Positions 1-64,000 of a stretch of DNA of 64,000 bases are shown in pieces. The stretch comes from Comamonadaceae bacterium. Its GTDB lineage: Bacteria; Pseudomonadota; Gammaproteobacteria; Burkholderiales; Burkholderiaceae_C. The stretch covers positions 1-64,000 of the forward strand of contig CANFPJ010000006.1 of assembly GCA_947448885.1 (NCBI GenBank), read 5' to 3'. Position 1 is the stretch's first letter. Each line of letters begins with the position of its first letter. The position numbers and the translations under genes were made by a program. The notes beneath the pieces were generated by a model, which made no database searches, had not been told where the DNA came from, and worked only from the letters and a program-made list of their open reading frames with translations.

Positions 1-414
1 AATGCCGGCCGCTTGGCACGCCAGGTTGCCGCCTTCCAAAATTTGCCCAATCACCGGGGGGCTGAGCACGTTGATGGGCATGCCCACCAAGGCCAGGGCC
101 CTGATCGGGGTGCCACCCATGGCGTACACATCGCTCAAAGCGTTGGTGGCGGCGATGCGGCCAAAGTCAGCGGGGTTGTCCACGATGGGCATGAAGAAAT
201 CGGTGGTGGCGATCAAGGCCTGGTGCTCGTTGAGCCGATACACCGCCGCATCGTCTGAGGTGGCAATGCCCACCAAAATTTCTGGCGGCATGGCCATGGC
301 AGTGGTACCTTGCAAAATCTCGCGCAACACGCCGGGCGCGATTTTGCAACCGCAGCCCCCACCGTGGGACAAAGAGGTTAAACGCGGGGACAGGTCAGGG
401 GTGGTGTTGGGCAT
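1..414 (-). CDS. selD: Selenide, water dikinase SelD (N-terminal 138 residues, cut by window edge)
   Basis: SelD makes selenophosphate from selenide and ATP, the selenium donor for selenocysteine and 2-selenouridine. The reverse strand reads open from an ATG at 414 to the window edge, so only the N-terminal part is present. The Gly-rich loop GGGCGCK near residue 20 carries the catalytic Cys and Lys pair of the family. It is followed by DDAAVY and ATTDFF, then the AIR-synthase-type stretch [13 protein letters not shown]. These are strongly diagnostic. The catalytic residue is Cys, not Sec (TGC codon). The next gene upstream is an unrelated VWA operon on the same strand, 47 bases away. The gene is truncated only by the window. 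Confidence 0.95.
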
Positions 415-461
415 AGGGCGCCACTATAAGCGCCGACAGGCCTGCTGCCCCAGAGCGGTCC

Positions 462-1604
462 TCAAAGCACCCGGGCGTGGCGATGCAAATTGATGGCGCT
501 GCCCAGCAACACCAGGGCCATGGCCAGCGCCAACAACACCGCGGTGACCTCGGTGAGTTGGTGTTTTTCCAGCCGGATGGTGGTGCCCAACTGGCGGTAC
601 ACCTCCAGCAATTGCTGGGCATCGCTGGCGCGGTAATAGTTGCCCTCGGTGAGCTCAGCCACTTTTTTCAGCACCGTCTCATCGAGCCGAACCCGCATGG
701 ACATGCCCTGCGCACGCAAGACCACGCCCTCGGGCGTGCCCACCCCCACGGTGTAGACGCGCACACCGTGGTCGGCGGCCAGTTGCGCCATCTTCATGAC
801 ATCTGGCCCCATGTTGCTTTGCCCATCGGTGATGAGCACGATGGCCATGGATTTGTTGGCCCCCGGTGTGAGCTTGACTTGGTTCGAAGCTTCCCCCGGG
901 GCGACCAGGGCCCGACCGGTATCGGGCTTGGGTGGGCCATCCGCCTCCATGATGATTTTCTCGGGATCGATGCCCGAACCCGGGAGCAAATTGGCCAAGG
1001 CCACCACGATGCCACTGCCCAAAGCGGAGCCGCGCTGCAAGGGCAGGTTTTCCATCGCTCTGAACAACTCATCGCGCTGGGTGGTCGGCGCTTGCGCCAC
1101 CGCCGCCGTGCCCGACAAGGTGACGATGCCCACTTTGACCTTCACCGGCTGTTCCTCGATGAAGGTGCGCACCGCTGCCTGGGCCGCCTCCAAACGGCTG
1201 GGCAGCACATCGGTGGCACGCATGCTGCCCGAGGTATCGATGGCCAGCATCACCGTGTCCAAACGGCTGGGCAGCAGCAGCACCGCCTGCGGGCGCGCCA
1301 GCGCCAGCAAAGCGGCGGCCAAGCCCAAAGCCCACAGGCACACGGGGATGCTGGGCCAGCGCAAAAGACGCCAGCGCGATGCGGTTGCGGTTGCGGTTGC
1401 GGTTGCGGTTGCGGGTGGGGGTGAGGATGCGGGTGTGGGCGCAGCAACAGCGTTGTTTGGGCCATGCACCTGCAAATGCAAACGCGGCCAACGGCCAGCG
1501 CGGGTGAGCCACAGGTAAGCAGCGGCCACCAAGGGCCACAGCAGCAAGGCCCACAGCATCAGGGGCCAGACAAATTGGATGGACGAGAACTCCAGCACGC
1601 TCAA
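462..1604 (-). CDS. BatA-like VWA-domain membrane protein
   Basis: Protein of 380 residues with hydrophobic segments near residues 11-33 and 88-105, a von Willebrand A domain, and a last membrane segment near the C-terminus, the usual layout of BatA/BatB proteins. The metal-binding MIDAS motif is DTSGS at residues 123-127. It is the last gene of a moxR-DUF58-VWA operon; its ATG overlaps the stop of the DUF58 gene in an ATGA (1601-1604). MoxR/VWA pairs are thought to act as chaperones or maturation systems for envelope proteins, but the client here is unknown. Residues 65-75 are an Ala-Thr dipeptide run encoded by a perfect hexanucleotide repeat. An insert-like segment (IIMEADGPPKPDTGRALV and following) interrupts the VWA domain. 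The function is inferred from family and context only. Confidence 0.85.
   Translation of the reverse strand: MSVLEFSSIQFVWPLMLWALLLWPLVAAAYLWLTRAGRWPRLHLQVHGPNNAVAAPTPASSPPPATATATATATASRWRLLRWPSIPVCLWALGLAAALLALARPQAVLLLPSRLDTVMLAIDTSGSMRATDVLPSRLEAAQAAVRTFIEEQPVKVKVGIVTLSGTAAVAQAPTTQRDELFRAMENLPLQRGSALGSGIVVALANLLPGSGIDPEKIIMEADGPPKPDTGRALVAPGEASNQVKLTPGANKSMAIVLITDGQSNMGPDVMKMAQLAADHGVRVYTVGVGTPEGVVLRAQGMSMRVRLDETVLKKVAELTEGNYYRASDAQQLLEVYRQLGTTIRLEKHQLTEVTAVLLALAMALVLLGSAINLHRHARVL
1381..1412. repeat. Hexanucleotide tandem repeat (GGTTGC)5
   Basis: Five perfect GGTTGC units (1383-1412) preceded by a partial unit. They encode alternating Ala and Thr in the linker between the first two membrane segments of the VWA protein. 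Copy-number change would keep the frame and alter only linker length. Confidence 0.85.
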
Positions 1605-2635
1605 GCCCCCACGGCCATGGCGGCGGTGGCACCGGCCGCCACCTGGCTGCGCCGCTTGCGCAACTGGGTGAAGCGCATCAAGGCCTCGTCCAAGGCTTGG
1701 TCGGTGTGCAACTCCAAACCATCGACCCCCGCGCGGACCAACGCAGCGCGCAAATCGGCCTCGCGCTGGTTCGCGGCCTGGGCAAAGCGCTCACGAAATG
1801 CGGCGTCATGGGTGTCCACCAGCAGTTGCTCGCCGGTCTCCGCGTCTTCCATCAAGACCAAACCCACATCGGGCAATTGGCGCTCCAAGGGATCGCACAA
1901 GCGCAGGGCCACCACCTCGTGGCGGCGCGCCAACTGCGACAAGCCACGGTCCCAGCCCGGTTGGCTGAAGAAGTCCGACACCACAAAAATGGTGGACCGG
2001 CGGCGAATCAGGTTTTGCGCGTCGTTGAGCAGGTTTTGCAAATGCGTCTCAGGGGTGGGCTGCTTGGCCTGCGCTTGCATCACGGTTTGCAACAGGTGCA
2101 GCATGTGGCGCCGACCCGAGCGCGCCGGGATGTGGAATTCGGCATGGGTGTGTTCGCCGGTATAGACCATGGCCCCGACCCGGTTGCCGCGCCGGGTCAG
2201 CATGCGCGCGAGCACGCCCACCACCTCGGCCGCCAACATGCGTTTGCTGGTGTCACCCGAACCAAAGGCCACCGAGCGCGACAAGTCGATCAAAAACCAG
2301 GCCGCCATTTCCCGGTCTTCTTGGTGCTCACGCACATAGGGGGTTTGCATGCGGGCGGTGACGTTCCAGTCGATGTGGCGCACATCGTCGTGCGCTTGGT
2401 ACTCGCGCAAGTCGGCCAACATCAAACCCGCACCGCGAAACAAGGTCCGGTAGTCGCCCTGCAACTGGCCGTCCAAGCGCCGGATCACCGTCCACTCCAA
2501 GCGCCGCATCAAGGCCTCGGCTTGGCGCATGGCCGTTGGCGGGGCAGCTGCCGGCTGGGCGTTGGTCTGGCTGGGATCGCTGGGCTGGCTGGGGCGGCCG
2601 CGCCAGGCCTCAAGCCGTTGGCGCAGTCCGAACAT
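1601..2635 (-). CDS. DUF58 domain-containing protein
   Basis: Protein of 344 residues if started at the ATG at 2635 (MFGLRQRLEAW). An upstream ATG at 2686 would overlap moxR by 77 bases and adds a non-conserved leader, so 2635 is preferred; it still overlaps the moxR stop by 26 bases. The DUF58 signature is clear: YQAHDDVRHIDWNVTAR followed by YVREHQEDREMAAWFLIDLS. DUF58 proteins have a VWA-like fold and are almost always encoded next to MoxR ATPases, as here. No membrane segment is evident. The biochemical role is not established; it probably acts with MoxR and the VWA proteins. Confidence 0.88.
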   Translation of the reverse strand: MFGLRQRLEAWRGRPSQPSDPSQTNAQPAAAPPTAMRQAEALMRRLEWTVIRRLDGQLQGDYRTLFRGAGLMLADLREYQAHDDVRHIDWNVTARMQTPYVREHQEDREMAAWFLIDLSRSVAFGSGDTSKRMLAAEVVGVLARMLTRRGNRVGAMVYTGEHTHAEFHIPARSGRRHMLHLLQTVMQAQAKQPTPETHLQNLLNDAQNLIRRRSTIFVVSDFFSQPGWDRGLSQLARRHEVVALRLCDPLERQLPDVGLVLMEDAETGEQLLVDTHDAAFRERFAQAANQREADLRAALVRAGVDGLELHTDQALDEALMRFTQLRKRRSQVAAGATAAMAVGA

Positions 2636-3647
2636 GGCTGTCCAAAGGTTTGTCGGGCACCGGCACGGCTTGCAAAATTTGCGCAATGATGGCCTCAGGG
2701 GTCAAACCCTCGGACAAGGCCTCGTAAGACAACACCAAACGGTGGCGCAGCACATCGGGCACCAGATCGATCACATCTTGCGGCAAGGCATAACTGCGAC
2801 CGCGCAAAAAAGCCAGCGCCCGCGCACCTTCGATCAGGCCAATGGTGGCTCGCGGGCTGGCGCCAAAGGTGATGAAGCGCGACCAATCGGCCAAGCCAAA
2901 ACGCTCAGGATGGCGCGTGGCCGACACCAGCTTGACCGCAAACTGGATCAGGCTGGGGTCCACATAGCCTTGGCGGCAGGTTTTTTGCAACTGGGCAATT
3001 TGCTCGGTGCTGGTCACCGCCGCCACCTCAATGGCCTGCCCGATCACCCGTTGCACGATGACAAATTCCTCATCCTCCTGGGGGTAGCCGACCAAAACCT
3101 TCATCATGAAGCGATCCACCTGGGCCTCGGGCAAGGGGTAGGTGCCCTCGGTTTCAATCGGGTTTTGGGTCGCCATCACCAAAAACGGCGTGGGCACTTG
3201 GTGGGTTTCGCCAGCGATGGTGACTTGGCGCTCTTGCATCACCTCCAGCAAAGCACTTTGCACCTTGGCGGGGGCGCGGTTGATTTCATCGGCCAGCAAC
3301 AAATTAGCAAACACCGGGCCCAACACGGTGCTGAACTCGCTGGTTTTTTGGCTGTACATGCGCGTGCCCACCAAGTCGGCGGGCAGCAAGTCGGGGGTGA
3401 ACTGGATGCGTTTGAAACTGCCCCGAATGGCTTTGGCCAAGGTGTTGACCGTCAAGGTTTTGGCCAAACCAGGCACGCCTTCGATCAGCAAATGCCCCTG
3501 GGCCAAGATGGCCACCAACATGCGCTCTAAAAAGTGGTCTTGCCCGACCACCACGCGTTTGACTTCGTACAACACGCGCTCCATCAGGGCTGCGGTGTCT
3601 TGGCTCGGGTCGGCGTGGGCGCCTCGGTTCCATTCGCTGGGGTTCAT
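2610..3647 (-). CDS. MoxR family AAA+ ATPase
   Basis: Protein of 345 residues. The Walker A loop is GVPGLAKT (residues 57-64), Walker B is LLLADEINR, and sensor 1 lies in the MATQNPIETEGTYPLPEAQVDRF segment, all standard for the MoxR subfamily. It is the first gene of the minus-strand moxR-DUF58-VWA operon and is preceded 18 bases upstream by the trypsin-like protease gene on the same strand. MoxR proteins are ATP-driven chaperones that act with VWA proteins in assembly of specific enzyme or envelope complexes. No substrate can be named from this context. Confidence 0.92.
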   Translation of the reverse strand: MNPSEWNRGAHADPSQDTAALMERVLYEVKRVVVGQDHFLERMLVAILAQGHLLIEGVPGLAKTLTVNTLAKAIRGSFKRIQFTPDLLPADLVGTRMYSQKTSEFSTVLGPVFANLLLADEINRAPAKVQSALLEVMQERQVTIAGETHQVPTPFLVMATQNPIETEGTYPLPEAQVDRFMMKVLVGYPQEDEEFVIVQRVIGQAIEVAAVTSTEQIAQLQKTCRQGYVDPSLIQFAVKLVSATRHPERFGLADWSRFITFGASPRATIGLIEGARALAFLRGRSYALPQDVIDLVPDVLRHRLVLSYEALSEGLTPEAIIAQILQAVPVPDKPLDSHVRTAPTA

Positions 3648-3665
3648 GCAGGGTCTTTCTGTGCG

Positions 3666-4565
3666 TCAAAAAGGGGGGATGCCAACCGCGCTGCCCGCAC
3701 TCTCCATGGTGGCGGCAAAGCCGATGCCAATGAAGGTGCGCGCCGAGGTCGGGTTCAAGATGGCGGTGACGATGCCCACCACTTCGCCCGAGAGGTTGAC
3801 CAAGGGCCCACCCGAATTGCCGGGGTTGGCGGCCGCGTCAAATTGGATCAAGCCCTTCATGGGCATCTTGCCCTCGGGTTGGAATGAACGGTTCAGGCCC
3901 GAGACCACACCGGCCGACACCGAGGGCCCGATGCCAAACGGAAACCCCACCGCCACCACCTCGTCGCCGGGTTGCAAGTTGCTGCTCGATCCCATGGTGG
4001 CGGGCTGCAAGTCGTCGGGGATTTTTTGCGGCTTGATCACCGCCAAATCGTTTTCGGGCATGGTCGAAATCACGAAGGCGGCCGATTCCATGCCATCAAA
4101 AAAAGTCACTTCCAAGCGTTGGGCCGTGGAGATGACGTGGAAGTTGGTCAAGATGGTGCCGTCTTCCACAATCACCACGCCGGTCCCCACCCCCAGTTCT
4201 TTCTCGCCAGCCTTGGGGTTTTGAGGGTCGGTGCCAAAGGCACGCACCCGCACCACCGAGGGCCACACCAAACCGGCGGCCTTGGCGGTGCGCGAAGGCA
4301 GGTCTTGGGTGGCCAAGGTGTGCAGCACTGCCGCGTCAATGTCTTTTTGGGTCAACACCTGGCGCGGCGCTCCCCAGCGCTCGCTGGCCCACCACATGGC
4401 CCCGCCAATGGCCAACCCCAAGAACAACATGGCCCAGCGCTCGTGGCGAAAAAAAACCGCTTTCCAGCGCGCCCCCTGGCGGGGAGGCGGGGTGGGCGCC
4501 GCCTCAGCCCCTGGGGGCTTGTGCGCAGGTGCGGGCTGGCTGGCGTAAACGGTGGCGCGTTTCAT
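3666..4565 (-). CDS. Membrane-anchored trypsin-like serine protease (HtrA/DegP-type catalytic domain, no PDZ)
   Basis: Read from ATG 4565 (MKRATVYA), 299 residues; an ATG at 4631 would add a leader overlapping the start of the divergent gene. The N-terminal cytoplasmic tail is Pro/Ala-rich, followed by one membrane segment at about residues 43-60 (RWAMLFLGLAIGGAMWWA). The catalytic triad is visible: His143 in TNFHV, Asp173 in ENDLAVIK and Ser251 in GNSGGPL. The protein stops soon after the protease domain, so it has no PDZ domain, unlike DegP/DegS. Likely a periplasm-facing, inner-membrane-tethered protease. It lies upstream of moxR on the same strand and may share its transcript. Confidence 0.87.
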   Translation of the reverse strand: MKRATVYASQPAPAHKPPGAEAAPTPPPRQGARWKAVFFRHERWAMLFLGLAIGGAMWWASERWGAPRQVLTQKDIDAAVLHTLATQDLPSRTAKAAGLVWPSVVRVRAFGTDPQNPKAGEKELGVGTGVVIVEDGTILTNFHVISTAQRLEVTFFDGMESAAFVISTMPENDLAVIKPQKIPDDLQPATMGSSSNLQPGDEVVAVGFPFGIGPSVSAGVVSGLNRSFQPEGKMPMKGLIQFDAAANPGNSGGPLVNLSGEVVGIVTAILNPTSARTFIGIGFAATMESAGSAVGIPPF

Positions 4566-4629
4566 GTCTAAACCATAGCACAGCCAGGGGTGATAAAGTG
4601 TCTCAGACCCCAACCGACCCCAGACCTCC

Positions 4630-5697
4630 ATGCACTTTGTTTGGCCCCAAGCCCTGTGGGCGCTGTTGCTGGCGCCTTTGATGCTGGCTTTTTACCTGTG
4701 GCTGCTGCGGCGCAAGCAGCGCAGTGCTTTGGCCTACCCCAGCCTGTCGCTGGTGCGCGCCGCCATGGGGCCGCGCAAGCTGTGGCGCCGCCATGTGCCC
4801 CCGGCCTTGCTGGGCTTGGCCTTGATCAGCGCGGTGGTGGGCATGGCCCGCCCGGTGGCCAGCGTGGTGCTCCCCGCCGATTACATGACCTTGGTGCTGG
4901 CCATCGATGTCTCGCGCAGCATGCTGGCCGAAGACGTGGAGCCCAACCGCATCAAAGCCGCCCAAGCCGCCGTGAAAGACTTCATCCGCGAGTTGCCGCC
5001 CAACATCCGGGTCGGCGTGGTGTCTTTTGCCGGGGCCGCACAACTGGTGCAAGGCATCACCGATCAACGCGAAGAATTGGTGGCCTCGATTGACCGCTTT
5101 CAATTGCAACGCGGCACCGCCACCGGCAGCGGTTTGTTGATGGCCTTGTCCACTTTGATGCCCAATGCCGGCATCGATGTGGAGGCGGCCGTCTATGGGC
5201 AGGGTTTTGGCAGTTATGGCAACTACGGCACACCCGCACCGGCCGCACCGCCCAAAGCCAAACCCAGCTTCACTCCGGTGCCCACCGGCTCCTATTCGGC
5301 CGGTGCGATTGTGTTGCTCTCCGACGGCCGGCGCACCACCGGCCCCGACCCCATTGAAGCGGCCAAACAAGCTGCGCAGCGCGGGGTGCGCGTCTACACC
5401 GTGGCCTTTGGCACACCGAATGGGTTCATCCCTGGTTTTGAGGGCTGGTCGTTTTATGCCAAGGTGGACGAGGAAACCTTGCAAGCCATTGCCAAAGTCA
5501 CCGAGGGTGAGTTTTTTCGCGCCGGCAACGCCAACGATCTGAAACAAATTTACGAGCACCTGTCGACCAAGTTTGCCCTGGAGCGGCGCGACACCGAGGT
5601 GTCCGCGCTGTGGGCGGCCTTGTCGCTGTTGCTGCTGGTGAGTGCTGGCGGTTTGTCCGTGCTGTGGTTTCGCCGCCAACCCTGGGGCCAGGCCTGA
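4630..5697 (+). CDS. BatA-like VWA-domain membrane protein (second copy)
   Basis: Protein of 355 residues, divergent from the protease/moxR operon with only 64 bases between starts. Membrane segments lie near residues 5-25 and 58-76, the VWA MIDAS motif DVSRS is at 93-97, and the C-terminal segment is ALWAALSLLLLVSAGGLSVLWF-like. The order of parts matches the VWA protein at 462-1604, so the two look like paralogues, though the sequences have diverged well. A Tyr/Gly/Pro-rich insert (VYGQGFGSYGNYGTPAPAAPP) interrupts the VWA domain. It probably works with the nearby MoxR ATPase. Its 3' end faces soxZ, 27 bases away. Confidence 0.85.
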   Translation: MHFVWPQALWALLLAPLMLAFYLWLLRRKQRSALAYPSLSLVRAAMGPRKLWRRHVPPALLGLALISAVVGMARPVASVVLPADYMTLVLAIDVSRSMLAEDVEPNRIKAAQAAVKDFIRELPPNIRVGVVSFAGAAQLVQGITDQREELVASIDRFQLQRGTATGSGLLMALSTLMPNAGIDVEAAVYGQGFGSYGNYGTPAPAAPPKAKPSFTPVPTGSYSAGAIVLLSDGRRTTGPDPIEAAKQAAQRGVRVYTVAFGTPNGFIPGFEGWSFYAKVDEETLQAIAKVTEGEFFRAGNANDLKQIYEHLSTKFALERRDTEVSALWAALSLLLLVSAGGLSVLWFRRQPWGQA

Positions 5698-5724
5698 GAC
5701 AGATCAGGCCTGTGGCGCCCCGCC

Positions 5725-6048
5725 TCAAGCGGGCAAGACCTCGACCCAGGCGCTGATCTGCCCCTGAGCCCCTTGGTCGTCTTGCCATTGCACGCGAATC
5801 TCCCCGCTTTGATCGGGCATGACCCAAAACTGCAACAAGGGATTGGCCGCCACCCCCGAACCCATGGCGGCGCGAAACACGGTGCGCCCGCCGTAATCGG
5901 CGCTCAGGCTGTGGATCACATTTTTGGCGATCGACGTGCCTGAAAAGTCGTAGCGAAAACCCGTCTCCATCGGGTGCTGCAACAACAAGCGCACCTCCAT
6001 GGCTTGGCCACGCCGCACCGGGGACGACAACTGAATCCGGGCCAACAT
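5725..6048 (-). CDS. soxZ: SoxZ-like sulfur carrier subunit
   Basis: Protein of 107 residues from ATG 6048, which follows the soxY stop after one base (TGA-C-ATG). The family pattern is present: LLLQHPMETGFRYD, a beta-sandwich core and NPLLQFWV. SoxZ is the partner of SoxY; the heterodimer holds sulfur intermediates on the SoxY cysteine in the periplasm. There is no signal peptide, as expected because SoxZ is exported with SoxY. No other thiosulfate-oxidation genes (soxXABCD) occur in the window. The pair instead follows a molybdenum hydroxylase operon, so a role outside classical thiosulfate oxidation is possible. Confidence 0.87.
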   Translation of the reverse strand: MLARIQLSSPVRRGQAMEVRLLLQHPMETGFRYDFSGTSIAKNVIHSLSADYGGRTVFRAAMGSGVAANPLLQFWVMPDQSGEIRVQWQDDQGAQGQISAWVEVLPA

Positions 6049-6049
6049 G

Positions 6050-6526
6050 TCAGGACGCGTCCATGCAAGCGGACTCGGTGACTTCAACCTCGGCCGTGCC
6101 GCGCCACCAGCGCCCGTCAGAGGTTTGCACCAAGGCCATCACCTCTTGCGAGCCGTTCAAGCGCACCCGTGTGGCCACCTCGGCTTTGCCCGACCAGGGG
6201 CCCAGTTCAAACTCGGCGATCACCGGGCGCGGGTTGCGGTTGGAGAGCAACACCAAGCGGCGCACATGGTCGCCCTCGCTCATGGGGTTGTCCACCCGCA
6301 CCGTCAATGGCACCGACAAACCGTTGTCGGCCAAGCGCGGGGTGACCACCCGCACCCGCGCTGGCGTGGGCGTGCTGCCGCCGGTGAACGGCCCATACAG
6401 TTGCGCCCAATCCAAGTTGGCGGGCGGGGCCTGGGCCCTGGCTGGGACCGCTGCCCAGCCCAGACAGGCCAGCAATCCGCCCAAACCCTGGCGCCGCGAC
6501 CAACCAACCAAGATGGCCTCAGACAA
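6050..6526 (-). CDS. soxY: SoxY-like sulfur carrier protein with altered C-terminal arm
   Basis: Protein of 158 residues. The N-terminus has a twin-arginine signal (SRRQGLGGLLACLGW, Arg11-Arg12), ending near the AQA site at residue 32, which fits Tat export of SoxY proteins. The core contains VRVDNPMSEGDHVRRLVLLSNRNP, typical for SoxY. Classical SoxY ends in GGCGG, the flexible arm that carries the substrate on its Cys. Here the protein ends VEVTESACMDAS: the Cys is kept at the aligned position, but the flanking glycines are gone and four residues follow it. The start overlaps the end of the upstream large-subunit gene by 8 bases, so translation is probably coupled. Confidence 0.82.
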   Translation of the reverse strand: MSEAILVGWSRRQGLGGLLACLGWAAVPARAQAPPANLDWAQLYGPFTGGSTPTPARVRVVTPRLADNGLSVPLTVRVDNPMSEGDHVRRLVLLSNRNPRPVIAEFELGPWSGKAEVATRVRLNGSQEVMALVQTSDGRWWRGTAEVEVTESACMDAS

Positions 6527-8705
6527 TGCGCAAACCGTGGTTCTTCAAGGGCAGGTTGCGCACCGGTTTGCCGGTGGCGGCAAAAATCGCATTCAAGATG
6601 GCCGGTGCCACCACGCAAATGGTGGGCTCACCCACCCCGCCCCAAAAGTCAAAGGTCGGGGCGATCACGGTTTCAATGCGGGGCAACTGGCGCAATCGGG
6701 CAATCGGGTACCGGTCAAAGTTGGTGTCAACCATGCGCCCGTTGGCCACATTGCACTGGCTTTGCAAGGTGTCAAAACCATAAGCGACCGAACCCTCCAC
6801 CTGCGCGGCAATTTGGTCGGGGTTGACCGCATGGCCGCAATTGGTGGCCAGCACCAAGCGCAGCACCTTGACCTCTTCCCCTTTGACCGACACCTCGGCC
6901 ACTGCGGCGGTGTAACTGGCGTAACCCATGAACTGGGCAATGCCGCGGTGCACACCCGCTGGGAGTGGCTTGCCCCAGCCAGCCTTGTCGGCCGCCGCGT
7001 TCAAGACGCCCAGGTGCTTGGGGTGGTTTTTCATCAGGGCGCGACGGAACTCCAGCGGGTCGCGTCCGGCGGCCGCAGCCACCTCTTCCATGAAGCACTC
7101 CAGGTACAAACCGTTTTGGTTGGTGTTCACACCACGCCACGGCCCCACGGGGACATGGGAGTTGCGCATGGCGTATTCGGTGCGCAGGTGGGGGACGGTG
7201 TAGCCAATTTGCGCGTCATGTGGCTCAGGCCAGTAGCCTTGCAACTGGCGCCGGTCTTTGCCGTCCTTGATGTTTTGGGGCGACAGGTAGGCGTTGATGG
7301 ACTGGCCAGACACGCGCAACTGCAAGCCCAGCAAATTGCCCTGCGCGTCCAAACCGGCCTCCAGCTTGCACTGACCAATGGGGCGGTAAAAGTCTTGCCC
7401 CATGTCCTCTTCGCGGCTCCAGATCAATTTGACCGGCACCCCAGGCATTTGCTTGCCCAGCAAGGCCGCTTGGCGCACATAGTCTTGTTGACCGCCGCGG
7501 CGGCCAAAACCACCCCCCAAGGTTTGGTTGTAAACCTCGCATTTTTCCAGTGGCAAACCGCTGGCCGTGGACAAGGCCGCCAGCGAAGCTTCCGCGTTTT
7601 GGCTGGCCACCCAGACCTCGGCGCGGTAATCGGTGATCAGCGCCGTGCAATTCATTGGCTCCATGCAAGCATGCGAGACAAACGGCGTGCTGTACACCGC
7701 CTCGACGCGCTTGGCCGCACCCGCAATGGCCTGCGGTGCATTGCCCACATCCACATCGGCAAACACATTGTTGGTCGAGGTCAGGCCTTCCTTGAGGCGC
7801 TCGGCAATGGTGGCGCTGCTTTCTTGGCCGTTGCCCAGCTCGTTCCAGACGATGGGCAAGTCCAGCAGCGCGGTTTTGGCGCGCCACCAGTTGTCGGCCA
7901 CCACGGCCACCGCGTTGTCGTCGACTTTGTAAACGCCCAAAATGCCTTTGCGGCCCTTGAGCTTGGCGGCTTCAAAGCTGACCAGCTTGCCACCAAACAC
8001 CGGGCTGGCCTGGATCGCGGCATACACCATGCCGGGCAAGCGGGTGTCGATGGCATAGTTTTGCTTGCCCATCACCTTGGGCGCGGTGTCCAAGCGCTTC
8101 AGGGGCTTGCCCGCGACCTTCCATTGGCGCGGGTCGCGCAACACCAGGGTCTTGGGGTCCGGCGGGGCAATTTGGGCCGCGGCACTGGCGACCTTGCCGT
8201 AGGTGGTTTTGCGCCCCGATGCGGCATGGCTGATGACCCCTTTGGCCACGGTCAATTCGCCCACCGCCACGCCCCACTGGTTGGCGGCGGCTTGCAGCAA
8301 CACCGTGCGCGCGGCTGCGCCGCCTTGGCGCATGTAGTCTTGCGAGCCCCGCAAACCGCGGCTGCCGCCGGTGGACATGTCACGCCACACCCGCTGACGC
8401 GCCAGGTTTTGGCCGGGCGTGACCATTTGCACCTTGACCCGGGACCAATCGCACTCGAGCTCTTCGGCGACCAATTGGGCCAAGCCGGTGTGGGTGCCCT
8501 GCCCCATTTCGGCCCGGGCCACGCGGATGATGCAGCTCTCATCGGGCTGAACGACGACCCAGGCATTGACTTCAGGCACCGCACCCGTTTGGGATTGCGC
8601 ACCGGCTGGCCAATGAAATCCCAAGGACAAACCCGCGCCAGCGGCAGCACTGCTGACCACAAAAGCGCGACGGGACAAACGGGGGGTAGATGTGATGGTT
8701 GTCAT
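6519..8705 (-). CDS. Xanthine dehydrogenase-family molybdopterin-binding subunit (isoquinoline 1-oxidoreductase beta-like)
   Basis: Protein of 728 residues from ATG 8705; an ATG at 8852 would run into the upstream gene. The N-terminus is a Tat signal (SRRAFVVSSAAAGAGLSLGF), the usual state for IorB-type periplasmic molybdenum hydroxylases. Family segments include VVQPDESCIIRVARAEMGQGTHTGLAQLVAEEL, QTLGGGFGRRGGQQDYV and the C-terminal GGVGEPTICVVAPAILNA with the active-site Glu (GVGEP). It pairs with the (2Fe-2S) subunit encoded 11 bases upstream. The substrate is unknown: aldehydes, N-heterocycles or related compounds are all oxidised by this family. Electrons probably leave through a cytochrome, since no FAD subunit is encoded. 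Confidence 0.9.
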   Translation of the reverse strand: MTTITSTPRLSRRAFVVSSAAAGAGLSLGFHWPAGAQSQTGAVPEVNAWVVVQPDESCIIRVARAEMGQGTHTGLAQLVAEELECDWSRVKVQMVTPGQNLARQRVWRDMSTGGSRGLRGSQDYMRQGGAAARTVLLQAAANQWGVAVGELTVAKGVISHAASGRKTTYGKVASAAAQIAPPDPKTLVLRDPRQWKVAGKPLKRLDTAPKVMGKQNYAIDTRLPGMVYAAIQASPVFGGKLVSFEAAKLKGRKGILGVYKVDDNAVAVVADNWWRAKTALLDLPIVWNELGNGQESSATIAERLKEGLTSTNNVFADVDVGNAPQAIAGAAKRVEAVYSTPFVSHACMEPMNCTALITDYRAEVWVASQNAEASLAALSTASGLPLEKCEVYNQTLGGGFGRRGGQQDYVRQAALLGKQMPGVPVKLIWSREEDMGQDFYRPIGQCKLEAGLDAQGNLLGLQLRVSGQSINAYLSPQNIKDGKDRRQLQGYWPEPHDAQIGYTVPHLRTEYAMRNSHVPVGPWRGVNTNQNGLYLECFMEEVAAAAGRDPLEFRRALMKNHPKHLGVLNAAADKAGWGKPLPAGVHRGIAQFMGYASYTAAVAEVSVKGEEVKVLRLVLATNCGHAVNPDQIAAQVEGSVAYGFDTLQSQCNVANGRMVDTNFDRYPIARLRQLPRIETVIAPTFDFWGGVGEPTICVVAPAILNAIFAATGKPVRNLPLKNHGLRIV

Positions 8706-8716
8706 GACCGTTCCTT

Positions 8717-9238
8717 TCAAGCCTGGGCGGTGGGTTGTTCGACCACGTCGCCCGCATCGCTGACCATGTGGATCACCGAGCCCACGCCTTTGCCGGTTTT
8801 GGCCGCCAAATGGATGGCCGCACGGATGCGCTGGTAGGTGCCGCAACGGCAAATGTTGGTCATGGCGTCATCAATGTCGGCATCGGTGGGCTTGGGCTTT
8901 TTGCGCAGCAAAGCGGCGGCGGCCAAAATTTGGCCCGACTGGCAGTAACCGCATTGGGGCACATCCAGCGCCTTCCAAGCCATTTGCACCGGGTGGGTGC
9001 CGTCTTTGGACAAACCCTCGATGGTCAACACCTGGCTGCCCACCGCCGCCGACACGGGGTAAGAACACGACCGCATCGGTTCACCATTGACGTGCACGGT
9101 GCAGGCACCGCACTGCGCAATGCCACAGCCAAATTTGGTGCCAGTCATGCCCAACTGGTCGCGCAGCACCCACAAAAGCGGCATTTCGGGCTCGACATCG
9201 ACTTGGTGGCTTTTGCCATTGATGCTCAGTTTCAACAT
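8717..9238 (-). CDS. (2Fe-2S)-binding subunit of molybdenum hydroxylase (IorA-like)
   Basis: Protein of 173 residues, the usual length for small subunits of this family. The first cluster ligands are in [12 protein letters not shown] plus the Cys in MRSCSYP; the second cluster is CGYCQSGQ with CRCGTY. There is no signal peptide of its own, so it probably travels with the Tat-signalled large subunit. It is the first gene of an iorA-iorB-soxY-soxZ operon. AAGGA about 7 bases upstream of the ATG serves as ribosome site. A TTGACC-17-TAACCT promoter candidate lies about 30-60 bases upstream. Confidence 0.92.
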
Positions 9239-9269
9239 GCGCAGAATCCTTGAGGTTTAAAAATGAAAC

Positions 9270-9298
9270 AGGTTAAGAGAAGTCATGAAACGGGTCAA
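9270..9298 (-). promoter_or_regulatory. Candidate sigma-70 promoter for the iorAB-soxYZ operon
   Basis: On the minus strand a TTGACC -35 element (9298-9293) and a weak TAACCT -10 element (9275-9270) are separated by 17 bases, upstream of the 2Fe-2S subunit ATG. The -35 and spacing are good and the -10 matches only three consensus positions. Confidence 0.45.
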
Positions 9299-9333
9299 TC
9301 GGTGGAAATCCCGACCAAGCGGTGTGGTTGACC

Positions 9334-9906
9334 TCAAATGCCCTGGTGGCGCCGACGCAAACGAGCTTGGGGATGTCGCTGGCCCAAATAATCTGCGGTG
9401 GCTTTTTCCACGGCGGGCAAGTTGTCGTGCAGTCTTTTGAGGAATTCGGTGAGTTTCAATTGTTCGTCGGCCGACAACACCGACAAAAATGCGGCCTCCC
9501 GCACCAAGGCCAAGCCCAAAATATCGTTGTGCATTTGACGGCCTGCCGGTGTGATGGTGGCCAATCGCAAGCGACCATCTTGCTCACTCAAATCAATCGT
9601 CACCCAACCCCGTTGCTGCATGCGCTTCAACACACGGCTCACCGAGGCCTTGTCCATGCCAATGATTTTGCACATCTGCTGGGCGGACCAGGGACCGTCG
9701 ATGGCCAACAACACCAACAAGCGCCAGGTCTCGATGCCGACATCAAAGGCCGCCAAATAGGCCTGTGAAGCACCGCCCGACAACTTATTGGAAATCCAAG
9801 TGATGTAGGCTGGGACATAGCGCTCCAAATCCACCACCGGGGCCGAGGGGGGTGCCTCTCGGGGCGCACCCTGGGAAACGGTGCCCTGGTTGTCAGCCTT
9901 CACCAT
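9334..9906 (-). CDS. MarR family transcriptional regulator
   Basis: Protein of 190 residues from ATG 9906 (MVKADNQGT); longer reading from 10155 would overlap the P450 gene and lacks family similarity. The winged helix region is WSAQQMCKIIGMDKASVSRVLKRMQQRGW, followed by the wing DLSEQDGRLRLATITPAGRQ, typical of MarR. MarR proteins bind palindromes and are released by small, often aromatic, ligands. It is the last gene of the transporter/P450 operon, starting 14 bases after the P450 stop. A 7-4-7 palindrome at 15762-15779 over the operon promoter is the obvious candidate operator. The inducer is unknown; an aromatic acid is plausible. Confidence 0.9.
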   Translation of the reverse strand: MVKADNQGTVSQGAPREAPPSAPVVDLERYVPAYITWISNKLSGGASQAYLAAFDVGIETWRLLVLLAIDGPWSAQQMCKIIGMDKASVSRVLKRMQQRGWVTIDLSEQDGRLRLATITPAGRQMHNDILGLALVREAAFLSVLSADEQLKLTEFLKRLHDNLPAVEKATADYLGQRHPQARLRRRHQGI

Positions 9907-9920
9907 CTGAGCGCACACCC

Positions 9921-11135
9921 TCACGCAGGAATCCACCTCATGGGCATCGACGACATGGCCCGCAAGGTGTTGTTGAGGCGGCGCACGGGTTCGCCCACCA
10001 GCTCGATGCGCTTGACCCGGCGCGCGATGGCGTTGAGGATCAACTCCCCTTCGAGCCGGGCCACCACTTGCCCGACGCAGGCATGGATGCCCGTGCCAAA
10101 TGCCATGTGCCCAGCAGCCCGGCGTTGGATATCGAATTTCTCGGGCTCCGGCCATTGCCGTTCATCGCGGTTGGCAGCGGCCAGAAAGGTCAAAACCTTG
10201 GTGTTGGGCGGGATGACCAGGCCCTCCAAGGCGACCTCGTGCGGCGTGGTTCTGAAAAAGGTTTGCACCGCCGACTCCAAGCGCAGCGACTCTTCAAACG
10301 CCGATCGCGCCAAGCCTGGGTCGGCGTGCAGTTTTTCCATTTGGTCCGGGTGTTGGGCCAAACACAGCAAGGCATTGCCCAAGCCATTGACGGTGGTGTC
10401 CACGCCAGCCGACAAAAACGAGCGCACCAACATGGGCGCTTCTTGGTGCGAAATTTCGCCTTGATCCGCCGCCTGGTAAATCAAATCACCAAAACCACCG
10501 GGTCGCAATTGCTCACGCTGGCAGTGGTGCATGATCCAGGCCGTGACGGGCTGAACCTTTTCGGCCGCGCGCTGCAGCAATTCGTTTCGGGGGCCAAAGG
10601 CATTGAAAATCATGTCCCCGTAGAGCAACAGGTTGTGTCGGCCCTCGGGCTCCAGGCCCACCGCATCGGGAAACACTTTGAGCGGATAAACCTCCGCCAG
10701 GTCTTTCACGCCATCAATCACAGCGCCATCGCGGCAGCGCGCCAGCAATCGATCGACCAAGCTTTCGGCTTCCGCGCTGAAGTGCTCGCGAATTTGAGCC
10801 ACCGTTTTGGGCGAAAGAATTCGTGCCAAGATGGTGCGCGCCCGAGTGTGGTCTGGCGGATCGGCTTCCAAAATCAAACTTTTGGGTCGAAACGGTGCTT
10901 CTTGGTTGAAGTTGGCCAAGCCCACACCGGCCGATGAAATGAAGTTCACATGGTCGCTCAACACCGCCTTCACCTGGGCGTGGCGACAAGTGGCCAAAAT
11001 GCCATAACGCTTGAGCCATACCCACGGCCCCGCCTGTCGCATGCGCTCGTGGTCGGGATAAGGCATGGCCAAAAAGTCTGTCGAAAATGGATCGATGTCC
11101 ATTTCCGGCACATTCAAAGTGTCAGGGCGGTTCAT
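9921..11135 (-). CDS. Cytochrome P450 (CYP199-like)
   Basis: Protein of 404 residues, the normal length for soluble bacterial class I P450s. The I-helix has SAGVDTTVNGLGNALLCLAQ, the K-helix has EESLR (ExxR), and the haem-binding loop MAFGTGIHACVGQ places the axial Cys at residue 353. The overall pattern, in particular SAGVDTTVN and the haem loop, resembles CYP199A enzymes that O-demethylate or hydroxylate para-substituted benzoates; this is from memory, not a search. No ferredoxin or ferredoxin reductase gene is nearby, so electrons must come from elsewhere. Encoded between livF and marR in the same direction, which suggests that the imported compound is its substrate. Confidence 0.88.
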   Translation of the reverse strand: MNRPDTLNVPEMDIDPFSTDFLAMPYPDHERMRQAGPWVWLKRYGILATCRHAQVKAVLSDHVNFISSAGVGLANFNQEAPFRPKSLILEADPPDHTRARTILARILSPKTVAQIREHFSAEAESLVDRLLARCRDGAVIDGVKDLAEVYPLKVFPDAVGLEPEGRHNLLLYGDMIFNAFGPRNELLQRAAEKVQPVTAWIMHHCQREQLRPGGFGDLIYQAADQGEISHQEAPMLVRSFLSAGVDTTVNGLGNALLCLAQHPDQMEKLHADPGLARSAFEESLRLESAVQTFFRTTPHEVALEGLVIPPNTKVLTFLAAANRDERQWPEPEKFDIQRRAAGHMAFGTGIHACVGQVVARLEGELILNAIARRVKRIELVGEPVRRLNNTLRAMSSMPMRWIPA

Positions 11136-11179
11136 GCGTGGTTCTCCAAGAAATAGCGCAGTTGTTCACAGACCAGGTG

Positions 11180-11890
11180 TCAATGGGCCGACAAGCCCAC
11201 GTGTTTTTGAAGCACTTCCGGATGCGATTGCAACCTGGCACTTTGGCCCTCATACACCACAGTCCCCCGCTCCAGAATCAAGGCTTGCTCGGCAAACCGC
11301 AGGGCGGCATCGGTCTTTTGCTCCACCAACACCATGGCCACCGATTGATCACGCGCCAAACGCCCCAAGGCTTGCATCAGCTCTTGACAAATGATGGGCG
11401 CCAAGCCCTCCAGCGGTTCATCCAGCAACAACAAGCGCGGCTGCCCCAGCAAGGTGCGCGCGACGCTCAGCATTTGTTGCTCCCCCCCGGACAGTGCGGT
11501 GCCGGGGTTGTCACGCCGCTGCCACAGGCGCGGAAACAGTTCGTAAGCTTCGTCGATGCAACGCCGGGGACGCCCCTTCAAACCCGCCACCAGGTTTTCA
11601 GCCACACTCAATGAGGGAAAAATATCGCGGGTTTGGGGCACATAGCCCAAACCCGCCATGGCGCGCTCGCGCGGTGACCATCGCGCCATGTCCTGTCCTT
11701 GCCAAGAAATTTGACCGCCAGACACATCGGCCAAGCCCATGATGGCTTTGAGCAAGGTGGTTTTTCCAACCCCATTGCGGCCCAAGACGGCCAAGCGTTG
11801 CCCCGCTTGAATTTCCAGTTGCACTTGGTTGAGGATGTGCACCGGACCATAGCCCGCATCCACGGCTTTGACGCTCAACAAGACCGCCAT
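11180..11890 (-). CDS. livF: Branched-chain-type ABC transporter ATP-binding protein (LivF)
   Basis: Protein of 236 residues. Walker A is GRNGVGKTT, the signature is LSGGEQQML, and Walker B is RLLLLDEPLEGLAP. LivF-type features include VLVEQKTDAALRFAEQALILERG. It is the fifth gene of the importer operon, starting 2 bases after livG. Such HAAT importers carry amino acids but also many aromatic acids; the P450 and MarR genes that follow make an aromatic substrate more likely. Confidence 0.93.
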   Translation of the reverse strand: MAVLLSVKAVDAGYGPVHILNQVQLEIQAGQRLAVLGRNGVGKTTLLKAIMGLADVSGGQISWQGQDMARWSPRERAMAGLGYVPQTRDIFPSLSVAENLVAGLKGRPRRCIDEAYELFPRLWQRRDNPGTALSGGEQQMLSVARTLLGQPRLLLLDEPLEGLAPIICQELMQALGRLARDQSVAMVLVEQKTDAALRFAEQALILERGTVVYEGQSARLQSHPEVLQKHVGLSAH

Positions 11891-11892
11891 GC

Positions 11893-12645
11893 TCAGTCTA
11901 CCTCGCCCAAGTAAGCAGTGCGAACCGCCGCATGTTGGCGGATGATCTCTGGGCTGCCTTGGGCCAAAACAGCGCCCTCGGCCAACACCACCATGCGATG
12001 GGCAAAATGAAACACCAAATCCATGTCGTGCTCAATCATCAAAATGGCCAATTCACGGGGCAGGCTGTCCAAGGCTTGCAGCACGGTTTGTCGCTCAGCC
12101 GTTGGCACGCCCGCCATGGGCTCGTCGAGCAACAAAACCCGCGGATTCAAAGCCATGGCCAAGGCGATTTCCACCAAGCGTTGTTGCCCGTAGGCCAAGG
12201 CCAGCGGGGGCTGCTCGGCCAAACGGGACAAACCCAAGGCATCCAGAATGTGCATCGCCTCATCACGCACCTGCGGATAGCGCCCTATGGGCAACCACAT
12301 TTTTCGCACTGAACCCTGGCGCTGGTGGATGGCCAACGCCACCTGCAAACCGATGGGCAAACGGGGCGCCAACTGAGTGATTTGAAAAGTCCGCACCAAA
12401 CCCAACCGGACACGTTGGTCCTGCGCCAAGGGACTGATGTCTTGGCCTGAGAGCCACACACGGCCTTCACTGGGCTCGAGAAAACCGGTGATGAGATTGA
12501 TCAAAGTGGTCTTGCCCGCCCCATTGGGGCCAATCAAACCCAAGCGCTCGCCCGCGTGCAATTGCAAAGACACCTGGCGGGTGACATGCAAGCCGCCGAA
12601 GGACTTGCTCAATCCGCGAATGTCCAGCAAGGGTGCATCCATCAA
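11893..12645 (-). CDS. livG: Branched-chain-type ABC transporter ATP-binding protein (LivG)
   Basis: Protein of 250 residues. Walker A is GPNGAGKTT, Walker B is VLLLDEPMAGV, and the C-terminal LivG-type extension (IRQHAAVRTAYLGEVD) is present. The ABC signature region reads LALAYGQQRLVEIA, a normal LivG variant with YGQQR in place of SGGQ. The start overlaps the livM stop by 4 bases, indicating translational coupling. Confidence 0.93.
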   Translation of the reverse strand: MMDAPLLDIRGLSKSFGGLHVTRQVSLQLHAGERLGLIGPNGAGKTTLINLITGFLEPSEGRVWLSGQDISPLAQDQRVRLGLVRTFQITQLAPRLPIGLQVALAIHQRQGSVRKMWLPIGRYPQVRDEAMHILDALGLSRLAEQPPLALAYGQQRLVEIALAMALNPRVLLLDEPMAGVPTAERQTVLQALDSLPRELAILMIEHDMDLVFHFAHRMVVLAEGAVLAQGSPEIIRQHAAVRTAYLGEVD

Positions 12646-13637
12646 GCGCCCCCTTTGTCGCGCATCGAAACGGTGGCGCCCAACCTGTCCCAGCGATCCC
12701 GCCAGGCTTTCGCCCAGCGCTCACGCGGCATCAACACGACTGTCACCAGCAAGCCGCCAATGATGAACAACCAATGGTAGGGGTTGATGGACGAGGCCAT
12801 GTGGTGAATGCCCATGAACACCAAGGTGCCCGCGATGGCACCATGCAAATGCCCGGGCCCACCCAAGACCAACATCACCAAGGCTTCGGCCGAGAGGTCA
12901 AAACCCAGGGTGTCAAGGCCCACAATTTGATTGATTTGGGCCGCCAATGCGCCCGCCAAGCCGGCAAAAAAACCGGCCACCGCATAAATGCGGCGCAGAT
13001 GCGAGGACACCGAACTGCCCAAAGCCACCATGCGCAAGCGGTTTTCGTGGATGCCCACACACGCCATGCCAAATGGCGAACCCATGATGCGACGCATCAA
13101 CCAGAGGCACACCAACATCATCACCGTGGCATACAAAAATGCCACCCGCCCTTGCAAGTCAAAACTGGCCAGGCCCAAGACCTTGCCCATGGAAAACCCC
13201 GACAAGCCATCGTCACCGCCGGTCCAATCGCGCCATTTGCTGGCCCCGTTTTGCAAAATTTGACTCACCGCAATGGTCATCATCAAAAACGTCAGGCCTT
13301 GATAGCGCAACAAGAAAAACCCCGACAAGGTGGCCACCAGCGAGCCGGCCATGGCCCCCACGCACAAACCCATGAGGGGGTCGTTGCTGACGTGGGTGGC
13401 CCACAAGCCTGCGGCGTATGCGCCAGCGCCAAACATGGCGCAGTGGCCCAAGGTGGCCAAGCCGGCATACCCCACCACCAAGTCCAAGGACATGACAAAA
13501 ATGGCCATGTAAGCCATGCGCGCACCCAAGGGCAATTGGTCGGGGAAATACACATACACCACCACCGCCAACACCAGCCACACGCCATAGGGCAAGGCTT
13601 GGCGCCCAGGTGAATCGCTGTGATGAATCAACTGCAT
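12642..13637 (-). CDS. livM: Branched-chain-type ABC transporter permease (LivM)
   Basis: Protein of 331 residues from ATG 13637, which lies 4 bases after the livH stop; an upstream ATG at 13754 would overlap livH and add a Cys-rich non-conserved leader. About eight to ten hydrophobic segments are visible. The LivM signature GYAGLATLGHCAMFGAGAYAAG is followed by later GEN-type cytoplasmic loop residues (VGIHENRLRMVALG). Inner-membrane partner of LivH. Confidence 0.92.
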   Translation of the reverse strand: MQLIHHSDSPGRQALPYGVWLVLAVVVYVYFPDQLPLGARMAYMAIFVMSLDLVVGYAGLATLGHCAMFGAGAYAAGLWATHVSNDPLMGLCVGAMAGSLVATLSGFFLLRYQGLTFLMMTIAVSQILQNGASKWRDWTGGDDGLSGFSMGKVLGLASFDLQGRVAFLYATVMMLVCLWLMRRIMGSPFGMACVGIHENRLRMVALGSSVSSHLRRIYAVAGFFAGLAGALAAQINQIVGLDTLGFDLSAEALVMLVLGGPGHLHGAIAGTLVFMGIHHMASSINPYHWLFIIGGLLVTVVLMPRERWAKAWRDRWDRLGATVSMRDKGGA

Positions 13638-13641
13638 GGCG

Positions 13642-14505
13642 TCAGGCTTTGCGCAACAACAGGCCTTGGGGCCGCCAAGCCAACAGCACGGCCATGGCCA
13701 AAAAGAAAAACAAACTGCCCCAATCAGAGGCCAAATATTTGCTGGTCGTTTCAATGATGCCCAAGGTCAAGGCCGCCACCAAGGAGCCGGTGATTTGCCC
13801 CATCCCCCCCACAGAGACCACCACCAACACCAGCACCAAATATTTGATCGGGTAATACGGCTCCAAAGGCATGAGTTCAGCGCCCAAAATGCCCCCCAAG
13901 CCGGCCAAGGCAGCCCCCAGCGCAAAGGTGGTGACTTGGACATGCTCTACCGCAATGCCCAAGGTGGAAGCGGTGGCGGTGTTGTCCACCGCCGCTCGCA
14001 ACCAAATCCCAAAACGGGTGAAATGCATCGCCCAGGCGCTGACCAGCACCACCCCCAAACCCACCGCCAACACCAACAAACGCTGGGCGGGCAAAGTGCG
14101 AAAGCCCAAATCCACCGGCGCCGTCAACCAGCCGGGCAAGGGAATCAACTGCACCTCGGGCCCCCACAACAGGTTGACGCTGGCGATCATCAGAAAAGTC
14201 AGCCCGATGGTGAACAGCACTTGTGGCAATTCGCCACGGCGGTAGAGGCGTCGCATGACCAACACCTCCAACACCGCACCCAGCATTCCAGTGGCCACCA
14301 CGGCGGTGACCAAACCCCAGCCAAACGACCAGCCCTGCACCCGCACCAACCAGGCGCAGACATAACCACCCCACATGGCAAACCCACCATGCGCCAGGTT
14401 GATAAAGCGCATCAAGCCCAGCGTGACCGACAGACCCACCGAGATGATGAACAACACCATCCCATAGGCCAGGCCATCAATGGCGATGTTGGCCAGGAGT
14501 TGCAA
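13642..14505 (-). CDS. livH: Branched-chain-type ABC transporter permease (LivH)
   Basis: Protein of 287 residues, hydrophobic throughout. It begins with the family pattern DGLAYGMVLFIISVGLSVTLGLMRFINLAHG, where the NLAHG motif is characteristic of LivH. The later EHVQVTTFALGAALAGLGGILGAE segment also fits. It sits 9 bases after the substrate-binding protein gene and forms the membrane channel with LivM. Confidence 0.93.
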   Translation of the reverse strand: MQLLANIAIDGLAYGMVLFIISVGLSVTLGLMRFINLAHGGFAMWGGYVCAWLVRVQGWSFGWGLVTAVVATGMLGAVLEVLVMRRLYRRGELPQVLFTIGLTFLMIASVNLLWGPEVQLIPLPGWLTAPVDLGFRTLPAQRLLVLAVGLGVVLVSAWAMHFTRFGIWLRAAVDNTATASTLGIAVEHVQVTTFALGAALAGLGGILGAELMPLEPYYPIKYLVLVLVVVSVGGMGQITGSLVAALTLGIIETTSKYLASDWGSLFFFLAMAVLLAWRPQGLLLRKA

Positions 14506-14514
14506 AACCGACCT

Positions 14515-15684
14515 TTACTTGCCCAAGCCGTGGTCGCCGTGGGCGCCGAAGCTTTGCGTCTCTTTGTTGATCAACAAGCCACCAGGCCCTTTTTCCACCG
14601 TGCGCAGGTACACGTTTTGGGTGATGTGGCGGGTCGTCGGGTCAATGGCGACCGGCCCTCGGGGGCTTTCCCATTTCAAGGCCTTGGCTGCTGCCATGGC
14701 CTTGTCGCCATCGCGCTTGCCCGCGGTGGCCTCGATCATTTTGTGGATCACGTACATGCCATCCCAAGCGCCGACGGTGGCGTAATTGGTGACCGCGTCT
14801 TTATTGACTTTGGCCACGGCCGCCACAAAGGCTTTGTTGGCGGGTGAATCGTGCGCGGCCGAATAATGGAACGCGGTGGTCAAGCCCAGGGCCGAGTCAC
14901 CGAACTTTTGCAAGTCAAACTCGTCGGTTTCGGCGGTTCCCAAAAATTCGATGCCCGCTTGGCGCAAACCATTTTCATTGAAAGCTTTGACAAACCCCAG
15001 GTTGGGTGGACCACCCGGCAAAAACACATACACGGCCTGCGCGCCGCTGGCCTTGATGCGTTGAGCAAAGGGTGCGAAGTCCGTGGTGCGCACGGGCATG
15101 CGGATCGACTCCACGACTTGGCCCCCTTGCTTGGTGAACTCGGCCTTGAATGCATTTTCAGCATCAATCCCTGGTGCATAGTCAGACACCGCGGTGACCA
15201 CTTTTTTCAAGCCCTTTTTGGCGGCATGCTGCGCAATCGGCACCGTCACTTGCCACAGGGTGTAACTGGTGCGCAGGTAATAGTCAGACTTGGTGGTGAT
15301 GTCAGAGGTGGCGGCGTTGAACACCACCATGGGGGTTTTGGATTCTTGGATCACAGGTGCCACGGCAAAGGCATTGGGCGAGAAAACAATGCCCCCCAAA
15401 TAATCCACCTTGTCTTTGACCACCAGTTCTTGCGCCAAGGTCTTGGTGTTGGCTGGGTTGGGCCCGCCTTCGTCGCGGTAAATCAACTCGATGCTTTGCC
15501 CGGCCAATTTGCCGCCCTGCGAAGCCAAATAGGCCTCGGCACCGGCTTTGAACAAGGTGCCGTAATGGGCAAAAGGTCCGGAAAATGGGGCAATGATCCC
15601 CACTTTCACGGTTTGTGCCGAGGCGCTGGCCAGACCCAAGGCCATCCAACCGACCGCCCACATTGTTTGAAAAGGTTTGCGCAT
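14515..15684 (-). CDS. Periplasmic substrate-binding protein of HAAT ABC transporter (LivJ/LivK type)
   Basis: Protein of 389 residues from ATG 15684 (MRKPFQTMW); the reading frame opens earlier but only this start gives a clean signal peptide ending at SASAQ. The mature part begins VKVGIIAPFSGPFAHYG, the peripla_BP_6 pattern, and contains YRDEGGPNPANTKTLAQELV. It is the first gene of the importer/P450/marR operon. An SD-like GGAGA lies just upstream. Proteins of this family bind Leu/Ile/Val or, in many betaproteobacteria, benzoate- and phenylpropanoid-type acids; the ligand cannot be read from sequence. Confidence 0.9.
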   Translation of the reverse strand: MRKPFQTMWAVGWMALGLASASAQTVKVGIIAPFSGPFAHYGTLFKAGAEAYLASQGGKLAGQSIELIYRDEGGPNPANTKTLAQELVVKDKVDYLGGIVFSPNAFAVAPVIQESKTPMVVFNAATSDITTKSDYYLRTSYTLWQVTVPIAQHAAKKGLKKVVTAVSDYAPGIDAENAFKAEFTKQGGQVVESIRMPVRTTDFAPFAQRIKASGAQAVYVFLPGGPPNLGFVKAFNENGLRQAGIEFLGTAETDEFDLQKFGDSALGLTTAFHYSAAHDSPANKAFVAAVAKVNKDAVTNYATVGAWDGMYVIHKMIEATAGKRDGDKAMAAAKALKWESPRGPVAIDPTTRHITQNVYLRTVEKGPGGLLINKETQSFGAHGDHGLGK

Positions 15685-15748
15685 GCGTTGTCTCCAAAAG
15701 TGATGATCTCCCTGGAAAAGTGACACCGGTGCCCCAGGGAATGCCGAG

Positions 15749-15776
15749 ATGCTAAATTAATTGGTTGACATATCAA
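15749..15776 (-). promoter_or_regulatory. Candidate promoter of the liv-P450-marR operon
   Basis: Minus strand: TTGATA (15776-15771), 16-base spacer, TAGCAT (15754-15749), about 65 bases upstream of the binding-protein ATG. The -35 box and half of the spacer lie inside a palindrome, so a repressor bound there would block RNA polymerase. Confidence 0.5.
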
Positions 15777-15779
15777 CCA
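15762..15779. promoter_or_regulatory. 18-bp palindrome, candidate MarR operator
   Basis: TGGTTGA-CATA-TCAACCA is a perfect inverted repeat with 7-base arms and a 4-base centre, a size and AT-rich centre typical of MarR-family operators. It overlaps the candidate -35 box of the operon that ends in a marR gene. Assignment to that regulator is inference. Confidence 0.6.
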
Positions 15780-15851
15780 GTAGAAACACCAAGCACCCCG
15801 CTGGTTTTCTGTGGGTGAAACGGTCCCCATCCACGGGGCCATGGGCGGCGC

Positions 15852-16826
15852 TCAATCCAGACGCGCGCCCGACTGTTGGACGGTTTGCGCCCAGCGCGGC
15901 ATTTCTTCGGCCAAAAAACGGGCGAAATCGGCGGCCCCCAAAAACGCCGGGTCAGCGCCTTGGTCGGTCATGCGGTTGCGCACCTCAGGCTGAGAGAGCA
16001 CGGTTTTGAAGGCATCGCTGAGCACCTGCACCGCTTCTTTGGGCGTGCCCGCTGGGGCCAAAAACCCGTAAAACCCCACCACTTCAAACGATTGGATGCC
16101 ACTTTGCATGACCGTGGGCACATCGGGCAAGGCCGGGCTGCGTTCGCGGCTGGTCACCGCCAACACCCGGACCTTGCCCTGCTTGTGATAAGCCGCGGCC
16201 TGGGGCACGCTCTCGGCCATGAATTGCACCTGGTTGGCCATCAAATCGGTGAACGCCGGTGCGCTGCCCCGGTACGGGATGTGCACCATGAACAAACCGG
16301 TGGCGGACTTGAACATCTCGGGCACCAAATGGCTGATGCCGCCATTGCCCGCCGAGCCGTAGTTGATTTGACCTGGGCGGGCGCGGGCATAGGTCACCAA
16401 TTCGCTCAGGTTGCGCACCGGCAAACTGGGGTTGACCAGCAAGGCCAAGGGTTGCATGGCCGTTCTGGCCACGGGCACAAAATCGCGCAAGGTGGCATAG
16501 GGCAAGCGGCTGTACAAAGCCGGGTTGATGACCATCACCCCGGTATTGGCCAGCATCAAGGTGTGGCCATCGGGCGCAGCCTTCATCACCTCTTGCGCGC
16601 CCACCGTGCCACCCGCGCCCGACTTGTAATCGATCAGCACCGGCTGGCCCAGCACCGCTTGCAGCCGATCGGCCAACAAGCGCGCATGCAAGTCCAACGG
16701 CCCGCCCGCCGGAAAACCAATCACGATGCGCACCGGCTTGGTCGGAAAAGCCCAAGCCGGTGGGGCGGCGCAGCACAGCCATGCGGCACACAGCCCGCCG
16801 AAAAATCCCCAAATTTTGCGATCCAT
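15852..16826 (-). CDS. Bug/TctC family periplasmic substrate-binding protein
   Basis: Protein of 324 residues from ATG 16826 (MDRKIWGFF), giving a signal peptide that ends at AWAF. The Bug pattern is KPVRIVIGFPAGGPLDLHARLLADRL, where the FPAGGPLD loop contacts the carboxylate ligand, followed by the AAPDGHTLMLAN segment. It follows the neighbouring bug gene by 44 bases on the same strand. No tctA or tctB permease genes are near. The ligand is unknown. Confidence 0.9.
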   Translation of the reverse strand: MDRKIWGFFGGLCAAWLCCAAPPAWAFPTKPVRIVIGFPAGGPLDLHARLLADRLQAVLGQPVLIDYKSGAGGTVGAQEVMKAAPDGHTLMLANTGVMVINPALYSRLPYATLRDFVPVARTAMQPLALLVNPSLPVRNLSELVTYARARPGQINYGSAGNGGISHLVPEMFKSATGLFMVHIPYRGSAPAFTDLMANQVQFMAESVPQAAAYHKQGKVRVLAVTSRERSPALPDVPTVMQSGIQSFEVVGFYGFLAPAGTPKEAVQVLSDAFKTVLSQPEVRNRMTDQGADPAFLGAADFARFLAEEMPRWAQTVQQSGARLD

Positions 16827-16870
16827 CTGGCACCTTTCCATCCGTGAGCCCGCGGCCCTAACACCCAGCT

Positions 16871-17851
16871 TCAGCTGTCTGCCTGCACCTTGGCGTCTTT
16901 GACCACGCGGGCCCATTTTTCTTGCTCAGTGGCGATGAACTGGCTGAATTTTTCAGGGGTTCCGCCACCGTCCTCGGCGCCGTATTGCTCGAATTTTTCT
17001 TGCACATCGGGCATGGCCATGACACGGTTCATGTCCTCGTTCATGCGCTTGACCATGGCCGGGTTCATGCGCGCCGGGCCCACCAGGCCGTACCACGTGG
17101 TGGCATCAAAACCGGCAAACCCTTGCTCGTCCATGGTCGGCACGCCCGGGTGGCCTTTGGCGCGTTTGGTTCGGGTTTGGGCCAGGGCCAAGACCTTGCC
17201 GCCTTTGACATGCGGCGTGGCCGAGGTCATGGTTTCAAAGCAATATTGCACCTGACCACCGATCAAATCGGTCAAAGCCGGGCCCGATCCTTTGTACGGC
17301 ACATGCAAAGCCTGGATGCCCGCACGCAGCTTGAACATCTCCAACGCCAAATGCTGGGCCGAGCCGCCACCGGCCGAGGCAAAGCTGATCTTGCCGGGGT
17401 TTTGTTTGCACAAATCGACCAACTCTTTGACCGTCTTGGCCGGTTGCTGGGTGTTGCAAATGAGCAAATTCGGCGTCACCCCCACCAACACCAAGGGGGT
17501 GAAATCACGCTCGACCACATACCCGAGTTTGGGCTGCAGGCTGGGGGCAATGGCATGGCTGTTGATGTGCGCCATCAGCAAGGTGGTGCCGTCGTTGTTT
17601 TGTTTGGCCACATGGTCAGCGGCAATCACGCCAGCCGCCCCGGCTTTGTTCTCAATGACCACGCTGACATTCCACATGGCCTGCAATTTGACGGCCATCA
17701 CCCGCGCCAAGGCGTCGGTACCGCCGCCAGGGGGAAAGCCGACCACGATGCGCACATTGCTCGTGGGCAGCGATTGGGCCAGCAAGGCGGGGTGGGCCAA
17801 GCTGGCACACAGGGCAGCCGAGCCGGTTTTGATCAGGGTTCTGCGTAGCAT
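16871..17851 (-). CDS. Bug/TctC family periplasmic substrate-binding protein
   Basis: Protein of 326 residues from ATG 17851 (MLRRTLIKTGSAALCASLAH), whose N-terminus looks like a Tat or Sec signal ending at LLAQS. SD-like AAGGATG lies 6 bases upstream. The loop VVGFPPGGGTDALARVMA and LMAHINSHAI segment are standard. A longer frame from 17956 lacks a signal peptide at its start, so it was not chosen. First of two tandem bug genes, divergent from the TPS secretion genes. Confidence 0.9.
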   Translation of the reverse strand: MLRRTLIKTGSAALCASLAHPALLAQSLPTSNVRIVVGFPPGGGTDALARVMAVKLQAMWNVSVVIENKAGAAGVIAADHVAKQNNDGTTLLMAHINSHAIAPSLQPKLGYVVERDFTPLVLVGVTPNLLICNTQQPAKTVKELVDLCKQNPGKISFASAGGGSAQHLALEMFKLRAGIQALHVPYKGSGPALTDLIGGQVQYCFETMTSATPHVKGGKVLALAQTRTKRAKGHPGVPTMDEQGFAGFDATTWYGLVGPARMNPAMVKRMNEDMNRVMAMPDVQEKFEQYGAEDGGGTPEKFSQFIATEQEKWARVVKDAKVQADS

Positions 17852-18123
17852 GATGTCATCCTTTGTTGACAGGGTGCCCCCACATGGTGCTTCAAGGGGG
17901 TCGCCCAGGGGATTGGCTTGCCCACAGACCATTATGGCGAAATTTGTGAAAACCAAGACAAATCAGTCACTTGGGGCCCCGATGCCGACCGATACCCCGT
18001 CAACCCCAAAAAGTGCATTTCGCCCTTTATTTTTGCCAACTCGCGCCGATCAATGAAGGCCATCGTCCTGCACATGGCCTTTGCCGTGGGTGGCAGGGGC
18101 AGCGCAAGCCGGTGGCAGCCCCC
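17852..18123. other. Divergent intergenic region between bug and tpsB
   Basis: The 272 bases hold the ribosome site of the minus-strand bug gene and an isolated TTGACA (17866-17871, plus strand) with no matching -10 box. I find no convincing promoter, repeat or RNA in it. The promoter for the tpsB-tpsA pair must lie here or be non-standard. Confidence 0.4.
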
Positions 18124-20031
18124 ATGAACTTGCGCCCTTCACAGCCCTCACCATCCCCCCGCCGGCAGTTGATCGCCGGGGTGGGCGCGTCCCTGCGACA
18201 CGCCATAGGCCTGGGCTGGTTGGTTGGGACCTTTGCCTGCCTGGCCCAAACCCCTGCGCCTCCCCCGGCAGCACCGAGCCGCTTCGACCAATGGGTGCAA
18301 TACCCCCCCAAACCGGTCAACCCCGCCATGCCTGGCACGCTGGACAGCAGCGACAAAAAAATCAATTGGGTGCGCTTTGCAGCACCCACACCACCGGCCG
18401 AGCCCACACCCGACTTGGCGCCAGCCGCCGCGGGCACCCCAACCGCCACAGGGTCGCCGCCAGCCCCCACCCCGGCCGCCGCTGCTGCGCCCAAGCCCAC
18501 CGAGTCCCAGGCGTCCGTGGTCAAGGGGTTCGAGTTCAAGGGCATCAGCGTCTTCAGCGCCAGCGAATTGACCTGGGTCTTGAAAGCGGTGCTGGGCACC
18601 CCAGTGGACATGAAAAGCCTGGAAAACATCGTGGCCTTGCTGGACGCGCATTACGCCGACAACGGTCGCTTGGGTCGGGCTGAAATCCCCCCCCAAGACA
18701 TGACCGACGGGCTGATCCAGGTGACGGTGCGCGAAGGCCGCTTTGCCCGCGCTGTGATCGAACCCGCGCCGCACCCGCGCACCCCCCCGGCCTTGGCGGT
18801 GGATTTGGTCGAAACCGCACAACCCAAAGGACAAGTGGTCAACCTGCAAGCCCTGGACCGCGCCACCTTGTTGCTGTCGGAGTTGCCGGGTGTGCAAGCG
18901 CAAATGAGCCTGCGCCCCGGGGAAAAAGAGGGCGAAACCGAGGCGGTGATTCGGCTCGACGATGCGCCCGCCACCGATGGCAGCGTGGTGTTCGACAACG
19001 CGGTGGTCAGCGCCACCGGTGCCACGCGCACCATTGGCCAACTGAACCAACATGGCGGTTTTGGTCGGGCCGAAACCGTCAGTTTGATTTGGATGCACAC
19101 CGAGGGCAGCGAATACTTGAAGGTGGGCTACAGCGAACCGTGGGGCAGTTCGGGCAAGCGCGTGGGCTTTAACCTGTCGGGCAGCAAATACCAATTGATC
19201 GCCCCCCAATACACAGCGCTCAACCCCAGTGGGCCGGCCAACTCGCTGGGCCTGGACTTGAGCGTGCCTTGGCTGCGCTCGCGCTCGGCCAATGCCAACC
19301 TGGTGTGGGGCTATGAACACAAAAACTTCCGCAACGACACCATGGCCGGCTTGGTGTCGGAATACAAAATCGATGTGTTCAGCGCCACCGCGCAAGGCCA
19401 GCGCAGCGATGGCTGGATGGGTGGGGGCGAATTCGCAGCCTCCTTGCAAACCTTGATCGGCCATGTGGATTTGAACGGCTCCCCCAACCAAGGCATGGAC
19501 GCCTTGACCACCCAAACCGCAGGCCTGTATGCCAAATTGCGGGCCATGGCCTCGCGGGTGCAGCGCATCAACCCCCAACAATCGGTGGTGGCCACCTGGC
19601 AAGCGCAGTTGGCCAGCAAAAACCTGGACGGTTCTGAAAAGTTCTTCATGGGCGGCTCGCAAGGCGTGCGTGCCTACCCCACCAACGAAGGCGGCGGCAG
19701 CCAAGGCCAGTCGCTGAACCTGGAGTGGCAACACCTGCTCAACGCGGGCAACCAACGCCTGACCTTCGCCGCTTTTTATGACATCGCCACCATCGATGTG
19801 AACAAGTTCAACGACTTCATTGGGGGCGCCAGCCTCAACACCTACGCCTTGCAAGGGGGTGGTTTGTGGCTGGGCGGGCCTTTGGCGCACGGCTGGGGCA
19901 CCCCCCTGCAATGGCGCTTGACCTGGTCGCGTCGGGTGGGCGTCAACCCGATGGCTTCATCCAGCGGCCTGGACCAAGACGGCTCCTACCGCTGGGATCG
20001 GTTATGGTTCAACTTCAACCAGCCTTTTTGA
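18124..20031 (+). CDS. TpsB outer-membrane transporter (ShlB/FhaC/HecB family)
   Basis: Protein of 635 residues from ATG 18124 (MNLRPSQ). An N-terminal signal region (GLGWLVGTFACLAQT) is followed by a long Pro/Ala/Thr-rich linker to about residue 130. A POTRA domain then starts at VVKGFEFKGISVFSASEL (residues about 131-207), and a beta-barrel domain runs to the end. The conserved FMGGSQGVRAYPTNEGGG segment is present and the last residue is Phe, as in most outer-membrane barrels. TpsB recognises the TPS domain of its TpsA partner in the periplasm and threads it outwards. The partner gene follows after 12 bases. Confidence 0.92.
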   Translation: MNLRPSQPSPSPRRQLIAGVGASLRHAIGLGWLVGTFACLAQTPAPPPAAPSRFDQWVQYPPKPVNPAMPGTLDSSDKKINWVRFAAPTPPAEPTPDLAPAAAGTPTATGSPPAPTPAAAAAPKPTESQASVVKGFEFKGISVFSASELTWVLKAVLGTPVDMKSLENIVALLDAHYADNGRLGRAEIPPQDMTDGLIQVTVREGRFARAVIEPAPHPRTPPALAVDLVETAQPKGQVVNLQALDRATLLLSELPGVQAQMSLRPGEKEGETEAVIRLDDAPATDGSVVFDNAVVSATGATRTIGQLNQHGGFGRAETVSLIWMHTEGSEYLKVGYSEPWGSSGKRVGFNLSGSKYQLIAPQYTALNPSGPANSLGLDLSVPWLRSRSANANLVWGYEHKNFRNDTMAGLVSEYKIDVFSATAQGQRSDGWMGGGEFAASLQTLIGHVDLNGSPNQGMDALTTQTAGLYAKLRAMASRVQRINPQQSVVATWQAQLASKNLDGSEKFFMGGSQGVRAYPTNEGGGSQGQSLNLEWQHLLNAGNQRLTFAAFYDIATIDVNKFNDFIGGASLNTYALQGGGLWLGGPLAHGWGTPLQWRLTWSRRVGVNPMASSSGLDQDGSYRWDRLWFNFNQPF

Positions 20032-20043
20032 CCACCACTGCAC

Positions 20044-23000
20044 ATGATCAAAAAAGCCCACCCACTGAAACCCGAACACGGCGTCGCGCACCAGCGATGG
20101 GCGCAAGCCTGGGCTTGGGCCATGCTGGGCTTGACCACGGGCGGCACGCCAACTTGGTCGCAGACCCCACCGGCGATCTCGGCCACCCAACTGCCCCAAG
20201 GCGGCAAGGTGGTGGCGGGCACGGCCACCATCGGCCAAAGCGGCAACAGCCTCAACATCAACCAGTCCAGCAACCGTGCGGTGTTGAACTGGAACAGCTT
20301 CAACGTGGGCGCCCAAGCCCAGGTCAATTTTGTGCAGCCCTCGGCCAACTCGGTCACCCTCAACCGCGTGCTCGACACCCAGGCCAGCCAAATCTTGGGC
20401 CGCATCAACGCCAACGGCCAGGTGTTTTTGTCCAACCCCAACGGGGTCTTGTTTGGCCCCAGCGCCCAGGTGGATGTGGGCGGCCTCTTGGTCACCACCC
20501 ATGGCATTGGCAACGACGACTTCATGGCCGGCAAATCCAGCTTTGAGGGCACGGGCAAAGCCGGCAGCGTGGTCAACCAAGGCCAATTGCAAGCCAGCCT
20601 GGGCGGCTACATCGCCTTGCTGGCGCCCCAGGTGCGCAATGAGGGCGTGATCGTGGCCAAAGAGGGCACGGTGGCGCTGGCTGCGGGCGACAAAGTCACT
20701 TTGCAATTTGCTGGACAAAGCCTCACCGCGGTGCAAGTGGACCGCACCGTGGTCGATGCCTTGGTGGACAACCAACATCTGGTGCGCGCCGAAGGCGGCT
20801 ATGTGGTGATGACCGCGCGCAGCGCCAACGCTTTGCTGCAAAACGTGGTCAAAAACACCGGCAGCGTGCAAGCGCCCAGCTTGGTCAACCGCCAAGGGCG
20901 CATCGTCCTCGAAGGGGGCAGCCTGGGCCGGGTGGAGGTGGCCGGCAGCCTGAGCGCCACCGGCGACCAAGGCCTGAGCGGCGGCTCGGTGTGGGTGATG
21001 GGCGACCAGGTGCTATTGAGCCCCGGCGCGGCCATCGACACCTCGGGCGACACCGGCGGCGGCCAGGTGCTGATTGGCGGGGGTTGGTCGGCAGCGGTGG
21101 GGCCGGTGGGCAAGTCCAGCAGCGTGCACGTGGTCGACGGGGTCAGCATCAAGGCCGCCGCCACGGGCACGGGCAATGGGGGATATGTCGAGACCTCGGC
21201 CAAAAAAGTTCAACTCGCTGCCAGCGCCAGGGTGGACACCTCGGCCCGCCACGGCACGCCGGGGCAGTGGGTGATTGACCCGGTGGACATCACCATTGAC
21301 GACGCCATGGCGGTGACCATCTCCAACGCCTTGAACAGCGGCAACGTCACCGTCAGCACCGACGGCGGCAACACCCCCGACACCAGCGCCGGCGAAAGTT
21401 CGGGCACCGGCGATATCAACGTGGACGGTGCCATCTCCTGGTCGGCCAACTTGCTCACCTTGAAAGCGGCCGACAAGCTCTACATCAACAACGTCTTGCG
21501 CGGCACGGGATCGGCCAGCTTGCGCTTTCACATGACCGCCGCCAACGGGCTCGACAACGTCTATTACAAGGCACCGGTGTATTTGCCCGCAGGGGACACG
21601 CTGTCAGCCCTGGAGGGCGCCAGCCTGACCCCCATCAACATCAAGGTCATCACCAGCCTGGGGTCAGCGACGAGCACCACGGGCAGCGATTTGCAAGGCA
21701 TCGGCGCCAACTTGACCGGTTGGTTTGCGCTGGGCAGCGATATCGACGCCAGCGCCAGCAGCACCTGGAATGCAGGCGCTGGCTTTGCCCCCTTGGGCAA
21801 CAACGCCACCCCCTTTGACGGCGTGCTGTTGGGTCAAGGCCATGTCATCAGCAACCTGACCATCAACCGGCCAGGCAGCGACTATGTGGGCTTGCTGGGC
21901 AAATCCATTGGCCATGTGTCCGAACTCGGTTTGGTGGATGCCAACATCACCGGGCGCAATCACGTGGGCAGCTTGGTCGGCATGAATACCGGCACCGCTT
22001 GGCTCAACTTTGCCACCGGACAAGTCAGCGGTGCGACCAGTGTGGGCGGCTTGGTGGGCACCTTGGGCGATGGCGGCAAGGTGCGCAACAGCTATGCCAA
22101 GGCCAACGTATCGGTGACCAATTTCGCCGATGCCGGGGGCCTGATTGGCTTGGTCAATGTGGGCACGGTTTACAACAGCTATGCCACGGGGCAGGTGTCG
22201 GTGGTCGGTGCAGGCTCTGCCACGGGCGTGGGCGGTTTGATTGGTCGCTTGGGCACGGGCGCGCTGGCGCCCGTGGATGTGAGCAATGCAGGCTTTTGGG
22301 ACACCACCCTGTCGGGCCAATCCACCTCGGCCGCTGGCGTGGGCTTGGCCACCACTGCCACGAAGCGTTACAACAGCGGACTGGACCAATTCAACCTCAA
22401 CACCAGCGACTACTGGCTCAATTACTACAACAAAACCACGCCCCTGCTGCAAGCCTTTTTGACGCCGGTGACCATCATGGCCGGCGACGACAGCAAAACC
22501 TATGACGGCCAGGCCTACAACAGCAACACCTGGTACAGCACATCGGTGACCACCAATGGGTATTTGCTGGGCAATGGCAGCATGGTTTTTGGCGGCAGCG
22601 CCATGGGCGCGGTGAATGCCGGCACCTACACCATCGTGCCCAGTGGTTTGTACAGCGACGACAACCGGGGTTTTGCCATCAGCTATGCCAATGGCACGCT
22701 GACGGTGGACAAGGCCAATGTGAGCCTGACCGGCAACCGTGCCTACAACGGCAGCACCGCCATGGCCGGCGCCAACTTGACGGCCAACGGCGTCAACGGC
22801 GAGACCTTCAGCGTGACCGGTGCGGGGGCCGATGGCAATTTGTCCACCCGACATGTGCAAGCGGCCAATTTGTTGGCCAGTGTCAGTGGTTTGGCTTTGG
22901 GCACTTCCAGCAATGGGGGCCTGAGCAGCAACTACAACGCTTTGAGCACCGCCAATTCGGCGGTGACCATCACCGCCAAGCCGGTGACCCTGACCGCCCC

Positions 23001-26000
23001 AGTCATCAGCAAAGCATATGACGGCAATGCCAACTACACGCCATCAGACAGCAACTTGAGCACGTTGGGCAGCCAATTGGGCGTGGTGGGCGACACCGTG
23101 AGCGCAGCCACCATGGCCTTTGACAACAAAAGTGCGGCTTACGGCACCAAAGTCGTGACCCTCAGCGCGGCCACCGTCAGCGACGGCAATGGCGGCCAAA
23201 ACTACAGCCTGACCTATGCGGGCAACAGCACCAGCACCATCACCCCCAAGGCACTGACCATCATCGGCATCACCGCCGCCGACAAGGTCTACGATGGTTT
23301 GACCACCGCCAGCGTCAGCACCGCCGGGGTGACCCCCAGCGTGTTGCAGGCCAATGGCTTGGTGGCGGGCGACACCGTCACCGTGTCTTCCACGGGCAAC
23401 TTCCGCAATGTGGCCAACACCGCCAACGACAAAAACGCCGCCACCAACAAAACCGTTTTGTTGTCCAACACCTATGGTGGCGCGGATGTGGGCAACTACG
23501 CCATCACCGGTCAGACCACCACCACCGCCAACATCACCCCCCTGGCCCTGTCGGTGACGGGTTTGAGCGCCAGCGACAAGTCCTACGACGGCAGCACCAC
23601 CGCCACCCTCACCGGCACGGCCAGCATCAGCCCCCTGGGTGGCGACACCGTGAACTTGCAAGCCGGCCAAGCCCAATTTGCCAGCGCCGCCGAAGGCGCC
23701 AACCAAGTGGTCACCGCCAGCGGTTATCGGCTCACCGGCACTGACGCCAACAACTACCAATTGACCCAACCCACCAGTTTGCGTGCCAGCATCACACCGC
23801 TGGACCTGACACCTTTGCGCCTGACCTTGACGCCACAGGTGATGGCGACTTTGAATGGCGCTCAAGTGGCCAGCTTGAGCCCGGACCAAGTGAGCTACCT
23901 CAGCACGGACCAATTTGGCGCGTTTTCGGCCAGCCAACTGGCCAACCTCAGCCCCGCCGCCTGGAGCCGCGTCTCCACCGCCAGCGTGGCCCAGTTGACC
24001 CCCACACAAATCGCCAGTTTGCGCGCCGACGCCTGGGCCAATTGGTTGGCCAGCCAAGTGCGTGTGCTCAGGCCCGACCAACTCCAAGCGCTGACACCCA
24101 CCCAACTGGCGGGATGGGGCAGCACCCAGTTGCAGGCCATCGACAACACCCAATGGGCGGCCCTGAGCTTGCTGCAACGGCAAAGCCTGACGGCGGCACA
24201 AATCAGCGCGTTCACCCCCAACCAGGTGGCGGCTTCGTCCAGCAGCACGCTGAGTGAACTGACCACCGCCCAAATCGCCGGTTTGGTCACCGCCCAGATC
24301 ACCCGCTTAAGCCCTGAGCAAATCAACGCCTTCACCGCCAGCCAGTGGCAAAGTTGGAGCCGCAGCCAGATTGCGGCCTTGACCCCCACACAAATCGCTG
24401 CGCTCACCCCCAGCCGCTTTGCGCAATGGTCGACGGTTCAACTCGCTGGGTTGAATGCGGCGCAAGTGGCCTCGATCAGCCTGGACCAAATCAACGCGTT
24501 GAGCACCACACAGCTGCGCCAACTCGCTGCCAGCGGGCAATTGCAGCAAATCGTGGCGACCGATGTGGCCCGGGTGGTGGGCAGTGCCACTGCCGCATCG
24601 GCCATCCAGGCGGTGAACTTGAACGCCGCCGTGATCAGCGCCACCACGGTGGTGCAAACCAGCGAAAGCAACACCGCCAACGAATCAACCTCAACGGCGG
24701 CGGTCAAGTCCCGCACCGTTGGCATCGGCGCCACCCTGGCGCCTGGCTCAGCCCCGGACGTGCAAGCCCTGATGTTGGTGACCAGCGGGCGCCAAATCAG
24801 CCAACTGAGCATCCTGGAGGCTCAGGCACTGCTGCCCCCTCAACTCAAGCTGATGAACGGCGCGCAACTTGATGCCCTGGTGCAAACCCACGGCCGCAGT
24901 TTGCTGCCTGGCCAATGGGCCAGCTTGAGCGCTCAACAACTGGCCAGCCTGTCACCGCGCGTTTGGGCCTCGCTGGATCGTGATGTGCTGCAAAACTTGA
25001 CGGCGCCACAACTCAGCGCATTGACGCTCGAGCAGGTGACGGCCATGCGGCCCGCGCAGTTGGCGTGGTTGACACCTTCGCAATGGCCGCTGTTCAACCG
25101 CATCCCCTTGTCCGCGCTGAGCGTGGACCAGTTCAAAGCCTTGATCAGCAACAAATTGGCGGCGCTGCCCCCTGAGTACATGCCAAGCTTGACCCAGGCG
25201 CAATGGCTCAGCCTGTCGCGCAATCAAATCCAAAGCCTGACGCTGCAGCAAATCCAGTTGCTGACCCCGGCGCAATTGGCCGCCTTGCCGCCGCCCCTGT
25301 GGTCCGTTTGGTCGGTGCCGCAAGTGCACATGCTGGCCCCGCCCAGCCTGGCCCGCATCGGCGTGAGCCAGCTCAACATCGTGATCAAACATCTTTTGCC
25401 GCACCAAATTCAAGCCTTGGACCCTGTCACCTTGGTGCAACTGGAACCCCGCCAATGGGCCAACTTGACGCCCTTGCAATGGTCCGCCATCACGCCCAAC
25501 CACATCGCGGCTTTCAGCCCGGCACTGCTCAATGCCTTGACACCGGCCCAACTCCAGTGGCTCAGCCCCAGTGCTTTGTCCTTGCTCAGCGGCCCGCAAT
25601 TGGCGGCCTTGAGCCCGGCCTTGATCGCCAGTTTCACCCCCTTGCACTGGCAAAACTTCAGCCCAGCGCAATGGCAAGCCTTGCAAAGCAATCAGTTGGC
25701 GTCGCTCAGCTTGACCCAGTTGGAAAGCCTGGGCCCACGGGTTTTGCTGGCCTTGACACCCACGCAATTGGCGGGCCTGAACTTGGCCCAAAGGCAAGTG
25801 GTGCTCGCAGCCAGCGGTACCTGGCCGGTGCTGGCCATGAGCTCGGCCCAAATCAGCGCGATGAGCACCGAGCAAATCCAGGCCATGGGCGTGGCATCCA
25901 TGGGCTTGCTCACGCCCGCACAAGCGGCCGCCTTGCAAGCGCGCCAACTGCAAGCCTTGAGCTTGGCGCAGTGGCAAGCCATGGCCCCCGCCCAATTGGC

Positions 26001-27066
26001 GGCTTTGCAACCCGAGCTCATGAACGCCCTGCCCGCCACGGTGTTGCGCGCTTGGGGCTTGGGCCAAGTGGCCGCCCTCAGCCCCCAGCAAGTGCAGGCC
26101 ATGTCGGTGACCACCTTGGGGGCCTTCACCCCGGCCCACTGGCAAGCGCTCTCGCCCAATGCCTTGGCGGCGTTGACGGCGCCGCAATGGCGTGCCGTCC
26201 CCATCGAACAAATGGGCGCATTGACCACCCTGCAATTGGCGGGTCTGCCGCTGCCGTGGTTGGGTCAGTTGCAGCCCGCACAAATCCAAGCCCTGAATTT
26301 GGTGCAAATGGGCGCGCTCACACCGGCCCAACTGTCGGCACTGACGCCCGCGCAAATGCAGTGGCTCACACCGGCCCAGCTGAGTGTGATCACCCCCCAG
26401 GCGATGACCCAGTTCACCCCGGTGCAAATGAGCGCACTGTCACCCGTGCAAGTGGCCTCGTTCAGCCCAGCCCAGGTCAATCTGTTGACACCGCTGCAAA
26501 TGCGCGCCTTGGCCGGCCCGCAGTTGCAAGCCATGCAACCCGCACAAATCGTGGCCCTGCAATCGCAGCAACTCAACGCCTTGACCCCCGCACAAATTCA
26601 GCTGCTCACCCCCTTGCAATTGCAGGCCTTGTCACCCGCACAAGTGGTGGCGCTGAACCCCACACAATTGCAAGCCTTGTCACCCGCACAGTGGAATGCC
26701 CTGCGGGCTGAGAACATGGCGGCATTGAACACGGCGCAACTTCAAGCCCTGAGCCCACCACAGATCGCGGCTTTCAACCCCACCCAAATCACCGTTTTGG
26801 AGCCGGCCCAAATCAGCACCTTGCTGCCCCCACAGGTGGCGGCTTTGGGCACCGCGCAAATTTGGAGCCTGAGCAACGCCCAGCTGCAGGCCCTCACACC
26901 CAGCCAAATTGGCGCCATCCGATCGGTGCCTTTGGGCACCCTGCTGCCGCTGTTGCGCGCCGAGCAAATCCAAGGGCTGAGCAAGGCGCAACTGGCCAGC
27001 ATCAACCCCAATCAGTTGCGCCAACTGACCAACGCCCAAACCCAGGCCGTGCTGGCCGTGCGCTAG
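20044..27066 (+). CDS. TpsA exoprotein: FHA-type TPS domain, GLUG and MBG/YDG repeats, long octad-repeat tail
   Basis: Protein of 2340 residues secreted by the adjacent TpsB. Residues 1-45 form an extended signal region, then the haemagglutination-activity/TPS domain (about 45-270) with NPNGVLFGPSAQVDVGGL near residue 130. Further beta-helix sequence follows. GLUG-type motifs (VGGLVGTLG, AGGLIGLVN, VGGLIGRLG) lie near 660-740. About five MBG/YDG-like modules (KTYDGQ, RAYNGS, KAYDGN, KVYDGL, KSYDGS) occupy about 805-1258. From residue 1260 to the end are about 122 eight-residue repeats of pattern x-A-L-[ST]-P-x-Q-hydrophobic, split by a Ser/Thr-rich linker at about 1500-1585. No C-terminal anchor or toxin domain is present. 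Probably a large surface adhesin or matrix protein. The octad array has no function I can name. Confidence 0.88.
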   Translation: MIKKAHPLKPEHGVAHQRWAQAWAWAMLGLTTGGTPTWSQTPPAISATQLPQGGKVVAGTATIGQSGNSLNINQSSNRAVLNWNSFNVGAQAQVNFVQPSANSVTLNRVLDTQASQILGRINANGQVFLSNPNGVLFGPSAQVDVGGLLVTTHGIGNDDFMAGKSSFEGTGKAGSVVNQGQLQASLGGYIALLAPQVRNEGVIVAKEGTVALAAGDKVTLQFAGQSLTAVQVDRTVVDALVDNQHLVRAEGGYVVMTARSANALLQNVVKNTGSVQAPSLVNRQGRIVLEGGSLGRVEVAGSLSATGDQGLSGGSVWVMGDQVLLSPGAAIDTSGDTGGGQVLIGGGWSAAVGPVGKSSSVHVVDGVSIKAAATGTGNGGYVETSAKKVQLAASARVDTSARHGTPGQWVIDPVDITIDDAMAVTISNALNSGNVTVSTDGGNTPDTSAGESSGTGDINVDGAISWSANLLTLKAADKLYINNVLRGTGSASLRFHMTAANGLDNVYYKAPVYLPAGDTLSALEGASLTPINIKVITSLGSATSTTGSDLQGIGANLTGWFALGSDIDASASSTWNAGAGFAPLGNNATPFDGVLLGQGHVISNLTINRPGSDYVGLLGKSIGHVSELGLVDANITGRNHVGSLVGMNTGTAWLNFATGQVSGATSVGGLVGTLGDGGKVRNSYAKANVSVTNFADAGGLIGLVNVGTVYNSYATGQVSVVGAGSATGVGGLIGRLGTGALAPVDVSNAGFWDTTLSGQSTSAAGVGLATTATKRYNSGLDQFNLNTSDYWLNYYNKTTPLLQAFLTPVTIMAGDDSKTYDGQAYNSNTWYSTSVTTNGYLLGNGSMVFGGSAMGAVNAGTYTIVPSGLYSDDNRGFAISYANGTLTVDKANVSLTGNRAYNGSTAMAGANLTANGVNGETFSVTGAGADGNLSTRHVQAANLLASVSGLALGTSSNGGLSSNYNALSTANSAVTITAKPVTLTAPVISKAYDGNANYTPSDSNLSTLGSQLGVVGDTVSAATMAFDNKSAAYGTKVVTLSAATVSDGNGGQNYSLTYAGNSTSTITPKALTIIGITAADKVYDGLTTASVSTAGVTPSVLQANGLVAGDTVTVSSTGNFRNVANTANDKNAATNKTVLLSNTYGGADVGNYAITGQTTTTANITPLALSVTGLSASDKSYDGSTTATLTGTASISPLGGDTVNLQAGQAQFASAAEGANQVVTASGYRLTGTDANNYQLTQPTSLRASITPLDLTPLRLTLTPQVMATLNGAQVASLSPDQVSYLSTDQFGAFSASQLANLSPAAWSRVSTASVAQLTPTQIASLRADAWANWLASQVRVLRPDQLQALTPTQLAGWGSTQLQAIDNTQWAALSLLQRQSLTAAQISAFTPNQVAASSSSTLSELTTAQIAGLVTAQITRLSPEQINAFTASQWQSWSRSQIAALTPTQIAALTPSRFAQWSTVQLAGLNAAQVASISLDQINALSTTQLRQLAASGQLQQIVATDVARVVGSATAASAIQAVNLNAAVISATTVVQTSESNTANESTSTAAVKSRTVGIGATLAPGSAPDVQALMLVTSGRQISQLSILEAQALLPPQLKLMNGAQLDALVQTHGRSLLPGQWASLSAQQLASLSPRVWASLDRDVLQNLTAPQLSALTLEQVTAMRPAQLAWLTPSQWPLFNRIPLSALSVDQFKALISNKLAALPPEYMPSLTQAQWLSLSRNQIQSLTLQQIQLLTPAQLAALPPPLWSVWSVPQVHMLAPPSLARIGVSQLNIVIKHLLPHQIQALDPVTLVQLEPRQWANLTPLQWSAITPNHIAAFSPALLNALTPAQLQWLSPSALSLLSGPQLAALSPALIASFTPLHWQNFSPAQWQALQSNQLASLSLTQLESLGPRVLLALTPTQLAGLNLAQRQVVLAASGTWPVLAMSSAQISAMSTEQIQAMGVASMGLLTPAQAAALQARQLQALSLAQWQAMAPAQLAALQPELMNALPATVLRAWGLGQVAALSPQQVQAMSVTTLGAFTPAHWQALSPNALAALTAPQWRAVPIEQMGALTTLQLAGLPLPWLGQLQPAQIQALNLVQMGALTPAQLSALTPAQMQWLTPAQLSVITPQAMTQFTPVQMSALSPVQVASFSPAQVNLLTPLQMRALAGPQLQAMQPAQIVALQSQQLNALTPAQIQLLTPLQLQALSPAQVVALNPTQLQALSPAQWNALRAENMAALNTAQLQALSPPQIAAFNPTQITVLEPAQISTLLPPQVAALGTAQIWSLSNAQLQALTPSQIGAIRSVPLGTLLPLLRAEQIQGLSKAQLASINPNQLRQLTNAQTQAVLAVR
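23821..24540 (+). repeat. Octad repeat block 1 of TpsA (30 units of 24 bp)
   Basis: Thirty consecutive 24-base units encode eight-residue repeats in unbroken phase from LTLTPQVM to RQLAASGQ (residues 1260-1499). Typical units are ASLSPDQV, QALTPTQL and AALTPTQI. Position 3 is Leu or another hydrophobic residue, position 4 Ser/Thr, position 7 Gln, position 8 aliphatic or aromatic. Nucleotide identity between units is low, so the array is old or held by selection. Confidence 0.88.
24799..27063 (+). repeat. Octad repeat block 2 of TpsA (about 92 units)
   Basis: Residues 1586-2339 continue the octad pattern from SQLSILEA to the C-terminus. Three units are 12 residues long (NIVIKHLLPHQI, TWPVLAMSSAQI, GTLLPLLRAEQI), i.e. 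octad plus four. The distal third (from about 26300) is the most regular, with units such as SALTPAQM, QWLTPAQL and QALSPAQV, and some neighbouring units are near-identical in DNA, suggesting more recent duplication there. Confidence 0.88.
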
Positions 27067-27166
27067 AACCGCTGGTTATCATCCATGCCGCGCGGCCATG
27101 GGCCGCCGCTGTTTTTTTGACGAGGGCCCAGCGCCCCCAACACCCAACCCACTGGAGCCCGCCAGC

Positions 27167-27865
27167 ATGCTGCACTTTTATTACAACGCCGCCCCCAACC
27201 CCATGAAGATTGCCTTGTTGCTCGAGGAATTGGGCTTGCCTTATGAAGCCCACCCGGTGGACACCCGCAAGGGCGAGCAATTTGCACCCGATTACCTGCG
27301 CATCAACCCCAACGGCAAAGTGCCCGCATTGGTCGATGGCGACACCGTGGTCTTCGACAGCAATGCCATCTTGCTGTACCTGGCCGACAAAACCCAGAAG
27401 TTTGTGCCGGCCATCAGCGACAGCGCACAGCGCGGCCCCATGCTGTCTTGGTTGATGTTCATTGCTTCGGGCATTGGCCCGTATTCAGGCCAAGCCGTGC
27501 ACTTTCGCAACATGGCGCCAGAACCCAAGGAATACGCCCTCAACCGTTATGACTTTGAAGCCCATCGCCACTGGCAAATCATCGAAGACCGTTTGGCCCA
27601 GCACACCTACATGCTGGGCGAAACCTATTCCATCGTCGACATGGCGTTTTGGGGTTGGGCGCGTTTGCTGCCCATCGTCACGGGCATGAAAGACGAGACC
27701 TGGACCCGCTACCCCCACACCAAACGTTTGATCGACGCCATCAACCTGCGCCCCGCAGCCGCGCGTGCCGAGAACATCAAAACCCGTCACGCCTTCAAAA
27801 CCGAACTCGACGACGAAGCGCGCAAATTCATGTTCCCGCAAAACGAGCGGTTGAAGAAAGCCTGA
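27167..27865 (+). CDS. Glutathione S-transferase family protein
   Basis: Protein of 232 residues from ATG 27167 (MLHFYYNAAPN), with GGAG 10 bases upstream; an ATG at 27098 gives a leader without family similarity. The thioredoxin-like half has NPMKIALLLEELGLPYEAHPVDTRKGEQ, NPNGKVPALVD and the glutathione-contacting DSNAILLYLAD. The all-helical half contains YSIVDMAFWGW, the usual N-capping box region. It resembles the YfcG/Ure2p-like (Nu) class. The gene is monocistronic and ends at a strong terminator. Confidence 0.92.
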   Translation: MLHFYYNAAPNPMKIALLLEELGLPYEAHPVDTRKGEQFAPDYLRINPNGKVPALVDGDTVVFDSNAILLYLADKTQKFVPAISDSAQRGPMLSWLMFIASGIGPYSGQAVHFRNMAPEPKEYALNRYDFEAHRHWQIIEDRLAQHTYMLGETYSIVDMAFWGWARLLPIVTGMKDETWTRYPHTKRLIDAINLRPAAARAENIKTRHAFKTELDDEARKFMFPQNERLKKA

Positions 27866-27927
27866 AACCGGCTCTCTTCCCCCCAGGTTGTCCAGCCAAG
27901 GACTGACCCCGGGTGTGACCCAGGCTG

Positions 27928-27963
27928 AAAAAAAGCCCCGGTGCGCAAGCACCGGGGCTTTTT
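27928..27963. terminator. Bidirectional Rho-independent terminator
   Basis: GCCCCGGTGC-GCAA-GCACCGGGGC forms a perfect 10-bp GC-rich stem with a GCAA tetraloop, flanked by an A-run (27928-27934) and a T-run (27959-27963). It works for both the GST gene and the converging molybdenum hydroxylase operon. Confidence 0.93.
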
Positions 27964-28016
27964 CACTGCGGCTGAAGGTTGACGGGCAGGTGCCCACCAA
28001 CCCATTCAATCCACCA

Positions 28017-30302
28017 TCAAGCCAGGGCTTTTTTCACCCGCTCGGCCACCAAGGGGTAGCGGCGGATGCGAACCCCCGTGGCGTCAAACACCGCGTTGGC
28101 AATGGCCGCAGGGAAGCACACGATGGCGGGCTCACCGGCGCCGCCAATGGGCTTGTCGGGGCGGTTGATCAGCACCAAGTCGACTTCGCCGGGCACGTCA
28201 TTCAAGTTGGCAATGCGGTAGGTGGTCCAGTCCACACTCTTCACCCGCTTTTCATCAAAGTGCACTTCCTCGTGCAAGGCGCGGCTGATGCCTTGCATGA
28301 TTTGGCCTTCGAGTGCCGCACGCACGCCAATGGGGTTGACCATCATGCCGCAGTCGTGGGCGATGCTGACTTTTTTGACCCAAATGCGGCCAGTTTGTTT
28401 GTTCACCTCCACCTCACAGGCCACCGCCGCATACGAGCCATAGCCCGCGTGCAAGGCCAGGCCCCAGCCGGTGGACACATCGCCCTTGGCCGTGCCTTTT
28501 TGGCGCTTGGGCCAGCCCATGCGCTCGGCGGCCACCTTGACCACCTCGATCTCGCGCGGGTCTTGCAGGTGCTTGAGGCGAAAGTCCACCGGGTGCATGC
28601 CGGCGGCATGGGCCACCTCGTCGATGAAACTCTCTTGTCCAAAGCGGGTTTGCATCTCTTGCGGGGCGCGCATGTGCGCGGTGCGCATGGGCGAAGCCTC
28701 TTGCAAGTAAGGCGGTACCGTTTCCCACCAATGCACGTGGTTGTTGAACTTGTAGCTCTCTTCGGGCACGTTGAAGTTGTAGGCGTTCCACTTTTTGTGG
28801 CCGGTGAGCATGCCCACCAACACATGTTCAGGGCTCTCGCCGGTGAAGCGCACGTCCCAACCATTGAAGCCCTTGGCCTTGAACAACCAACCATTGACTT
28901 GGTTGCTGGCATCCAAACCGGCTTTCATGGTGATGATGGCGGCTGGGGCTTTGGGGTCCCAAGCTGTGCCTTCTTCGCGCGACCACTGCATGCGCACAGG
29001 GCGACCAAAAGCTTTCGACAACAAAGCGGCCTCGTAGGGGGCCTCGTCGCCATCGCTGCGGCCATAGGAGCCCGCACCGTGCATCCACTTGACTTGCACG
29101 TTTTCAGGGGGGATGCCCAAGAACTTGGCGATGCCCATGCGCAAGAAATGGGGCTTTTGGGTATCGGCCCAAATCTCCACTTTGTCGCCACGCACATCCA
29201 CCACACCACAGGAAGGCCCAATGCGGGCATGCGACTGAAACGCACACTCGTAATCGGCCTCCAGCACCTTGGCCGCGCTGGCCAAAGCCGCCATGGTGGG
29301 TTTTTCGTCCCAGGCTTTTTTGCCCCCAAACATGGGGATGGCATTGGCTGCCGTGGGCGTGGCTTGGCGAATGTATTCGTAAACCTTTTCTTCGCCGCCG
29401 GTGAAGGGGCCCGGCACATCCGACCACTTGACTTTGAGGCTGCGCGAAGCGCGCACCGCGTTCCATTCGGTCTCGGCCACCACCGCCACGAATCCATCTT
29501 TGAGAAACGACTTGGCGCCTTTGATGTGCGCAATCGACGCTTGGTCCACGCTCAAGGGTTGGGCGCCAGCCACGGGCGGGCGCACGGCGCGGGCATGCAA
29601 CAAGTTGTCAGGTCGGATGTGGGCGGTGTAGTGCTCTTTGGCACCCACTTTCAAAGCAATGTCTTTGCGCTTAAAGCCCTTGCCCACAATTTTGTATTGC
29701 GAAGGATCTTTGGGCTTGGCCTTGCCATTGACACGCAAGGTGTTACCGATTTCTTTGTTCCATTCCAGCGGGGTGGAAAAGTCTTTGCCCCCAATCAAGT
29801 CGGCATAGGTGACCGATTTGGCCGGATCGGCCAAGGCAAACACCCGGCCGTTGTCCACCGACAAGCCGGCGGCATCCACCCCCAGTTTCATGGCAGCGGC
29901 GTGCACCAACACACGGCGGGCTTCGGCGGCGGCGTTGCGCAAAGGCACTGCGCCCAAACGCAAACCCGTGCTGCCGCTGCCACCCCCTTGGTTGGGCGAC
30001 AAACGGGTGTCACCCATGGTGACGTGGACTTTGTCCAAGGCCACGTCAAGCTCGTCGGCCACGATTTGGGCCACGGCCAAGTCAATGCCTTGGCCGCAGT
30101 CCATCTTGCCGAAATTGGCCACCACGCTGCCATCGGCAGAAATGCGGATCCAGGTGTCCAAGGCCGTGGGAGGAGGTCCCACCACCACAGGCGCAGCGGC
30201 TTGGGCGGCGGCGTCGCCCACCATCACAGCCCCCGAAGCCCCGACCACCAAGGCGGCCTGGGATTGCAAAAAGTTGCGGCGATTGAGATTCAATGTGTCC
30301 AT
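28017..30302 (-). CDS. Xanthine dehydrogenase-family molybdopterin-binding subunit (second copy)
   Basis: Protein of 761 residues. A Tat signal lies at the N-terminus (NRRNFLQSQAALVVGASGAVMVG). Family segments include FGKMDCGQGIDLAVAQIVADEL, the MHGAGSYGRSDGDEAPYEAALL molybdopterin region and the C-terminal GGAGEPAIVCFPAAIANAVFDATG carrying the active-site Glu. It pairs with the (2Fe-2S) subunit encoded 9 bases upstream. The layout matches the pair at 6519-9238, but there are no SoxYZ genes here. Substrate unknown. Confidence 0.9.
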   Translation of the reverse strand: MDTLNLNRRNFLQSQAALVVGASGAVMVGDAAAQAAAPVVVGPPPTALDTWIRISADGSVVANFGKMDCGQGIDLAVAQIVADELDVALDKVHVTMGDTRLSPNQGGGSGSTGLRLGAVPLRNAAAEARRVLVHAAAMKLGVDAAGLSVDNGRVFALADPAKSVTYADLIGGKDFSTPLEWNKEIGNTLRVNGKAKPKDPSQYKIVGKGFKRKDIALKVGAKEHYTAHIRPDNLLHARAVRPPVAGAQPLSVDQASIAHIKGAKSFLKDGFVAVVAETEWNAVRASRSLKVKWSDVPGPFTGGEEKVYEYIRQATPTAANAIPMFGGKKAWDEKPTMAALASAAKVLEADYECAFQSHARIGPSCGVVDVRGDKVEIWADTQKPHFLRMGIAKFLGIPPENVQVKWMHGAGSYGRSDGDEAPYEAALLSKAFGRPVRMQWSREEGTAWDPKAPAAIITMKAGLDASNQVNGWLFKAKGFNGWDVRFTGESPEHVLVGMLTGHKKWNAYNFNVPEESYKFNNHVHWWETVPPYLQEASPMRTAHMRAPQEMQTRFGQESFIDEVAHAAGMHPVDFRLKHLQDPREIEVVKVAAERMGWPKRQKGTAKGDVSTGWGLALHAGYGSYAAVACEVEVNKQTGRIWVKKVSIAHDCGMMVNPIGVRAALEGQIMQGISRALHEEVHFDEKRVKSVDWTTYRIANLNDVPGEVDLVLINRPDKPIGGAGEPAIVCFPAAIANAVFDATGVRIRRYPLVAERVKKALA

Positions 30303-30311
30303 GTCGTCCCC

Positions 30312-30788
30312 TTAGGCTTTGGCCGTGGCCATGTTGTCGCGGGCTTTTTTGACCGCCCGCAGGATGGCAATTTGGGTGCCGCAGCGGCATTGCACATTGG
30401 CAAAGCCTTGTTGAATTTGGGCATCGGTGGCCTTGGGATTTTTCTCCAGCAGGGCCACGGCATGCATCACCCAGCCGTTGGCGCAATAGCCGCATTGGGC
30501 CGCCTGCTCTTCGACAAAGGCGGCTTGCACGGGGTGAAGCTGACCGTTTTTCTCCAAACCATCCAGGGTTCGGATGGGCTTGTTGCCCACCGATGAGGCT
30601 GGCAACACACACGAGCGCATGGCTTGGCCGTTGACCAGCACGGTGCAGGTGCCGCATTGGGCCAAGCCGCAGCCAAACTTGGGGCCTTTGAGTTTGAGCG
30701 CATCGGTCAGCGCATACAACAAGGGTTCGTCTTTTTCCGCCTCGACGGCACGCACAGCGCCGTCCACGTTGAGCTTGTAGGTGGGCAT
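30312..30788 (-). CDS. (2Fe-2S)-binding subunit of second molybdenum hydroxylase
   Basis: Protein of 158 residues from ATG 30788 (MPTYKLNVDG), preceded by a good AAAGGAGA ribosome site; the longer frame from 30881 lacks one. Cluster ligands are seen in KFGCGLAQCGTCTV and MRSCVLP, then CGYCANGW and QCRCGTQIAI. First gene of the two-gene operon that ends at the terminator near 27940. Confidence 0.92.
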   Translation of the reverse strand: MPTYKLNVDGAVRAVEAEKDEPLLYALTDALKLKGPKFGCGLAQCGTCTVLVNGQAMRSCVLPASSVGNKPIRTLDGLEKNGQLHPVQAAFVEEQAAQCGYCANGWVMHAVALLEKNPKATDAQIQQGFANVQCRCGTQIAILRAVKKARDNMATAKA

Positions 30789-30901
30789 GGTTTCTCCTTT
30801 GATACCAGGATCGATATTGACCAGATTGATCGGTTTGCTCATTGGGACAAACCCAAACCCCAGGGCCCGCCAGCCCGCCAATGGTCACCCAAGCGACAAA
30901 G

Positions 30902-31300
30902 TCAGGCCCATTCGGAGATTTCGATCAGGTTCAGGTCGGGGTCGCGGACATAGACCGACCGGATGGGCCGGGTGGCACCGGTGCGCATCACGGGACCTTC
31001 GATGATGGGCCAGTTTTGGGCCTGTAAATGGGCGATCACCTCTGACAAGGGGCGATCGGCGATGAAGCACAAATCGAGTGCACCGGGCACGGGCAAATGG
31101 GCTTTGGGCTCAAACTCCCGCCCTTGCACATGCAAATTGATTTTTTGGCCGCCAAATTTGAACGCTTTGCGCTCGACCGGTGGGGTGCCGCCCACAAAAG
31201 ACGCCAAACGCATGCCCAGGACGCGGGTGTAAAAGTCCACGCACGCGGCCTCGTGGTGGGTGGTCAACACCAAGTGGTCCAAATGATCGATCATGGTCAT
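30902..31300 (-). CDS. VOC family protein (glyoxalase/dioxygenase fold)
   Basis: Protein of 132 residues (a second Met two codons later is an equally good start). It begins DHLDHLVLTTHHEAACVDFYTRVLGM, with the metal-ligand His in the first beta-alpha-beta module, and ends SVYVRDPDLNLIEISEW, with the second-module Glu ligand. The pattern resembles fosfomycin-resistance-like and glyoxalase-like virulence-associated VOC proteins of unknown substrate. It stands alone, divergent from the bug gene at 31457. Confidence 0.88.
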   Translation of the reverse strand: MTMIDHLDHLVLTTHHEAACVDFYTRVLGMRLASFVGGTPPVERKAFKFGGQKINLHVQGREFEPKAHLPVPGALDLCFIADRPLSEVIAHLQAQNWPIIEGPVMRTGATRPIRSVYVRDPDLNLIEISEWA

Positions 31301-31372
31301 GTCTCCGGTCTGGCTTGAGGATGGGTGTGAATTCTGCCCCCAAGCAACAGCGCCATCCCCGGGTCATTGCGG

Positions 31373-31401
31373 TTGACGCTGCCCGGGGTCGTGGCTAGCA
31401 T
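31373..31401 (+). promoter_or_regulatory. Sigma-70-like promoter of bug-cyclase operon
   Basis: TTGACG (31373-31378), exactly 17 bases, TAGCAT (31396-31401), 55 bases upstream of the bug ATG. Good -35 and spacing, -10 matches at four positions. Confidence 0.6.
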
Positions 31402-31456
31402 GGTTCGCACCGCCTGAACTGGCCCCACTCAAGGCCCAACCCATCGAGAACTGCCC

Positions 31457-32440
31457 ATGAAGTACCTGCAACGCCTGTCCCAATTGTTGACCTTGGCCGC
31501 CCTCAGCCTGTGCAGCGCTGCATGGGCGCAAGCCAATTACCCCGACCGCACCATCAGCCTGGTCGTGCCCTTTGCCGCGGGTGGGCCCACCGATGTGGTG
31601 GCGCGCATGCTGGCCATCCCCATGGGCAAGTCCCTGGGGCAAACCGTGGTGGTGGAGAACACCTTGGGGGCAGGTGGCACCCTGGCCTCGCAGCGGGTGG
31701 CGCGCTCCGCGCCCAACGGCTACACGGTGTTGATCCACCACACCGGCATGGCCACGGCACCGGCCTTGTACAAGCGCCTGGGCTTTGACCCGCTGAAAGA
31801 CTTTGACTACATCGGCCAAGTGGTCGATGTGCCCATGACCTTGCTGGGGCGCAAAGATTTCCCGGCCAATAACTTTCAAGAGTTGCTGGCTTACATCCGC
31901 GCCAACAAAGACAAGGTCTCGCTGGCCAACGCCGGTCTGGGTGCGGTGTCGCACCTGTGCGGTCTCATGTTCATGAGCCAAGTGGGTGTCGACCTGACCA
32001 CGGTGCCCTACAAAGGCACGGGACCGGCGATGAACGATTTGCTCGGCGGCCAAGTGGATTTGCTGTGCGACCAAACCACCCAAACGGTGCCCATCATCAA
32101 AGAAAACCGCGTCAAAGCCTATGGTGTGACCACCCTCACCCGCCTGTCCAGTTTGGGCCAGTTGGCCACCTTGGACGAGCAAGGCCTCAAAGGCTTTGAA
32201 GTCAAGGTGTGGCACGGCATGTATGTGGCCAAGGGCACGCCGGCGCCCATCATCGAGAAAATCAACACCGCCTTGCGCTTTGCATTGCAAGACCCCCAGG
32301 TGCGCCAACGCCTGGCCGATTTGAGCTCGGACGTGCCCGCCGCCGACAAGCTGACACCGCGTGGCTTGCAAACCCATTTGGAAGCCGAGATCAAAAAATG
32401 GACCCCGGTCATCCAAAAAGCGGGTATTTACGCCGATTGA
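31457..32440 (+). CDS. Bug/TctC family periplasmic substrate-binding protein
   Basis: Protein of 327 residues with a clear signal peptide ending at SAAWAQ. The ligand loop is VPFAAGGPTDVVARMLA and the second conserved part is SAPNGYTVLIHHTGMA. It lies 31 bases upstream of a cyclase-family gene on the same strand, so its ligand may be that enzyme's substrate. A likely promoter precedes it at 31373-31401. Confidence 0.92.
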   Translation: MKYLQRLSQLLTLAALSLCSAAWAQANYPDRTISLVVPFAAGGPTDVVARMLAIPMGKSLGQTVVVENTLGAGGTLASQRVARSAPNGYTVLIHHTGMATAPALYKRLGFDPLKDFDYIGQVVDVPMTLLGRKDFPANNFQELLAYIRANKDKVSLANAGLGAVSHLCGLMFMSQVGVDLTTVPYKGTGPAMNDLLGGQVDLLCDQTTQTVPIIKENRVKAYGVTTLTRLSSLGQLATLDEQGLKGFEVKVWHGMYVAKGTPAPIIEKINTALRFALQDPQVRQRLADLSSDVPAADKLTPRGLQTHLEAEIKKWTPVIQKAGIYAD

Positions 32441-32471
32441 TTTTTTTCACTTCACCCACACCACACGCACC

Positions 32472-33281
32472 ATGGCACGCCAATTTGTTGATCTCTCCAT
32501 TTACCTTGAAAACGACGTGTTGAGCGATCCGCCGGGCTACGCCCCGCAGATCAAATACCTCAACCACGAGCACACTTACGAGCAAATCAAACCGTTCTTT
32601 CCCGGATTGGAAAAAAAGGACCTACCCGATGGGGAGGGCTGGGCGATCGAGATGATCCAACTCACCACCCACAACGGCACCCACCTGGATGCCCCCTACC
32701 ACTTTCACTCCACCATGGACAAGGCGCTGGGCGACAAACGCGCGGCCACCACCATCGACGATGTCCCTCTGGAATGGTGTTTTCAGCCCGGTGTGAAACT
32801 GGACTTTCGCCAATTTGCCGATGGCTATGTGGTCACCGCCGAAGACGTGCAAGCCGAGCTGGCCCGCATTGGGCATGAACTCTCACCGCTGGAGATCGTC
32901 ATCATCAACACCAGTGCCGGCAAGCGCTATGGCCACAACGACTATGTGTCCAGTGGTTGCGGCATGGGTTACGAGGCCACCATGTATTTGCTCGAGCGCG
33001 GGGTGCGCTTGACCGGCACCGATGCTTGGAGCTGGGACGCGCCGTTTGTGCATACCGCCAAAAAATACGCCGAGAGCCAAGACGCCAGCCTGATCTGGGA
33101 AGGCCACAAGGCTGGGCGCGACATCGGCTATTGCCACATTGAAAAACTGCACAACCTGGAGGTGCTGCCGCCCTCCGGTTTTTACATCAGCTGTTTTCCG
33201 CACAAAATCCGCGGTGCCTCAGCCGGTTGGACGCGGGCGGTGGCCATTTTTGACGACGCCTTGATGGCCAGCCCACGTTGA
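32472..33281 (+). CDS. Cyclase family protein (kynurenine formamidase-like hydrolase)
   Basis: Protein of 269 residues from ATG 32472 (MARQFVDLS); an ATG at 32361 would overlap the bug gene. The metal-binding signature HxGTHxDxPxH is present as HNGTHLDAPYH (His67, His71, Asp73, His77). The family includes kynurenine formamidases, isatin hydrolases and cyclic amide or lactone hydrolases; length and motif do not settle which. The substrate region DVPLEWCFQPGVKLDF is typical for the longer bacterial branch. Likely cytoplasmic, no signal peptide. Confidence 0.88.
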   Translation: MARQFVDLSIYLENDVLSDPPGYAPQIKYLNHEHTYEQIKPFFPGLEKKDLPDGEGWAIEMIQLTTHNGTHLDAPYHFHSTMDKALGDKRAATTIDDVPLEWCFQPGVKLDFRQFADGYVVTAEDVQAELARIGHELSPLEIVIINTSAGKRYGHNDYVSSGCGMGYEATMYLLERGVRLTGTDAWSWDAPFVHTAKKYAESQDASLIWEGHKAGRDIGYCHIEKLHNLEVLPPSGFYISCFPHKIRGASAGWTRAVAIFDDALMASPR

Positions 33282-33303
33282 GCCTGTTTCGGTTTTGGCT
33301 CGC

Positions 33304-34092
33304 TCAACTGTCGTAGGGTGCAAAGCCGCTGTGGGTCGCCTCGGCCTTGAGCAAGCGCAGCATCGCTGGCCATTCCAACACCCCATAAGGTCGGCGCGCA
33401 CCCGGTTGGTACAGGTGCGCGGTTTTGTCCAGCACTTCTTGCGCGGGCAAATTCAGGGCGGCTTGGGCGGCCATGGCATCCACCTGGGCACGGCAGGCCA
33501 ACTCCAAGTTGTAGAGCAGGTTGAAAGCCTCGCCCACGCTGGGCCCGCAGGTGAGCAACCCATGGTTGCGCAACACCATGGCGTTGTGCGGACCCAGGTC
33601 GTGCACCAAGCGCTCGCGCTCGGCCAGATCGACGGCCGGGCCCTCATAGTCGTGGTAGCCCAAATGTCCGACAAATCGCATGCCCGTTTGCGTCATGGGC
33701 AACAAGCCGCATTGCATGGACGACACCGCCATGCCCGCCCGGGTGTGGGTGTGGATGATGCAACTGACATCTGGCCGTGCTTGGTGGATGGCGCCGTGGA
33801 TCACATAGCCCGATCGGTTGATGCCGTAGTCGCAATCGGGTTTCCACAGGATATTCCCCGCCACGTCGATGCGGGCCAGGCTCGAGGCGGTGATTTCTTT
33901 GTACAGCAAGCCATACAAATTGATCAGCAAATGCTCGGTCCCTGGGATGCGCAAGGTGATGTGGTTGTAAATCAAGTCAGCCATGTCGTAGCGGTCCACG
34001 AGTCGGTAACATGCGGCCAAGTCCACCCGGGCTTGCCACTCCTGGGCGCTGACTTGGTCGCGGATGCATTCAAAATCGGTGTGCAAGTTCAT
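33304..34092 (-). CDS. Class II aldolase/adducin family protein
   Basis: Protein of 262 residues. It shows DMADLIYNHITLRIPG, the metal-ligand pair HTHT (His114, His116) and the later NHGLLTCGPSVGEAF, matching the zinc-dependent fuculose-aldolase fold. Members without the catalytic Glu of true aldolases act as decarboxylases or are uncharacterised; I cannot assign which. Encoded alone on the minus strand, convergent with the cyclase gene (23 bases) and divergent from the dehydrogenase gene (94 bases). Confidence 0.88.
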   Translation of the reverse strand: MNLHTDFECIRDQVSAQEWQARVDLAACYRLVDRYDMADLIYNHITLRIPGTEHLLINLYGLLYKEITASSLARIDVAGNILWKPDCDYGINRSGYVIHGAIHQARPDVSCIIHTHTRAGMAVSSMQCGLLPMTQTGMRFVGHLGYHDYEGPAVDLAERERLVHDLGPHNAMVLRNHGLLTCGPSVGEAFNLLYNLELACRAQVDAMAAQAALNLPAQEVLDKTAHLYQPGARRPYGVLEWPAMLRLLKAEATHSGFAPYDS

Positions 34093-34186
34093 GTTCGTCC
34101 ATCACATTGGTGTTCAACACTTCCGCGTCAGTCTGCCATAAACCCCGCACCCTGACTTCAACCTGATTCTCTGAACCGCCCACACC

Positions 34187-35125
34187 ATGCACAAAATTTA
34201 CATCCTGGACCAATTTCACCCAGCCGGCGTTGAATGGATCGAACAACGCGCGGATGTGGTTCGCTGGGATGACCCACGACTGTCTGATTGGCACCAACAT
34301 GCGCAAGGCTTGATGGTGCGCACCGGCAAGATCAGCGGCGAAGACTTTCGCCGCGCCAAGCAATTGAAGGTGGTGTCCAAACAAGGCGTGGGGGTCAACA
34401 ACATGGACTTGGTGGCCGCCCAAGCCTGCGGCATCACCGTGTGCAACACACCTGGCATCAACCGCGAAGCAGTGGCCGACATGGCCCTGGGCATGGCCTT
34501 GTCGCTGAGCCGGCGCATCACTGAGTTTGACCGCATGATCCGTTCGGGCCAGGCCTTCAACCGCAATGACTTCATGGGCCTGGAGATGTGGGGCAAAACC
34601 ATTGGCATCATTGGCATGGGCAACACCGGCACCGAAGTCGCCAAAAAATACCGTCAAGCTTTCAACGCCCAGATCCTGGCCCATGACCCCCATGTCCCTG
34701 CGGACCATTGGGGCGACATCGCCCACGAGCGCGTGCATGACCTGGCCGATTTGTGGCCACGCGTCGATGTGCTGAGCATCCATGTGCCCTACACCCCCCA
34801 AACCCACCACCTGGTGAATGCGGCCGTGTTGGCCCAACTCAAACCTCGGGCCATGGTGATCAATGTGGCGCGCGGCGACATCGTCGACGAAGACGCTTTG
34901 TACACCTGCATGCGCGCCGGCCATTTGCATGGTGCCGGCTTGGATGTGTGGAGCGATGTCGAACCCCCCTTGGCCAGCCACCCCTTGCTGAGTTTGCCCA
35001 ACGTCATTGCCACGCCCCATGCCGCGGGCAGCACCGAAGAGACCCAAATCAAAAGCTCGCTGCGCGTGGCCGAGCAACTGCTGCACGTCATGAACGGCGG
35101 CGAACCCTTTCACCGGGTGGTGTGA
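34187..35125 (+). CDS. D-isomer-specific 2-hydroxyacid dehydrogenase
   Basis: Protein of 312 residues. The NAD-binding fingerprint is GIIGMGNTGTEVAKKY. The catalytic Arg is in NVARGDIVDEDAL, the Glu in DVWSDVEPP and the His in ATPHAAGSTEET, so the active site is complete. It reduces a 2-oxo acid or oxidises a D-2-hydroxy acid with NAD(H). It opens a four-gene plus-strand operon with an HpcH/HpaI aldolase, a LigI-like hydrolase and a bug receptor, and the aldolase 33 bases downstream could supply its 2-oxo substrate. Confidence 0.92.
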   Translation: MHKIYILDQFHPAGVEWIEQRADVVRWDDPRLSDWHQHAQGLMVRTGKISGEDFRRAKQLKVVSKQGVGVNNMDLVAAQACGITVCNTPGINREAVADMALGMALSLSRRITEFDRMIRSGQAFNRNDFMGLEMWGKTIGIIGMGNTGTEVAKKYRQAFNAQILAHDPHVPADHWGDIAHERVHDLADLWPRVDVLSIHVPYTPQTHHLVNAAVLAQLKPRAMVINVARGDIVDEDALYTCMRAGHLHGAGLDVWSDVEPPLASHPLLSLPNVIATPHAAGSTEETQIKSSLRVAEQLLHVMNGGEPFHRVV

Positions 35126-35158
35126 ACCGCCCTTCACTTGCTTCAACGGAGTACACCC

Positions 35159-35965
35159 ATGGCCAACCCTGCTTCCATCCCTAACCCTGTCATGGACCGC
35201 ATGCGTGCTGGTCAGCCCGCCTTGGGCATGACGGTGCGCTTGGGCCACTCGGGCGACATCGTGCGCATCGCCAAGGCCACAGGGCACGACTTTGTGTTCA
35301 TCGATGTGCAGCACTCGCTGTTCAACTTGGAAACCATTGGCCACATGGCCCAAGTGGCGCTGGGTTGCGGCATTGCCGCCCAGGTGCGGGTGCGCAGCGT
35401 CGACGACCCCAATGTGTCGGTCTACCTGGACAACGGCGTGACAGGCATTGTGTTTCCCGATGTCAACAACGCCGATGAGGCGCAACGCGCTGTGAACGCG
35501 GCCAAGTTCGCCCCGATTGGCAAGCGCTCGGTGTGCGGTGGCTACCCGCACTTTGACTATGCCGCTGTGCCGCTGACCCAGAGCGTGCCGGCCTTGAACG
35601 ACGCTGCCTTGGTGGTGTGCATGATCGAAACCGTGGAGGGCCTGCGCAACGTCGAGGCCATTGCGGCTGTGCCTGGGGTGGACGTGATCCATGTGGGCTC
35701 TAACGACTTGCTGGTCAACATGGGCAAGCCCGGTCAATTTGACGACCCCGAAATCATCTCTGCCCAAGAGCGCGCCATTGCCGCAGCCAAAGCGCATGGC
35801 AAGTTTGCGGGCATTGGTGGCAACCGCGACGTGCAGCGCCAAGTCAAGGCGATCCACAAAGGTTGCCTGTATGTGACCACCCAAACCGACATTGGCTTTT
35901 TGAGCGCCGCCGCCAACCAGTGGACACGCGGCGTGCGCGAAGCCCTGGGTCAAACCCCGGCTTGA
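35159..35965 (+). CDS. HpcH/HpaI family aldolase
   Basis: Protein of 268 residues from ATG 35159, with ACGGAG 8 bases upstream. The family pattern begins GMTVRLGHSGDIVRIAKATGHDFVFIDVQHS with the catalytic His. Metal ligands are in CMIETVEGL (Glu) and HVGSNDL (Asp). The enzymes cleave 4-hydroxy-2-oxo acids to pyruvate or related 2-oxo acids plus an aldehyde, or malyl/citramalyl-CoA-type substrates. The neighbouring 2-hydroxyacid dehydrogenase favours a 2-oxo acid product. Confidence 0.9.
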   Translation: MANPASIPNPVMDRMRAGQPALGMTVRLGHSGDIVRIAKATGHDFVFIDVQHSLFNLETIGHMAQVALGCGIAAQVRVRSVDDPNVSVYLDNGVTGIVFPDVNNADEAQRAVNAAKFAPIGKRSVCGGYPHFDYAAVPLTQSVPALNDAALVVCMIETVEGLRNVEAIAAVPGVDVIHVGSNDLLVNMGKPGQFDDPEIISAQERAIAAAKAHGKFAGIGGNRDVQRQVKAIHKGCLYVTTQTDIGFLSAAANQWTRGVREALGQTPA

Positions 35966-35973
35966 GGCCCTCG

Positions 35974-36870
35974 ATGGCGACAAAAACTCACGACCATCCC
36001 ACAGCGCACCCCATGCCTGCGCTGGCCTGCGATTGCCATGTGCATGTGTTTGGCCCTTTTGACCGTTTTCCGCTGTGGGCCGATCGCGCCTATACCCCGG
36101 GTGCCGCTTCGATCGAAGACCTGATGGCTTTGCACCAAGGTTTGGGCATCGGTCGCGTCGTGGTGGTGCAGGCCTCGCCGCAAGGCAGCGACAACCGTTG
36201 CACCGTGGACGCCTTGCAGCGCATGAACGCCCTGGGCCACGGCGCGCGTGGCGTGGCGGTAATAGACGAACTCACCAGCGACAGCGAACTTCGCGCCATG
36301 CACGCCGCCGGCGTGCGCGGTGTGCGAGTCAACCTGGAATCGGCCGGCCTGCACGACCCGCAAGTGGCGCGCCACCTGATGCAAGCCGCCGCTGAGCGCG
36401 TGGCCCCCTTGGGCTGGCATGTGCAAACCTACACCACCTTGGACGTGATCGCCTCCCTGCACGACACCTTGATGGCCCTGCCCACCCCCGTGGTGATCGA
36501 CCATTTTGGCCGCGCCACTGCGGCCAAAGGTGTGGCGCAAGCAGGCTTTGCGGCCTTGGTTTCATTGGTCGAATCGGGGCAAGCCTGGGTCAAACTTTCG
36601 GCCGCGCACCGCATCTCAGAGCTGACCGACTGCGAAGACGCCCGCGCCATCGCCCAGGCCTTGATCGCCGCCAATGCCGACCGCATGCTGTGGGGCACCG
36701 ACTGGCCCCACCCTGGCGCTTGGCCAGGCGTGCCGCGCCAGCGCGAAGCGATTGAACCGTTTCACCCCATCAACGATGCGCGGGCCTTGCAACGCCTGAG
36801 CGAGTGGACGACCGCCAGCCAATGGACGCGCATCTTGGTCGACAACCCAGCGCAGTTGTATGGCTTTTAA
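35974..36870 (+). CDS. Amidohydrolase family protein (LigI/COG3618-like lactonase)
   Basis: Protein of 298 residues from ATG 35974, 8 bases after the aldolase stop. The metal-site motif is DCHVHVFGP near residue 19, and the C-terminal WGTDWPHPG carries the metal or catalytic Asp. IDHFGR is also present. This set is shared with 2-pyrone-4,6-dicarboxylate lactonase (LigI) and related lactone hydrolases. Assignment to pyrone dicarboxylate is not certain. It may hydrolyse a lactone whose product feeds the aldolase. Cytoplasmic. Confidence 0.88.
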   Translation: MATKTHDHPTAHPMPALACDCHVHVFGPFDRFPLWADRAYTPGAASIEDLMALHQGLGIGRVVVVQASPQGSDNRCTVDALQRMNALGHGARGVAVIDELTSDSELRAMHAAGVRGVRVNLESAGLHDPQVARHLMQAAAERVAPLGWHVQTYTTLDVIASLHDTLMALPTPVVIDHFGRATAAKGVAQAGFAALVSLVESGQAWVKLSAAHRISELTDCEDARAIAQALIAANADRMLWGTDWPHPGAWPGVPRQREAIEPFHPINDARALQRLSEWTTASQWTRILVDNPAQLYGF

Positions 36871-36898
36871 GTTGAATGAACTCAAACCAAGAGACACC

Positions 36899-37879
36899 AT
36901 GAAAAACATACCTCAACAACTTTGCGCCCTGTTGGGCGGCCTGCTTTTGAGCACCTGTGTGTGGGCGCAAGGCGCCAGTGGCTACCCCAACAAACCGGTG
37001 CGCATCATCGTGCCCGTGGCCGCAGGGGGCAACGTGGACATCGTGGCCCGCGCCGTGGCCCAGGAGTTGAGCAAGGCATGGGGCCAGTCGGTGGTGGTGG
37101 AAAACCGACCCAGCGCCGCCTCCATTGTGGGCACGCAGTTGGTGGCCAAAGCCGCGCCCGATGGCTACACCTTGTTGGCGCATTCCAGCACCTTTTTTGC
37201 AGCCCCTTTGATTTCGGCCAATGCGGGGTACGACCCGGTGAAAGATTTCACGCCCATCACCCTGACCTGCAAAGCCCCCATGTTCTTGGTCGCTGGCCCC
37301 AGCGTGCCCGCGCGCACCGTGGCCGAGTTGGTGGCCTTGGCCAAGGCCAAGCCCGGTGAAATATCCAGCGCCAGCAGCGGCAATGGGTCCACCGGCCACA
37401 TCGCCACCGAGGTGTTTGCCAGCCGCGCCGGCGTGAAACTGATGAACGTTTTCTATAAAGGCAACTCACAAGCCGTGATCGACGTGATCAGCGGCCAAAC
37501 CAACTTGATCTTTGACCAGGTCAGCACCGCAGCCAGCCATGTGCGTGCGGGCAAAGTGCGTGCTTTGGCGGTGACCAGCACCCACCGCTCGCCCCTGTTT
37601 CCCGACATCCCCACCATGGCCGAAGCCGGCTACCCCGGCTACGAGGACGTGACCCTCAACATGCTGCTCGCACCTGCGGGCACGCCCAAAGAGATCGTGG
37701 CAAAAATCCATGCCGATGTGGCCAAAGCCTTTGCCCAACCCGAATTGGTGGCGCGCTTTGTCGAGCGCAGCATCGAACTGGTGGCCAGCCCCTCACCCGA
37801 GGACTTTGGCCAACTCATTCGCTCGGAGGTGGCGCGCCTGGGCAAGGTGGCGCGAGAAGCGGGCATCAAGGCCGAATAA
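36899..37879 (+). CDS. Bug/TctC family periplasmic substrate-binding protein
   Basis: Protein of 326 residues from ATG 36899 (MKNIPQQL), with AAGAGA upstream; the signal peptide ends near CVWAQ. The ligand loop is VPVAAGGNVDIVARAVA, with Asn instead of the more common Pro or Ser before the Val-Asp, and AAPDGYTLLAHSS follows. Last gene of the dehydrogenase-aldolase-hydrolase operon, so it probably binds the acid those enzymes degrade. Confidence 0.92.
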   Translation: MKNIPQQLCALLGGLLLSTCVWAQGASGYPNKPVRIIVPVAAGGNVDIVARAVAQELSKAWGQSVVVENRPSAASIVGTQLVAKAAPDGYTLLAHSSTFFAAPLISANAGYDPVKDFTPITLTCKAPMFLVAGPSVPARTVAELVALAKAKPGEISSASSGNGSTGHIATEVFASRAGVKLMNVFYKGNSQAVIDVISGQTNLIFDQVSTAASHVRAGKVRALAVTSTHRSPLFPDIPTMAEAGYPGYEDVTLNMLLAPAGTPKEIVAKIHADVAKAFAQPELVARFVERSIELVASPSPEDFGQLIRSEVARLGKVAREAGIKAE

Positions 37880-37975
37880 AAGACCTCGTTCGCGCCAGGA
37901 AACCGTGCATTCAAGGGACATGGCGCTGACGCAGCGGCCCCGGGCTCCCGTCAGTCCATCCCAAATATCACCGGA

Positions 37976-38821
37976 TCAAGCCGCTTGCAGCGGCACGCCT
38001 TGCACCATCAACCGATACAAAAATCGCAGCTCTTCGGGGTTGTAGTCGGCGTTGGCCTGGTGCATCACGCTGCGGTTGTCCCAAATCACCATGTCACCCT
38101 GGCGCCACACATGGCGGTACTCGTAGCGCGGCTGGGTGGCATGTTGATACAACTGCTCGATCAACGCATGCGCCGCGTCATCGGCCATGCCGTCGATGCC
38201 CTCCATGCGACCGGTGTTGAGGTACAGGGCCGGTCGACCACTGTCGGGGTGGCGGATCACCAAGGGTTGCCATGTTTGCGGGATGGCTTGCAACGCTTCC
38301 TCACTCAGCTTGGCAAAGCTGCGCGGGCTGCGGCTGCTTTGGTGCACATGGCGTGAACGCAGGCCTTGGATGCGCTGCCGCATATCGCCGGGCAAGTCGT
38401 CAAAGGCTTGGCGGACATCGACGAACTGGGTGTCACCGCCATGGCTTGGCAAGCTGATGGCCAACAACATGGTGGCTTTGGGAGGGCTGACCTCGTTGGA
38501 GTGGTCGGTGTGGTAGTTTTCACCGCGCACCTGCAGCTTGCCATTTTTGCGCGGCAGGTCGTGGGTGGAGTTGTACCCCACCAGCGGGTGGTCTTTGAGC
38601 ACAAATTGCTTGAGCTGCTGGGGCATCAAAGGGCCAAACAATTCACCGGCAACGGTGAACTGGGCCGGGTCCATGGCTTGGTCGCGAAAGACCAGCACCG
38701 CATGCCGCGCCAGCGCGGCGTTGAGGGCGGCAGCGGTCTCAGCGCTGGCGGGTTGGGATAAATCAAGCCCGGTGATTTCTGCGCCCAGGCCTGGGGTCAA
38801 TTCACGCCACACAACAGTCAT
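37976..38821 (-). CDS. TauD/TfdA family Fe(II)/2-oxoglutarate dioxygenase
   Basis: Protein of 281 residues. The iron ligands are His104 and Asp106 in NYHTDHSN and His254 in WDNRSVMHQAN; the Arg that binds 2-oxoglutarate follows in ELRFLYRLMVQG. The length equals TauD. It starts 3 bases after the bug gene stop, so it is the last gene of a parA-rraA-bug-bug-tauD operon. Family members hydroxylate taurine, 2,4-D and other sulfonates or aryloxyacids. The exact substrate is not deducible, but two receptors in the operon suggest an imported carboxylate. Confidence 0.92.
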   Translation of the reverse strand: MTVVWRELTPGLGAEITGLDLSQPASAETAAALNAALARHAVLVFRDQAMDPAQFTVAGELFGPLMPQQLKQFVLKDHPLVGYNSTHDLPRKNGKLQVRGENYHTDHSNEVSPPKATMLLAISLPSHGGDTQFVDVRQAFDDLPGDMRQRIQGLRSRHVHQSSRSPRSFAKLSEEALQAIPQTWQPLVIRHPDSGRPALYLNTGRMEGIDGMADDAAHALIEQLYQHATQPRYEYRHVWRQGDMVIWDNRSVMHQANADYNPEELRFLYRLMVQGVPLQAA

Positions 38822-38824
38822 GTT

Positions 38825-39838
38825 TCACTCCGCCTTGATGCCAGTGAGTTTGGCCAACTGCGCCCATTTGGCCGTGTCCTCGCTCAAGAGTTTTTCAAAT
38901 TCAGCGCGGCCCACGGGCGTGGCCTCGGCACCTTCGCTGGCCAATCGATTTTTGATTTCGTTCGAGGCCAGCACGGCATTGACCTCGCGGTGCCAAAACG
39001 CCACCACCGCTGCCGAGGTGCCCGCAGGCGCCAGCAAGCCCCACCAGTTGCTGGCCTCCATGTCGATGCCGGCCTCTTTCAAGGTGGGCACTTGTGGGAT
39101 GAGTTCCACCCGCTTGGGGCCGGCCACGGCCAAGAGTTTGATCTTGCCGGCCTTTAAAAAGCTTTGCATCTGGATCAAGCTGCCCAGGGAGACTTGGATA
39201 TGACCCGCCGCCAAATCCACCAGCGCTGGAGAGCCACCCTTGTAATGCACAGTGGTGAACGCTGCACCACTGCGCTGCATGAGCAGTTCAAGCGCAAAGT
39301 GCTGGAAACTGGCCACGCCCGCAGTGCCAAAGTTGATCTTGCCGGGGTTCTTCTTGGAATGATCCACCAACTCTTGGATGGTTTGAAACGGCAAGGATTG
39401 GGGCACGGCGATGACGCTGGGGCCCAGCCCCAACATGGCGATGGGCACAAAAGAGCGCACCGGGTCAAAGGGCAGCTTCATGATGGCCGGGCTCATGGTG
39501 AAGGTCGAGGAGATCAATAGCCAGGTGTGGCCATCGGGCTCTGCGCGGGCCACGGCTTCTGCACCCAGCACACCCCCAGCACCCGGCCGGTTTTCAATGA
39601 TGATGTGGCGCTTGGTGCGCGCGGTCAATTGCTGGGCCACGGCCCGGCCCACGATGTCGTTGCTGCCCCCAGGCGGAAATGGGACGATGATTTTGATGGG
39701 TTTGGCGGCGTTGTCTTGGGCCCAGGCAGGTGACAAGGCTGCGCCTGTCATCCACGCGGCTTGGGCCAGCCAATGCCTGCGCGTTGCATTCCATCGGTTC
39801 ACGGTGTTCAAGGCAATGGGGTGAAACGGCATGGCCAA
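38825..39838 (-). CDS. Bug/TctC family periplasmic substrate-binding protein
   Basis: Protein of 337 residues with a long n-region before the signal peptide, which ends at SPAWAQ. A start at the second Met (39832) is also possible. The ligand loop is VPFPPGGSNDIVGRAVA and the next conserved part is AEPDGHTWLLISSTF. It lies between another bug gene (3 bases) and the TauD-type gene (3 bases), so the three are surely cotranscribed. Confidence 0.9.
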   Translation of the reverse strand: MAMPFHPIALNTVNRWNATRRHWLAQAAWMTGAALSPAWAQDNAAKPIKIIVPFPPGGSNDIVGRAVAQQLTARTKRHIIIENRPGAGGVLGAEAVARAEPDGHTWLLISSTFTMSPAIMKLPFDPVRSFVPIAMLGLGPSVIAVPQSLPFQTIQELVDHSKKNPGKINFGTAGVASFQHFALELLMQRSGAAFTTVHYKGGSPALVDLAAGHIQVSLGSLIQMQSFLKAGKIKLLAVAGPKRVELIPQVPTLKEAGIDMEASNWWGLLAPAGTSAAVVAFWHREVNAVLASNEIKNRLASEGAEATPVGRAEFEKLLSEDTAKWAQLAKLTGIKAE

Positions 39839-39841
39839 GGC

Positions 39842-40792
39842 TCAATCGGCGCGGATTTGGGCCTCTTTGAGCCAGGGCAGCCAACGTTCAAAGTCGGCTT
39901 GCAAGCGGGCCCCAAAACCGGCGCTGTCTTTGGGGTTGCTGAAACCCGCGTCGGCCAATTTGGCCGCCACATCGGCCTGGTGCACGACTTGGTGCAAAGC
40001 GGCCTCGAGCTTCTTTTTCACCTCGGGCGGGGTGCCCGCGGGCACCAACACGCCATACCAATTGGTCATTTGCAACGCCGGCATGCCGGCTTCGGCAGCG
40101 GTGGGGATCTCGGGCAATTGCGGCGAGCGCTTGGTGTCAAACACCACCACACCTTTGATGCGCCCGTCGCGGATGTAAGGGCGCAACACGGGCACATCGG
40201 CATTGACCAAGTCAACGGTGCCGCCCATCAAATCCACCAAGGCCGGGGCCGCACCCCGGTATGGGATGTGGACCATGGCCACATTGGCGGCTTTGGCAAA
40301 CAACTCGGCACCGATGTGCATGGTCCCGCCCACGCCCGTGGATCCATAGTTGAGCTTGTTGGGCCCCTTGGCCTTGGCCACCAGTTCATTCAAGGTGTTC
40401 ACCCCCAAGCCGGGTCGCACCACCAGCATGGTTTGCACCTCGCCCAACAGATAAAGCGGCTCCACATCTTTGCGCGGGTTGTAGGGCAAGTTGGGCGTGA
40501 TGCCCGCGGTGATCACCAAACTCGACGTGGTCAACAGCAAGGTGTTGCCATCTGCCGGGGACTTCACCACTGCCCCCACGCCAATCACCCCACCGGCGCC
40601 ACCTCGGTTGTCAATGACCACGGTTTTGCCCATTTGGGCGGCCAAGGGTTGGGCAATGGTTCGGGCGATTTGATCGGCCGGCCCACCGGCGGCAAAGGGC
40701 ACGATGATGCGAATGGTGTCGCCCGTTTGTGCCAAAGCCACACTGCCCCACAGGCAGGCGGCGCTCAAGAGGGTGCGCAAGACTTGATGCAT
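39842..40792 (-). CDS. Bug/TctC family periplasmic substrate-binding protein
   Basis: Protein of 316 residues; the signal peptide ends at SVALAQ. The ligand loop is VPFAAGGPADQIARTIA, with Gln in place of the usual Val/Ile after the Asp. GGGG-containing ribosome site about 7 bases upstream. A 13-bp inverted repeat lies between this gene and the RraA-like gene upstream. Third gene of its operon, immediately followed by a second bug gene. Confidence 0.9.
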   Translation of the reverse strand: MHQVLRTLLSAACLWGSVALAQTGDTIRIIVPFAAGGPADQIARTIAQPLAAQMGKTVVIDNRGGAGGVIGVGAVVKSPADGNTLLLTTSSLVITAGITPNLPYNPRKDVEPLYLLGEVQTMLVVRPGLGVNTLNELVAKAKGPNKLNYGSTGVGGTMHIGAELFAKAANVAMVHIPYRGAAPALVDLMGGTVDLVNADVPVLRPYIRDGRIKGVVVFDTKRSPQLPEIPTAAEAGMPALQMTNWYGVLVPAGTPPEVKKKLEAALHQVVHQADVAAKLADAGFSNPKDSAGFGARLQADFERWLPWLKEAQIRAD

Positions 40793-40812
40793 GAAGTGTC
40801 CCCAGGTGGATG

Positions 40813-40865
40813 CTGACCACAGACCGAGGCCACCCTTTGCCGCATGGGGGATGGTCTGTGGTCAG
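40813..40865. repeat. Long inverted repeat between rraA-like and bug genes
   Basis: CTGACCACAGACC (40813-40825) is repeated exactly in reverse complement at 40853-40865 with 27 bases between. In the transcript it would fold into a 13-bp stem ending about 20 bases before the bug start codon. No T-run follows, so it is not a normal terminator. It may be an mRNA processing or stability element or a protein-binding site. Confidence 0.75.
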
Positions 40866-40874
40866 GCCGCAGTA

Positions 40875-41609
40875 TCACTTGTATTTCGTGGCTGCCAAGG
40901 TCGCCATGTCGACACCGGCATCGATGTCTTTCTTTTGGCGGTTGTCGCCCATGTCGATTTTTTGCGCTTGGGCCAGCACATCGGCGGCGCGGGAAAAAGG
41001 CACAAAAACGACGCCAGCTTCGTCGGCCAGCACCAAGTCACCAGCTTGTACCCGCTGCCCGGCGATGCGGACTTCGCCATTGATTTCAATGGTTTGCAAG
41101 CGCCATTTGCCCGTGATCGGGGTGATGCCGCGCGACCAAATGGGGAAGCCCAGGTTGCGCGAGGCACTGGGGTCGCGGTAAGACCCCTCAATGATGGCCC
41201 CCGCACAACCCGAGCGGTGCGCCAAGGTGGCCGATTGCCCGCCCATGTTGGACACACCCGTCAGGCCCTCGATCACCACCACGTCGCCGGGCTCGGACAA
41301 GTTGTAGCCCTCGTGCTCACCCATGCGCCCGCGCCCCGACAGGGCACTCAAATGGTCGCCCTCTTGTTGTTCAATGTTGCGCACCGTCACCGCCTGCCCC
41401 ACCACACGCGCTTGGGGCAAGTTCGGCGCCAAGGTGGAAGCGGCCACCGCACCGCGCAACCCCAGGTTGTCCATCGCATCCGAGACGGTGCAGGTCAGGT
41501 CCTCAATTTGGGCAAATGCGGCCAAGGTCTGGGCGGGCAAACGCGGGATGGTCATCGACCGAATGGCCTCTAGGGGCACGCGGCCCGTGGGTTTTTTGGG
41601 GGTGGTCAT
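40875..41609 (-). CDS. RraA family protein (4-hydroxy-4-methyl-2-oxoglutarate/CHA aldolase-like)
   Basis: Protein of 244 residues. The family core is visible: VSDAMDNLGLRG, VGQAVTVRN, the GDVVVIEG strand and GAIIEGSYRDP with the Arg-Asp pair that binds pyruvate and metal in the aldolase branch, then GDLVLADEAGVVFVP. RraA-like proteins include class II pyruvate aldolases of protocatechuate and gallate 4,5-cleavage pathways and an RNase E inhibitor. The catabolic context favours an aldolase. Its ATG overlaps the upstream ParA stop in ATGA (41606-41609). Confidence 0.87.
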   Translation of the reverse strand: MTTPKKPTGRVPLEAIRSMTIPRLPAQTLAAFAQIEDLTCTVSDAMDNLGLRGAVAASTLAPNLPQARVVGQAVTVRNIEQQEGDHLSALSGRGRMGEHEGYNLSEPGDVVVIEGLTGVSNMGGQSATLAHRSGCAGAIIEGSYRDPSASRNLGFPIWSRGITPITGKWRLQTIEINGEVRIAGQRVQAGDLVLADEAGVVFVPFSRAADVLAQAQKIDMGDNRQKKDIDAGVDMATLAATKYK

Positions 41610-42229
41610 TGGTCCAGCCAGTCACAAATGGGTTTCCATTGGAGCAGATCCTTGTCGACCTTGGAAGGGGCGATGTCAAACATCGACAAACCGTGGGCGG
41701 CCAAGTGCACGTAGTACTGGGTGTCCCGCAAATAACTGATGACAGGGATGTCCAGGGTGGCGGTGAACTCGCGCAACTTGCCCGCTGAAATGGTGCGCGG
41801 GTCCACGCGCATGCCAATGATGCCCAAGGCCGTTTGCTGTTCTTTGGCCAAGACCCGCAGTTTTTTCAAAAATTCGTGGGTGGCGAACATGTCGAACACG
41901 CTGGACTGCAAAGGCACCAACACCTTGTCGGCCTTGGAGATGAGGTTTTTCAAGCGCCAACCGTCCACCCCGCCGGCCGTGTCCACCACCACATGGGTGG
42001 TGCCTTTGGGGGGCTTGGCATTGATGACCAAATCGGCTTGCAAATCCCAGGTGCGAATTTTGGGCAGGGTGTCGGGGCGCAAGCTCAGCCAGTGGCGCGA
42101 GGACTGTTGGGCATCGGTGTCGCCCAACATGACTTGGCGGCTGGTTGACGCAAAATAGCCAGCGATGTTGGTCGACAAGGTGGATTTGCCCACGCCACCC
42201 TTTGGATTCACAACCACCACAATTGTCAT
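41606..42229 (-). CDS. ParA family ATPase (orphan, MinD/Soj-like)
   Basis: Protein of 207 residues from ATG 42229. The deviant Walker A is NPKGGVGKST, with the signature first Lys, followed by the Walker A-prime TDAQQSSRHW and the Walker B region VVVDTAGGVDGW. It is the short chromosomal ParA type without an N-terminal HTH. There is no parB and no centromere-like array nearby. It is unusual as first gene of a catabolic operon, translationally coupled to an RraA-like gene. Such orphan ParAs position protein clusters or plasmids; the cargo is unknown. Only 21 bases separate its start from a divergent bug gene. Confidence 0.9.
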   Translation of the reverse strand: MTIVVVVNPKGGVGKSTLSTNIAGYFASTSRQVMLGDTDAQQSSRHWLSLRPDTLPKIRTWDLQADLVINAKPPKGTTHVVVDTAGGVDGWRLKNLISKADKVLVPLQSSVFDMFATHEFLKKLRVLAKEQQTALGIIGMRVDPRTISAGKLREFTATLDIPVISYLRDTQYYVHLAAHGLSMFDIAPSKVDKDLLQWKPICDWLDQ

Positions 42230-42250
42230 TTTTAGATCATTCAACAGAAA

Positions 42251-43333
42251 ATGTTTGCTTTATTTTACGGGTGGAAGCCCACCACCCCGCCCATCTTTAC
42301 AACCGCACCCGACTTGGCTGGCCAGTGGCAGCGCCAAGGGTTGGGTCGGCGCGGGTTTTGGCGTGCCATGGCGGCCAGCTGCGCCTTGGGTCTGGCGGGC
42401 TGGGCGTGGGCCCAATCGCCCGCGCCCAGCCCAGGGGCTTATCCCAGCCGGGCCATCAAGTGGATCGTGCCTTTTGCCGCTGGGGGCTCGGGCGACACCA
42501 TTGCCCGCTTGCTGGCCGAACGGATGGGCCAAGCGCTGGGCCAAGCGGTGCTGATCGACAACCGCGGCGGCAACGGGTCGGTGCTGGGCACCGAGGTCGC
42601 GGCCAAGGCAGCCGCCGATGGCCACACCTGGGTGCTCAGCAATGGCGCGGCCATCACCACCGGGCCCTTGATGGGCCAAGCCACCAGCTATAAGCCCTTG
42701 GAGGACTTTGTGCACGTCACCCTGATTGGCAGCTTCACCAATGCCTTGATCGTGCGCCAAGACCACCCGGCCAAAAACCTGCAAGAGTTTTTGGCCTTGG
42801 CGCGCAGCCAACCAGGCAAATGGAGCTATGGGTCGGCGGGGGTGGGGTCGGCGGGGTTTTTGACCGGCGAAATGCTCAAACAATTGGCCCAGGTGGACAT
42901 GGTCCACATCCCCTATAAAGGATCTGGCCCGGCGCTCAATGATTTGCTGGGTGGGCAAACCGATGCCATGTTCAATGCCTTGATCTCGTCGGCCCCGCAC
43001 ATCCGCAGCGGCCGCGTGCGCGCCTTGGCCATCACCGCTGCGGCCCGCGATGCCGAATTCACCCAAGTGCCCACCTTGTCCGAAGCGGTGCCGGGTGCGG
43101 TGGGTGACGCTTGGTTTGGCCTGTCGGTGCCCGCCAAAACCCCACCGGCGGTGGTCGAGCGCTTGCACCAAGAAATGGACAAGCTGCTCAAAACCCCTGA
43201 GGTCAAAGCCCGCTTGACCGAGCTCGGCATGGTGACCCTGAACCAGGGGCCGCGCGGGTTTCAGGCTTTTTTGCAAGCCGAGAATAAAAAATGGGCGCCC
43301 ATCATCCGCGCCGCCCACATCAAAATTGAATAG
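42251..43333 (+). CDS. Bug/TctC family periplasmic substrate-binding protein
   Basis: Protein of 360 residues from ATG 42251, longer than its relatives here because about 30 residues precede the twin-Arg-like signal (GRRGFWRAMAASCALGLAGWAWAQ); a start at the internal Met near 42368 is possible. The ligand loop is VPFAAGGSGDTIARLLA. The gene is monocistronic, starts 21 bases from the divergent parA, and has no permease partner. Confidence 0.88.
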   Translation: MFALFYGWKPTTPPIFTTAPDLAGQWQRQGLGRRGFWRAMAASCALGLAGWAWAQSPAPSPGAYPSRAIKWIVPFAAGGSGDTIARLLAERMGQALGQAVLIDNRGGNGSVLGTEVAAKAAADGHTWVLSNGAAITTGPLMGQATSYKPLEDFVHVTLIGSFTNALIVRQDHPAKNLQEFLALARSQPGKWSYGSAGVGSAGFLTGEMLKQLAQVDMVHIPYKGSGPALNDLLGGQTDAMFNALISSAPHIRSGRVRALAITAAARDAEFTQVPTLSEAVPGAVGDAWFGLSVPAKTPPAVVERLHQEMDKLLKTPEVKARLTELGMVTLNQGPRGFQAFLQAENKKWAPIIRAAHIKIE

Positions 43334-43410
43334 GGGCCGATCCACGGCCGCCGTGGTTCTACTGCAGCGAGGGCACGCCCACCACCAACCTGGTTGCAGC
43401 AGGGATCAGC

Positions 43411-44619
43411 TCAATCGATGGCCGCCGCTTCGCGCAAACCCGTGATCATCGAGGTGTTGAGCAAATGGGCCTTGTGCAACACCGGGTCGTCGGCCTTGCG
43501 TTGCAACTCGACCAAGGCGGCGCGGCGCTTGACCATGTCGCGCTCTTGCATGCGGGCACGGTTGCGACCGGATTGCTCCAGCACATGGGCGATGGCAATC
43601 GGGCGGCGCTGTCGCTCGTAGCGTTGCAAGGCATCGATGGACCCACCTTGCCCAATGTCGCGCAGTTTTTCGCTCAGGTTGAAGGCATCGTGGATGCCGC
43701 CATTCATGCCCATGCCGCCGCTGGGGCTGTTGAGGTGGGCGGCGTCACCCACCAACACCACACGGCCCACCACATATCGCTGCACCACCCGCTGATGGAT
43801 GCGGTAGGGGCGCACCTCCAGCACCGGGTGGTCCTGGGCACCCGGTGCGATGCGTTGCAGTTTTTCGCGCACCGCCGGCAAACCCACCGCCTCTTCCATG
43901 CTTTGCCCTTCGTCGGGGTACAGGCTGACCCGCCACAGGTGCTTGAGCCGCAACAGGCTGAAGGTGCCCTGCTCGCTCCAGCAATAGTTGATGTAGGCCA
44001 GATCGGGCAGGTGATCGTGAAACGGGAAGTGCGTGGTCGCCAAGATGGTGGTCTCGGGAAAGGTGTGGCCGTCAAAAGACAAATCCAGTTGTTTGCGCAC
44101 CTGGCTGCGCCCGCCATCGGCCCCCACCAAAAAAGCCCCACGCACAACCACCTGTTCTCCATGGGGGGTGCGGTAAGTCACATCGACATGGCCTTCGGCT
44201 TGGCTGAACGACACCAGCGGATGGCCCATCAGAACCTGCACATGGGGCAAGTCGCGCGCTATTTGCGCCATCAACAACTCGGACAAACGCCACTGTTCGC
44301 ACTGCAAGCGATAGGGGTGGGCGGTTTCGCCTTGAAGGACCGACAAATCAAATTGGGCAAACTCGCCCGTGGCGTGCATGCGCACCTGCCAGGTCGGGGC
44401 CACCAGGCCTTGCGCGATCAAGCCCGGCGTGATGCCGTATTCGTCCAACATGTCCAAGGTGGGTGGGTGAAAGGTCGACGCGCGCAAATCGCGGTTGATG
44501 TCGGCATCGGACTCCAGCACCACACAAGGGATGCCCCAGTGCCCCAGGCGCAAAGCCAGCACCAAACCCACAGGGCCTGCGCCCGCGATGATGATGGGCA
44601 GGGATGAAGAAGATGTCAT
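43411..44619 (-). CDS. FAD-dependent aromatic monooxygenase
   Basis: Protein of 402 residues from ATG 44619 (MTSSSSLPIIIAGAG); the frame opens at 44778, but that leader overlaps the previous gene. The FAD fingerprint is IIIAGAGPVGLVLALRLG, the DG motif is FLVGADGGRSQVR, and the GD motif is VVLVGDAAHLNSPSGGMGMNGGIHDAFNLSEKL. This is the UbiH/PHBH fold class A hydroxylase, NAD(P)H-dependent, acting on phenolic or heteroaromatic substrates. The RASTFHPPTLDMLDEYG segment recalls MhpA-like enzymes. Last gene of the ABC importer operon, next to a racemase-superfamily enzyme. Confidence 0.9.
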   Translation of the reverse strand: MTSSSSLPIIIAGAGPVGLVLALRLGHWGIPCVVLESDADINRDLRASTFHPPTLDMLDEYGITPGLIAQGLVAPTWQVRMHATGEFAQFDLSVLQGETAHPYRLQCEQWRLSELLMAQIARDLPHVQVLMGHPLVSFSQAEGHVDVTYRTPHGEQVVVRGAFLVGADGGRSQVRKQLDLSFDGHTFPETTILATTHFPFHDHLPDLAYINYCWSEQGTFSLLRLKHLWRVSLYPDEGQSMEEAVGLPAVREKLQRIAPGAQDHPVLEVRPYRIHQRVVQRYVVGRVVLVGDAAHLNSPSGGMGMNGGIHDAFNLSEKLRDIGQGGSIDALQRYERQRRPIAIAHVLEQSGRNRARMQERDMVKRRAALVELQRKADDPVLHKAHLLNTSMITGLREAAAID

Positions 44620-44666
44620 AAAAAACTTTGGTGTGTGGAAAGGATGACGCCAGACCTGGCCCCAAC

Positions 44667-45437
44667 TCAGCGGGTTGACAGCAAACCCATGGCCTGTGCG
44701 CGATGGGACCACCCTACACCCGTCAACCATGGGGCCATGTTTTGATGTTGGGGCTGAACCAGGGATGTGGCGCGCCACATCAGCGCCAACATGCTCGACA
44801 ACACCGGCGGTCCATCGCCCTGCCCCATCTCGATGATGGCCTGCAAACTCGGCATGCCGGTGCCCAGCATCAACACCGCATCGGCCCCAGAACCACGCAA
44901 AGCCTGAACGGTTTGGGCCGCCGAATCGGTGCCAGTGGTGTAGATGGCGTGAAAGCCCTGGGACGAAGTGGCCACGTTTTGCACCAGCGGCACCTCAAAA
45001 CCATGCGACTGCCAGTAAGCAACGCTGGCCTGGGTCAGCGCAGTGGGATAAGGAGATGCCAGGGCCAAGCGCTGGGCGCCCAGTTGCTGCAAGGCCTGCA
45101 CCACTGCCATCCCAGCGGTCACCACCGGGATGCCCAAACGTTGTGACCAATCTTGCACCCATGCCTGTTCGGCGGGGTGCCCCATTAAATACGACGAGCC
45201 GGTACAAGCCAAGGCCAACACCGACAACGGGGCATTGGCAAACTGGGTGAGGGTGGGCGTTAAATCACCAAAGTAATCGCGCAAGCGCTGCATCAAATCA
45301 GGATCGGCACTCACCAAGCGGCCATTGATCAGCGACATCCCCACAGGCAACAAAGCCCAGGCTTCGGGCTCCACGGTGGTGTTGGCCTGGGGTGTCAACA
45401 GACCGATCAGCCCCTGGGGGGCGTAGGCAAGGGTCAT
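44667..45437 (-). CDS. Asp/Glu racemase superfamily protein (maleate isomerase/arylmalonate decarboxylase-like)
   Basis: Protein of 256 residues. The first half has LTPQANTTVEPE and LALACTGSSYLMG, with one catalytic-type Cys. In the second half the position of the second Cys is Gly (LMLGTGMPSL). Maleate cis-trans isomerases use two Cys; decarboxylases of this fold use one. The enzyme therefore may not be an isomerase. It lies 47 bases upstream of the flavin monooxygenase and 90 bases downstream of the ABC ATPase on the same strand. Confidence 0.78.
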   Translation of the reverse strand: MTLAYAPQGLIGLLTPQANTTVEPEAWALLPVGMSLINGRLVSADPDLMQRLRDYFGDLTPTLTQFANAPLSVLALACTGSSYLMGHPAEQAWVQDWSQRLGIPVVTAGMAVVQALQQLGAQRLALASPYPTALTQASVAYWQSHGFEVPLVQNVATSSQGFHAIYTTGTDSAAQTVQALRGSGADAVLMLGTGMPSLQAIIEMGQGDGPPVLSSMLALMWRATSLVQPQHQNMAPWLTGVGWSHRAQAMGLLSTR

Positions 45438-45527
45438 GGTGGGTAGGGGGTCAGAGGGTCACGCGATGGGTGCCTATCCTAACCAAGAACGGCGCCGCCC
45501 AGACCCGCTGGGCCCTGGGCGTGAAGG

Positions 45528-46280
45528 CTACTGCAGCGAAGACAAAAACTGCTTCAGTTCTGCGCTCTGGGGTTGGGTGAACAGTTGCTCCGGCGGGCCC
45601 TGTTCATGCACCCGGCCTTGGTGCATGAAGATCACCCGGTCGCTGACCTTGCGCGCGAAGTTCATCTCATGGGTGACCATCAACAAAGTCATGCCGTCCC
45701 GCGCCAAGGACTCCACCACCGCCAACACCTCACCCACCAACTCCGGGTCCAGCGCCGAGGTGATTTCATCGCACAACAAAATGCCCGGCTCCATGGCCAA
45801 GGCCCGGGCAATCGCCACCCGCTGCTGCTGCCCGCCCGATAGCTGATCGGGGAAGGCATCGAACTTTTCGGCCAAGCCCACGCGTGCCAGCAATTTTTCG
45901 GTCATGGCCCGCCTTTGCGGTTCGGGCGACTTTTTCACCAAGCCCGGCGCGAGCATGATGTTTTGGCCCACGCTCAAATGGGGAAACAAATTGAACGACT
46001 GAAAAATCATGCCCACCTGCTGGCGCAAGGCGCGCATGGCTTGCGGGTTGTCGTACACCAAAGCTTGGCCATTGACCTGCAACGCACCCTGCTGAAAAGT
46101 TTCCAGGCCATTGATGCACCTGAGCAGCGTGCTTTTGCCCGACCCGCTTTTGCCGATGATGGCCATGACTTCGCCCGGGCGCACGTCCAGGTCGATGCCC
46201 TTGAGCACCTCGTTGTCGCCAAACGACTTGCGCAAGCCTTGGATGTGGATCGCGGCTTGGGTTTCAGGGGCTGTGGACAT
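45528..46280 (-). CDS. Polar amino acid-type ABC transporter ATP-binding protein
   Basis: Protein of 250 residues from ATG 46280 (MSTAPETQ), overlapping the permease stop by 17 bases. Walker A is GKSGSGKST, the signature [16 protein letters not shown] and Walker B ILLCDEITSALDP, where Ile replaces the usual Pro of DEPTSALDP. It belongs to the GlnQ/HisP group. Fourth gene of a binding protein-permease-permease-ATPase unit whose downstream genes encode catabolic enzymes. Confidence 0.92.
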   Translation of the reverse strand: MSTAPETQAAIHIQGLRKSFGDNEVLKGIDLDVRPGEVMAIIGKSGSGKSTLLRCINGLETFQQGALQVNGQALVYDNPQAMRALRQQVGMIFQSFNLFPHLSVGQNIMLAPGLVKKSPEPQRRAMTEKLLARVGLAEKFDAFPDQLSGGQQQRVAIARALAMEPGILLCDEITSALDPELVGEVLAVVESLARDGMTLLMVTHEMNFARKVSDRVIFMHQGRVHEQGPPEQLFTQPQSAELKQFLSSLQ

Positions 46281-46902
46281 GCATTTTTCTTTCCAAAGAG
46301 CGGGCATAGGCGCTGATGGGGTAACACAGGGCAAAGTAGAGCAAACCCACCAGGCTGTAGACCACAAACGGTTTGAAGGTGGCATTGGTGATCATGGTGC
46401 CGGCCTTGGTCAACTCCACAAAACCAATCACCGAGGCCAAGGCCGTGCCCTTGACCACTTGCACCAAAAACCCAACGGTGGGCGCAATCGCGATCCGCGC
46501 GGCTTGGGGCAAGATGATGTGGCGCAATTGCTCGCCAAAATTCAGGGCCAGGCTTTTGGCCGCTTCCCATTGGCCCCATGGAATGGCCTTGACACAACCA
46601 TGCCAAATTTCGGTGAGGAATGCGCTGCTGTACAGCGTCAAGGCCAGCGCGGCCGATGTCCAAGCCGAGGTTTCCCATCCGATCAAGGCCAAACCAAAAT
46701 AGGTCAAAAACAACTGCATGAGCAAGGGCGTGCCTTGAAAAATTTGCACATAAACCGCCACACCGGCTTGCAGGCCACGCGAGGGGGTGGTGCGCAACAT
46801 CAGCAAGCCCAAAGCCACCAGGCCACCGCCCACAAAGGCGATCAAGGACAAGGCCACCGTCCAACGCGCCGCCAGCAACAGGTTGCGCAGGATGTCCCAC
46901 AT
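46264..46902 (-). CDS. Polar amino acid-type ABC transporter permease
   Basis: Protein of 212 residues from ATG 46902 (MWDILRN), 7 bases after the previous permease stop. It shows QIFQGTPLLMQLFLTYFGLAL and the EAA loop (VKAIPWGQWEAAKSLALNFGEQLRHIILPQA) of the HisMQ family. Pairs with the permease encoded just upstream to form a heterodimeric channel. Confidence 0.92.
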   Translation of the reverse strand: MWDILRNLLLAARWTVALSLIAFVGGGLVALGLLMLRTTPSRGLQAGVAVYVQIFQGTPLLMQLFLTYFGLALIGWETSAWTSAALALTLYSSAFLTEIWHGCVKAIPWGQWEAAKSLALNFGEQLRHIILPQAARIAIAPTVGFLVQVVKGTALASVIGFVELTKAGTMITNATFKPFVVYSLVGLLYFALCYPISAYARSLERKMHVHSP

Positions 46903-46909
46903 CGAAAAC

Positions 46910-47581
46910 TCAACCACGCCGGCCCCCCAATAGCCATCGCCGACCCAAACGGTTGAGCACGGCACGCGTGGCGATGGACAGCATCAGGTACAAAGCCGCC
47001 GCGACCATGAAGGCTTCAAACGCCCTGAAATTGCGGCTCTGGATCAAATTGGCGGCGTAGCTCAACTCCTCGGTGGAGATTTGCCCACACACGGCCGAGC
47101 CCAACATGACGATGATGATTTGGCTCACCAGTGCCGGCCACACCCGCTGCAAGGCTGGCGGCAACACCACATGGGTGAAGGCTTGCCAGCGGCTGAGCGC
47201 CAGGCTCAACGCAGCCTCAACTTGCCCACGGGGTGTGGCTTGAATGCCGGCACGGACAATCTCTGTCGAATAAGCCCCCAGGTTGATCACCATGGCAATG
47301 ACCGACGCCCACTCCGCCGATAGGCGCACACCCGCCGCTGGCAGCCCAAAGAAAATGAAAAACAACTGCACGATGAAGGGCGTGTTGCGGATCAACTCCA
47401 CATACGCCCCGACCACCGGCTTAAGCCAAGCGGGGCCTTGGGTTCTGACCCAGGCGCAGACAATGCCCAGCATCAAGCCCAAGGTGGCCGACACCGCCGT
47501 CAAGCCCAATGTCCAGGCCACCCCCTTGGCCAGCAAGGGCCACTCGACCCCGATGGCCGCAAAGTCAAACTCAATGGCCAT
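46910..47581 (-). CDS. Polar amino acid-type ABC transporter permease
   Basis: Protein of 223 residues with about five membrane segments. YVELIRNTPFIVQLFFIFFGLP and the EAA loop (IQATPRGQVEAALSLALSRWQAFTHVVLPPAL) mark it as HisMQ family. Second gene of the importer, starting 14 bases after the binding protein gene ends. Confidence 0.92.
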   Translation of the reverse strand: MAIEFDFAAIGVEWPLLAKGVAWTLGLTAVSATLGLMLGIVCAWVRTQGPAWLKPVVGAYVELIRNTPFIVQLFFIFFGLPAAGVRLSAEWASVIAMVINLGAYSTEIVRAGIQATPRGQVEAALSLALSRWQAFTHVVLPPALQRVWPALVSQIIIVMLGSAVCGQISTEELSYAANLIQSRNFRAFEAFMVAAALYLMLSIATRAVLNRLGRRWLLGGRRG

Positions 47582-47595
47582 CGGCGAAGTTCTGT

Positions 47596-48390
47596 TCAGT
47601 CAGGCAACTGACCTGCGGGGCGACCCAGCCACTTTTGCGCCATCTTGTCGATGTCACCGGATTTTTTGGCTTCCGCGATGATCGCATTGACCCGGGTGCG
47701 CAAAGCATCTTCGCCCTTGGCCACACCAATGAAGTTGGGGCTGTCTTTGAGCAAGAGTTTGTATTCGGCGTTGATCTGTGGGTTCTTTTGGATCACGGTG
47801 CTGGCCACCGAGGCGCCCGTGGCGAGCAATTGGGTTTGACCCGACACAAAGGCCGACACCGTGGCGTTGTTGTCTTCGAAGCGCTTGATGTCGGTGCCCG
47901 CCGGGGCGACCTTGCCCACCTCTTGGTCTTCCATGGCACCGCGTGTCACGGCCACGGTTTTGCCTTTGAGATCTTCAAAACTTTTCAAGCTCAGGCTTTT
48001 GGGGCCATAAATGGCTTGAAAGAACGGGGAGTACGCCACGGTGAAATCGATCACTTTTTCACGCTCGGCGTTTTTGCCCAAGGTGGAAATGACCAAATCT
48101 GCTTTTTTGGTTTGCAGATATGGAATGCGGTTGGCGCTGATGACCACCACCAACTCCACCTTGACGCCCATCTTGGCGCCGATGTAGTTGGCCATGTCGA
48201 TGTCCAAACCCTGGGGCTGCAAATCGGTTCCGACAAAACCATAAGGCGGGAAATCGGTGGGAATGGCAATTTTGATCAACTTGGTCTTTTGGATGTTGTC
48301 CAGGGCCGATTGCGCGTGGATGGGTGCGGCAAAGGGCAGGATCAAAGCGGTGACAGCAGCAACGATCCAAATGCGTTTGTTGAATTTCAT
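47596..48390 (-). CDS. ABC transporter periplasmic binding protein (SBP family 3)
   Basis: Protein of 264 residues from ATG 48390 (MKFNKRIW), with a signal peptide ending at PIHAQ. The SBP_bac_3 pattern is IAIPTDFPPYGFVGTDLQPQGLDIDMANYIGAKMG, including the Asp that contacts the ligand alpha-amino group. The longer frame from 48531 lacks a signal at its start. First gene of the importer operon; a 20-bp palindrome lies in the divergent region upstream. Confidence 0.91.
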   Translation of the reverse strand: MKFNKRIWIVAAVTALILPFAAPIHAQSALDNIQKTKLIKIAIPTDFPPYGFVGTDLQPQGLDIDMANYIGAKMGVKVELVVVISANRIPYLQTKKADLVISTLGKNAEREKVIDFTVAYSPFFQAIYGPKSLSLKSFEDLKGKTVAVTRGAMEDQEVGKVAPAGTDIKRFEDNNATVSAFVSGQTQLLATGASVASTVIQKNPQINAEYKLLLKDSPNFIGVAKGEDALRTRVNAIIAEAKKSGDIDKMAQKWLGRPAGQLPD

Positions 48391-48518
48391 GTGAGAGCTC
48401 CAGGTGAGGTTGAAGTGAACATCAACGCGAATAACGTGCCAATCGGGCGGCACTGGTACACAACATGGGTGCATCATAGTGGTGCCCAAAAGCGGGCGCC
48501 TCGGGGTAAATCCCGTCA

Positions 48519-48538
48519 TTGGTGCATTCATGCACCAA
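48519..48538. promoter_or_regulatory. 20-bp palindrome in divergent intergenic region, candidate operator
   Basis: TTGGTGCA-TTCA-TGCACCAA is a perfect inverted repeat (8-base arms) between the ABC importer operon and the SDR gene. A related half-site, GGTGCATCA, lies at 48469-48477 beside a TATGAT that could be the minus-strand -10 box (48478-48473). No regulator gene is adjacent. Confidence 0.6.
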
Positions 48539-48615
48539 CAGCGGCCGCATCAACGCGCCGCCTCCCACACGGGCCCGTGCGAAACTGGCGGCCTGATGGC
48601 AACAGGGAAAGATCC

Positions 48616-49386
48616 ATGTCAAAGACTGCATTTCACAACCGGGTGGCTTGGATCCATGGGGCCGCGGGTGCCGTGGGCTTGGCCTGCGCCCACAGCCTGG
48701 CCAAGGCTGGGGCCACGGTGGTTTTGTCGGGGCGCGACGCGGCCAAGCTGCAAGCGGCGTTGGCCCAAGTCAAGGGTGCAGCGCACGCGGTGTGCGTGGA
48801 CATCAGCGACCGCGCTGCGGTGTTCGCGGCGGCCGAAGCCATTGAGCGTGAGCATGGGCACATCGACATCTTGGTCAACTCAGCGGGGGTGAACCCACGT
48901 CAGCGGCACTGGAAAGACCTGTCGTTTGAAGACTGGCAAAACTCCGTGGACGTCAATCTCACCGGTTTGTTCAACACCTGCCAAGCCAGTTTGCGCGGCA
49001 TGCGCGAGCGCCGCGATGGGGTGATCATCAACATCGCCTCGTGGGCGGGGCACTATGCGGCGTATTTTGCTGGGCCCGCATATTCATCCACCAAGCGGGC
49101 GGTGTTGGCACTGACCGAAACCATCAACATGGAGGAGTGCATCCACGGCATCCGCGCCACAGCCATTTCGCCGGCAGGCATCGACACGCCCCTGCTGGAC
49201 AAGCGCCCCGTGCCACCCACACCGGCCATGCGTGCCACCTTGCTCAAACCCGCCGATGTGGCCCACATGGTCACCCATGTGGCGGGCCTGCCTTCGCATG
49301 TGTGCATCAACGACATCTTGATGAGCCCGCGCATGAACCTGCCCTATCTGGGTGAGTTGGAAACGCCCAAACGGCCTGTGACTTAA
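48616..49386 (+). CDS. Short-chain dehydrogenase/reductase (SDR)
   Basis: Protein of 256 residues from ATG 48616 (MSKTAFHNRVAW), preceded by AGGGAAAG. The frame is open for over 1 kb upstream but that part is antisense to the ABC genes. The cofactor loop is HGAAGAVGLACAHSLA (GxxxGxG modified to GAAGAVG), NSAG follows, and the catalytic set is Ser in NIASWAG, YSSTK (Tyr and Lys) and SPAGIDTPL. NAD(P)-dependent alcohol or ketone oxidoreductase. Divergent from the importer operon and convergent, with a 3-base overlap of stops, with the hydratase-like gene. Confidence 0.9.
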   Translation: MSKTAFHNRVAWIHGAAGAVGLACAHSLAKAGATVVLSGRDAAKLQAALAQVKGAAHAVCVDISDRAAVFAAAEAIEREHGHIDILVNSAGVNPRQRHWKDLSFEDWQNSVDVNLTGLFNTCQASLRGMRERRDGVIINIASWAGHYAAYFAGPAYSSTKRAVLALTETINMEECIHGIRATAISPAGIDTPLLDKRPVPPTPAMRATLLKPADVAHMVTHVAGLPSHVCINDILMSPRMNLPYLGELETPKRPVT

Positions 49387-50183
49387 ACCAACTGCACACC
49401 CACCGCCCCCAGCACCCCAAAATCACAGCGCACGTGTTGGCCAGGTGCAATGGGCACGGGCGTGACGCAGGTGCCGGTGATGATCCAGTCACCGGCGCGC
49501 AGGTGGTCGCCGTGGTCACACAGCTCTTGGGCCAACCAGGCCAGTGCCCAACGCGGGTCGCCCAGCACATTGGCGCCCTGGCCTTGCGCCACGGTTACAC
49601 CATCCAGTGACAGGCTCACGGCATGTCCGGCAAAGTCCCAGGTTCGCACATCGACCTGGGCTTGGGGGCCCATCACCACATCGCAAGCGCAGGCAAAGTC
49701 GGCGATCAAGCTGGCCTCGCCCATGCGGGCAAAGTCGGCAAAGCGCGAGTCCGGCAATTCGATGGCCAGATGCACGGCTGACACCGATGCCAGCACGTCT
49801 TCCAAACCCAATTTGTGGCCAGCTGTGGCGGTGACATCGCGCCCCAGGCGAAACGCAAACTCTGCCTCGGCCACCCGCATGCGGTTGCGTTGCACATCCA
49901 CGGGCGCGCCATCGGCATGACAGCGCTCACGCATGAGTCGCCCGGCCAGGGGTGCACTGACACCGATGTGTTTTTGGCCTGCCGCGCTGGTGGCGGCAAT
50001 CTTCCAACCCAAATGGGTGCCTTGGGTCGCCTTGAACAAGGCGTTTTGGACCGGGTAGGCCCCAGCACGGTCCAGGGGTTGAACCCCGCTGGGCCAGGCA
50101 TCGATGACGGATCGGGTTTGCCACGGCCCCAGCAAAAATTTGGCTGCTGTTTGGGCGTCTGGGATGGGGGGTGAGGGGGTCAT
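49383..50183 (-). CDS. 2-keto-4-pentenoate hydratase/FAH-superfamily protein (MhpD-like)
   Basis: Protein of 266 residues from ATG 50183 (MTPSPPIPD). It shows QTRSVIDAWP, YPVQNALFKATQGTHLGWKIAATS, then the metal-site region MRVAEAEFAFRLGRDV with two Glu residues and LAIELPDSRFADF. This matches the hydratase/decarboxylase group of meta-cleavage pathways. It probably acts on a 2-hydroxy-alkadienoate from aromatic ring cleavage. No ring-cleavage dioxygenase is clearly assigned nearby, although a VOC protein gene follows at 51352. Confidence 0.87.
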   Translation of the reverse strand: MTPSPPIPDAQTAAKFLLGPWQTRSVIDAWPSGVQPLDRAGAYPVQNALFKATQGTHLGWKIAATSAAGQKHIGVSAPLAGRLMRERCHADGAPVDVQRNRMRVAEAEFAFRLGRDVTATAGHKLGLEDVLASVSAVHLAIELPDSRFADFARMGEASLIADFACACDVVMGPQAQVDVRTWDFAGHAVSLSLDGVTVAQGQGANVLGDPRWALAWLAQELCDHGDHLRAGDWIITGTCVTPVPIAPGQHVRCDFGVLGAVGVQLV

Positions 50184-50339
50184 GGTGGTGTGTGCGGTTT
50201 GGGCTTCAGGGGGGTGTTTGGTCAGGGCCTGACTGAGATTCAACCACCGATGCGGTGTTCACCTGAGCCGGGAAAACCTGATGGGTTTGGCATGTGTTTG
50301 TTGGCGATACTAGCGCTTGTTCTACCGATAGGTTTCAAG

Positions 50340-51323
50340 ATGTTCAATTTGCAAAATTTCAAGCGCAGTTTGGGGGTTTCTCTGTTGGCGGCCCTGGCTT
50401 TTTCAGCCCCCATCAGCAGCAACGCACAAGACTACCCCAACAAGCCCATCCGCTTTGTGGTGGGTTTCCCACCCGGGGGCAGCTCGGACATCATCACCCG
50501 ACTGATCGCGCAAAAGCTGTCGGAGCGGTTGAACCAAACCGTGGTGGTGGAGCAAAAAGTCGGGGCCACGGGTTTGATCGCCAACGACTTTGTGGCCAAG
50601 TCTGCGCCCGACGGCTACAACATGGTTTTGCTCACTGGCGGCCACCCGGTGTCGGCGGCGGTGATGAACAAACTGCCCTACGACCCGGTGAAAGACTTTG
50701 GTTTGGTTTCGACCATCATTGCCTACCCCATGGTGATCAGCGTGGCGCAAGATTCGCCCATCAAATCGCTGCCCGATTTGCTGGCCCGTGCCAAAGCACA
50801 GCCGGGCAAGATGAGTTTTTCGTCGGCGGGCGTGGGCAGCTTGCAACACCTGACGGGCGAATGGGTGGCCAGCGAAGCCGGCGTGTCCATGCTGCACGTG
50901 CCGTTCAAAGGCGCGGGGCCCGCCATGATCGAGTTGTTGGGCGGGCGCGTGGATGTGATGGTCGAAACCAGCACCTTCGCGTTTGGCCAAATTCGGGGCG
51001 GCAAGATGCGCGGTTTGGCATCGACCGCCTCGACCCGCTCGCCCCTGATGGCCGACTTGCCCACCGTGGCCGAAACCCTGCCGGGCTTGGACTTCAGCTC
51101 TTGGTTGGGTTTGGCGGTGGCACCGGGCACACCCGTTGCGGTGGTGGACAAAATCAACCGCGAGTTGCGGGTGATTTTGGACATGGACGACGTGAAAAAG
51201 CGCTTTGCCGAGCTGGGTGGCACGCCCATTCCCTCCACACCGGCCCAAATGCGTGAGCGCATCGAGCGCGAAATGGCGGTGTGGAAGCGCGTGGTGGATT
51301 TGAAAAAAATCGAGCGCCAATGA
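50340..51323 (+). CDS. Bug/TctC family periplasmic substrate-binding protein
   Basis: Protein of 327 residues from ATG 50340 (MFNLQNFKRSLGVSLLAALAFSAPI), signal peptide ending at SNAQD. The frame is open from 50190, but that part overlaps the control region of the divergent hydratase gene. The ligand loop is VGFPPGGSSDIITRLIA and SAPDGYNMVLLTGG follows. The VOC gene follows after 28 bases and is probably cotranscribed. Confidence 0.91.
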   Translation: MFNLQNFKRSLGVSLLAALAFSAPISSNAQDYPNKPIRFVVGFPPGGSSDIITRLIAQKLSERLNQTVVVEQKVGATGLIANDFVAKSAPDGYNMVLLTGGHPVSAAVMNKLPYDPVKDFGLVSTIIAYPMVISVAQDSPIKSLPDLLARAKAQPGKMSFSSAGVGSLQHLTGEWVASEAGVSMLHVPFKGAGPAMIELLGGRVDVMVETSTFAFGQIRGGKMRGLASTASTRSPLMADLPTVAETLPGLDFSSWLGLAVAPGTPVAVVDKINRELRVILDMDDVKKRFAELGGTPIPSTPAQMRERIEREMAVWKRVVDLKKIERQ

Positions 51324-51351
51324 GCCTTTGAATTCAACGCAAGACCCCATC

Positions 51352-51900
51352 ATGGCCAAAACCAACATACCCAATGCGCAACTGACCCACTTCGGCCTGT
51401 ATTGCCAAGACCTGCAAGGCTTGGTGGAGTTCTATCAATCGACCTTGGGTCTGGTGCAAACCGATGGTGGCGAGTATTTCGCCGGGGGTCAGATCGTGTT
51501 TTTGAGCCGCAACCCGCAAGAGCACCACCAGTTGGTGCTGGCCTCAGGGCGGCCCGAAGATTCGGGGTTTTCGCCGATCAACCAAATCTCGTTCAAGGTG
51601 GACTCGCTGGAAGACCTGCGCACCTTTTATGCCCAATTGAGCAAGGCCAAGGTGCAAATTCAGCGCACCATCAGCCATGGCAATGCCTGGAGCATTTATT
51701 TCTTTGACCCCGAGGGCAACCGCGTGGAGTTGTACACGCCCTCCCCTTGGTATGTGAGCCAACCATTTGCCGTGCCCATCGACCTGGGTGATCCGGTTCA
51801 AAAACTGATGGCCGATACAGAAGCACTGGTGCGCGACAACCCCAGCAAACTGCCCATGCAAACCTGGTCAGATCAGTTGCAAAAGCGCTTGGAAACTTAA
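51352..51900 (+). CDS. VOC family protein (extradiol dioxygenase/glyoxalase fold)
   Basis: Protein of 182 residues from ATG 51352 (MAKTNIPNAQ). The first module is LTHFGLYCQDLQGLVEFYQSTLGLVQTD with a His ligand; the second has ISFKVDSLEDLRTFYAQLSKA and the C-terminal IYFFDPEGNRVELYTPSPWYVSQP with the Glu ligand. The PSPWYVSQPF extension resembles biphenyl-type extradiol dioxygenase relatives, so a role as a ring-cleavage or lyase enzyme is possible but unproven. It faces the bug gene on the other strand (10 bases). Confidence 0.87.
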   Translation: MAKTNIPNAQLTHFGLYCQDLQGLVEFYQSTLGLVQTDGGEYFAGGQIVFLSRNPQEHHQLVLASGRPEDSGFSPINQISFKVDSLEDLRTFYAQLSKAKVQIQRTISHGNAWSIYFFDPEGNRVELYTPSPWYVSQPFAVPIDLGDPVQKLMADTEALVRDNPSKLPMQTWSDQLQKRLET

Positions 51901-51910
51901 CCGCGCCGCT

Positions 51911-52876
51911 TCAGTCAACGGTCGCGCCGGACTGTTTGACCACCGCCGTCCAACGGTCGATCTCTTGCTTGAAAAATGCCGAGGCCTCAGCGGGCGTGTT
52001 GGCCACGATGTCGAAACCTTGGGCATTGAAACGTTGGGTCACATCGGCCGAGCGCAGGCCCTTGGCCATGTCGGCATGCAATTTGGCAATGATCTCTTTG
52101 GGCGTGCCTTTGGGGGCGGCAAACGCCTGCCAAGAGGTGACGTCAAAGTCGGCCAAGCCACTTTCAACCATGGTGGGCACTTGGGGCAATTGGGGCATGC
52201 GGTTTTTGGAGGTGACGGCCAAGGCCTTCATCTTGCCCGCGCGGATGTAGGGCACCACCGTGCCAAAGTTTTGAAACGACGCTTCGATGTTGCCCGCCAT
52301 GATGTCGGTTTGTGCGGCCGCACCGCCACGGTAGGGGATGTGCACCCCAAACGACTGGGTTTGGATTTTGAACATCTCGGCCGACAAGTGATCGCTGGAG
52401 CCTGAGCCCGATGAGCCATAAGACACCTTGCCCGGGTTTTTGCGCGCGTAATCGATGAACTCTTTGAGGTTGTTGGCCGGAAACTGTGGCGGGGTGATCA
52501 ACACATTGGGGGTGCTGACCGCCACGGTGATGGCGTCCAAGTCGCGCATCACGTCGTAACGCGGGTTTTTGTACAGCCCCATGTTGATGGCAAAGGTGCC
52601 GATCGATCCCACCATGATGGTGTAGCCATCGGGCGGCGACTTGACCAGCGCCTCGGCGGCCACGCTGCCGTTGGCGCCAGGGCGGTTTTCCACCAAGGTC
52701 ACATAACCCGCTTCGTTGAGTTTCTGCGCCACCGCGCGGGCCACGATATCGCTGGTGCCCCCAGCCACAAAGGGCACCAAGATGCGCACCGGTTTGTGGG
52801 GATAGGGCTGGGCCAATACCGTGAACGCCCCAAAAAAGAGCGCCCAGGGGCTCCATCGGCGCAATGCATCAATCAT
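51911..52876 (-). CDS. Bug/TctC family periplasmic substrate-binding protein
   Basis: Protein of 321 residues from ATG 52876 (MIDALRRWSPW), with GAGGA about 7 bases upstream, inside the end of a small membrane-protein gene that it overlaps by 8 bases. The signal peptide ends at TVLAQ. The ligand loop is VPFVAGGTSDIVARAVA. Translation is probably coupled to the small upstream gene. Confidence 0.91.
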   Translation of the reverse strand: MIDALRRWSPWALFFGAFTVLAQPYPHKPVRILVPFVAGGTSDIVARAVAQKLNEAGYVTLVENRPGANGSVAAEALVKSPPDGYTIMVGSIGTFAINMGLYKNPRYDVMRDLDAITVAVSTPNVLITPPQFPANNLKEFIDYARKNPGKVSYGSSGSGSSDHLSAEMFKIQTQSFGVHIPYRGGAAAQTDIMAGNIEASFQNFGTVVPYIRAGKMKALAVTSKNRMPQLPQVPTMVESGLADFDVTSWQAFAAPKGTPKEIIAKLHADMAKGLRSADVTQRFNAQGFDIVANTPAEASAFFKQEIDRWTAVVKQSGATVD

Positions 52877-53018
52877 GGTGGTCCTCAGAGGTTTGTGCAG
52901 GCTGCTGACGGGCAGCCTCACGCTTGGCTTTTTCTTTTTTCAGGTCATGCCACTGGTGGATGGCAAACACAAACACCAGGGCAAAAACGCCCAACTCGAT
53001 CCAGATGCCCATGCCCAT
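52869..53018 (-). CDS. Small single-pass membrane protein (49 residues), hypothetical
   Basis: An ATG at 53018 opens 49 codons: a hydrophobic stretch at about residues 4-20 (GIWIELGVFALVFVFAI), then a basic/charged tail (HQWHDLKKEKAKREAARQQ) ending DHHD. The layout predicts a single membrane span with the tail in the cytoplasm. A second Met two codons in is an alternative start. Its stop overlaps the start of the bug gene by 8 bases, and a purine-rich GGGGGG precedes it. I do not recognise the family. Coding status is inferred from the composition and the coupled overlap. Confidence 0.6.
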   Translation of the reverse strand: MGMGIWIELGVFALVFVFAIHQWHDLKKEKAKREAARQQPAQTSEDHHD

Positions 53019-53120
53019 CCCCCCATTGGTGCCTGATCCTCACACATGCACCGAGATGAGGCAAGTGTGAAAGCCCGAATTCAAGGGCAAACCCCAGGTT
53101 TTAGAGATGGATATTTTTCC

Positions 53121-53150
53121 TTGTCCGAAGGCGTATTTTTAGGCTAGTAT
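53121..53150 (+). promoter_or_regulatory. Candidate promoter of gltIJKL-like operon
   Basis: TTGTCC (53121-53126), 18 bases, TAGTAT (53145-53150), followed by a good AGGAG ribosome site (53167-53171) 5 bases before the ATG. Confidence 0.5.
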
Positions 53151-53176
53151 TCGCACTCATTTTTGTAGGAGTATTC

Positions 53177-54073
53177 ATGAGTTCTTCATTGCGCACCGTG
53201 GCCACCCTGGCCCTTGCTTTGGCCGCCACGCTGGGCCATGCCGACACCTTGGAAAAAGTGAAATCCAGCGGCAGCTTCACCATTGGTCACCGGGATGCTT
53301 CCATCCCCTTCTCCTACTACGACGACAAACAAAAGCCGATTGGCTACTCTGTCGATCTGTGCCTGCGCATTGTTGACGCGGTCCAAAAGAATCTGGGCTT
53401 GGCCAAGCTCGAGGTCAAATACCAATTGGTGACATCGGCCAACCGCATTCCTTTGCTGGCCAACGGCACCGTCGACATTGAGTGCGGCTCTACCACCAAC
53501 AATGCCGACCGCCAAAAGCAAGTGTCGTATGCACCCACCACGTTTGTGACGGCCAACCGCATCGTTTACAAAAAGAACTCTGGCATCAAAAAGTTGGCTG
53601 ACCTCAAGGGCAAAACCCTGGTCTCCACCGCCGGCACCACCAACATCAAACAAGTCACCGAGTTGAATGCCGCGCAAAACCTGGGCATCAACATCGTGTC
53701 CGCCAACGGCCATGCCGAGGCCTTTTTGATGGTTGAAACCGGCCGCGCCGCCGCCTTTGCGATGGACGACATTTTGTTGGCCGGCTTGGTGGCCAACGCC
53801 AAAACACCGGGCGACTATGAAATCTCCAGCGAAGCCTTGTCGGTCGAGCCCTACGGCATCATGATCCGCAAGGATGACCCCAAGTTCAAGCAAGTGGTCG
53901 ACAGCGCCATTGGCGCCTTGATGTCGTCTGGCGCCATCAATGGCATCTACAACACCTGGTTTGAAAAACCCATTGCGCCCAAAGGCATCAACTTGAACAT
54001 CCCCATCAGCCCGAGTCTGAAAAAGGTGATGGCCAAGCCCACCGATTCGCCGGACCCCAAAGCCTACGAATAA
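53177..54073 (+). CDS. gltI: Glutamate/aspartate-type ABC transporter periplasmic binding protein
   Basis: Protein of 298 residues with a signal peptide ending at LGHAD. The mature part starts TLEKVKSSGSFTIGHRDASIPFSYYDDKQKPIGYSVDLC, the GltI pattern, and IECGSTTNNADRQKQVSYA follows. GltI-type proteins bind L-glutamate and L-aspartate for import by GltJKL. First gene of a binding protein-permease-permease-ATPase operon. A hairpin with T-run separates it from the permease genes. Confidence 0.92.
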   Translation: MSSSLRTVATLALALAATLGHADTLEKVKSSGSFTIGHRDASIPFSYYDDKQKPIGYSVDLCLRIVDAVQKNLGLAKLEVKYQLVTSANRIPLLANGTVDIECGSTTNNADRQKQVSYAPTTFVTANRIVYKKNSGIKKLADLKGKTLVSTAGTTNIKQVTELNAAQNLGINIVSANGHAEAFLMVETGRAAAFAMDDILLAGLVANAKTPGDYEISSEALSVEPYGIMIRKDDPKFKQVVDSAIGALMSSGAINGIYNTWFEKPIAPKGINLNIPISPSLKKVMAKPTDSPDPKAYE

Positions 54074-54090
54074 GGCCGATGGACCTACCC

Positions 54091-54120
54091 AAAAAAAGGG
54101 GGCGCAAGTTCCCTTTTTTT
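54091..54120 (+). terminator. Intercistronic hairpin with T-run after gltI
   Basis: AAAAAAAGGG (54091-54100), 10-base loop, CCCTTTTTTT (54111-54120): an intrinsic-terminator-like structure 17 bases after the gltI stop and 51 bases before gltJ. It would lower permease expression relative to the binding protein, or stabilise the gltI 3' end. Confidence 0.7.
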
Positions 54121-54171
54121 GTGGGCTGAACCCATCGACCCATCGCACCTGCGCAGCCAACACACCTTGAG

Positions 54172-54933
54172 ATGAAATACAACTGGGACTGGCAAATCTT
54201 TGCCGAACTCGAGCCGGGCGCCTCTGGCACCTACTTGGCCTACCTCATCGGTGGCCTGGGCTGGACCGTGGTCACCGCTTTGTTGGCCTGGACGCTGGCC
54301 CTGGCTTTGGGTGTGTTGGTGGGCACTTTGCGCACCTTGGGCAGACCAGGCATTGAAAAAGCCTGCCTGGCCTACACCGAGTTGTTTCGCAACATCCCCT
54401 TGTTGGTGCAAATGTTCCTGTGGTACTTCGTGTTCCCCGAGTTGCTGCCCCAGGCCTGGGGAGACGCGATCAAACAAATGCCGCCGCCTTGGTCGTCCTT
54501 GGTGCCAGCCGTGCTGTGCCTGGGTTTGTTCATGTCGGTGCGGGTGGCCGAGCAAGTGCGATCGGGCATTCAAGCCCTGCCCAAAGGGCAGCGCATGGCT
54601 GGGTTGGCGGTCGGGCTGACCACCTGGCAAACCTACCGCTTTGTGCTGCTGCCGGTGGTGTTTCGCATCATCTTGCCGCCGCTGACCTCTGAGTTTTTGA
54701 ACACCATCAAAAACACCTCGCTGGCTTTGACCATTGGGCTGATGGAGCTGACCGGCCGCGCCCGCGCCATGCAAGAGTTCAGCTTCCATGTGTTTGAGGC
54801 CTTTGCCGCCGCGACTTTGATTTACCTGTTGGTCAACCTGTGTGTGGTGTTGGCCATGCGCAAGTTAGAGAACCACCTGCGCTTGCCCGGCTACATTGGC
54901 TCGGCCAGTCAAGCACCGCAGGCGGGGCACTGA
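54172..54933 (+). CDS. gltJ: Glutamate/aspartate-type ABC transporter permease
   Basis: Protein of 253 residues starting MKYNWDWQIF, typical of GltJ. YTELFRNIPLLVQMFLWYFVFPELLP and the EAA loop (IQALPKGQRMAGLAVGLTTWQTYRFVLLPV) show the HisMQ family. GltJ pairs with GltK in the inner membrane. The next gene starts 2 bases after its stop. Confidence 0.92.
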   Translation: MKYNWDWQIFAELEPGASGTYLAYLIGGLGWTVVTALLAWTLALALGVLVGTLRTLGRPGIEKACLAYTELFRNIPLLVQMFLWYFVFPELLPQAWGDAIKQMPPPWSSLVPAVLCLGLFMSVRVAEQVRSGIQALPKGQRMAGLAVGLTTWQTYRFVLLPVVFRIILPPLTSEFLNTIKNTSLALTIGLMELTGRARAMQEFSFHVFEAFAAATLIYLLVNLCVVLAMRKLENHLRLPGYIGSASQAPQAGH

Positions 54934-54935
54934 GC

Positions 54936-55622
54936 ATGAATTACGACTTCGACGTCATTGCCCGCTCCTGGGAGTACCTGTTCAAAGAGGGCATGAGCTT
55001 CACCCTCACCCTCACCGCCTTGGCCATGATCGGTGGGGTGGTGCTGGGCACCTTGCTGGCGCTGATGCGCTTGTCACCGATCAAGCCGCTGTCGGTTTTT
55101 GCGGGCGGCTATGTGAACCTGATGCGCTCGCTGCCCTTGGTGTTGGTGATTTTTTGGTTCTTTTTTTTGGTGCCTTGGCTGGGTGCTTGGATATTGGGCA
55201 GCAAAGACCCCATCAAGGTGGGCGCTTTTGCCAGCGCCTTGATCACCTTCACCCTGTTTGAAGCCGCTTTCTTTTGCGAAATCATGCGCGCGGGCATTCA
55301 GTCCATCCCCAGCGGACAGATTTCCGCCGCCTATGCGATTGGCCTGAACTACCGCCAAGCCATGTCGTATGTGGTGTTGCCGCAAGCGTTTCGCAACATG
55401 CTGCCGGTGCTGATGACCCAGTCCATCATCTTGTTTCAAGACACCTCGCTGGTGTATGTGATTTCAAGCACCGACTTTTTGGGGGCCGCCAGCAAGGTGG
55501 CCAACCGCGACAGCCGCCTGCTCGAGATGTACACCTTTGCTGCCTTGGTGTACTTTGTGATTTGCTCCCTCGCTTCTTGGGGTGTGCGTCGTTTGCAAGC
55601 GCGCACCGCCATCATCCGCTGA
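54936..55622 (+). CDS. gltK: Glutamate/aspartate-type ABC transporter permease
   Basis: Protein of 228 residues from ATG 54936 (MNYDFDVIARSWEYLF), characteristic of GltK; an earlier ATG at 54840 overlaps gltJ. It shows YVNLMRSLPLVLVIFWFFFLVPWL and the EAA loop (IQSIPSGQISAAYAIGLNYRQAMSYVVLPQAF). Confidence 0.92.
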   Translation: MNYDFDVIARSWEYLFKEGMSFTLTLTALAMIGGVVLGTLLALMRLSPIKPLSVFAGGYVNLMRSLPLVLVIFWFFFLVPWLGAWILGSKDPIKVGAFASALITFTLFEAAFFCEIMRAGIQSIPSGQISAAYAIGLNYRQAMSYVVLPQAFRNMLPVLMTQSIILFQDTSLVYVISSTDFLGAASKVANRDSRLLEMYTFAALVYFVICSLASWGVRRLQARTAIIR

Positions 55623-55631
55623 AAGACAACC

Positions 55632-56369
55632 ATGCCTGCAACCCTCCACTTTCAAAACGTGAGCAAATGGTATGGGGACTTCCAAGTCCTCAGCCAATGC
55701 AGCACCCAAGTCAATAAAGGCGAAGTGGTGGTGGTCTGTGGGCCTTCAGGGTCTGGCAAATCCACCTTGATCAAATGCGCCAATGGTTTGGAGCCTTTTC
55801 AACAAGGCAGCATCCTCATGGATGGCATCTCGGTGGGGGACGCTAGCACCAACCTGCCGCAATTGCGTGCCCGCATTGGCATGGTGTTTCAGCACTTTGA
55901 GTTGTTCCCCCACTTGAGCGTGACGGAGAACCTGACCCTGGGACAAATCAAAGTGCTAGGCCGCTCTGCCGAGCAAGCGCGCGTGAAGGCATTGGGCTTG
56001 CTCGATCGCGTGGGTTTGTCAGAGCATGCCCACAAGTTCCCGGGGCAGTTGTCCGGTGGTCAACAGCAACGCGTGGCCATTGCCCGCGCCCTGGCCATGG
56101 ACCCGGTGGCGATGCTGTTTGACGAACCCACCTCCGCACTGGACCCAGAGATGGTCAGCGAGGTGCTGGATGTGATGGTGCAACTGGCCTCAGAAGGCAT
56201 GACCATGATGGTCGTGACGCATGAAATGGGCTTTGCCCGCAAAGTGGCCCACCGGGTGATCTTCATGGATCAGGGCAAGATTGTCGAAGACTGCACCCGT
56301 GACGAGTTTTTTGGGGCGCCGCGCAGCGCGCGTGCGCAGGAATTTTTGTCGAAGATTTTGAGCCATTGA
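55632..56369 (+). CDS. gltL: Glutamate/aspartate-type ABC transporter ATP-binding protein
   Basis: Protein of 245 residues. Walker A is GPSGSGKST, the signature [16 protein letters not shown] and Walker [14 protein letters not shown], with the [13 protein letters not shown]-loop typical of GltL/GlnQ. Energy subunit for the import system, 9 bases after gltK. Confidence 0.93.
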
Positions 56370-56385
56370 CCCCCCTCCCTCAGCC

Positions 56386-57114
56386 ATGAACCCACCCTCC
56401 GCCTCGGCACGCCACTTTGTTCTGGTTCATGGGGCCTGGCACGGGGGATGGTGCTGGCGCCGGGTCAGTGACCGGCTGTTGGCCGCAGGGCATCGCGTCT
56501 TCACGCCCACCTTGACCGGTTTGGCCGATCGCGCCCACTTGCTCACCCCCGAAGTCAATTTGATGACCCACGTGCAAGACGTGGTGGGGTTGATTCAGTC
56601 CGAAGAGTTAGAGGACATTGTTTTGTGCGGCCACAGCTATGGTGGCATGGTGATCACGGGCGTGGCCGAGGCGCTGCGCAGCCGCATCGATGCCCTGGTT
56701 TACTTGGACGCTTTTGTGCCCGAGCCCCATCAAAGCCTGGTGGACGCCATGCCAGAAGATCGGCGCGAAAAAGCGCGCGTGGCATTTGGATCAAACTGGC
56801 GCATCCCTTCACCCAGCGCGGCGTCTTGGAAGATCACCTCACCCGAAGACCAGGCCTGGGTGGACCGCCGCACCAGCGACCAGCCCGCCGCTTGCATGTT
56901 GCAAGCCTTGGAACACGACCGTCCTTGGGCGCATGTGCGCAAGGCGGTGTACATCCGCGCGGCTGGCTACGACCCCTCTCCCTTTGCATCGGTCGAAGAT
57001 CGGCTGAAAAACGCCCCAGGGTGGGAGATGGAGCGGGTGGCATGCGGACACGAGGTGATGGTGCAAGAGCCCGAATGGCTCGCCCAACGCTTGTTGGCCG
57101 CCGCGCAGCGCTGA
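56386..57114 (+). CDS. Alpha/beta hydrolase
   Basis: Protein of 242 residues starting 16 bases after gltL. The oxyanion region is VLVHGAWHGGWCWRRV, the nucleophile Ser84 lies in CGHSYGG, and the catalytic His in ACGHEVMVQEPEWLA near the C-terminus. The pattern resembles plant-type esterase/hydroxynitrile lyase-like (salicylate esterase-like) bacterial hydrolases. No lipase lid or signal peptide. It may be cotranscribed with the gltIJKL-like genes, with no evident functional link. Confidence 0.9.
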   Translation: MNPPSASARHFVLVHGAWHGGWCWRRVSDRLLAAGHRVFTPTLTGLADRAHLLTPEVNLMTHVQDVVGLIQSEELEDIVLCGHSYGGMVITGVAEALRSRIDALVYLDAFVPEPHQSLVDAMPEDRREKARVAFGSNWRIPSPSAASWKITSPEDQAWVDRRTSDQPAACMLQALEHDRPWAHVRKAVYIRAAGYDPSPFASVEDRLKNAPGWEMERVACGHEVMVQEPEWLAQRLLAAAQR

Positions 57115-57132
57115 AAAGCTTGGCGCTTTTTT
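57107..57132 (+). terminator. Weak Rho-independent terminator candidate
   Basis: AGCGC (57107-57111) and GCGCT (57123-57127) can pair over an 11-base loop, followed by a six-T run. The stem begins inside the hydrolase stop region and is short. Confidence 0.4.
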
Positions 57133-57189
57133 GATTTCACGTGAAGGCCGTGAATACCTCAAGCGCTGAGGCGCTGTTGGACGCGCCGC

Positions 57190-58170
57190 TTAAGTTTGCG
57201 GCACGCTCAAGCGGTGCTTGGCTTCCACCCAACGGCGCACGCGCTCAGCGTCGGCGATGCGGCTGAGTTTGCCCGCCGAGTCCAAAAAGACCATGATGAG
57301 TTTGCGCCCAGCGATTTTGGTTTGCATCACCAGGCACTGGCCCGCTTCGGAGATGTAGCCGGTTTTTTGCAAGCCAATGTCCCAGCTGGGGTTGTTGATC
57401 AAGCGGTTGGTGGTTTTGTATTTCAGGCTGTGGCGGCCCACATCGACCACATGGCTGTCGCTGGTGGAGAGATCGCGCAACAAGGGCTCGCGATAGGCGG
57501 TTTGGACCAAGGTGACCAGGTCTTTGGCGCTGGATTGGTTTTTACTCGACAAACCCGTGGGCTCCACAAAGCGGGTATCGGTCATGCCAATGTCTTTGGC
57601 CTTTTGGTTCATCAGTTCCACAAAGCGATGCAGCCCACCCGGATAGGTGCGGCCCAAGGCGTGGGCGGCGCGGTTTTCACTGGCCATCAGCGCCAAATGC
57701 AACAACTCACCGCGCGCCAAACTGGCACCCACTTGCAGCCGTGATCGGCTGCCCTTTTCGGTGTCCACATCATCTTGGGTGATGGTGATCATCTCGTCCA
57801 AGGGCAATTGCGCCTCGTTGATGAGCAAGCCCGTCATCAGCTTGGTGATGGAGGCAATGGGCAGCACGGCGCTGTCGTTTTTGCTGAGCAGAACTTCTTG
57901 GGTTTCTTGGTCCACGACCAAAGCCACGCTGGACTTGAGCGACAACTCGTCGCTCACTTCATGCAAGCCGGCCACTTTGCCAAAAGAGGGTCGCGCGTCG
58001 ACACGGGCTTTGACAGGCGCTTTGGCCTTGGCTTTGCTGCGTTGCGCTGTCGCGCTGGCTTTTTTGGCGGCGGGTGTGGCTGTCGATTTTGCAGGTTCTG
58101 CCGCATGCAACCCACCGGCCAAACACATGGACAACCACAACGTGCCCCAACCCCGTGCAATTTGCTTCAA
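57190..58170 (-). CDS. pbpG: D-alanyl-D-alanine endopeptidase (PBP7/PbpG-like, S11 serine peptidase)
   Basis: A periplasmic enzyme that cuts DD-crosslinks in peptidoglycan. Motifs, numbered from the ATG at 58248, are SITK (Ser133-Lys136, the nucleophile), SEN (190-192) and KTG (295-297). An Ala/Lys-rich low-complexity region follows the signal peptide. Start choice: the TTG at 58170, with GGGG 6-7 bases upstream, gives a classic signal peptide (MKQIARGWGTLWLSMCLAGG to LHAA). The ATG at 58248 adds 26 residues, has no ribosome site, and the added DNA holds a promoter-like TTGCGA-16-TAGACT. Length 326 residues. Monocistronic, downstream of leuA on the same strand. Confidence 0.9.
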   Translation of the reverse strand: MKQIARGWGTLWLSMCLAGGLHAAEPAKSTATPAAKKASATAQRSKAKAKAPVKARVDARPSFGKVAGLHEVSDELSLKSSVALVVDQETQEVLLSKNDSAVLPIASITKLMTGLLINEAQLPLDEMITITQDDVDTEKGSRSRLQVGASLARGELLHLALMASENRAAHALGRTYPGGLHRFVELMNQKAKDIGMTDTRFVEPTGLSSKNQSSAKDLVTLVQTAYREPLLRDLSTSDSHVVDVGRHSLKYKTTNRLINNPSWDIGLQKTGYISEAGQCLVMQTKIAGRKLIMVFLDSAGKLSRIADAERVRRWVEAKHRLSVPQT

Positions 58171-58288
58171 AGCGCTACCCCACAAATCTTGAAGGCCTGA
58201 GTCTAACAAAGAAAAATAGTTTCGCAAGATCAAAGACTTGGAAAACATTCATCAAGTGAACCGCCCCGCCAGGGGCGGCCAGTGACAT

Positions 58289-59827
58289 TCAGCCTTGCGC
58301 AGCGACGCGATCGGCCTTGCTTTGCAGCTTGTTCAGTGCACTTAAGTACGCCTTTGCCGATGCGACCACGATGTCGGGGTCTGAACCCACCCCATTGACC
58401 ACCCGCCCACTGTTTTGCAAGCGCACCGTGACCTCGCCTTGGCTTTCGGTCGAACCACTGATGGCATTGACCGAATACAACACCATCTCAGCCCCGCTTT
58501 TCACATGGTTCTCAATGGCTTTGAGCGAAGCATCCACGGGGCCATTGCCATCGGACTGGCCATGCACCTCTTTGCCATGCACGGTGAACACCACCTTGGC
58601 TTGGGGGCGCTCGCCGGTTTCGCTGTGCTGCGCCAAGGAGACGAAGCCATAGGCGTCATCGCCTTGGTGGGTGTTTTCTTCACTGACCAAGGCCAAGATG
58701 TCTTCGTCAAAAATATCGCTCTTGCGGTCGGCCAGCTCTTTGAAACGGGCAAAGGCGGCATTGATATCGGCCTCGGACGCCATTTCCACGCCCAAGTCCA
58801 ACAAGCGTTGTTTGAAGGCATTGCGTCCACTGAGTTTGCCCAACACCAATTTATTGGCGCTCCAGCCCACGTCCTCGGCGCGCATGATTTCATAGGTGTC
58901 GCGCGCTTTGAGCACGCCATCTTGGTGAATGCCCGATGCATGGGCAAAGGCATTCGCCCCCACCACCGCTTTGTTGGGCTGCACCACAAAGCCCGTGGTT
59001 TGGCTGACCATGCGACTGGCGGCCAAAATGTGTCGGGTATCGATGCCGCAATCCAAGCCAAAGTAGTCACGCCGGGTTTTGATGGCCATCACCACCTCTT
59101 CCAGCGAGCAATTGCCGGCGCGCTCGCCCAATCCGTTGATGGTGCACTCGACTTGGCGCGCGCCGCCAATCTTGACACCCGCCAAGGAGTTGGCCACCGC
59201 CATGCCCAAATCGTTGTGGCAGTGCACCGACCAAATGGCTTTGTCGCTGTTGGGGATGCGTTCACGCAAGGTGCGAATGAACTCGCCATACAACTCGGGG
59301 ATGGCGTAACCCACGGTGTCGGGCACGTTGATGGTGGTGGCGCCTTCTTGGATCACGGTTTCAATGACGCGACACAAAAAGTCCACATCGCTGCGGTACC
59401 CGTCTTCAGGGCTGAATTCAATGTCATCGAGCAAATTGCGGGCAAACCGCACCGATTGGCGCGCTTGCTCAAACACCTGATCGGGCGTCATGCGCAGCTT
59501 TTTTTCCATGTGCAATGGCGAGGTGGCAATGAAGGTGTGGATGCGGGCCCGTTTGGCCCCTTTGAGGGCCTCGGCCGAGCGCGAAATGTCACGGTCATTG
59601 GCGCGGGCCAAAGAGCACACCGTGGAGTCCTTGATGGCATTGGCAATGGCTTGGACGGCATCGAAGTCGCCATTCGAACTGGCCGCAAAACCAGCTTCGA
59701 TCACATCCACCTTGAGCCGCTCCAGTTGGCGCGCAATGCGCAGCTTTTCGTCTTTGGTCATGGAAGCGCCTGGGGACTGCTCGCCGTCGCGCAAGGTGGT
59801 GTCAAAAATGATCAATTGGTCGCTCAT
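58289..59827 (-). CDS. leuA: 2-Isopropylmalate synthase LeuA
   Basis: First committed step of leucine synthesis: acetyl-CoA plus 2-oxoisovalerate gives 2-isopropylmalate. Protein of 512 residues from ATG 59827 ([20 protein letters not shown]), preceded by AGGAG; an ATG at 59860 lacks one and lies in the attenuator T-run. The TIM-barrel has the [16 protein letters not shown] metal and substrate region, [16 protein letters not shown] with the HxH-type metal ligands, and [18 protein letters not shown]. The C-terminal LeuA regulatory domain (from about residue 380) binds leucine for feedback control. A leucine-rich leader peptide and terminator lie directly upstream. Confidence 0.96.
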
Positions 59828-59858
59828 GTTGCCGCTCCTGTTCGTGAAAATCATAGCC

Positions 59859-59897
59859 AAAAAAACAAAAGGCCCGTAGCGCTGGCATACGGGCCTT
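59859..59897 (-). terminator. leuA attenuator terminator
   Basis: On the minus strand AAGGCCCGTA (59897-59888) and TACGGGCCTT (59878-59869) form a perfect 10-bp stem over a 9-base loop, followed by TTTTGTTTTTTT (59870-59859). It sits 20 bases after the leader-peptide stop and 31 bases before the leuA ATG, the position expected for a transcription attenuator. Confidence 0.85.
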
Positions 59898-59916
59898 GGA
59901 TTGGAATGCGCGCGCG

Positions 59917-59970
59917 CTACCCACTCCGCCCGATGGCGCGAAGTAGCAGTAGCAAGCTGGTGGTGTTCAT
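59917..59970 (-). CDS. leuL: leu leader peptide (17 residues, five consecutive Leu)
   Basis: The reading frame [17 protein letters not shown] lies between pssA and leuA. Five Leu codons in a row (TTG CTA CTG CTA CTT), two of them the rarely used CTA, would stall ribosomes when charged leucyl-tRNA is scarce and so favour read-through of the terminator that follows. No Shine-Dalgarno sequence precedes the ATG. The candidate -10 box ends only 8 bases before it, so the message may be leaderless. The combination of Leu run, position and terminator makes this a classical attenuator; experimental proof is lacking. Confidence 0.82.
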
Positions 59971-59978
59971 GGGGTACA

Positions 59979-59987
59979 GCATATCAC
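59979..59987 (-). promoter_or_regulatory. Extended -10 promoter element for leuL-leuA
   Basis: TGATATGCT on the minus strand is an extended -10 (TGn plus TATGCT). A partial -35 (TTGCAC) lies 20 bases upstream, in the end of pssA. Transcription would start at or within two bases of the leader-peptide ATG. Confidence 0.5.
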
Positions 59988-59997
59988 AGGCTTTGCA

Positions 59998-60798
59998 TCA
60001 GTTGTGCAAACCCTTTTCATCCGGTTCGTCGGTGGATGTGCTGATGACACTGGTTTGCACCCCTTTGGCCTTGCGCGAGGCGTAAACCGCATAGCCACTC
60101 AGGCCATAAAAGACGAACAAAGCAAACAACACCAAGGGCGGGTGGATGTTGATGACCGCAATGATCAAGGCCAATAAAACAATCGCGGCAAAAGGCACGC
60201 TCTTTTTCATTTGGATGTCTTTGAAGCTGTAGTACGGCAGGTTGGTCACCATGGTCAGACCCGAAAAAAGGCACACCGCAAACATGATCCACGTGATGGT
60301 CGAGTCCATCCACTGCAACTCGGTCATGATCCAGATGTAGCCCATGACCAGTGCCGCGGCGGCAGGGGAAGGCAGACCTTGGAAATAGCGCTTGTCGACC
60401 ACCGAGGTGTTGACATTGAAACGCGCCAAACGCAGTGCCGCGCAAGCACAGTAAACAAAGGCGGCCACCCAACCCCAACGCCCCAGGCCTTTGAGCGACC
60501 ATTCGTAGGCGATCAGCGCTGGCGCAGCCCCGAAGGAGACCATGTCGGCCAGGGAGTCCATTTGCTCACCAAATGCACTTTGGGTGTTGGTCATGCGGGC
60601 CACGCGCCCGTCCAAACTGTCGAGCACCATGGCACAAAACACGCCCATGGCCGCCAAATCAAAGTGGCTGTTCATGGCCATGACGATGGCATAAAACCCA
60701 CCGAACAAGGCCGCCAACGTGAACAAATTGGGCAACACATAAATGCCCTTGCGCGGGCGTGCGGGCAATTCGTCGGGCTTGTCGGTTGAATCGGTCAT
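59998..60798 (-). CDS. pssA: CDP-diacylglycerol-serine O-phosphatidyltransferase PssA
   Basis: Makes phosphatidylserine from CDP-diacylglycerol and serine in the inner membrane. Protein of 266 residues. The CDP-alcohol phosphotransferase motif D-G-x2-A-R-x8-G-x3-D-x3-D is complete in DGRVARMTNTQSAFGEQMDSLAD. About seven hydrophobic segments follow the N-terminal KGIYVLPNLFTLAALFGGFYA. Its product is the substrate of Psd, encoded 27 bases upstream on the same strand. The order psd-pssA-leuA is common in betaproteobacteria. Confidence 0.95.
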   Translation of the reverse strand: MTDSTDKPDELPARPRKGIYVLPNLFTLAALFGGFYAIVMAMNSHFDLAAMGVFCAMVLDSLDGRVARMTNTQSAFGEQMDSLADMVSFGAAPALIAYEWSLKGLGRWGWVAAFVYCACAALRLARFNVNTSVVDKRYFQGLPSPAAAALVMGYIWIMTELQWMDSTITWIMFAVCLFSGLTMVTNLPYYSFKDIQMKKSVPFAAIVLLALIIAVINIHPPLVLFALFVFYGLSGYAVYASRKAKGVQTSVISTSTDEPDEKGLHN

Positions 60799-60825
60799 GC
60801 GAAGATTTTCAGACCTGGCTGGCGA

Positions 60826-61485
60826 TCAGCCGACCGTCGCCAAAGGCGTCAGGGTGGCAGACACCTTGTCACCCGGGGCCACCAGCACTTGCGCGCTCAA
60901 GGGCAAATACACGTCGACCCGTGAGCCAAAGCGGATAAAGCCATATCGCTCACCTTTTTGCAAGGTGTGCCCGGCCTGGACGTAACACAAGATGCGCCGG
61001 GCAATCAACCCAGCCACTTGCACCAAGGTGATGGTGTGTTGTTGGGCACCAATTTGGGCATCGATCACCACCGCATTGCGCTCGTTTTCGGTCGAGGCCT
61101 TGTCCAAATCGGCATTCACAAACAAACCAGGGAAGTAACTGACGCTGCGCACCACGCCATTCACACTGGAGCGGTTGCTGTGCACGTTGAACACATTCAT
61201 GAACACACTGACCAAGATGGCATCGCGCTGCGCAAAGGGGTCAAAGGTTTTTTCGATTTTGACGATGCGGCCATCCGCAGGCGAGAGCACGGCGTTGGGT
61301 ATATCGGGAATGGTCCGCGCAGGGTCGCGGAAAAACTGAACCACAAACACCAAGATCACATCAAATGGCAACGCCCAAGCCCAACCGGCTGTGGCGTGGG
61401 CGCCAATGGCCAGCACCAAGGCCAACAAGATGAATGGCCAGCCCTCGCGTGCCAAGATGGGGTGGGGATAGGTGTTGGAAGACAT
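60826..61485 (-). CDS. psd: Phosphatidylserine decarboxylase proenzyme
   Basis: Converts phosphatidylserine to phosphatidylethanolamine. Protein of 219 residues from ATG 61485 ([16 protein letters not shown]); an ATG at 61527 lies in the ilvC terminator. This is the short PSD form. It contains [22 protein letters not shown] and [17 protein letters not shown], and the self-cleavage site is FGS in [11 protein letters not shown], where the Ser becomes the pyruvoyl group. Two membrane segments near the N-terminus anchor it. Confidence 0.95.
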
Positions 61486-61503
61486 GGTCTCAGTGTATCG
61501 CTG

Positions 61504-61545
61504 AAAAAACACAGGCACAAAGGCCACAGATGCAGCCTTTGTGCC
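61504..61545 (-). terminator. Rho-independent terminator of the ilv operon
   Basis: Minus strand: GGCACAAAGGC (61545-61535) pairs perfectly with GCCTTTGTGCC (61524-61514), followed by a TTTTTT run (61509-61504). It separates ilvC from psd, so psd-pssA must have its own promoter or depend on read-through. Confidence 0.92.
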
Positions 61546-61560
61546 CAGGACGCTGCCGCG

Positions 61561-62622
<1,062 letters not shown>

Positions 62623-63114
62623 TCAAACACGCAACACGCGTTCGCCACGGCCAATGCCGCAAGCGCCGGTGCGCACGGTTTCCAAAATGGCTGATCGGTC
62701 CAAGGCCTCTAAGAAAGCGTCGTTTTTCGACTGATCGCCAGTGACTTCGATGGTGTAGCTTTTTTCGGTGACATCGATGATGCGGCCCCTGAAAATATCG
62801 GCCATGCGCTTCATCTCTTCGCGCTCTTTGCCGACCGCGCGCACTTTGACCATCATCAGTTCACGCTCGGTGTAACCGCCTTCGGTCAAGTCGACCACTT
62901 TGACGACTTCGATCAAACGGTTCAGGTGCTTGGTGATTTGCTCGATGACATCGTCAGAACCCACCGTTTGCAGCGTCATGCGCGACAAACTCGGGTCTTC
63001 GGTGGGTGCCACCGACAAAGATTCAATGTTGTAACCACGGGCTGAAAACAAGCCCACGACACGGGACAAAGCGCCCGGTTCGTTTTCCAGCAAGACAGAG
63101 ATGATGTGTTTCAT
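62623..63114 (-). CDS. ilvN: Acetolactate synthase small (regulatory) subunit
   Basis: Protein of 163 residues, IlvN/IlvH type. It begins MKHIISVLLENEPGALSRVVGLFSARGYNIESLSVAPTED, the N-terminal ACT domain that binds valine for feedback inhibition, and the C-terminal domain activates the catalytic subunit. AGGAA precedes the ATG. It lies 45 bases upstream of ilvC and 156 bases downstream of ilvB on the same strand. Often named ilvH in this group. Confidence 0.96.
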   Translation of the reverse strand: MKHIISVLLENEPGALSRVVGLFSARGYNIESLSVAPTEDPSLSRMTLQTVGSDDVIEQITKHLNRLIEVVKVVDLTEGGYTERELMMVKVRAVGKEREEMKRMADIFRGRIIDVTEKSYTIEVTGDQSKNDAFLEALDRSAILETVRTGACGIGRGERVLRV

Positions 63115-63233
63115 GGGGATTCCTCTTTTCGCTCAGACGCCACAGCACATTCGCTGGGTGTCACCGCCCTCGTCTGCCAGCGGTAACCGGCAAAGTTGGC
63201 GGGCAATAGATTCTTCTCAGGGTTGAAAGGGAT

Positions 63234-63255
63234 GGGCCCGGCGCGCGCCAGGCCC
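63234..63255 (-). other. GC-rich intercistronic hairpin between ilvB and ilvN
   Basis: GGGCC-T-GGC pairs with GCC-G-GGCCC around a GCGC loop (one T-G wobble) in the 156-base ilvB-ilvN gap. No T-run follows, so it is not an intrinsic terminator. It may slow mRNA decay or be chance in GC-rich DNA. Confidence 0.4.
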
Positions 63256-63270
63256 GTGATCAGGCTGGCC

Positions 63271-64000
63271 TTATAAGTCTTCGCTGCCCAGCAGCATTTC
63301 GGTGATCCCCTTGCCGGCTTGCACCATGGGGAACACGTTTTCGGTGGGGTCGGTGCGAAAGTCCATGAACACGGTGCGGTCCTTGAGTTTGCGCGCTTCG
63401 ATCAACGCACCTTCCACATCTTGGGGTCGCTCGATCAGCATGCCCACATGGCCATATGACTCAGCGAGTTTGACAAAGTTGGGCAAGGCATCCATGTAGC
63501 TGTGGCTGTAGCGACCCGAATACTCGATCTCTTGCCATTGGCGAACCATGCCCAGATAACGGTTGTTCAAGGCCATGATCTTGATCGGGGTGTTGTACTG
63601 CAAGCAGGTGGACAGCTCTTGGATGCACATCTGCACCGAGCCTTCACCGGTGATGCAATACACCTCGCTCTCGGGCTTGGCCAATTTGATGCCCATGGCA
63701 TAGGGAATGCCCACACCCATGGTGCCCAAACCACCGGAGTTGATCCAGCGTCGGGGTTGGTCAAAACGGTAGTACTGGGCAGCCCACATTTGGTGCTGGC
63801 CCACATCGGAGGTGATGTAGGCGTCCACGTCCTTGGTCATGTTCCAGAGTGTTTCCACCACAAACTGGGGTTTGATCACGTCATTGTTGCCCCGGTCGTA
63901 GCTGAGGCACTGGCGCGAGCGCCAACCCTCCACGGTGGCCCACCAATCGGCCAAGGCCTTGGCGTCCATCTTGGCTTTGGACTCGGCGATCAGGTTCATC
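63271..64000 (-). CDS. ilvB: Acetolactate synthase large subunit (C-terminal part, cut by window edge)
   Basis: Thiamine-diphosphate enzyme that condenses pyruvate with pyruvate or 2-oxobutyrate. Only about the last 243 residues lie in the window; the frame is open to the edge and the Met at 63999 is internal. The TPP-binding domain shows GGLGTMGVGIPYAMGIKLA, the metal motif GEGSVQMCIQELSTCLQYNTPIKIMALNN, and WQEIEYSGRYSHSYMDALPNFVKLAE. GEGS in place of the commoner GDGS keeps an acidic metal ligand. First gene in the visible part of the ilvBNC operon. Confidence 0.96.
   Translation of the reverse strand, partial: MNLIAESKAKMDAKALADWWATVEGWRSRQCLSYDRGNNDVIKPQFVVETLWNMTKDVDAYITSDVGQHQMWAAQYYRFDQPRRWINSGGLGTMGVGIPYAMGIKLAKPESEVYCITGEGSVQMCIQELSTCLQYNTPIKIMALNNRYLGMVRQWQEIEYSGRYSHSYMDALPNFVKLAESYGHVGMLIERPQDVEGALIEARKLKDRTVFMDFRTDPTENVFPMVQAGKGITEMLLGSEDL

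Follow-up and report, generated by a model that had tools for sequence, protein, structure and literature searches.

A two-partner secretion protein with an ALTTAQ-type octad array: a predicted alpha-solenoid with a C-terminal block of near-fixed length

In two-partner secretion (TPS), a TpsA protein with an N-terminal TPS domain is exported through a TpsB transporter, and its N-terminal part generally leaves the cell first. Some TPS proteins keep their C-terminus inside. In FhaB and CdiA the C-terminal part stays in the periplasm, and the FhaB prodomain and the HMW1 C-terminus have a role in retention or anchoring.

Tandem repeats of eight residues (octads) are catalogued in Pfam as PF20080, the ALTTAQ repeat (ALTTAQ_rpt). 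In other proteins, octads are found near enzymes that resemble FlmG, a TPR+GT41 protein. FlmG belongs to the flagellin glycosyltransferase system of Caulobacter (eLife 2020, PMC7591256). Superhelical repeats of the ARM type have been predicted for mesothelin, stereocilin and otoancorin (PMC2628672). The names ALTTAQ and HeliScrew were not found in the literature searched, where mentions of PF20080 were unrelated judging by title. Among the matches listed, titles were unrelated for LTTAQ, LTTDQ and LSTAQ, none dealt with this octad repeat in searches on octapeptides and solenoids, and none was relevant to two-partner secretion combined with octads or an alpha-solenoid. Searches for GT41 together with giant proteins or type I export likewise gave no relevant title, and one on octads, superhelices and mesothelin yielded useful work on mesothelin only.

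The window analysed here is a stretch of 64,000 nucleotides from a Comamonadaceae bacterium. It contains a gene for a TpsB outer-membrane transporter (open reading frame at 17971..20031, + strand), matched by Pfam POTRA_2 (1.6e-9) and ShlB (1.3e-9), both above their cut-offs. The TpsB protein probably starts at 18124. After a spacing of 12 bp follows the open reading frame of TpsA (20044..27066, +), which encodes 2340 aa. This protein consists of a TPS secretion domain with an NPNG motif (aa 50-301, 20191..20946, +; PF05860 2.9e-39, NCBIfam TIGR01901 4.7e-23), a GLUG motif (aa 663-690, 22030..22113, +; PF07581, 21.0 bits against a cut-off of 20.5), a YDG domain in four stretches, the best of which is aa 1165-1244 (23536..23775, +; PF18657 4.3e-31), and a long array of octads.

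The N-terminal TPS domain and the TpsB gene adjoining upstream place the protein in the TpsA class, as a reading of the sequence alone had claimed, and Pfam bears out the three modules named there. FHA-type TpsA exoproteins have the TPS domain, NPNG motif, adjoining TpsB, and YDG and GLUG modules in common with the window protein. Unlike them, the latter has a C-terminal 46% that is predicted to be an alpha-solenoid instead of a beta-helix. TpsB relatives lie directly upstream of an octad-bearing TpsA in all six genomes searched (own genome included), although in one of the six TpsB is reduced to a piece by a contig end. Two genes for TctC receptors of tripartite tricarboxylate transporters flank the pair in the window, at 15852-16916 and 31457-32440.

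The octad region is periodic. Position 23821 corresponds to aa 1260, and aa 1260-2340 amount to 1081 aa, or 46.2% of TpsA. Here the residue identity at a lag of eight is 0.271, compared with a mean of 0.102 and a maximum of 0.130 when the same residues are shuffled 1000 times, and lags of 16, 24 and 32 give 0.25-0.26. For the N-terminal 1259 aa the lag-8 identity is 0.084. The protein was also parsed with an octad scoring matrix (PSSM) trained on TpsA itself. A strict parse finds 115 units in aa 1260-2340, where 50 shuffles give a mean of 36.6 and a maximum of 48, and 20 units in the N-terminal 1259 aa.

Two blocks and a linker can be distinguished. The N-block (aa 1262-1493, 23827..24522, +) is defined by lag identity, PSSM parse and AlphaFold2, and has 29-30 octads; a loose parse scores 28 of these positions, in runs of 17 and 11 octads separated by a single degenerate unit. 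It is followed by a linker of about 80 aa (aa ~1498-1579, 24535..24780, +), visible in the PSSM parse and in AlphaFold2. The C-block (aa 1580 to ~2336, 24781..27051, +) is supported by PSSM parse, orthologue alignment and AlphaFold2. It has about 94 octad positions, 86 of them scored in the loose parse of aa 1580-2335, at a threshold that also picks up about 10 stray units, located in the linker and ahead of the array. The C-terminal end of the block (aa 2292-2340, 26917..27063, +) contains an L-L-P-L-L-like interruption of the octad pattern, conserved in an alignment of six orthologues.

The whole region comes to about 123 octad positions. The lag-8 identity and the parse confirm the array reported over the C-terminal 46% of TpsA, and the two blocks and linker correspond to those noted before, with 30 and 92 units. 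The composition had also been described correctly: the region has no Cys, is nearly uncharged (Asp+Glu 2.6%, Lys+Arg 3.5%) and is rich in A, L, Q, S, P and T. Long antisense open reading frames over the octads (for instance 24952-26427, - strand) are taken as by-products of codon bias.

TpsA matches PF20080 in 17 stretches with 253.4 bits, against a cut-off of 26.4 (6.3e-77). The score above the curated cut-off and the long in-phase array are features of the PF20080 type, and by its profile score the octad region is a member of this catalogued family. The octad is common to both. The T-T at positions 2-3, which is typical of the family by name and not required by the model, is not the usual form in the window octads. 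These favour S/T-P-x-Q instead, with Pro at position 3 in 37% of the counted N-block units and 58% of the counted C-block units, compared with 0-3% in four free-standing octad proteins of the genus. This Pro-3 form is a variant of PF20080, and membership is not excluded by it.

The best sequence match in the PDB is 9zem ('HeliScrew4', 120 aa), with a phmmer value of 1.1e-14. A profile of six orthologues aligns with it over 110 residues without gaps and in octad register (E 9.9e-28). Compared by sequence only, 9zem is short and more charged (E, D, K) than the window repeat. The sequence-only reading could name no described domain for the repeat, and held that a hit to a known, structurally solved family would count against it. 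The PF20080 match and the solved relative 9zem are such a hit, and the idea that the repeat is undescribed has to be given up.

Other matches are of less value. Mesothelin sequences in the PDB match weakly (E about 0.003), and matches to LRR proteins and variable lymphocyte receptors were judged by eye to be compositional. A Pfam match to CAAP1, an apoptosis-inhibitor family (26557-26685, aa 2172-2214; 27.9 bits against a cut-off of 25), lies on ordinary octads and is probably an artefact. It recurs in all five orthologues scanned, and such a composition match could mislead the annotation of octad proteins. Of 12 records listed for plasmid-borne relatives, one is annotated as 'heme utilization protein' and the others carry no function name.

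AlphaFold2 models cover aa 1240-1680 and aa 2076-2340 of TpsA. The second, made with 14 relatives, has a mean pLDDT of 93.6 and a pTM of 0.83, and contains 32 helices of at least 4 residues in 265 aa, about one per octad. The first has a mean pLDDT of 80.7, a pTM of 0.58 and 30 helices at 8-residue steps. Past the N-block its helices become longer and confidence falls, with pLDDT below 50 at aa 1532-1583, after which octads appear again. AlphaFold2 can over-rate its confidence on tandem repeats. A beta-helix running to the C-terminus is not seen; the models have short helices in aa 1256-1490 and 2076-2340. The S/T-P-x-Q start of the unit fits a helix N-cap with a capping box, and the residues for such a box (S/T/N/D at position 2 with Q/E at 5) are present in 67% of 27 N-block units and 55% of 83 C-block units. 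The octad region is predicted to be an ALTTAQ-type alpha-solenoid, a spiral of tiny helices.

Sequences of low complexity that are rich in Q, A, S and T and nearly free of charge may also be plainly disordered, or form amyloid-like beta fibres. For the octads this is extremely improbable, since the C-terminal model is all helix at high pLDDT, a relative has been solved, and conservation extends to single residues with few indels. Disorder had been named in advance as the outcome that would speak against a regular domain; short helices are predicted throughout aa 2076-2340 instead, and the regular domain stands.

The top 8 matches in a Foldseek search are mesothelin chains (E 4.4e-6 to 7e-4), at 13-16% identity to the window protein. 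The best of them has a probability of 1.00 at E 4.4e-6, yet its TM is only 0.41, the highest among the eight. Mesothelins are not known to have a strict octad. 9zem is not among the best 50 of 523 Foldseek matches, and its relation to the octads is a sequence match only. Against viral models, matches are weak, with TM at most 0.32 among the best 50.

Mesothelin binds MUC16, and by analogy the superhelix could be a ligand-binding surface instead of a passive spacer. Besides the fold matches and the weak sequence matches, the unit-by-unit preservation of C-block residues would suit such a surface; the low TM does not, and a ligand-binding role is considered distinctly unlikely.

The octad repeat is old at the DNA level. 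Adjacent octads average 44% and 50% DNA identity in the two uninterrupted stretches measured, and 72-nt stretches within the region match one another at 78% at most. Of 41 relatives, 16 have matches to PF20080; these are among the 25 from the window's genus, and the 16 genomes from other families of the order have none. Among 14 named control genomes, Caulobacter vibrioides has matches.

A profile of the C-block scores at least 323 bits in 14 of 84 genomes of the genus, the next best score being 247. In a family-wide sample octads occur in 106 of 399 genomes and 50 of 141 genera, and an orthologue-like score is reached only by the window's genome (952 bits; next 240). This is a weak negative, because scoring was limited to two candidates per genome and the other 13 orthologue genomes were not among the matches listed. 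Among the matches listed for the 399 genomes, TPS and octads lie close together, by eye, only on the window's own contig.

Both parts are found by Pfam in one frame in the window and at loci L030, L031, L172 and L176. In genomes G022 (L032) and G006 (L033), the TPS match and the C-block match share a contig and fall in open frames of equal length. In G023 (L035) the gene is split by a run of N, and its N-terminal part matches at 69%. At L163, L170, L171, L173, L174 and L175 the 5' side is lost to contig ends.

An alignment of six orthologues, with the count starting at window aa 1620, gives the C-block a length of 694-726 residues, or 87-91 octads. L031 and L033 are 43.4% identical over 726 residues without an indel, and across the 15 pairs most gaps measure 8 or 32 residues, others 7, 6 or 1. 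Ahead of the linker, L030 has a far longer octad block than L031 or L032. For the C-block dN/dS is 0.099 (L031/L032) and 0.157 (L030/L033), values that are rough because synonymous sites are near saturation (pS 0.63-0.74), and that come from two pairs only, the pair of window and L035 not being computable. The TPS domains of the same two pairs give 0.111 and 0.142. By these rough values the C-block is under purifying selection, with conservation unit by unit. Given its near-fixed length, few indels and low dN/dS, it resembles an ancient module with a selected length more than a freely expanding repeat.

Several features vary among the orthologues. A C-x-x-C-N-Q-[LF]-K stretch, with a further Cys about 30 residues on, is present in the C-blocks of L030, L031, L032 and L033 (four of the six aligned) and missing from the window protein and L035. 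Pro-rich tails follow the octads in L030 (G008), L033 (G006), L163, L170, L171 and L172; the window protein has none. Type I TolC, ABC and HlyD genes converge on the 3' end of the TPS-octad gene at L030, L170, L171 and L173, and HlyD alone does so at L163, on a short contig.

Because some TPS proteins keep their C-terminus in the periplasm, the C-block could also stay inside. It would then be a retention or anchor domain, a folded alpha-solenoid that stops export from within the periplasm or the TpsB pore. The C-terminal place of the block, its near-fixed length, the low-confidence linker that sets it apart from the rest of TpsA, the Pro-rich tails and the C-x-x-C stretches are all consistent with this. 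Yet the window octad region has no Cys, the window protein has no such tail, and Pfam finds no C-terminal domain of the FhaB or HMW1 type in TpsA. Retention is a serious possibility, though an unlikely one.

The preferred reading, with a probability of roughly 0.6, is an ALTTAQ-type alpha-solenoid on TpsA in which the fixed-length C-block is the stalk or base of a surface adhesin and the N-block is adjustable. In each octad, position 2 (S/T/N) would cap a helix of about 4-7 residues and Q at position 5 would close the capping box, while Leu-1, the hydrophobic residue at 6 and Ala-8 would pack into the next octad. The chain would wind as a screw of very short predicted helices. During export, the TPS domain would be engaged by the TpsB of the neighbouring gene. 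The beta-rich TPS/GLUG/YDG part would exit the cell first, and the octad blocks would emerge last and fold locally. The C-block, with its selected length of about 94 units, would provide a defined stalk or base, and the N-block, before the disordered linker, would be the part that can be adjusted. Export of a long regular octad domain through TpsB is plausible; the role of the C-block of this TPS adhesin as stalk or anchor is one we only infer. What is unusual here is that the known ALTTAQ repeat is joined to two-partner export, with a C-block whose length is nearly fixed in relatives.

Octads also occur in free-standing proteins. A scan of genome contigs with a 120-aa octad stretch from the window's own genome gave 572 pattern matches and 262 relatives, and the best 80 were kept, representing 73 loci (L064-L136). 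These span Roseateles, Duganella, Aquabacterium, Rhodoferax, Limnohabitans, Pseudomonas, Hyphomicrobiales, Acidobacteria and others, a sample that is biased because the query was of the T-T form. Free-standing octad frames reach 5718 aa, and many are cut by sequence ends. An expression for the TPS motif matched the listed octad frames at none of the 73 loci. A scan of genome contigs with P0001 gave 92 stretches, none of them confirmed. Octad-like stretches were also seen in the Vibrio phages OK483201.1 and PV501192.1 (33-34% identity, E 2e-20 and 1e-8; 2 of 50,697 phage records), and phrog_15773 has octad-like stretches in phages.

Some free-standing giants have a glycosyltransferase gene nearby. 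Nine neighbour proteins picked by eye were all TPR proteins with Glyco_transf_41 (GT41, PF13844), and the GT41 profile was built from them; six of the nine belong to the 73 loci. A GT41 gene lies near the octads at 22 of the 73 loci, in 19 cases within 1.1 kb. Where the sequence extends more than 2.5 kb downstream (26 loci), 17 have the gene within 1.1 kb; these are raw counts without a matched background set. Within the genus, 5 of 15 free-standing loci have one, three of the five being profile seeds. Examples of such giants are L029, L038, L039, L040, L078, L082, L112, L118 and L130; the one at L078 belongs to Undibacterium terreum, and Limnohabitans sp. T6-20 (L134) also has an octad gene with GT41 nearby. 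In the window's own genome, the sole GT41 gene over the cut-off adjoins a free-standing octad gene (L029, G000:C36).

Other neighbours include a type I ABC or HlyD relative at 8 of the 73 loci and a flagellin gene at 11, six of these among the 22 with GT41. On a Pseudomonas asturiensis plasmid, an octad gene is followed by two hypothetical genes and a TPR gene, and then by opposite-strand genes for TolC, HlyD and a type I ABC protein. The GT41 enzymes may act on the octads or on the nearby flagellins. The likeness to FlmG lies in the TPR+GT41 proteins near free-standing giants, at some loci together with a flagellin gene; the 64-kb window differs in having no GT41 match.

Glycosylation is proposed here for the free-standing relatives, and the window octads might likewise be O-glycosylated by GT41 to give a glycan-coated fibre. 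The neighbourhoods of the giants, including that in the same genome, point in this direction. However, the GT41 profile finds nothing at 14 TPS-octad loci (window included; several of these sequences are short), and GT41 is common (29 of 41 relatives) and also present in genomes without octads, which occur in 16 of the 41. Position 3 of the window C-block, mostly Pro, is Ser/Thr in only 10% of counted units, compared with 80-97% in the four free-standing genus proteins. A glycan-coated fibre in the window is thus very unlikely.

Free-standing octads have a longer periodicity as well. The sample comprises 178 free-standing runs with 22,599 octads. Acidic octads, defined by E at position 2 and D/E/N at position 5, return in it after 7, 10 and 17 units. 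Their spectrum peaks at 3.40 octads, where it reaches 17.8 times the median, a ratio that never exceeds 1.55 in 30 shuffles. The Asp found at position 4 also peaks at 3.40 octads (55 times the median, without a shuffle control). Among 60 loci with at least 80 units each, many from related species and with 13 shorter ones dropped, the best period is 3.3-3.5 in 51 for Asp-4 and in 40 for the acidic marker. Three of the four genus proteins lie at 3.39-3.41 (own genome 3.41), and L040 at 2.89. A duplication unit of 17 octads may contribute, and the Asp-4 peaks at lags 3, 7, 10 and 14 fall inside such a unit. In its simplest reading, the super-period of 3.40 octads (27 residues) points to a superhelix that completes 5 turns in 17 octads.

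No super-period is found in the window octads (114 units in runs, nine features other than Asp-4 and the acidic marker, p 0.066-0.91), and six features pooled over the TPS-octad orthologues have no 3.4 peak. For this reason, the superhelix of free-standing members is not carried over to the window octads. The window form differs from free-standing PF20080 members in this respect, and in its fusion to a TPS domain.

A more general picture is speculative and rather doubtful. Octads would be one bacterial material, a helical screw of about 3.4 octads (27 residues) per turn, that is exported by two routes. Free-standing giants would have a Thr-rich face sugared by GT41 and use type I or related export. 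In this Burkholderiales genus, a Pro-stabilised and unglycosylated form would pass through TpsB, with its fixed C-block as a ruler or adhesin base.

The free-standing forms provide a sequence-derived super-period of 3.4 octads that can be compared with 9zem, and a candidate glycosyltransferase partner. The C-block is an evolutionarily fixed block suited to expression and structure solution. The TPS form, in turn, ties the ALTTAQ repeat to a defined export route.
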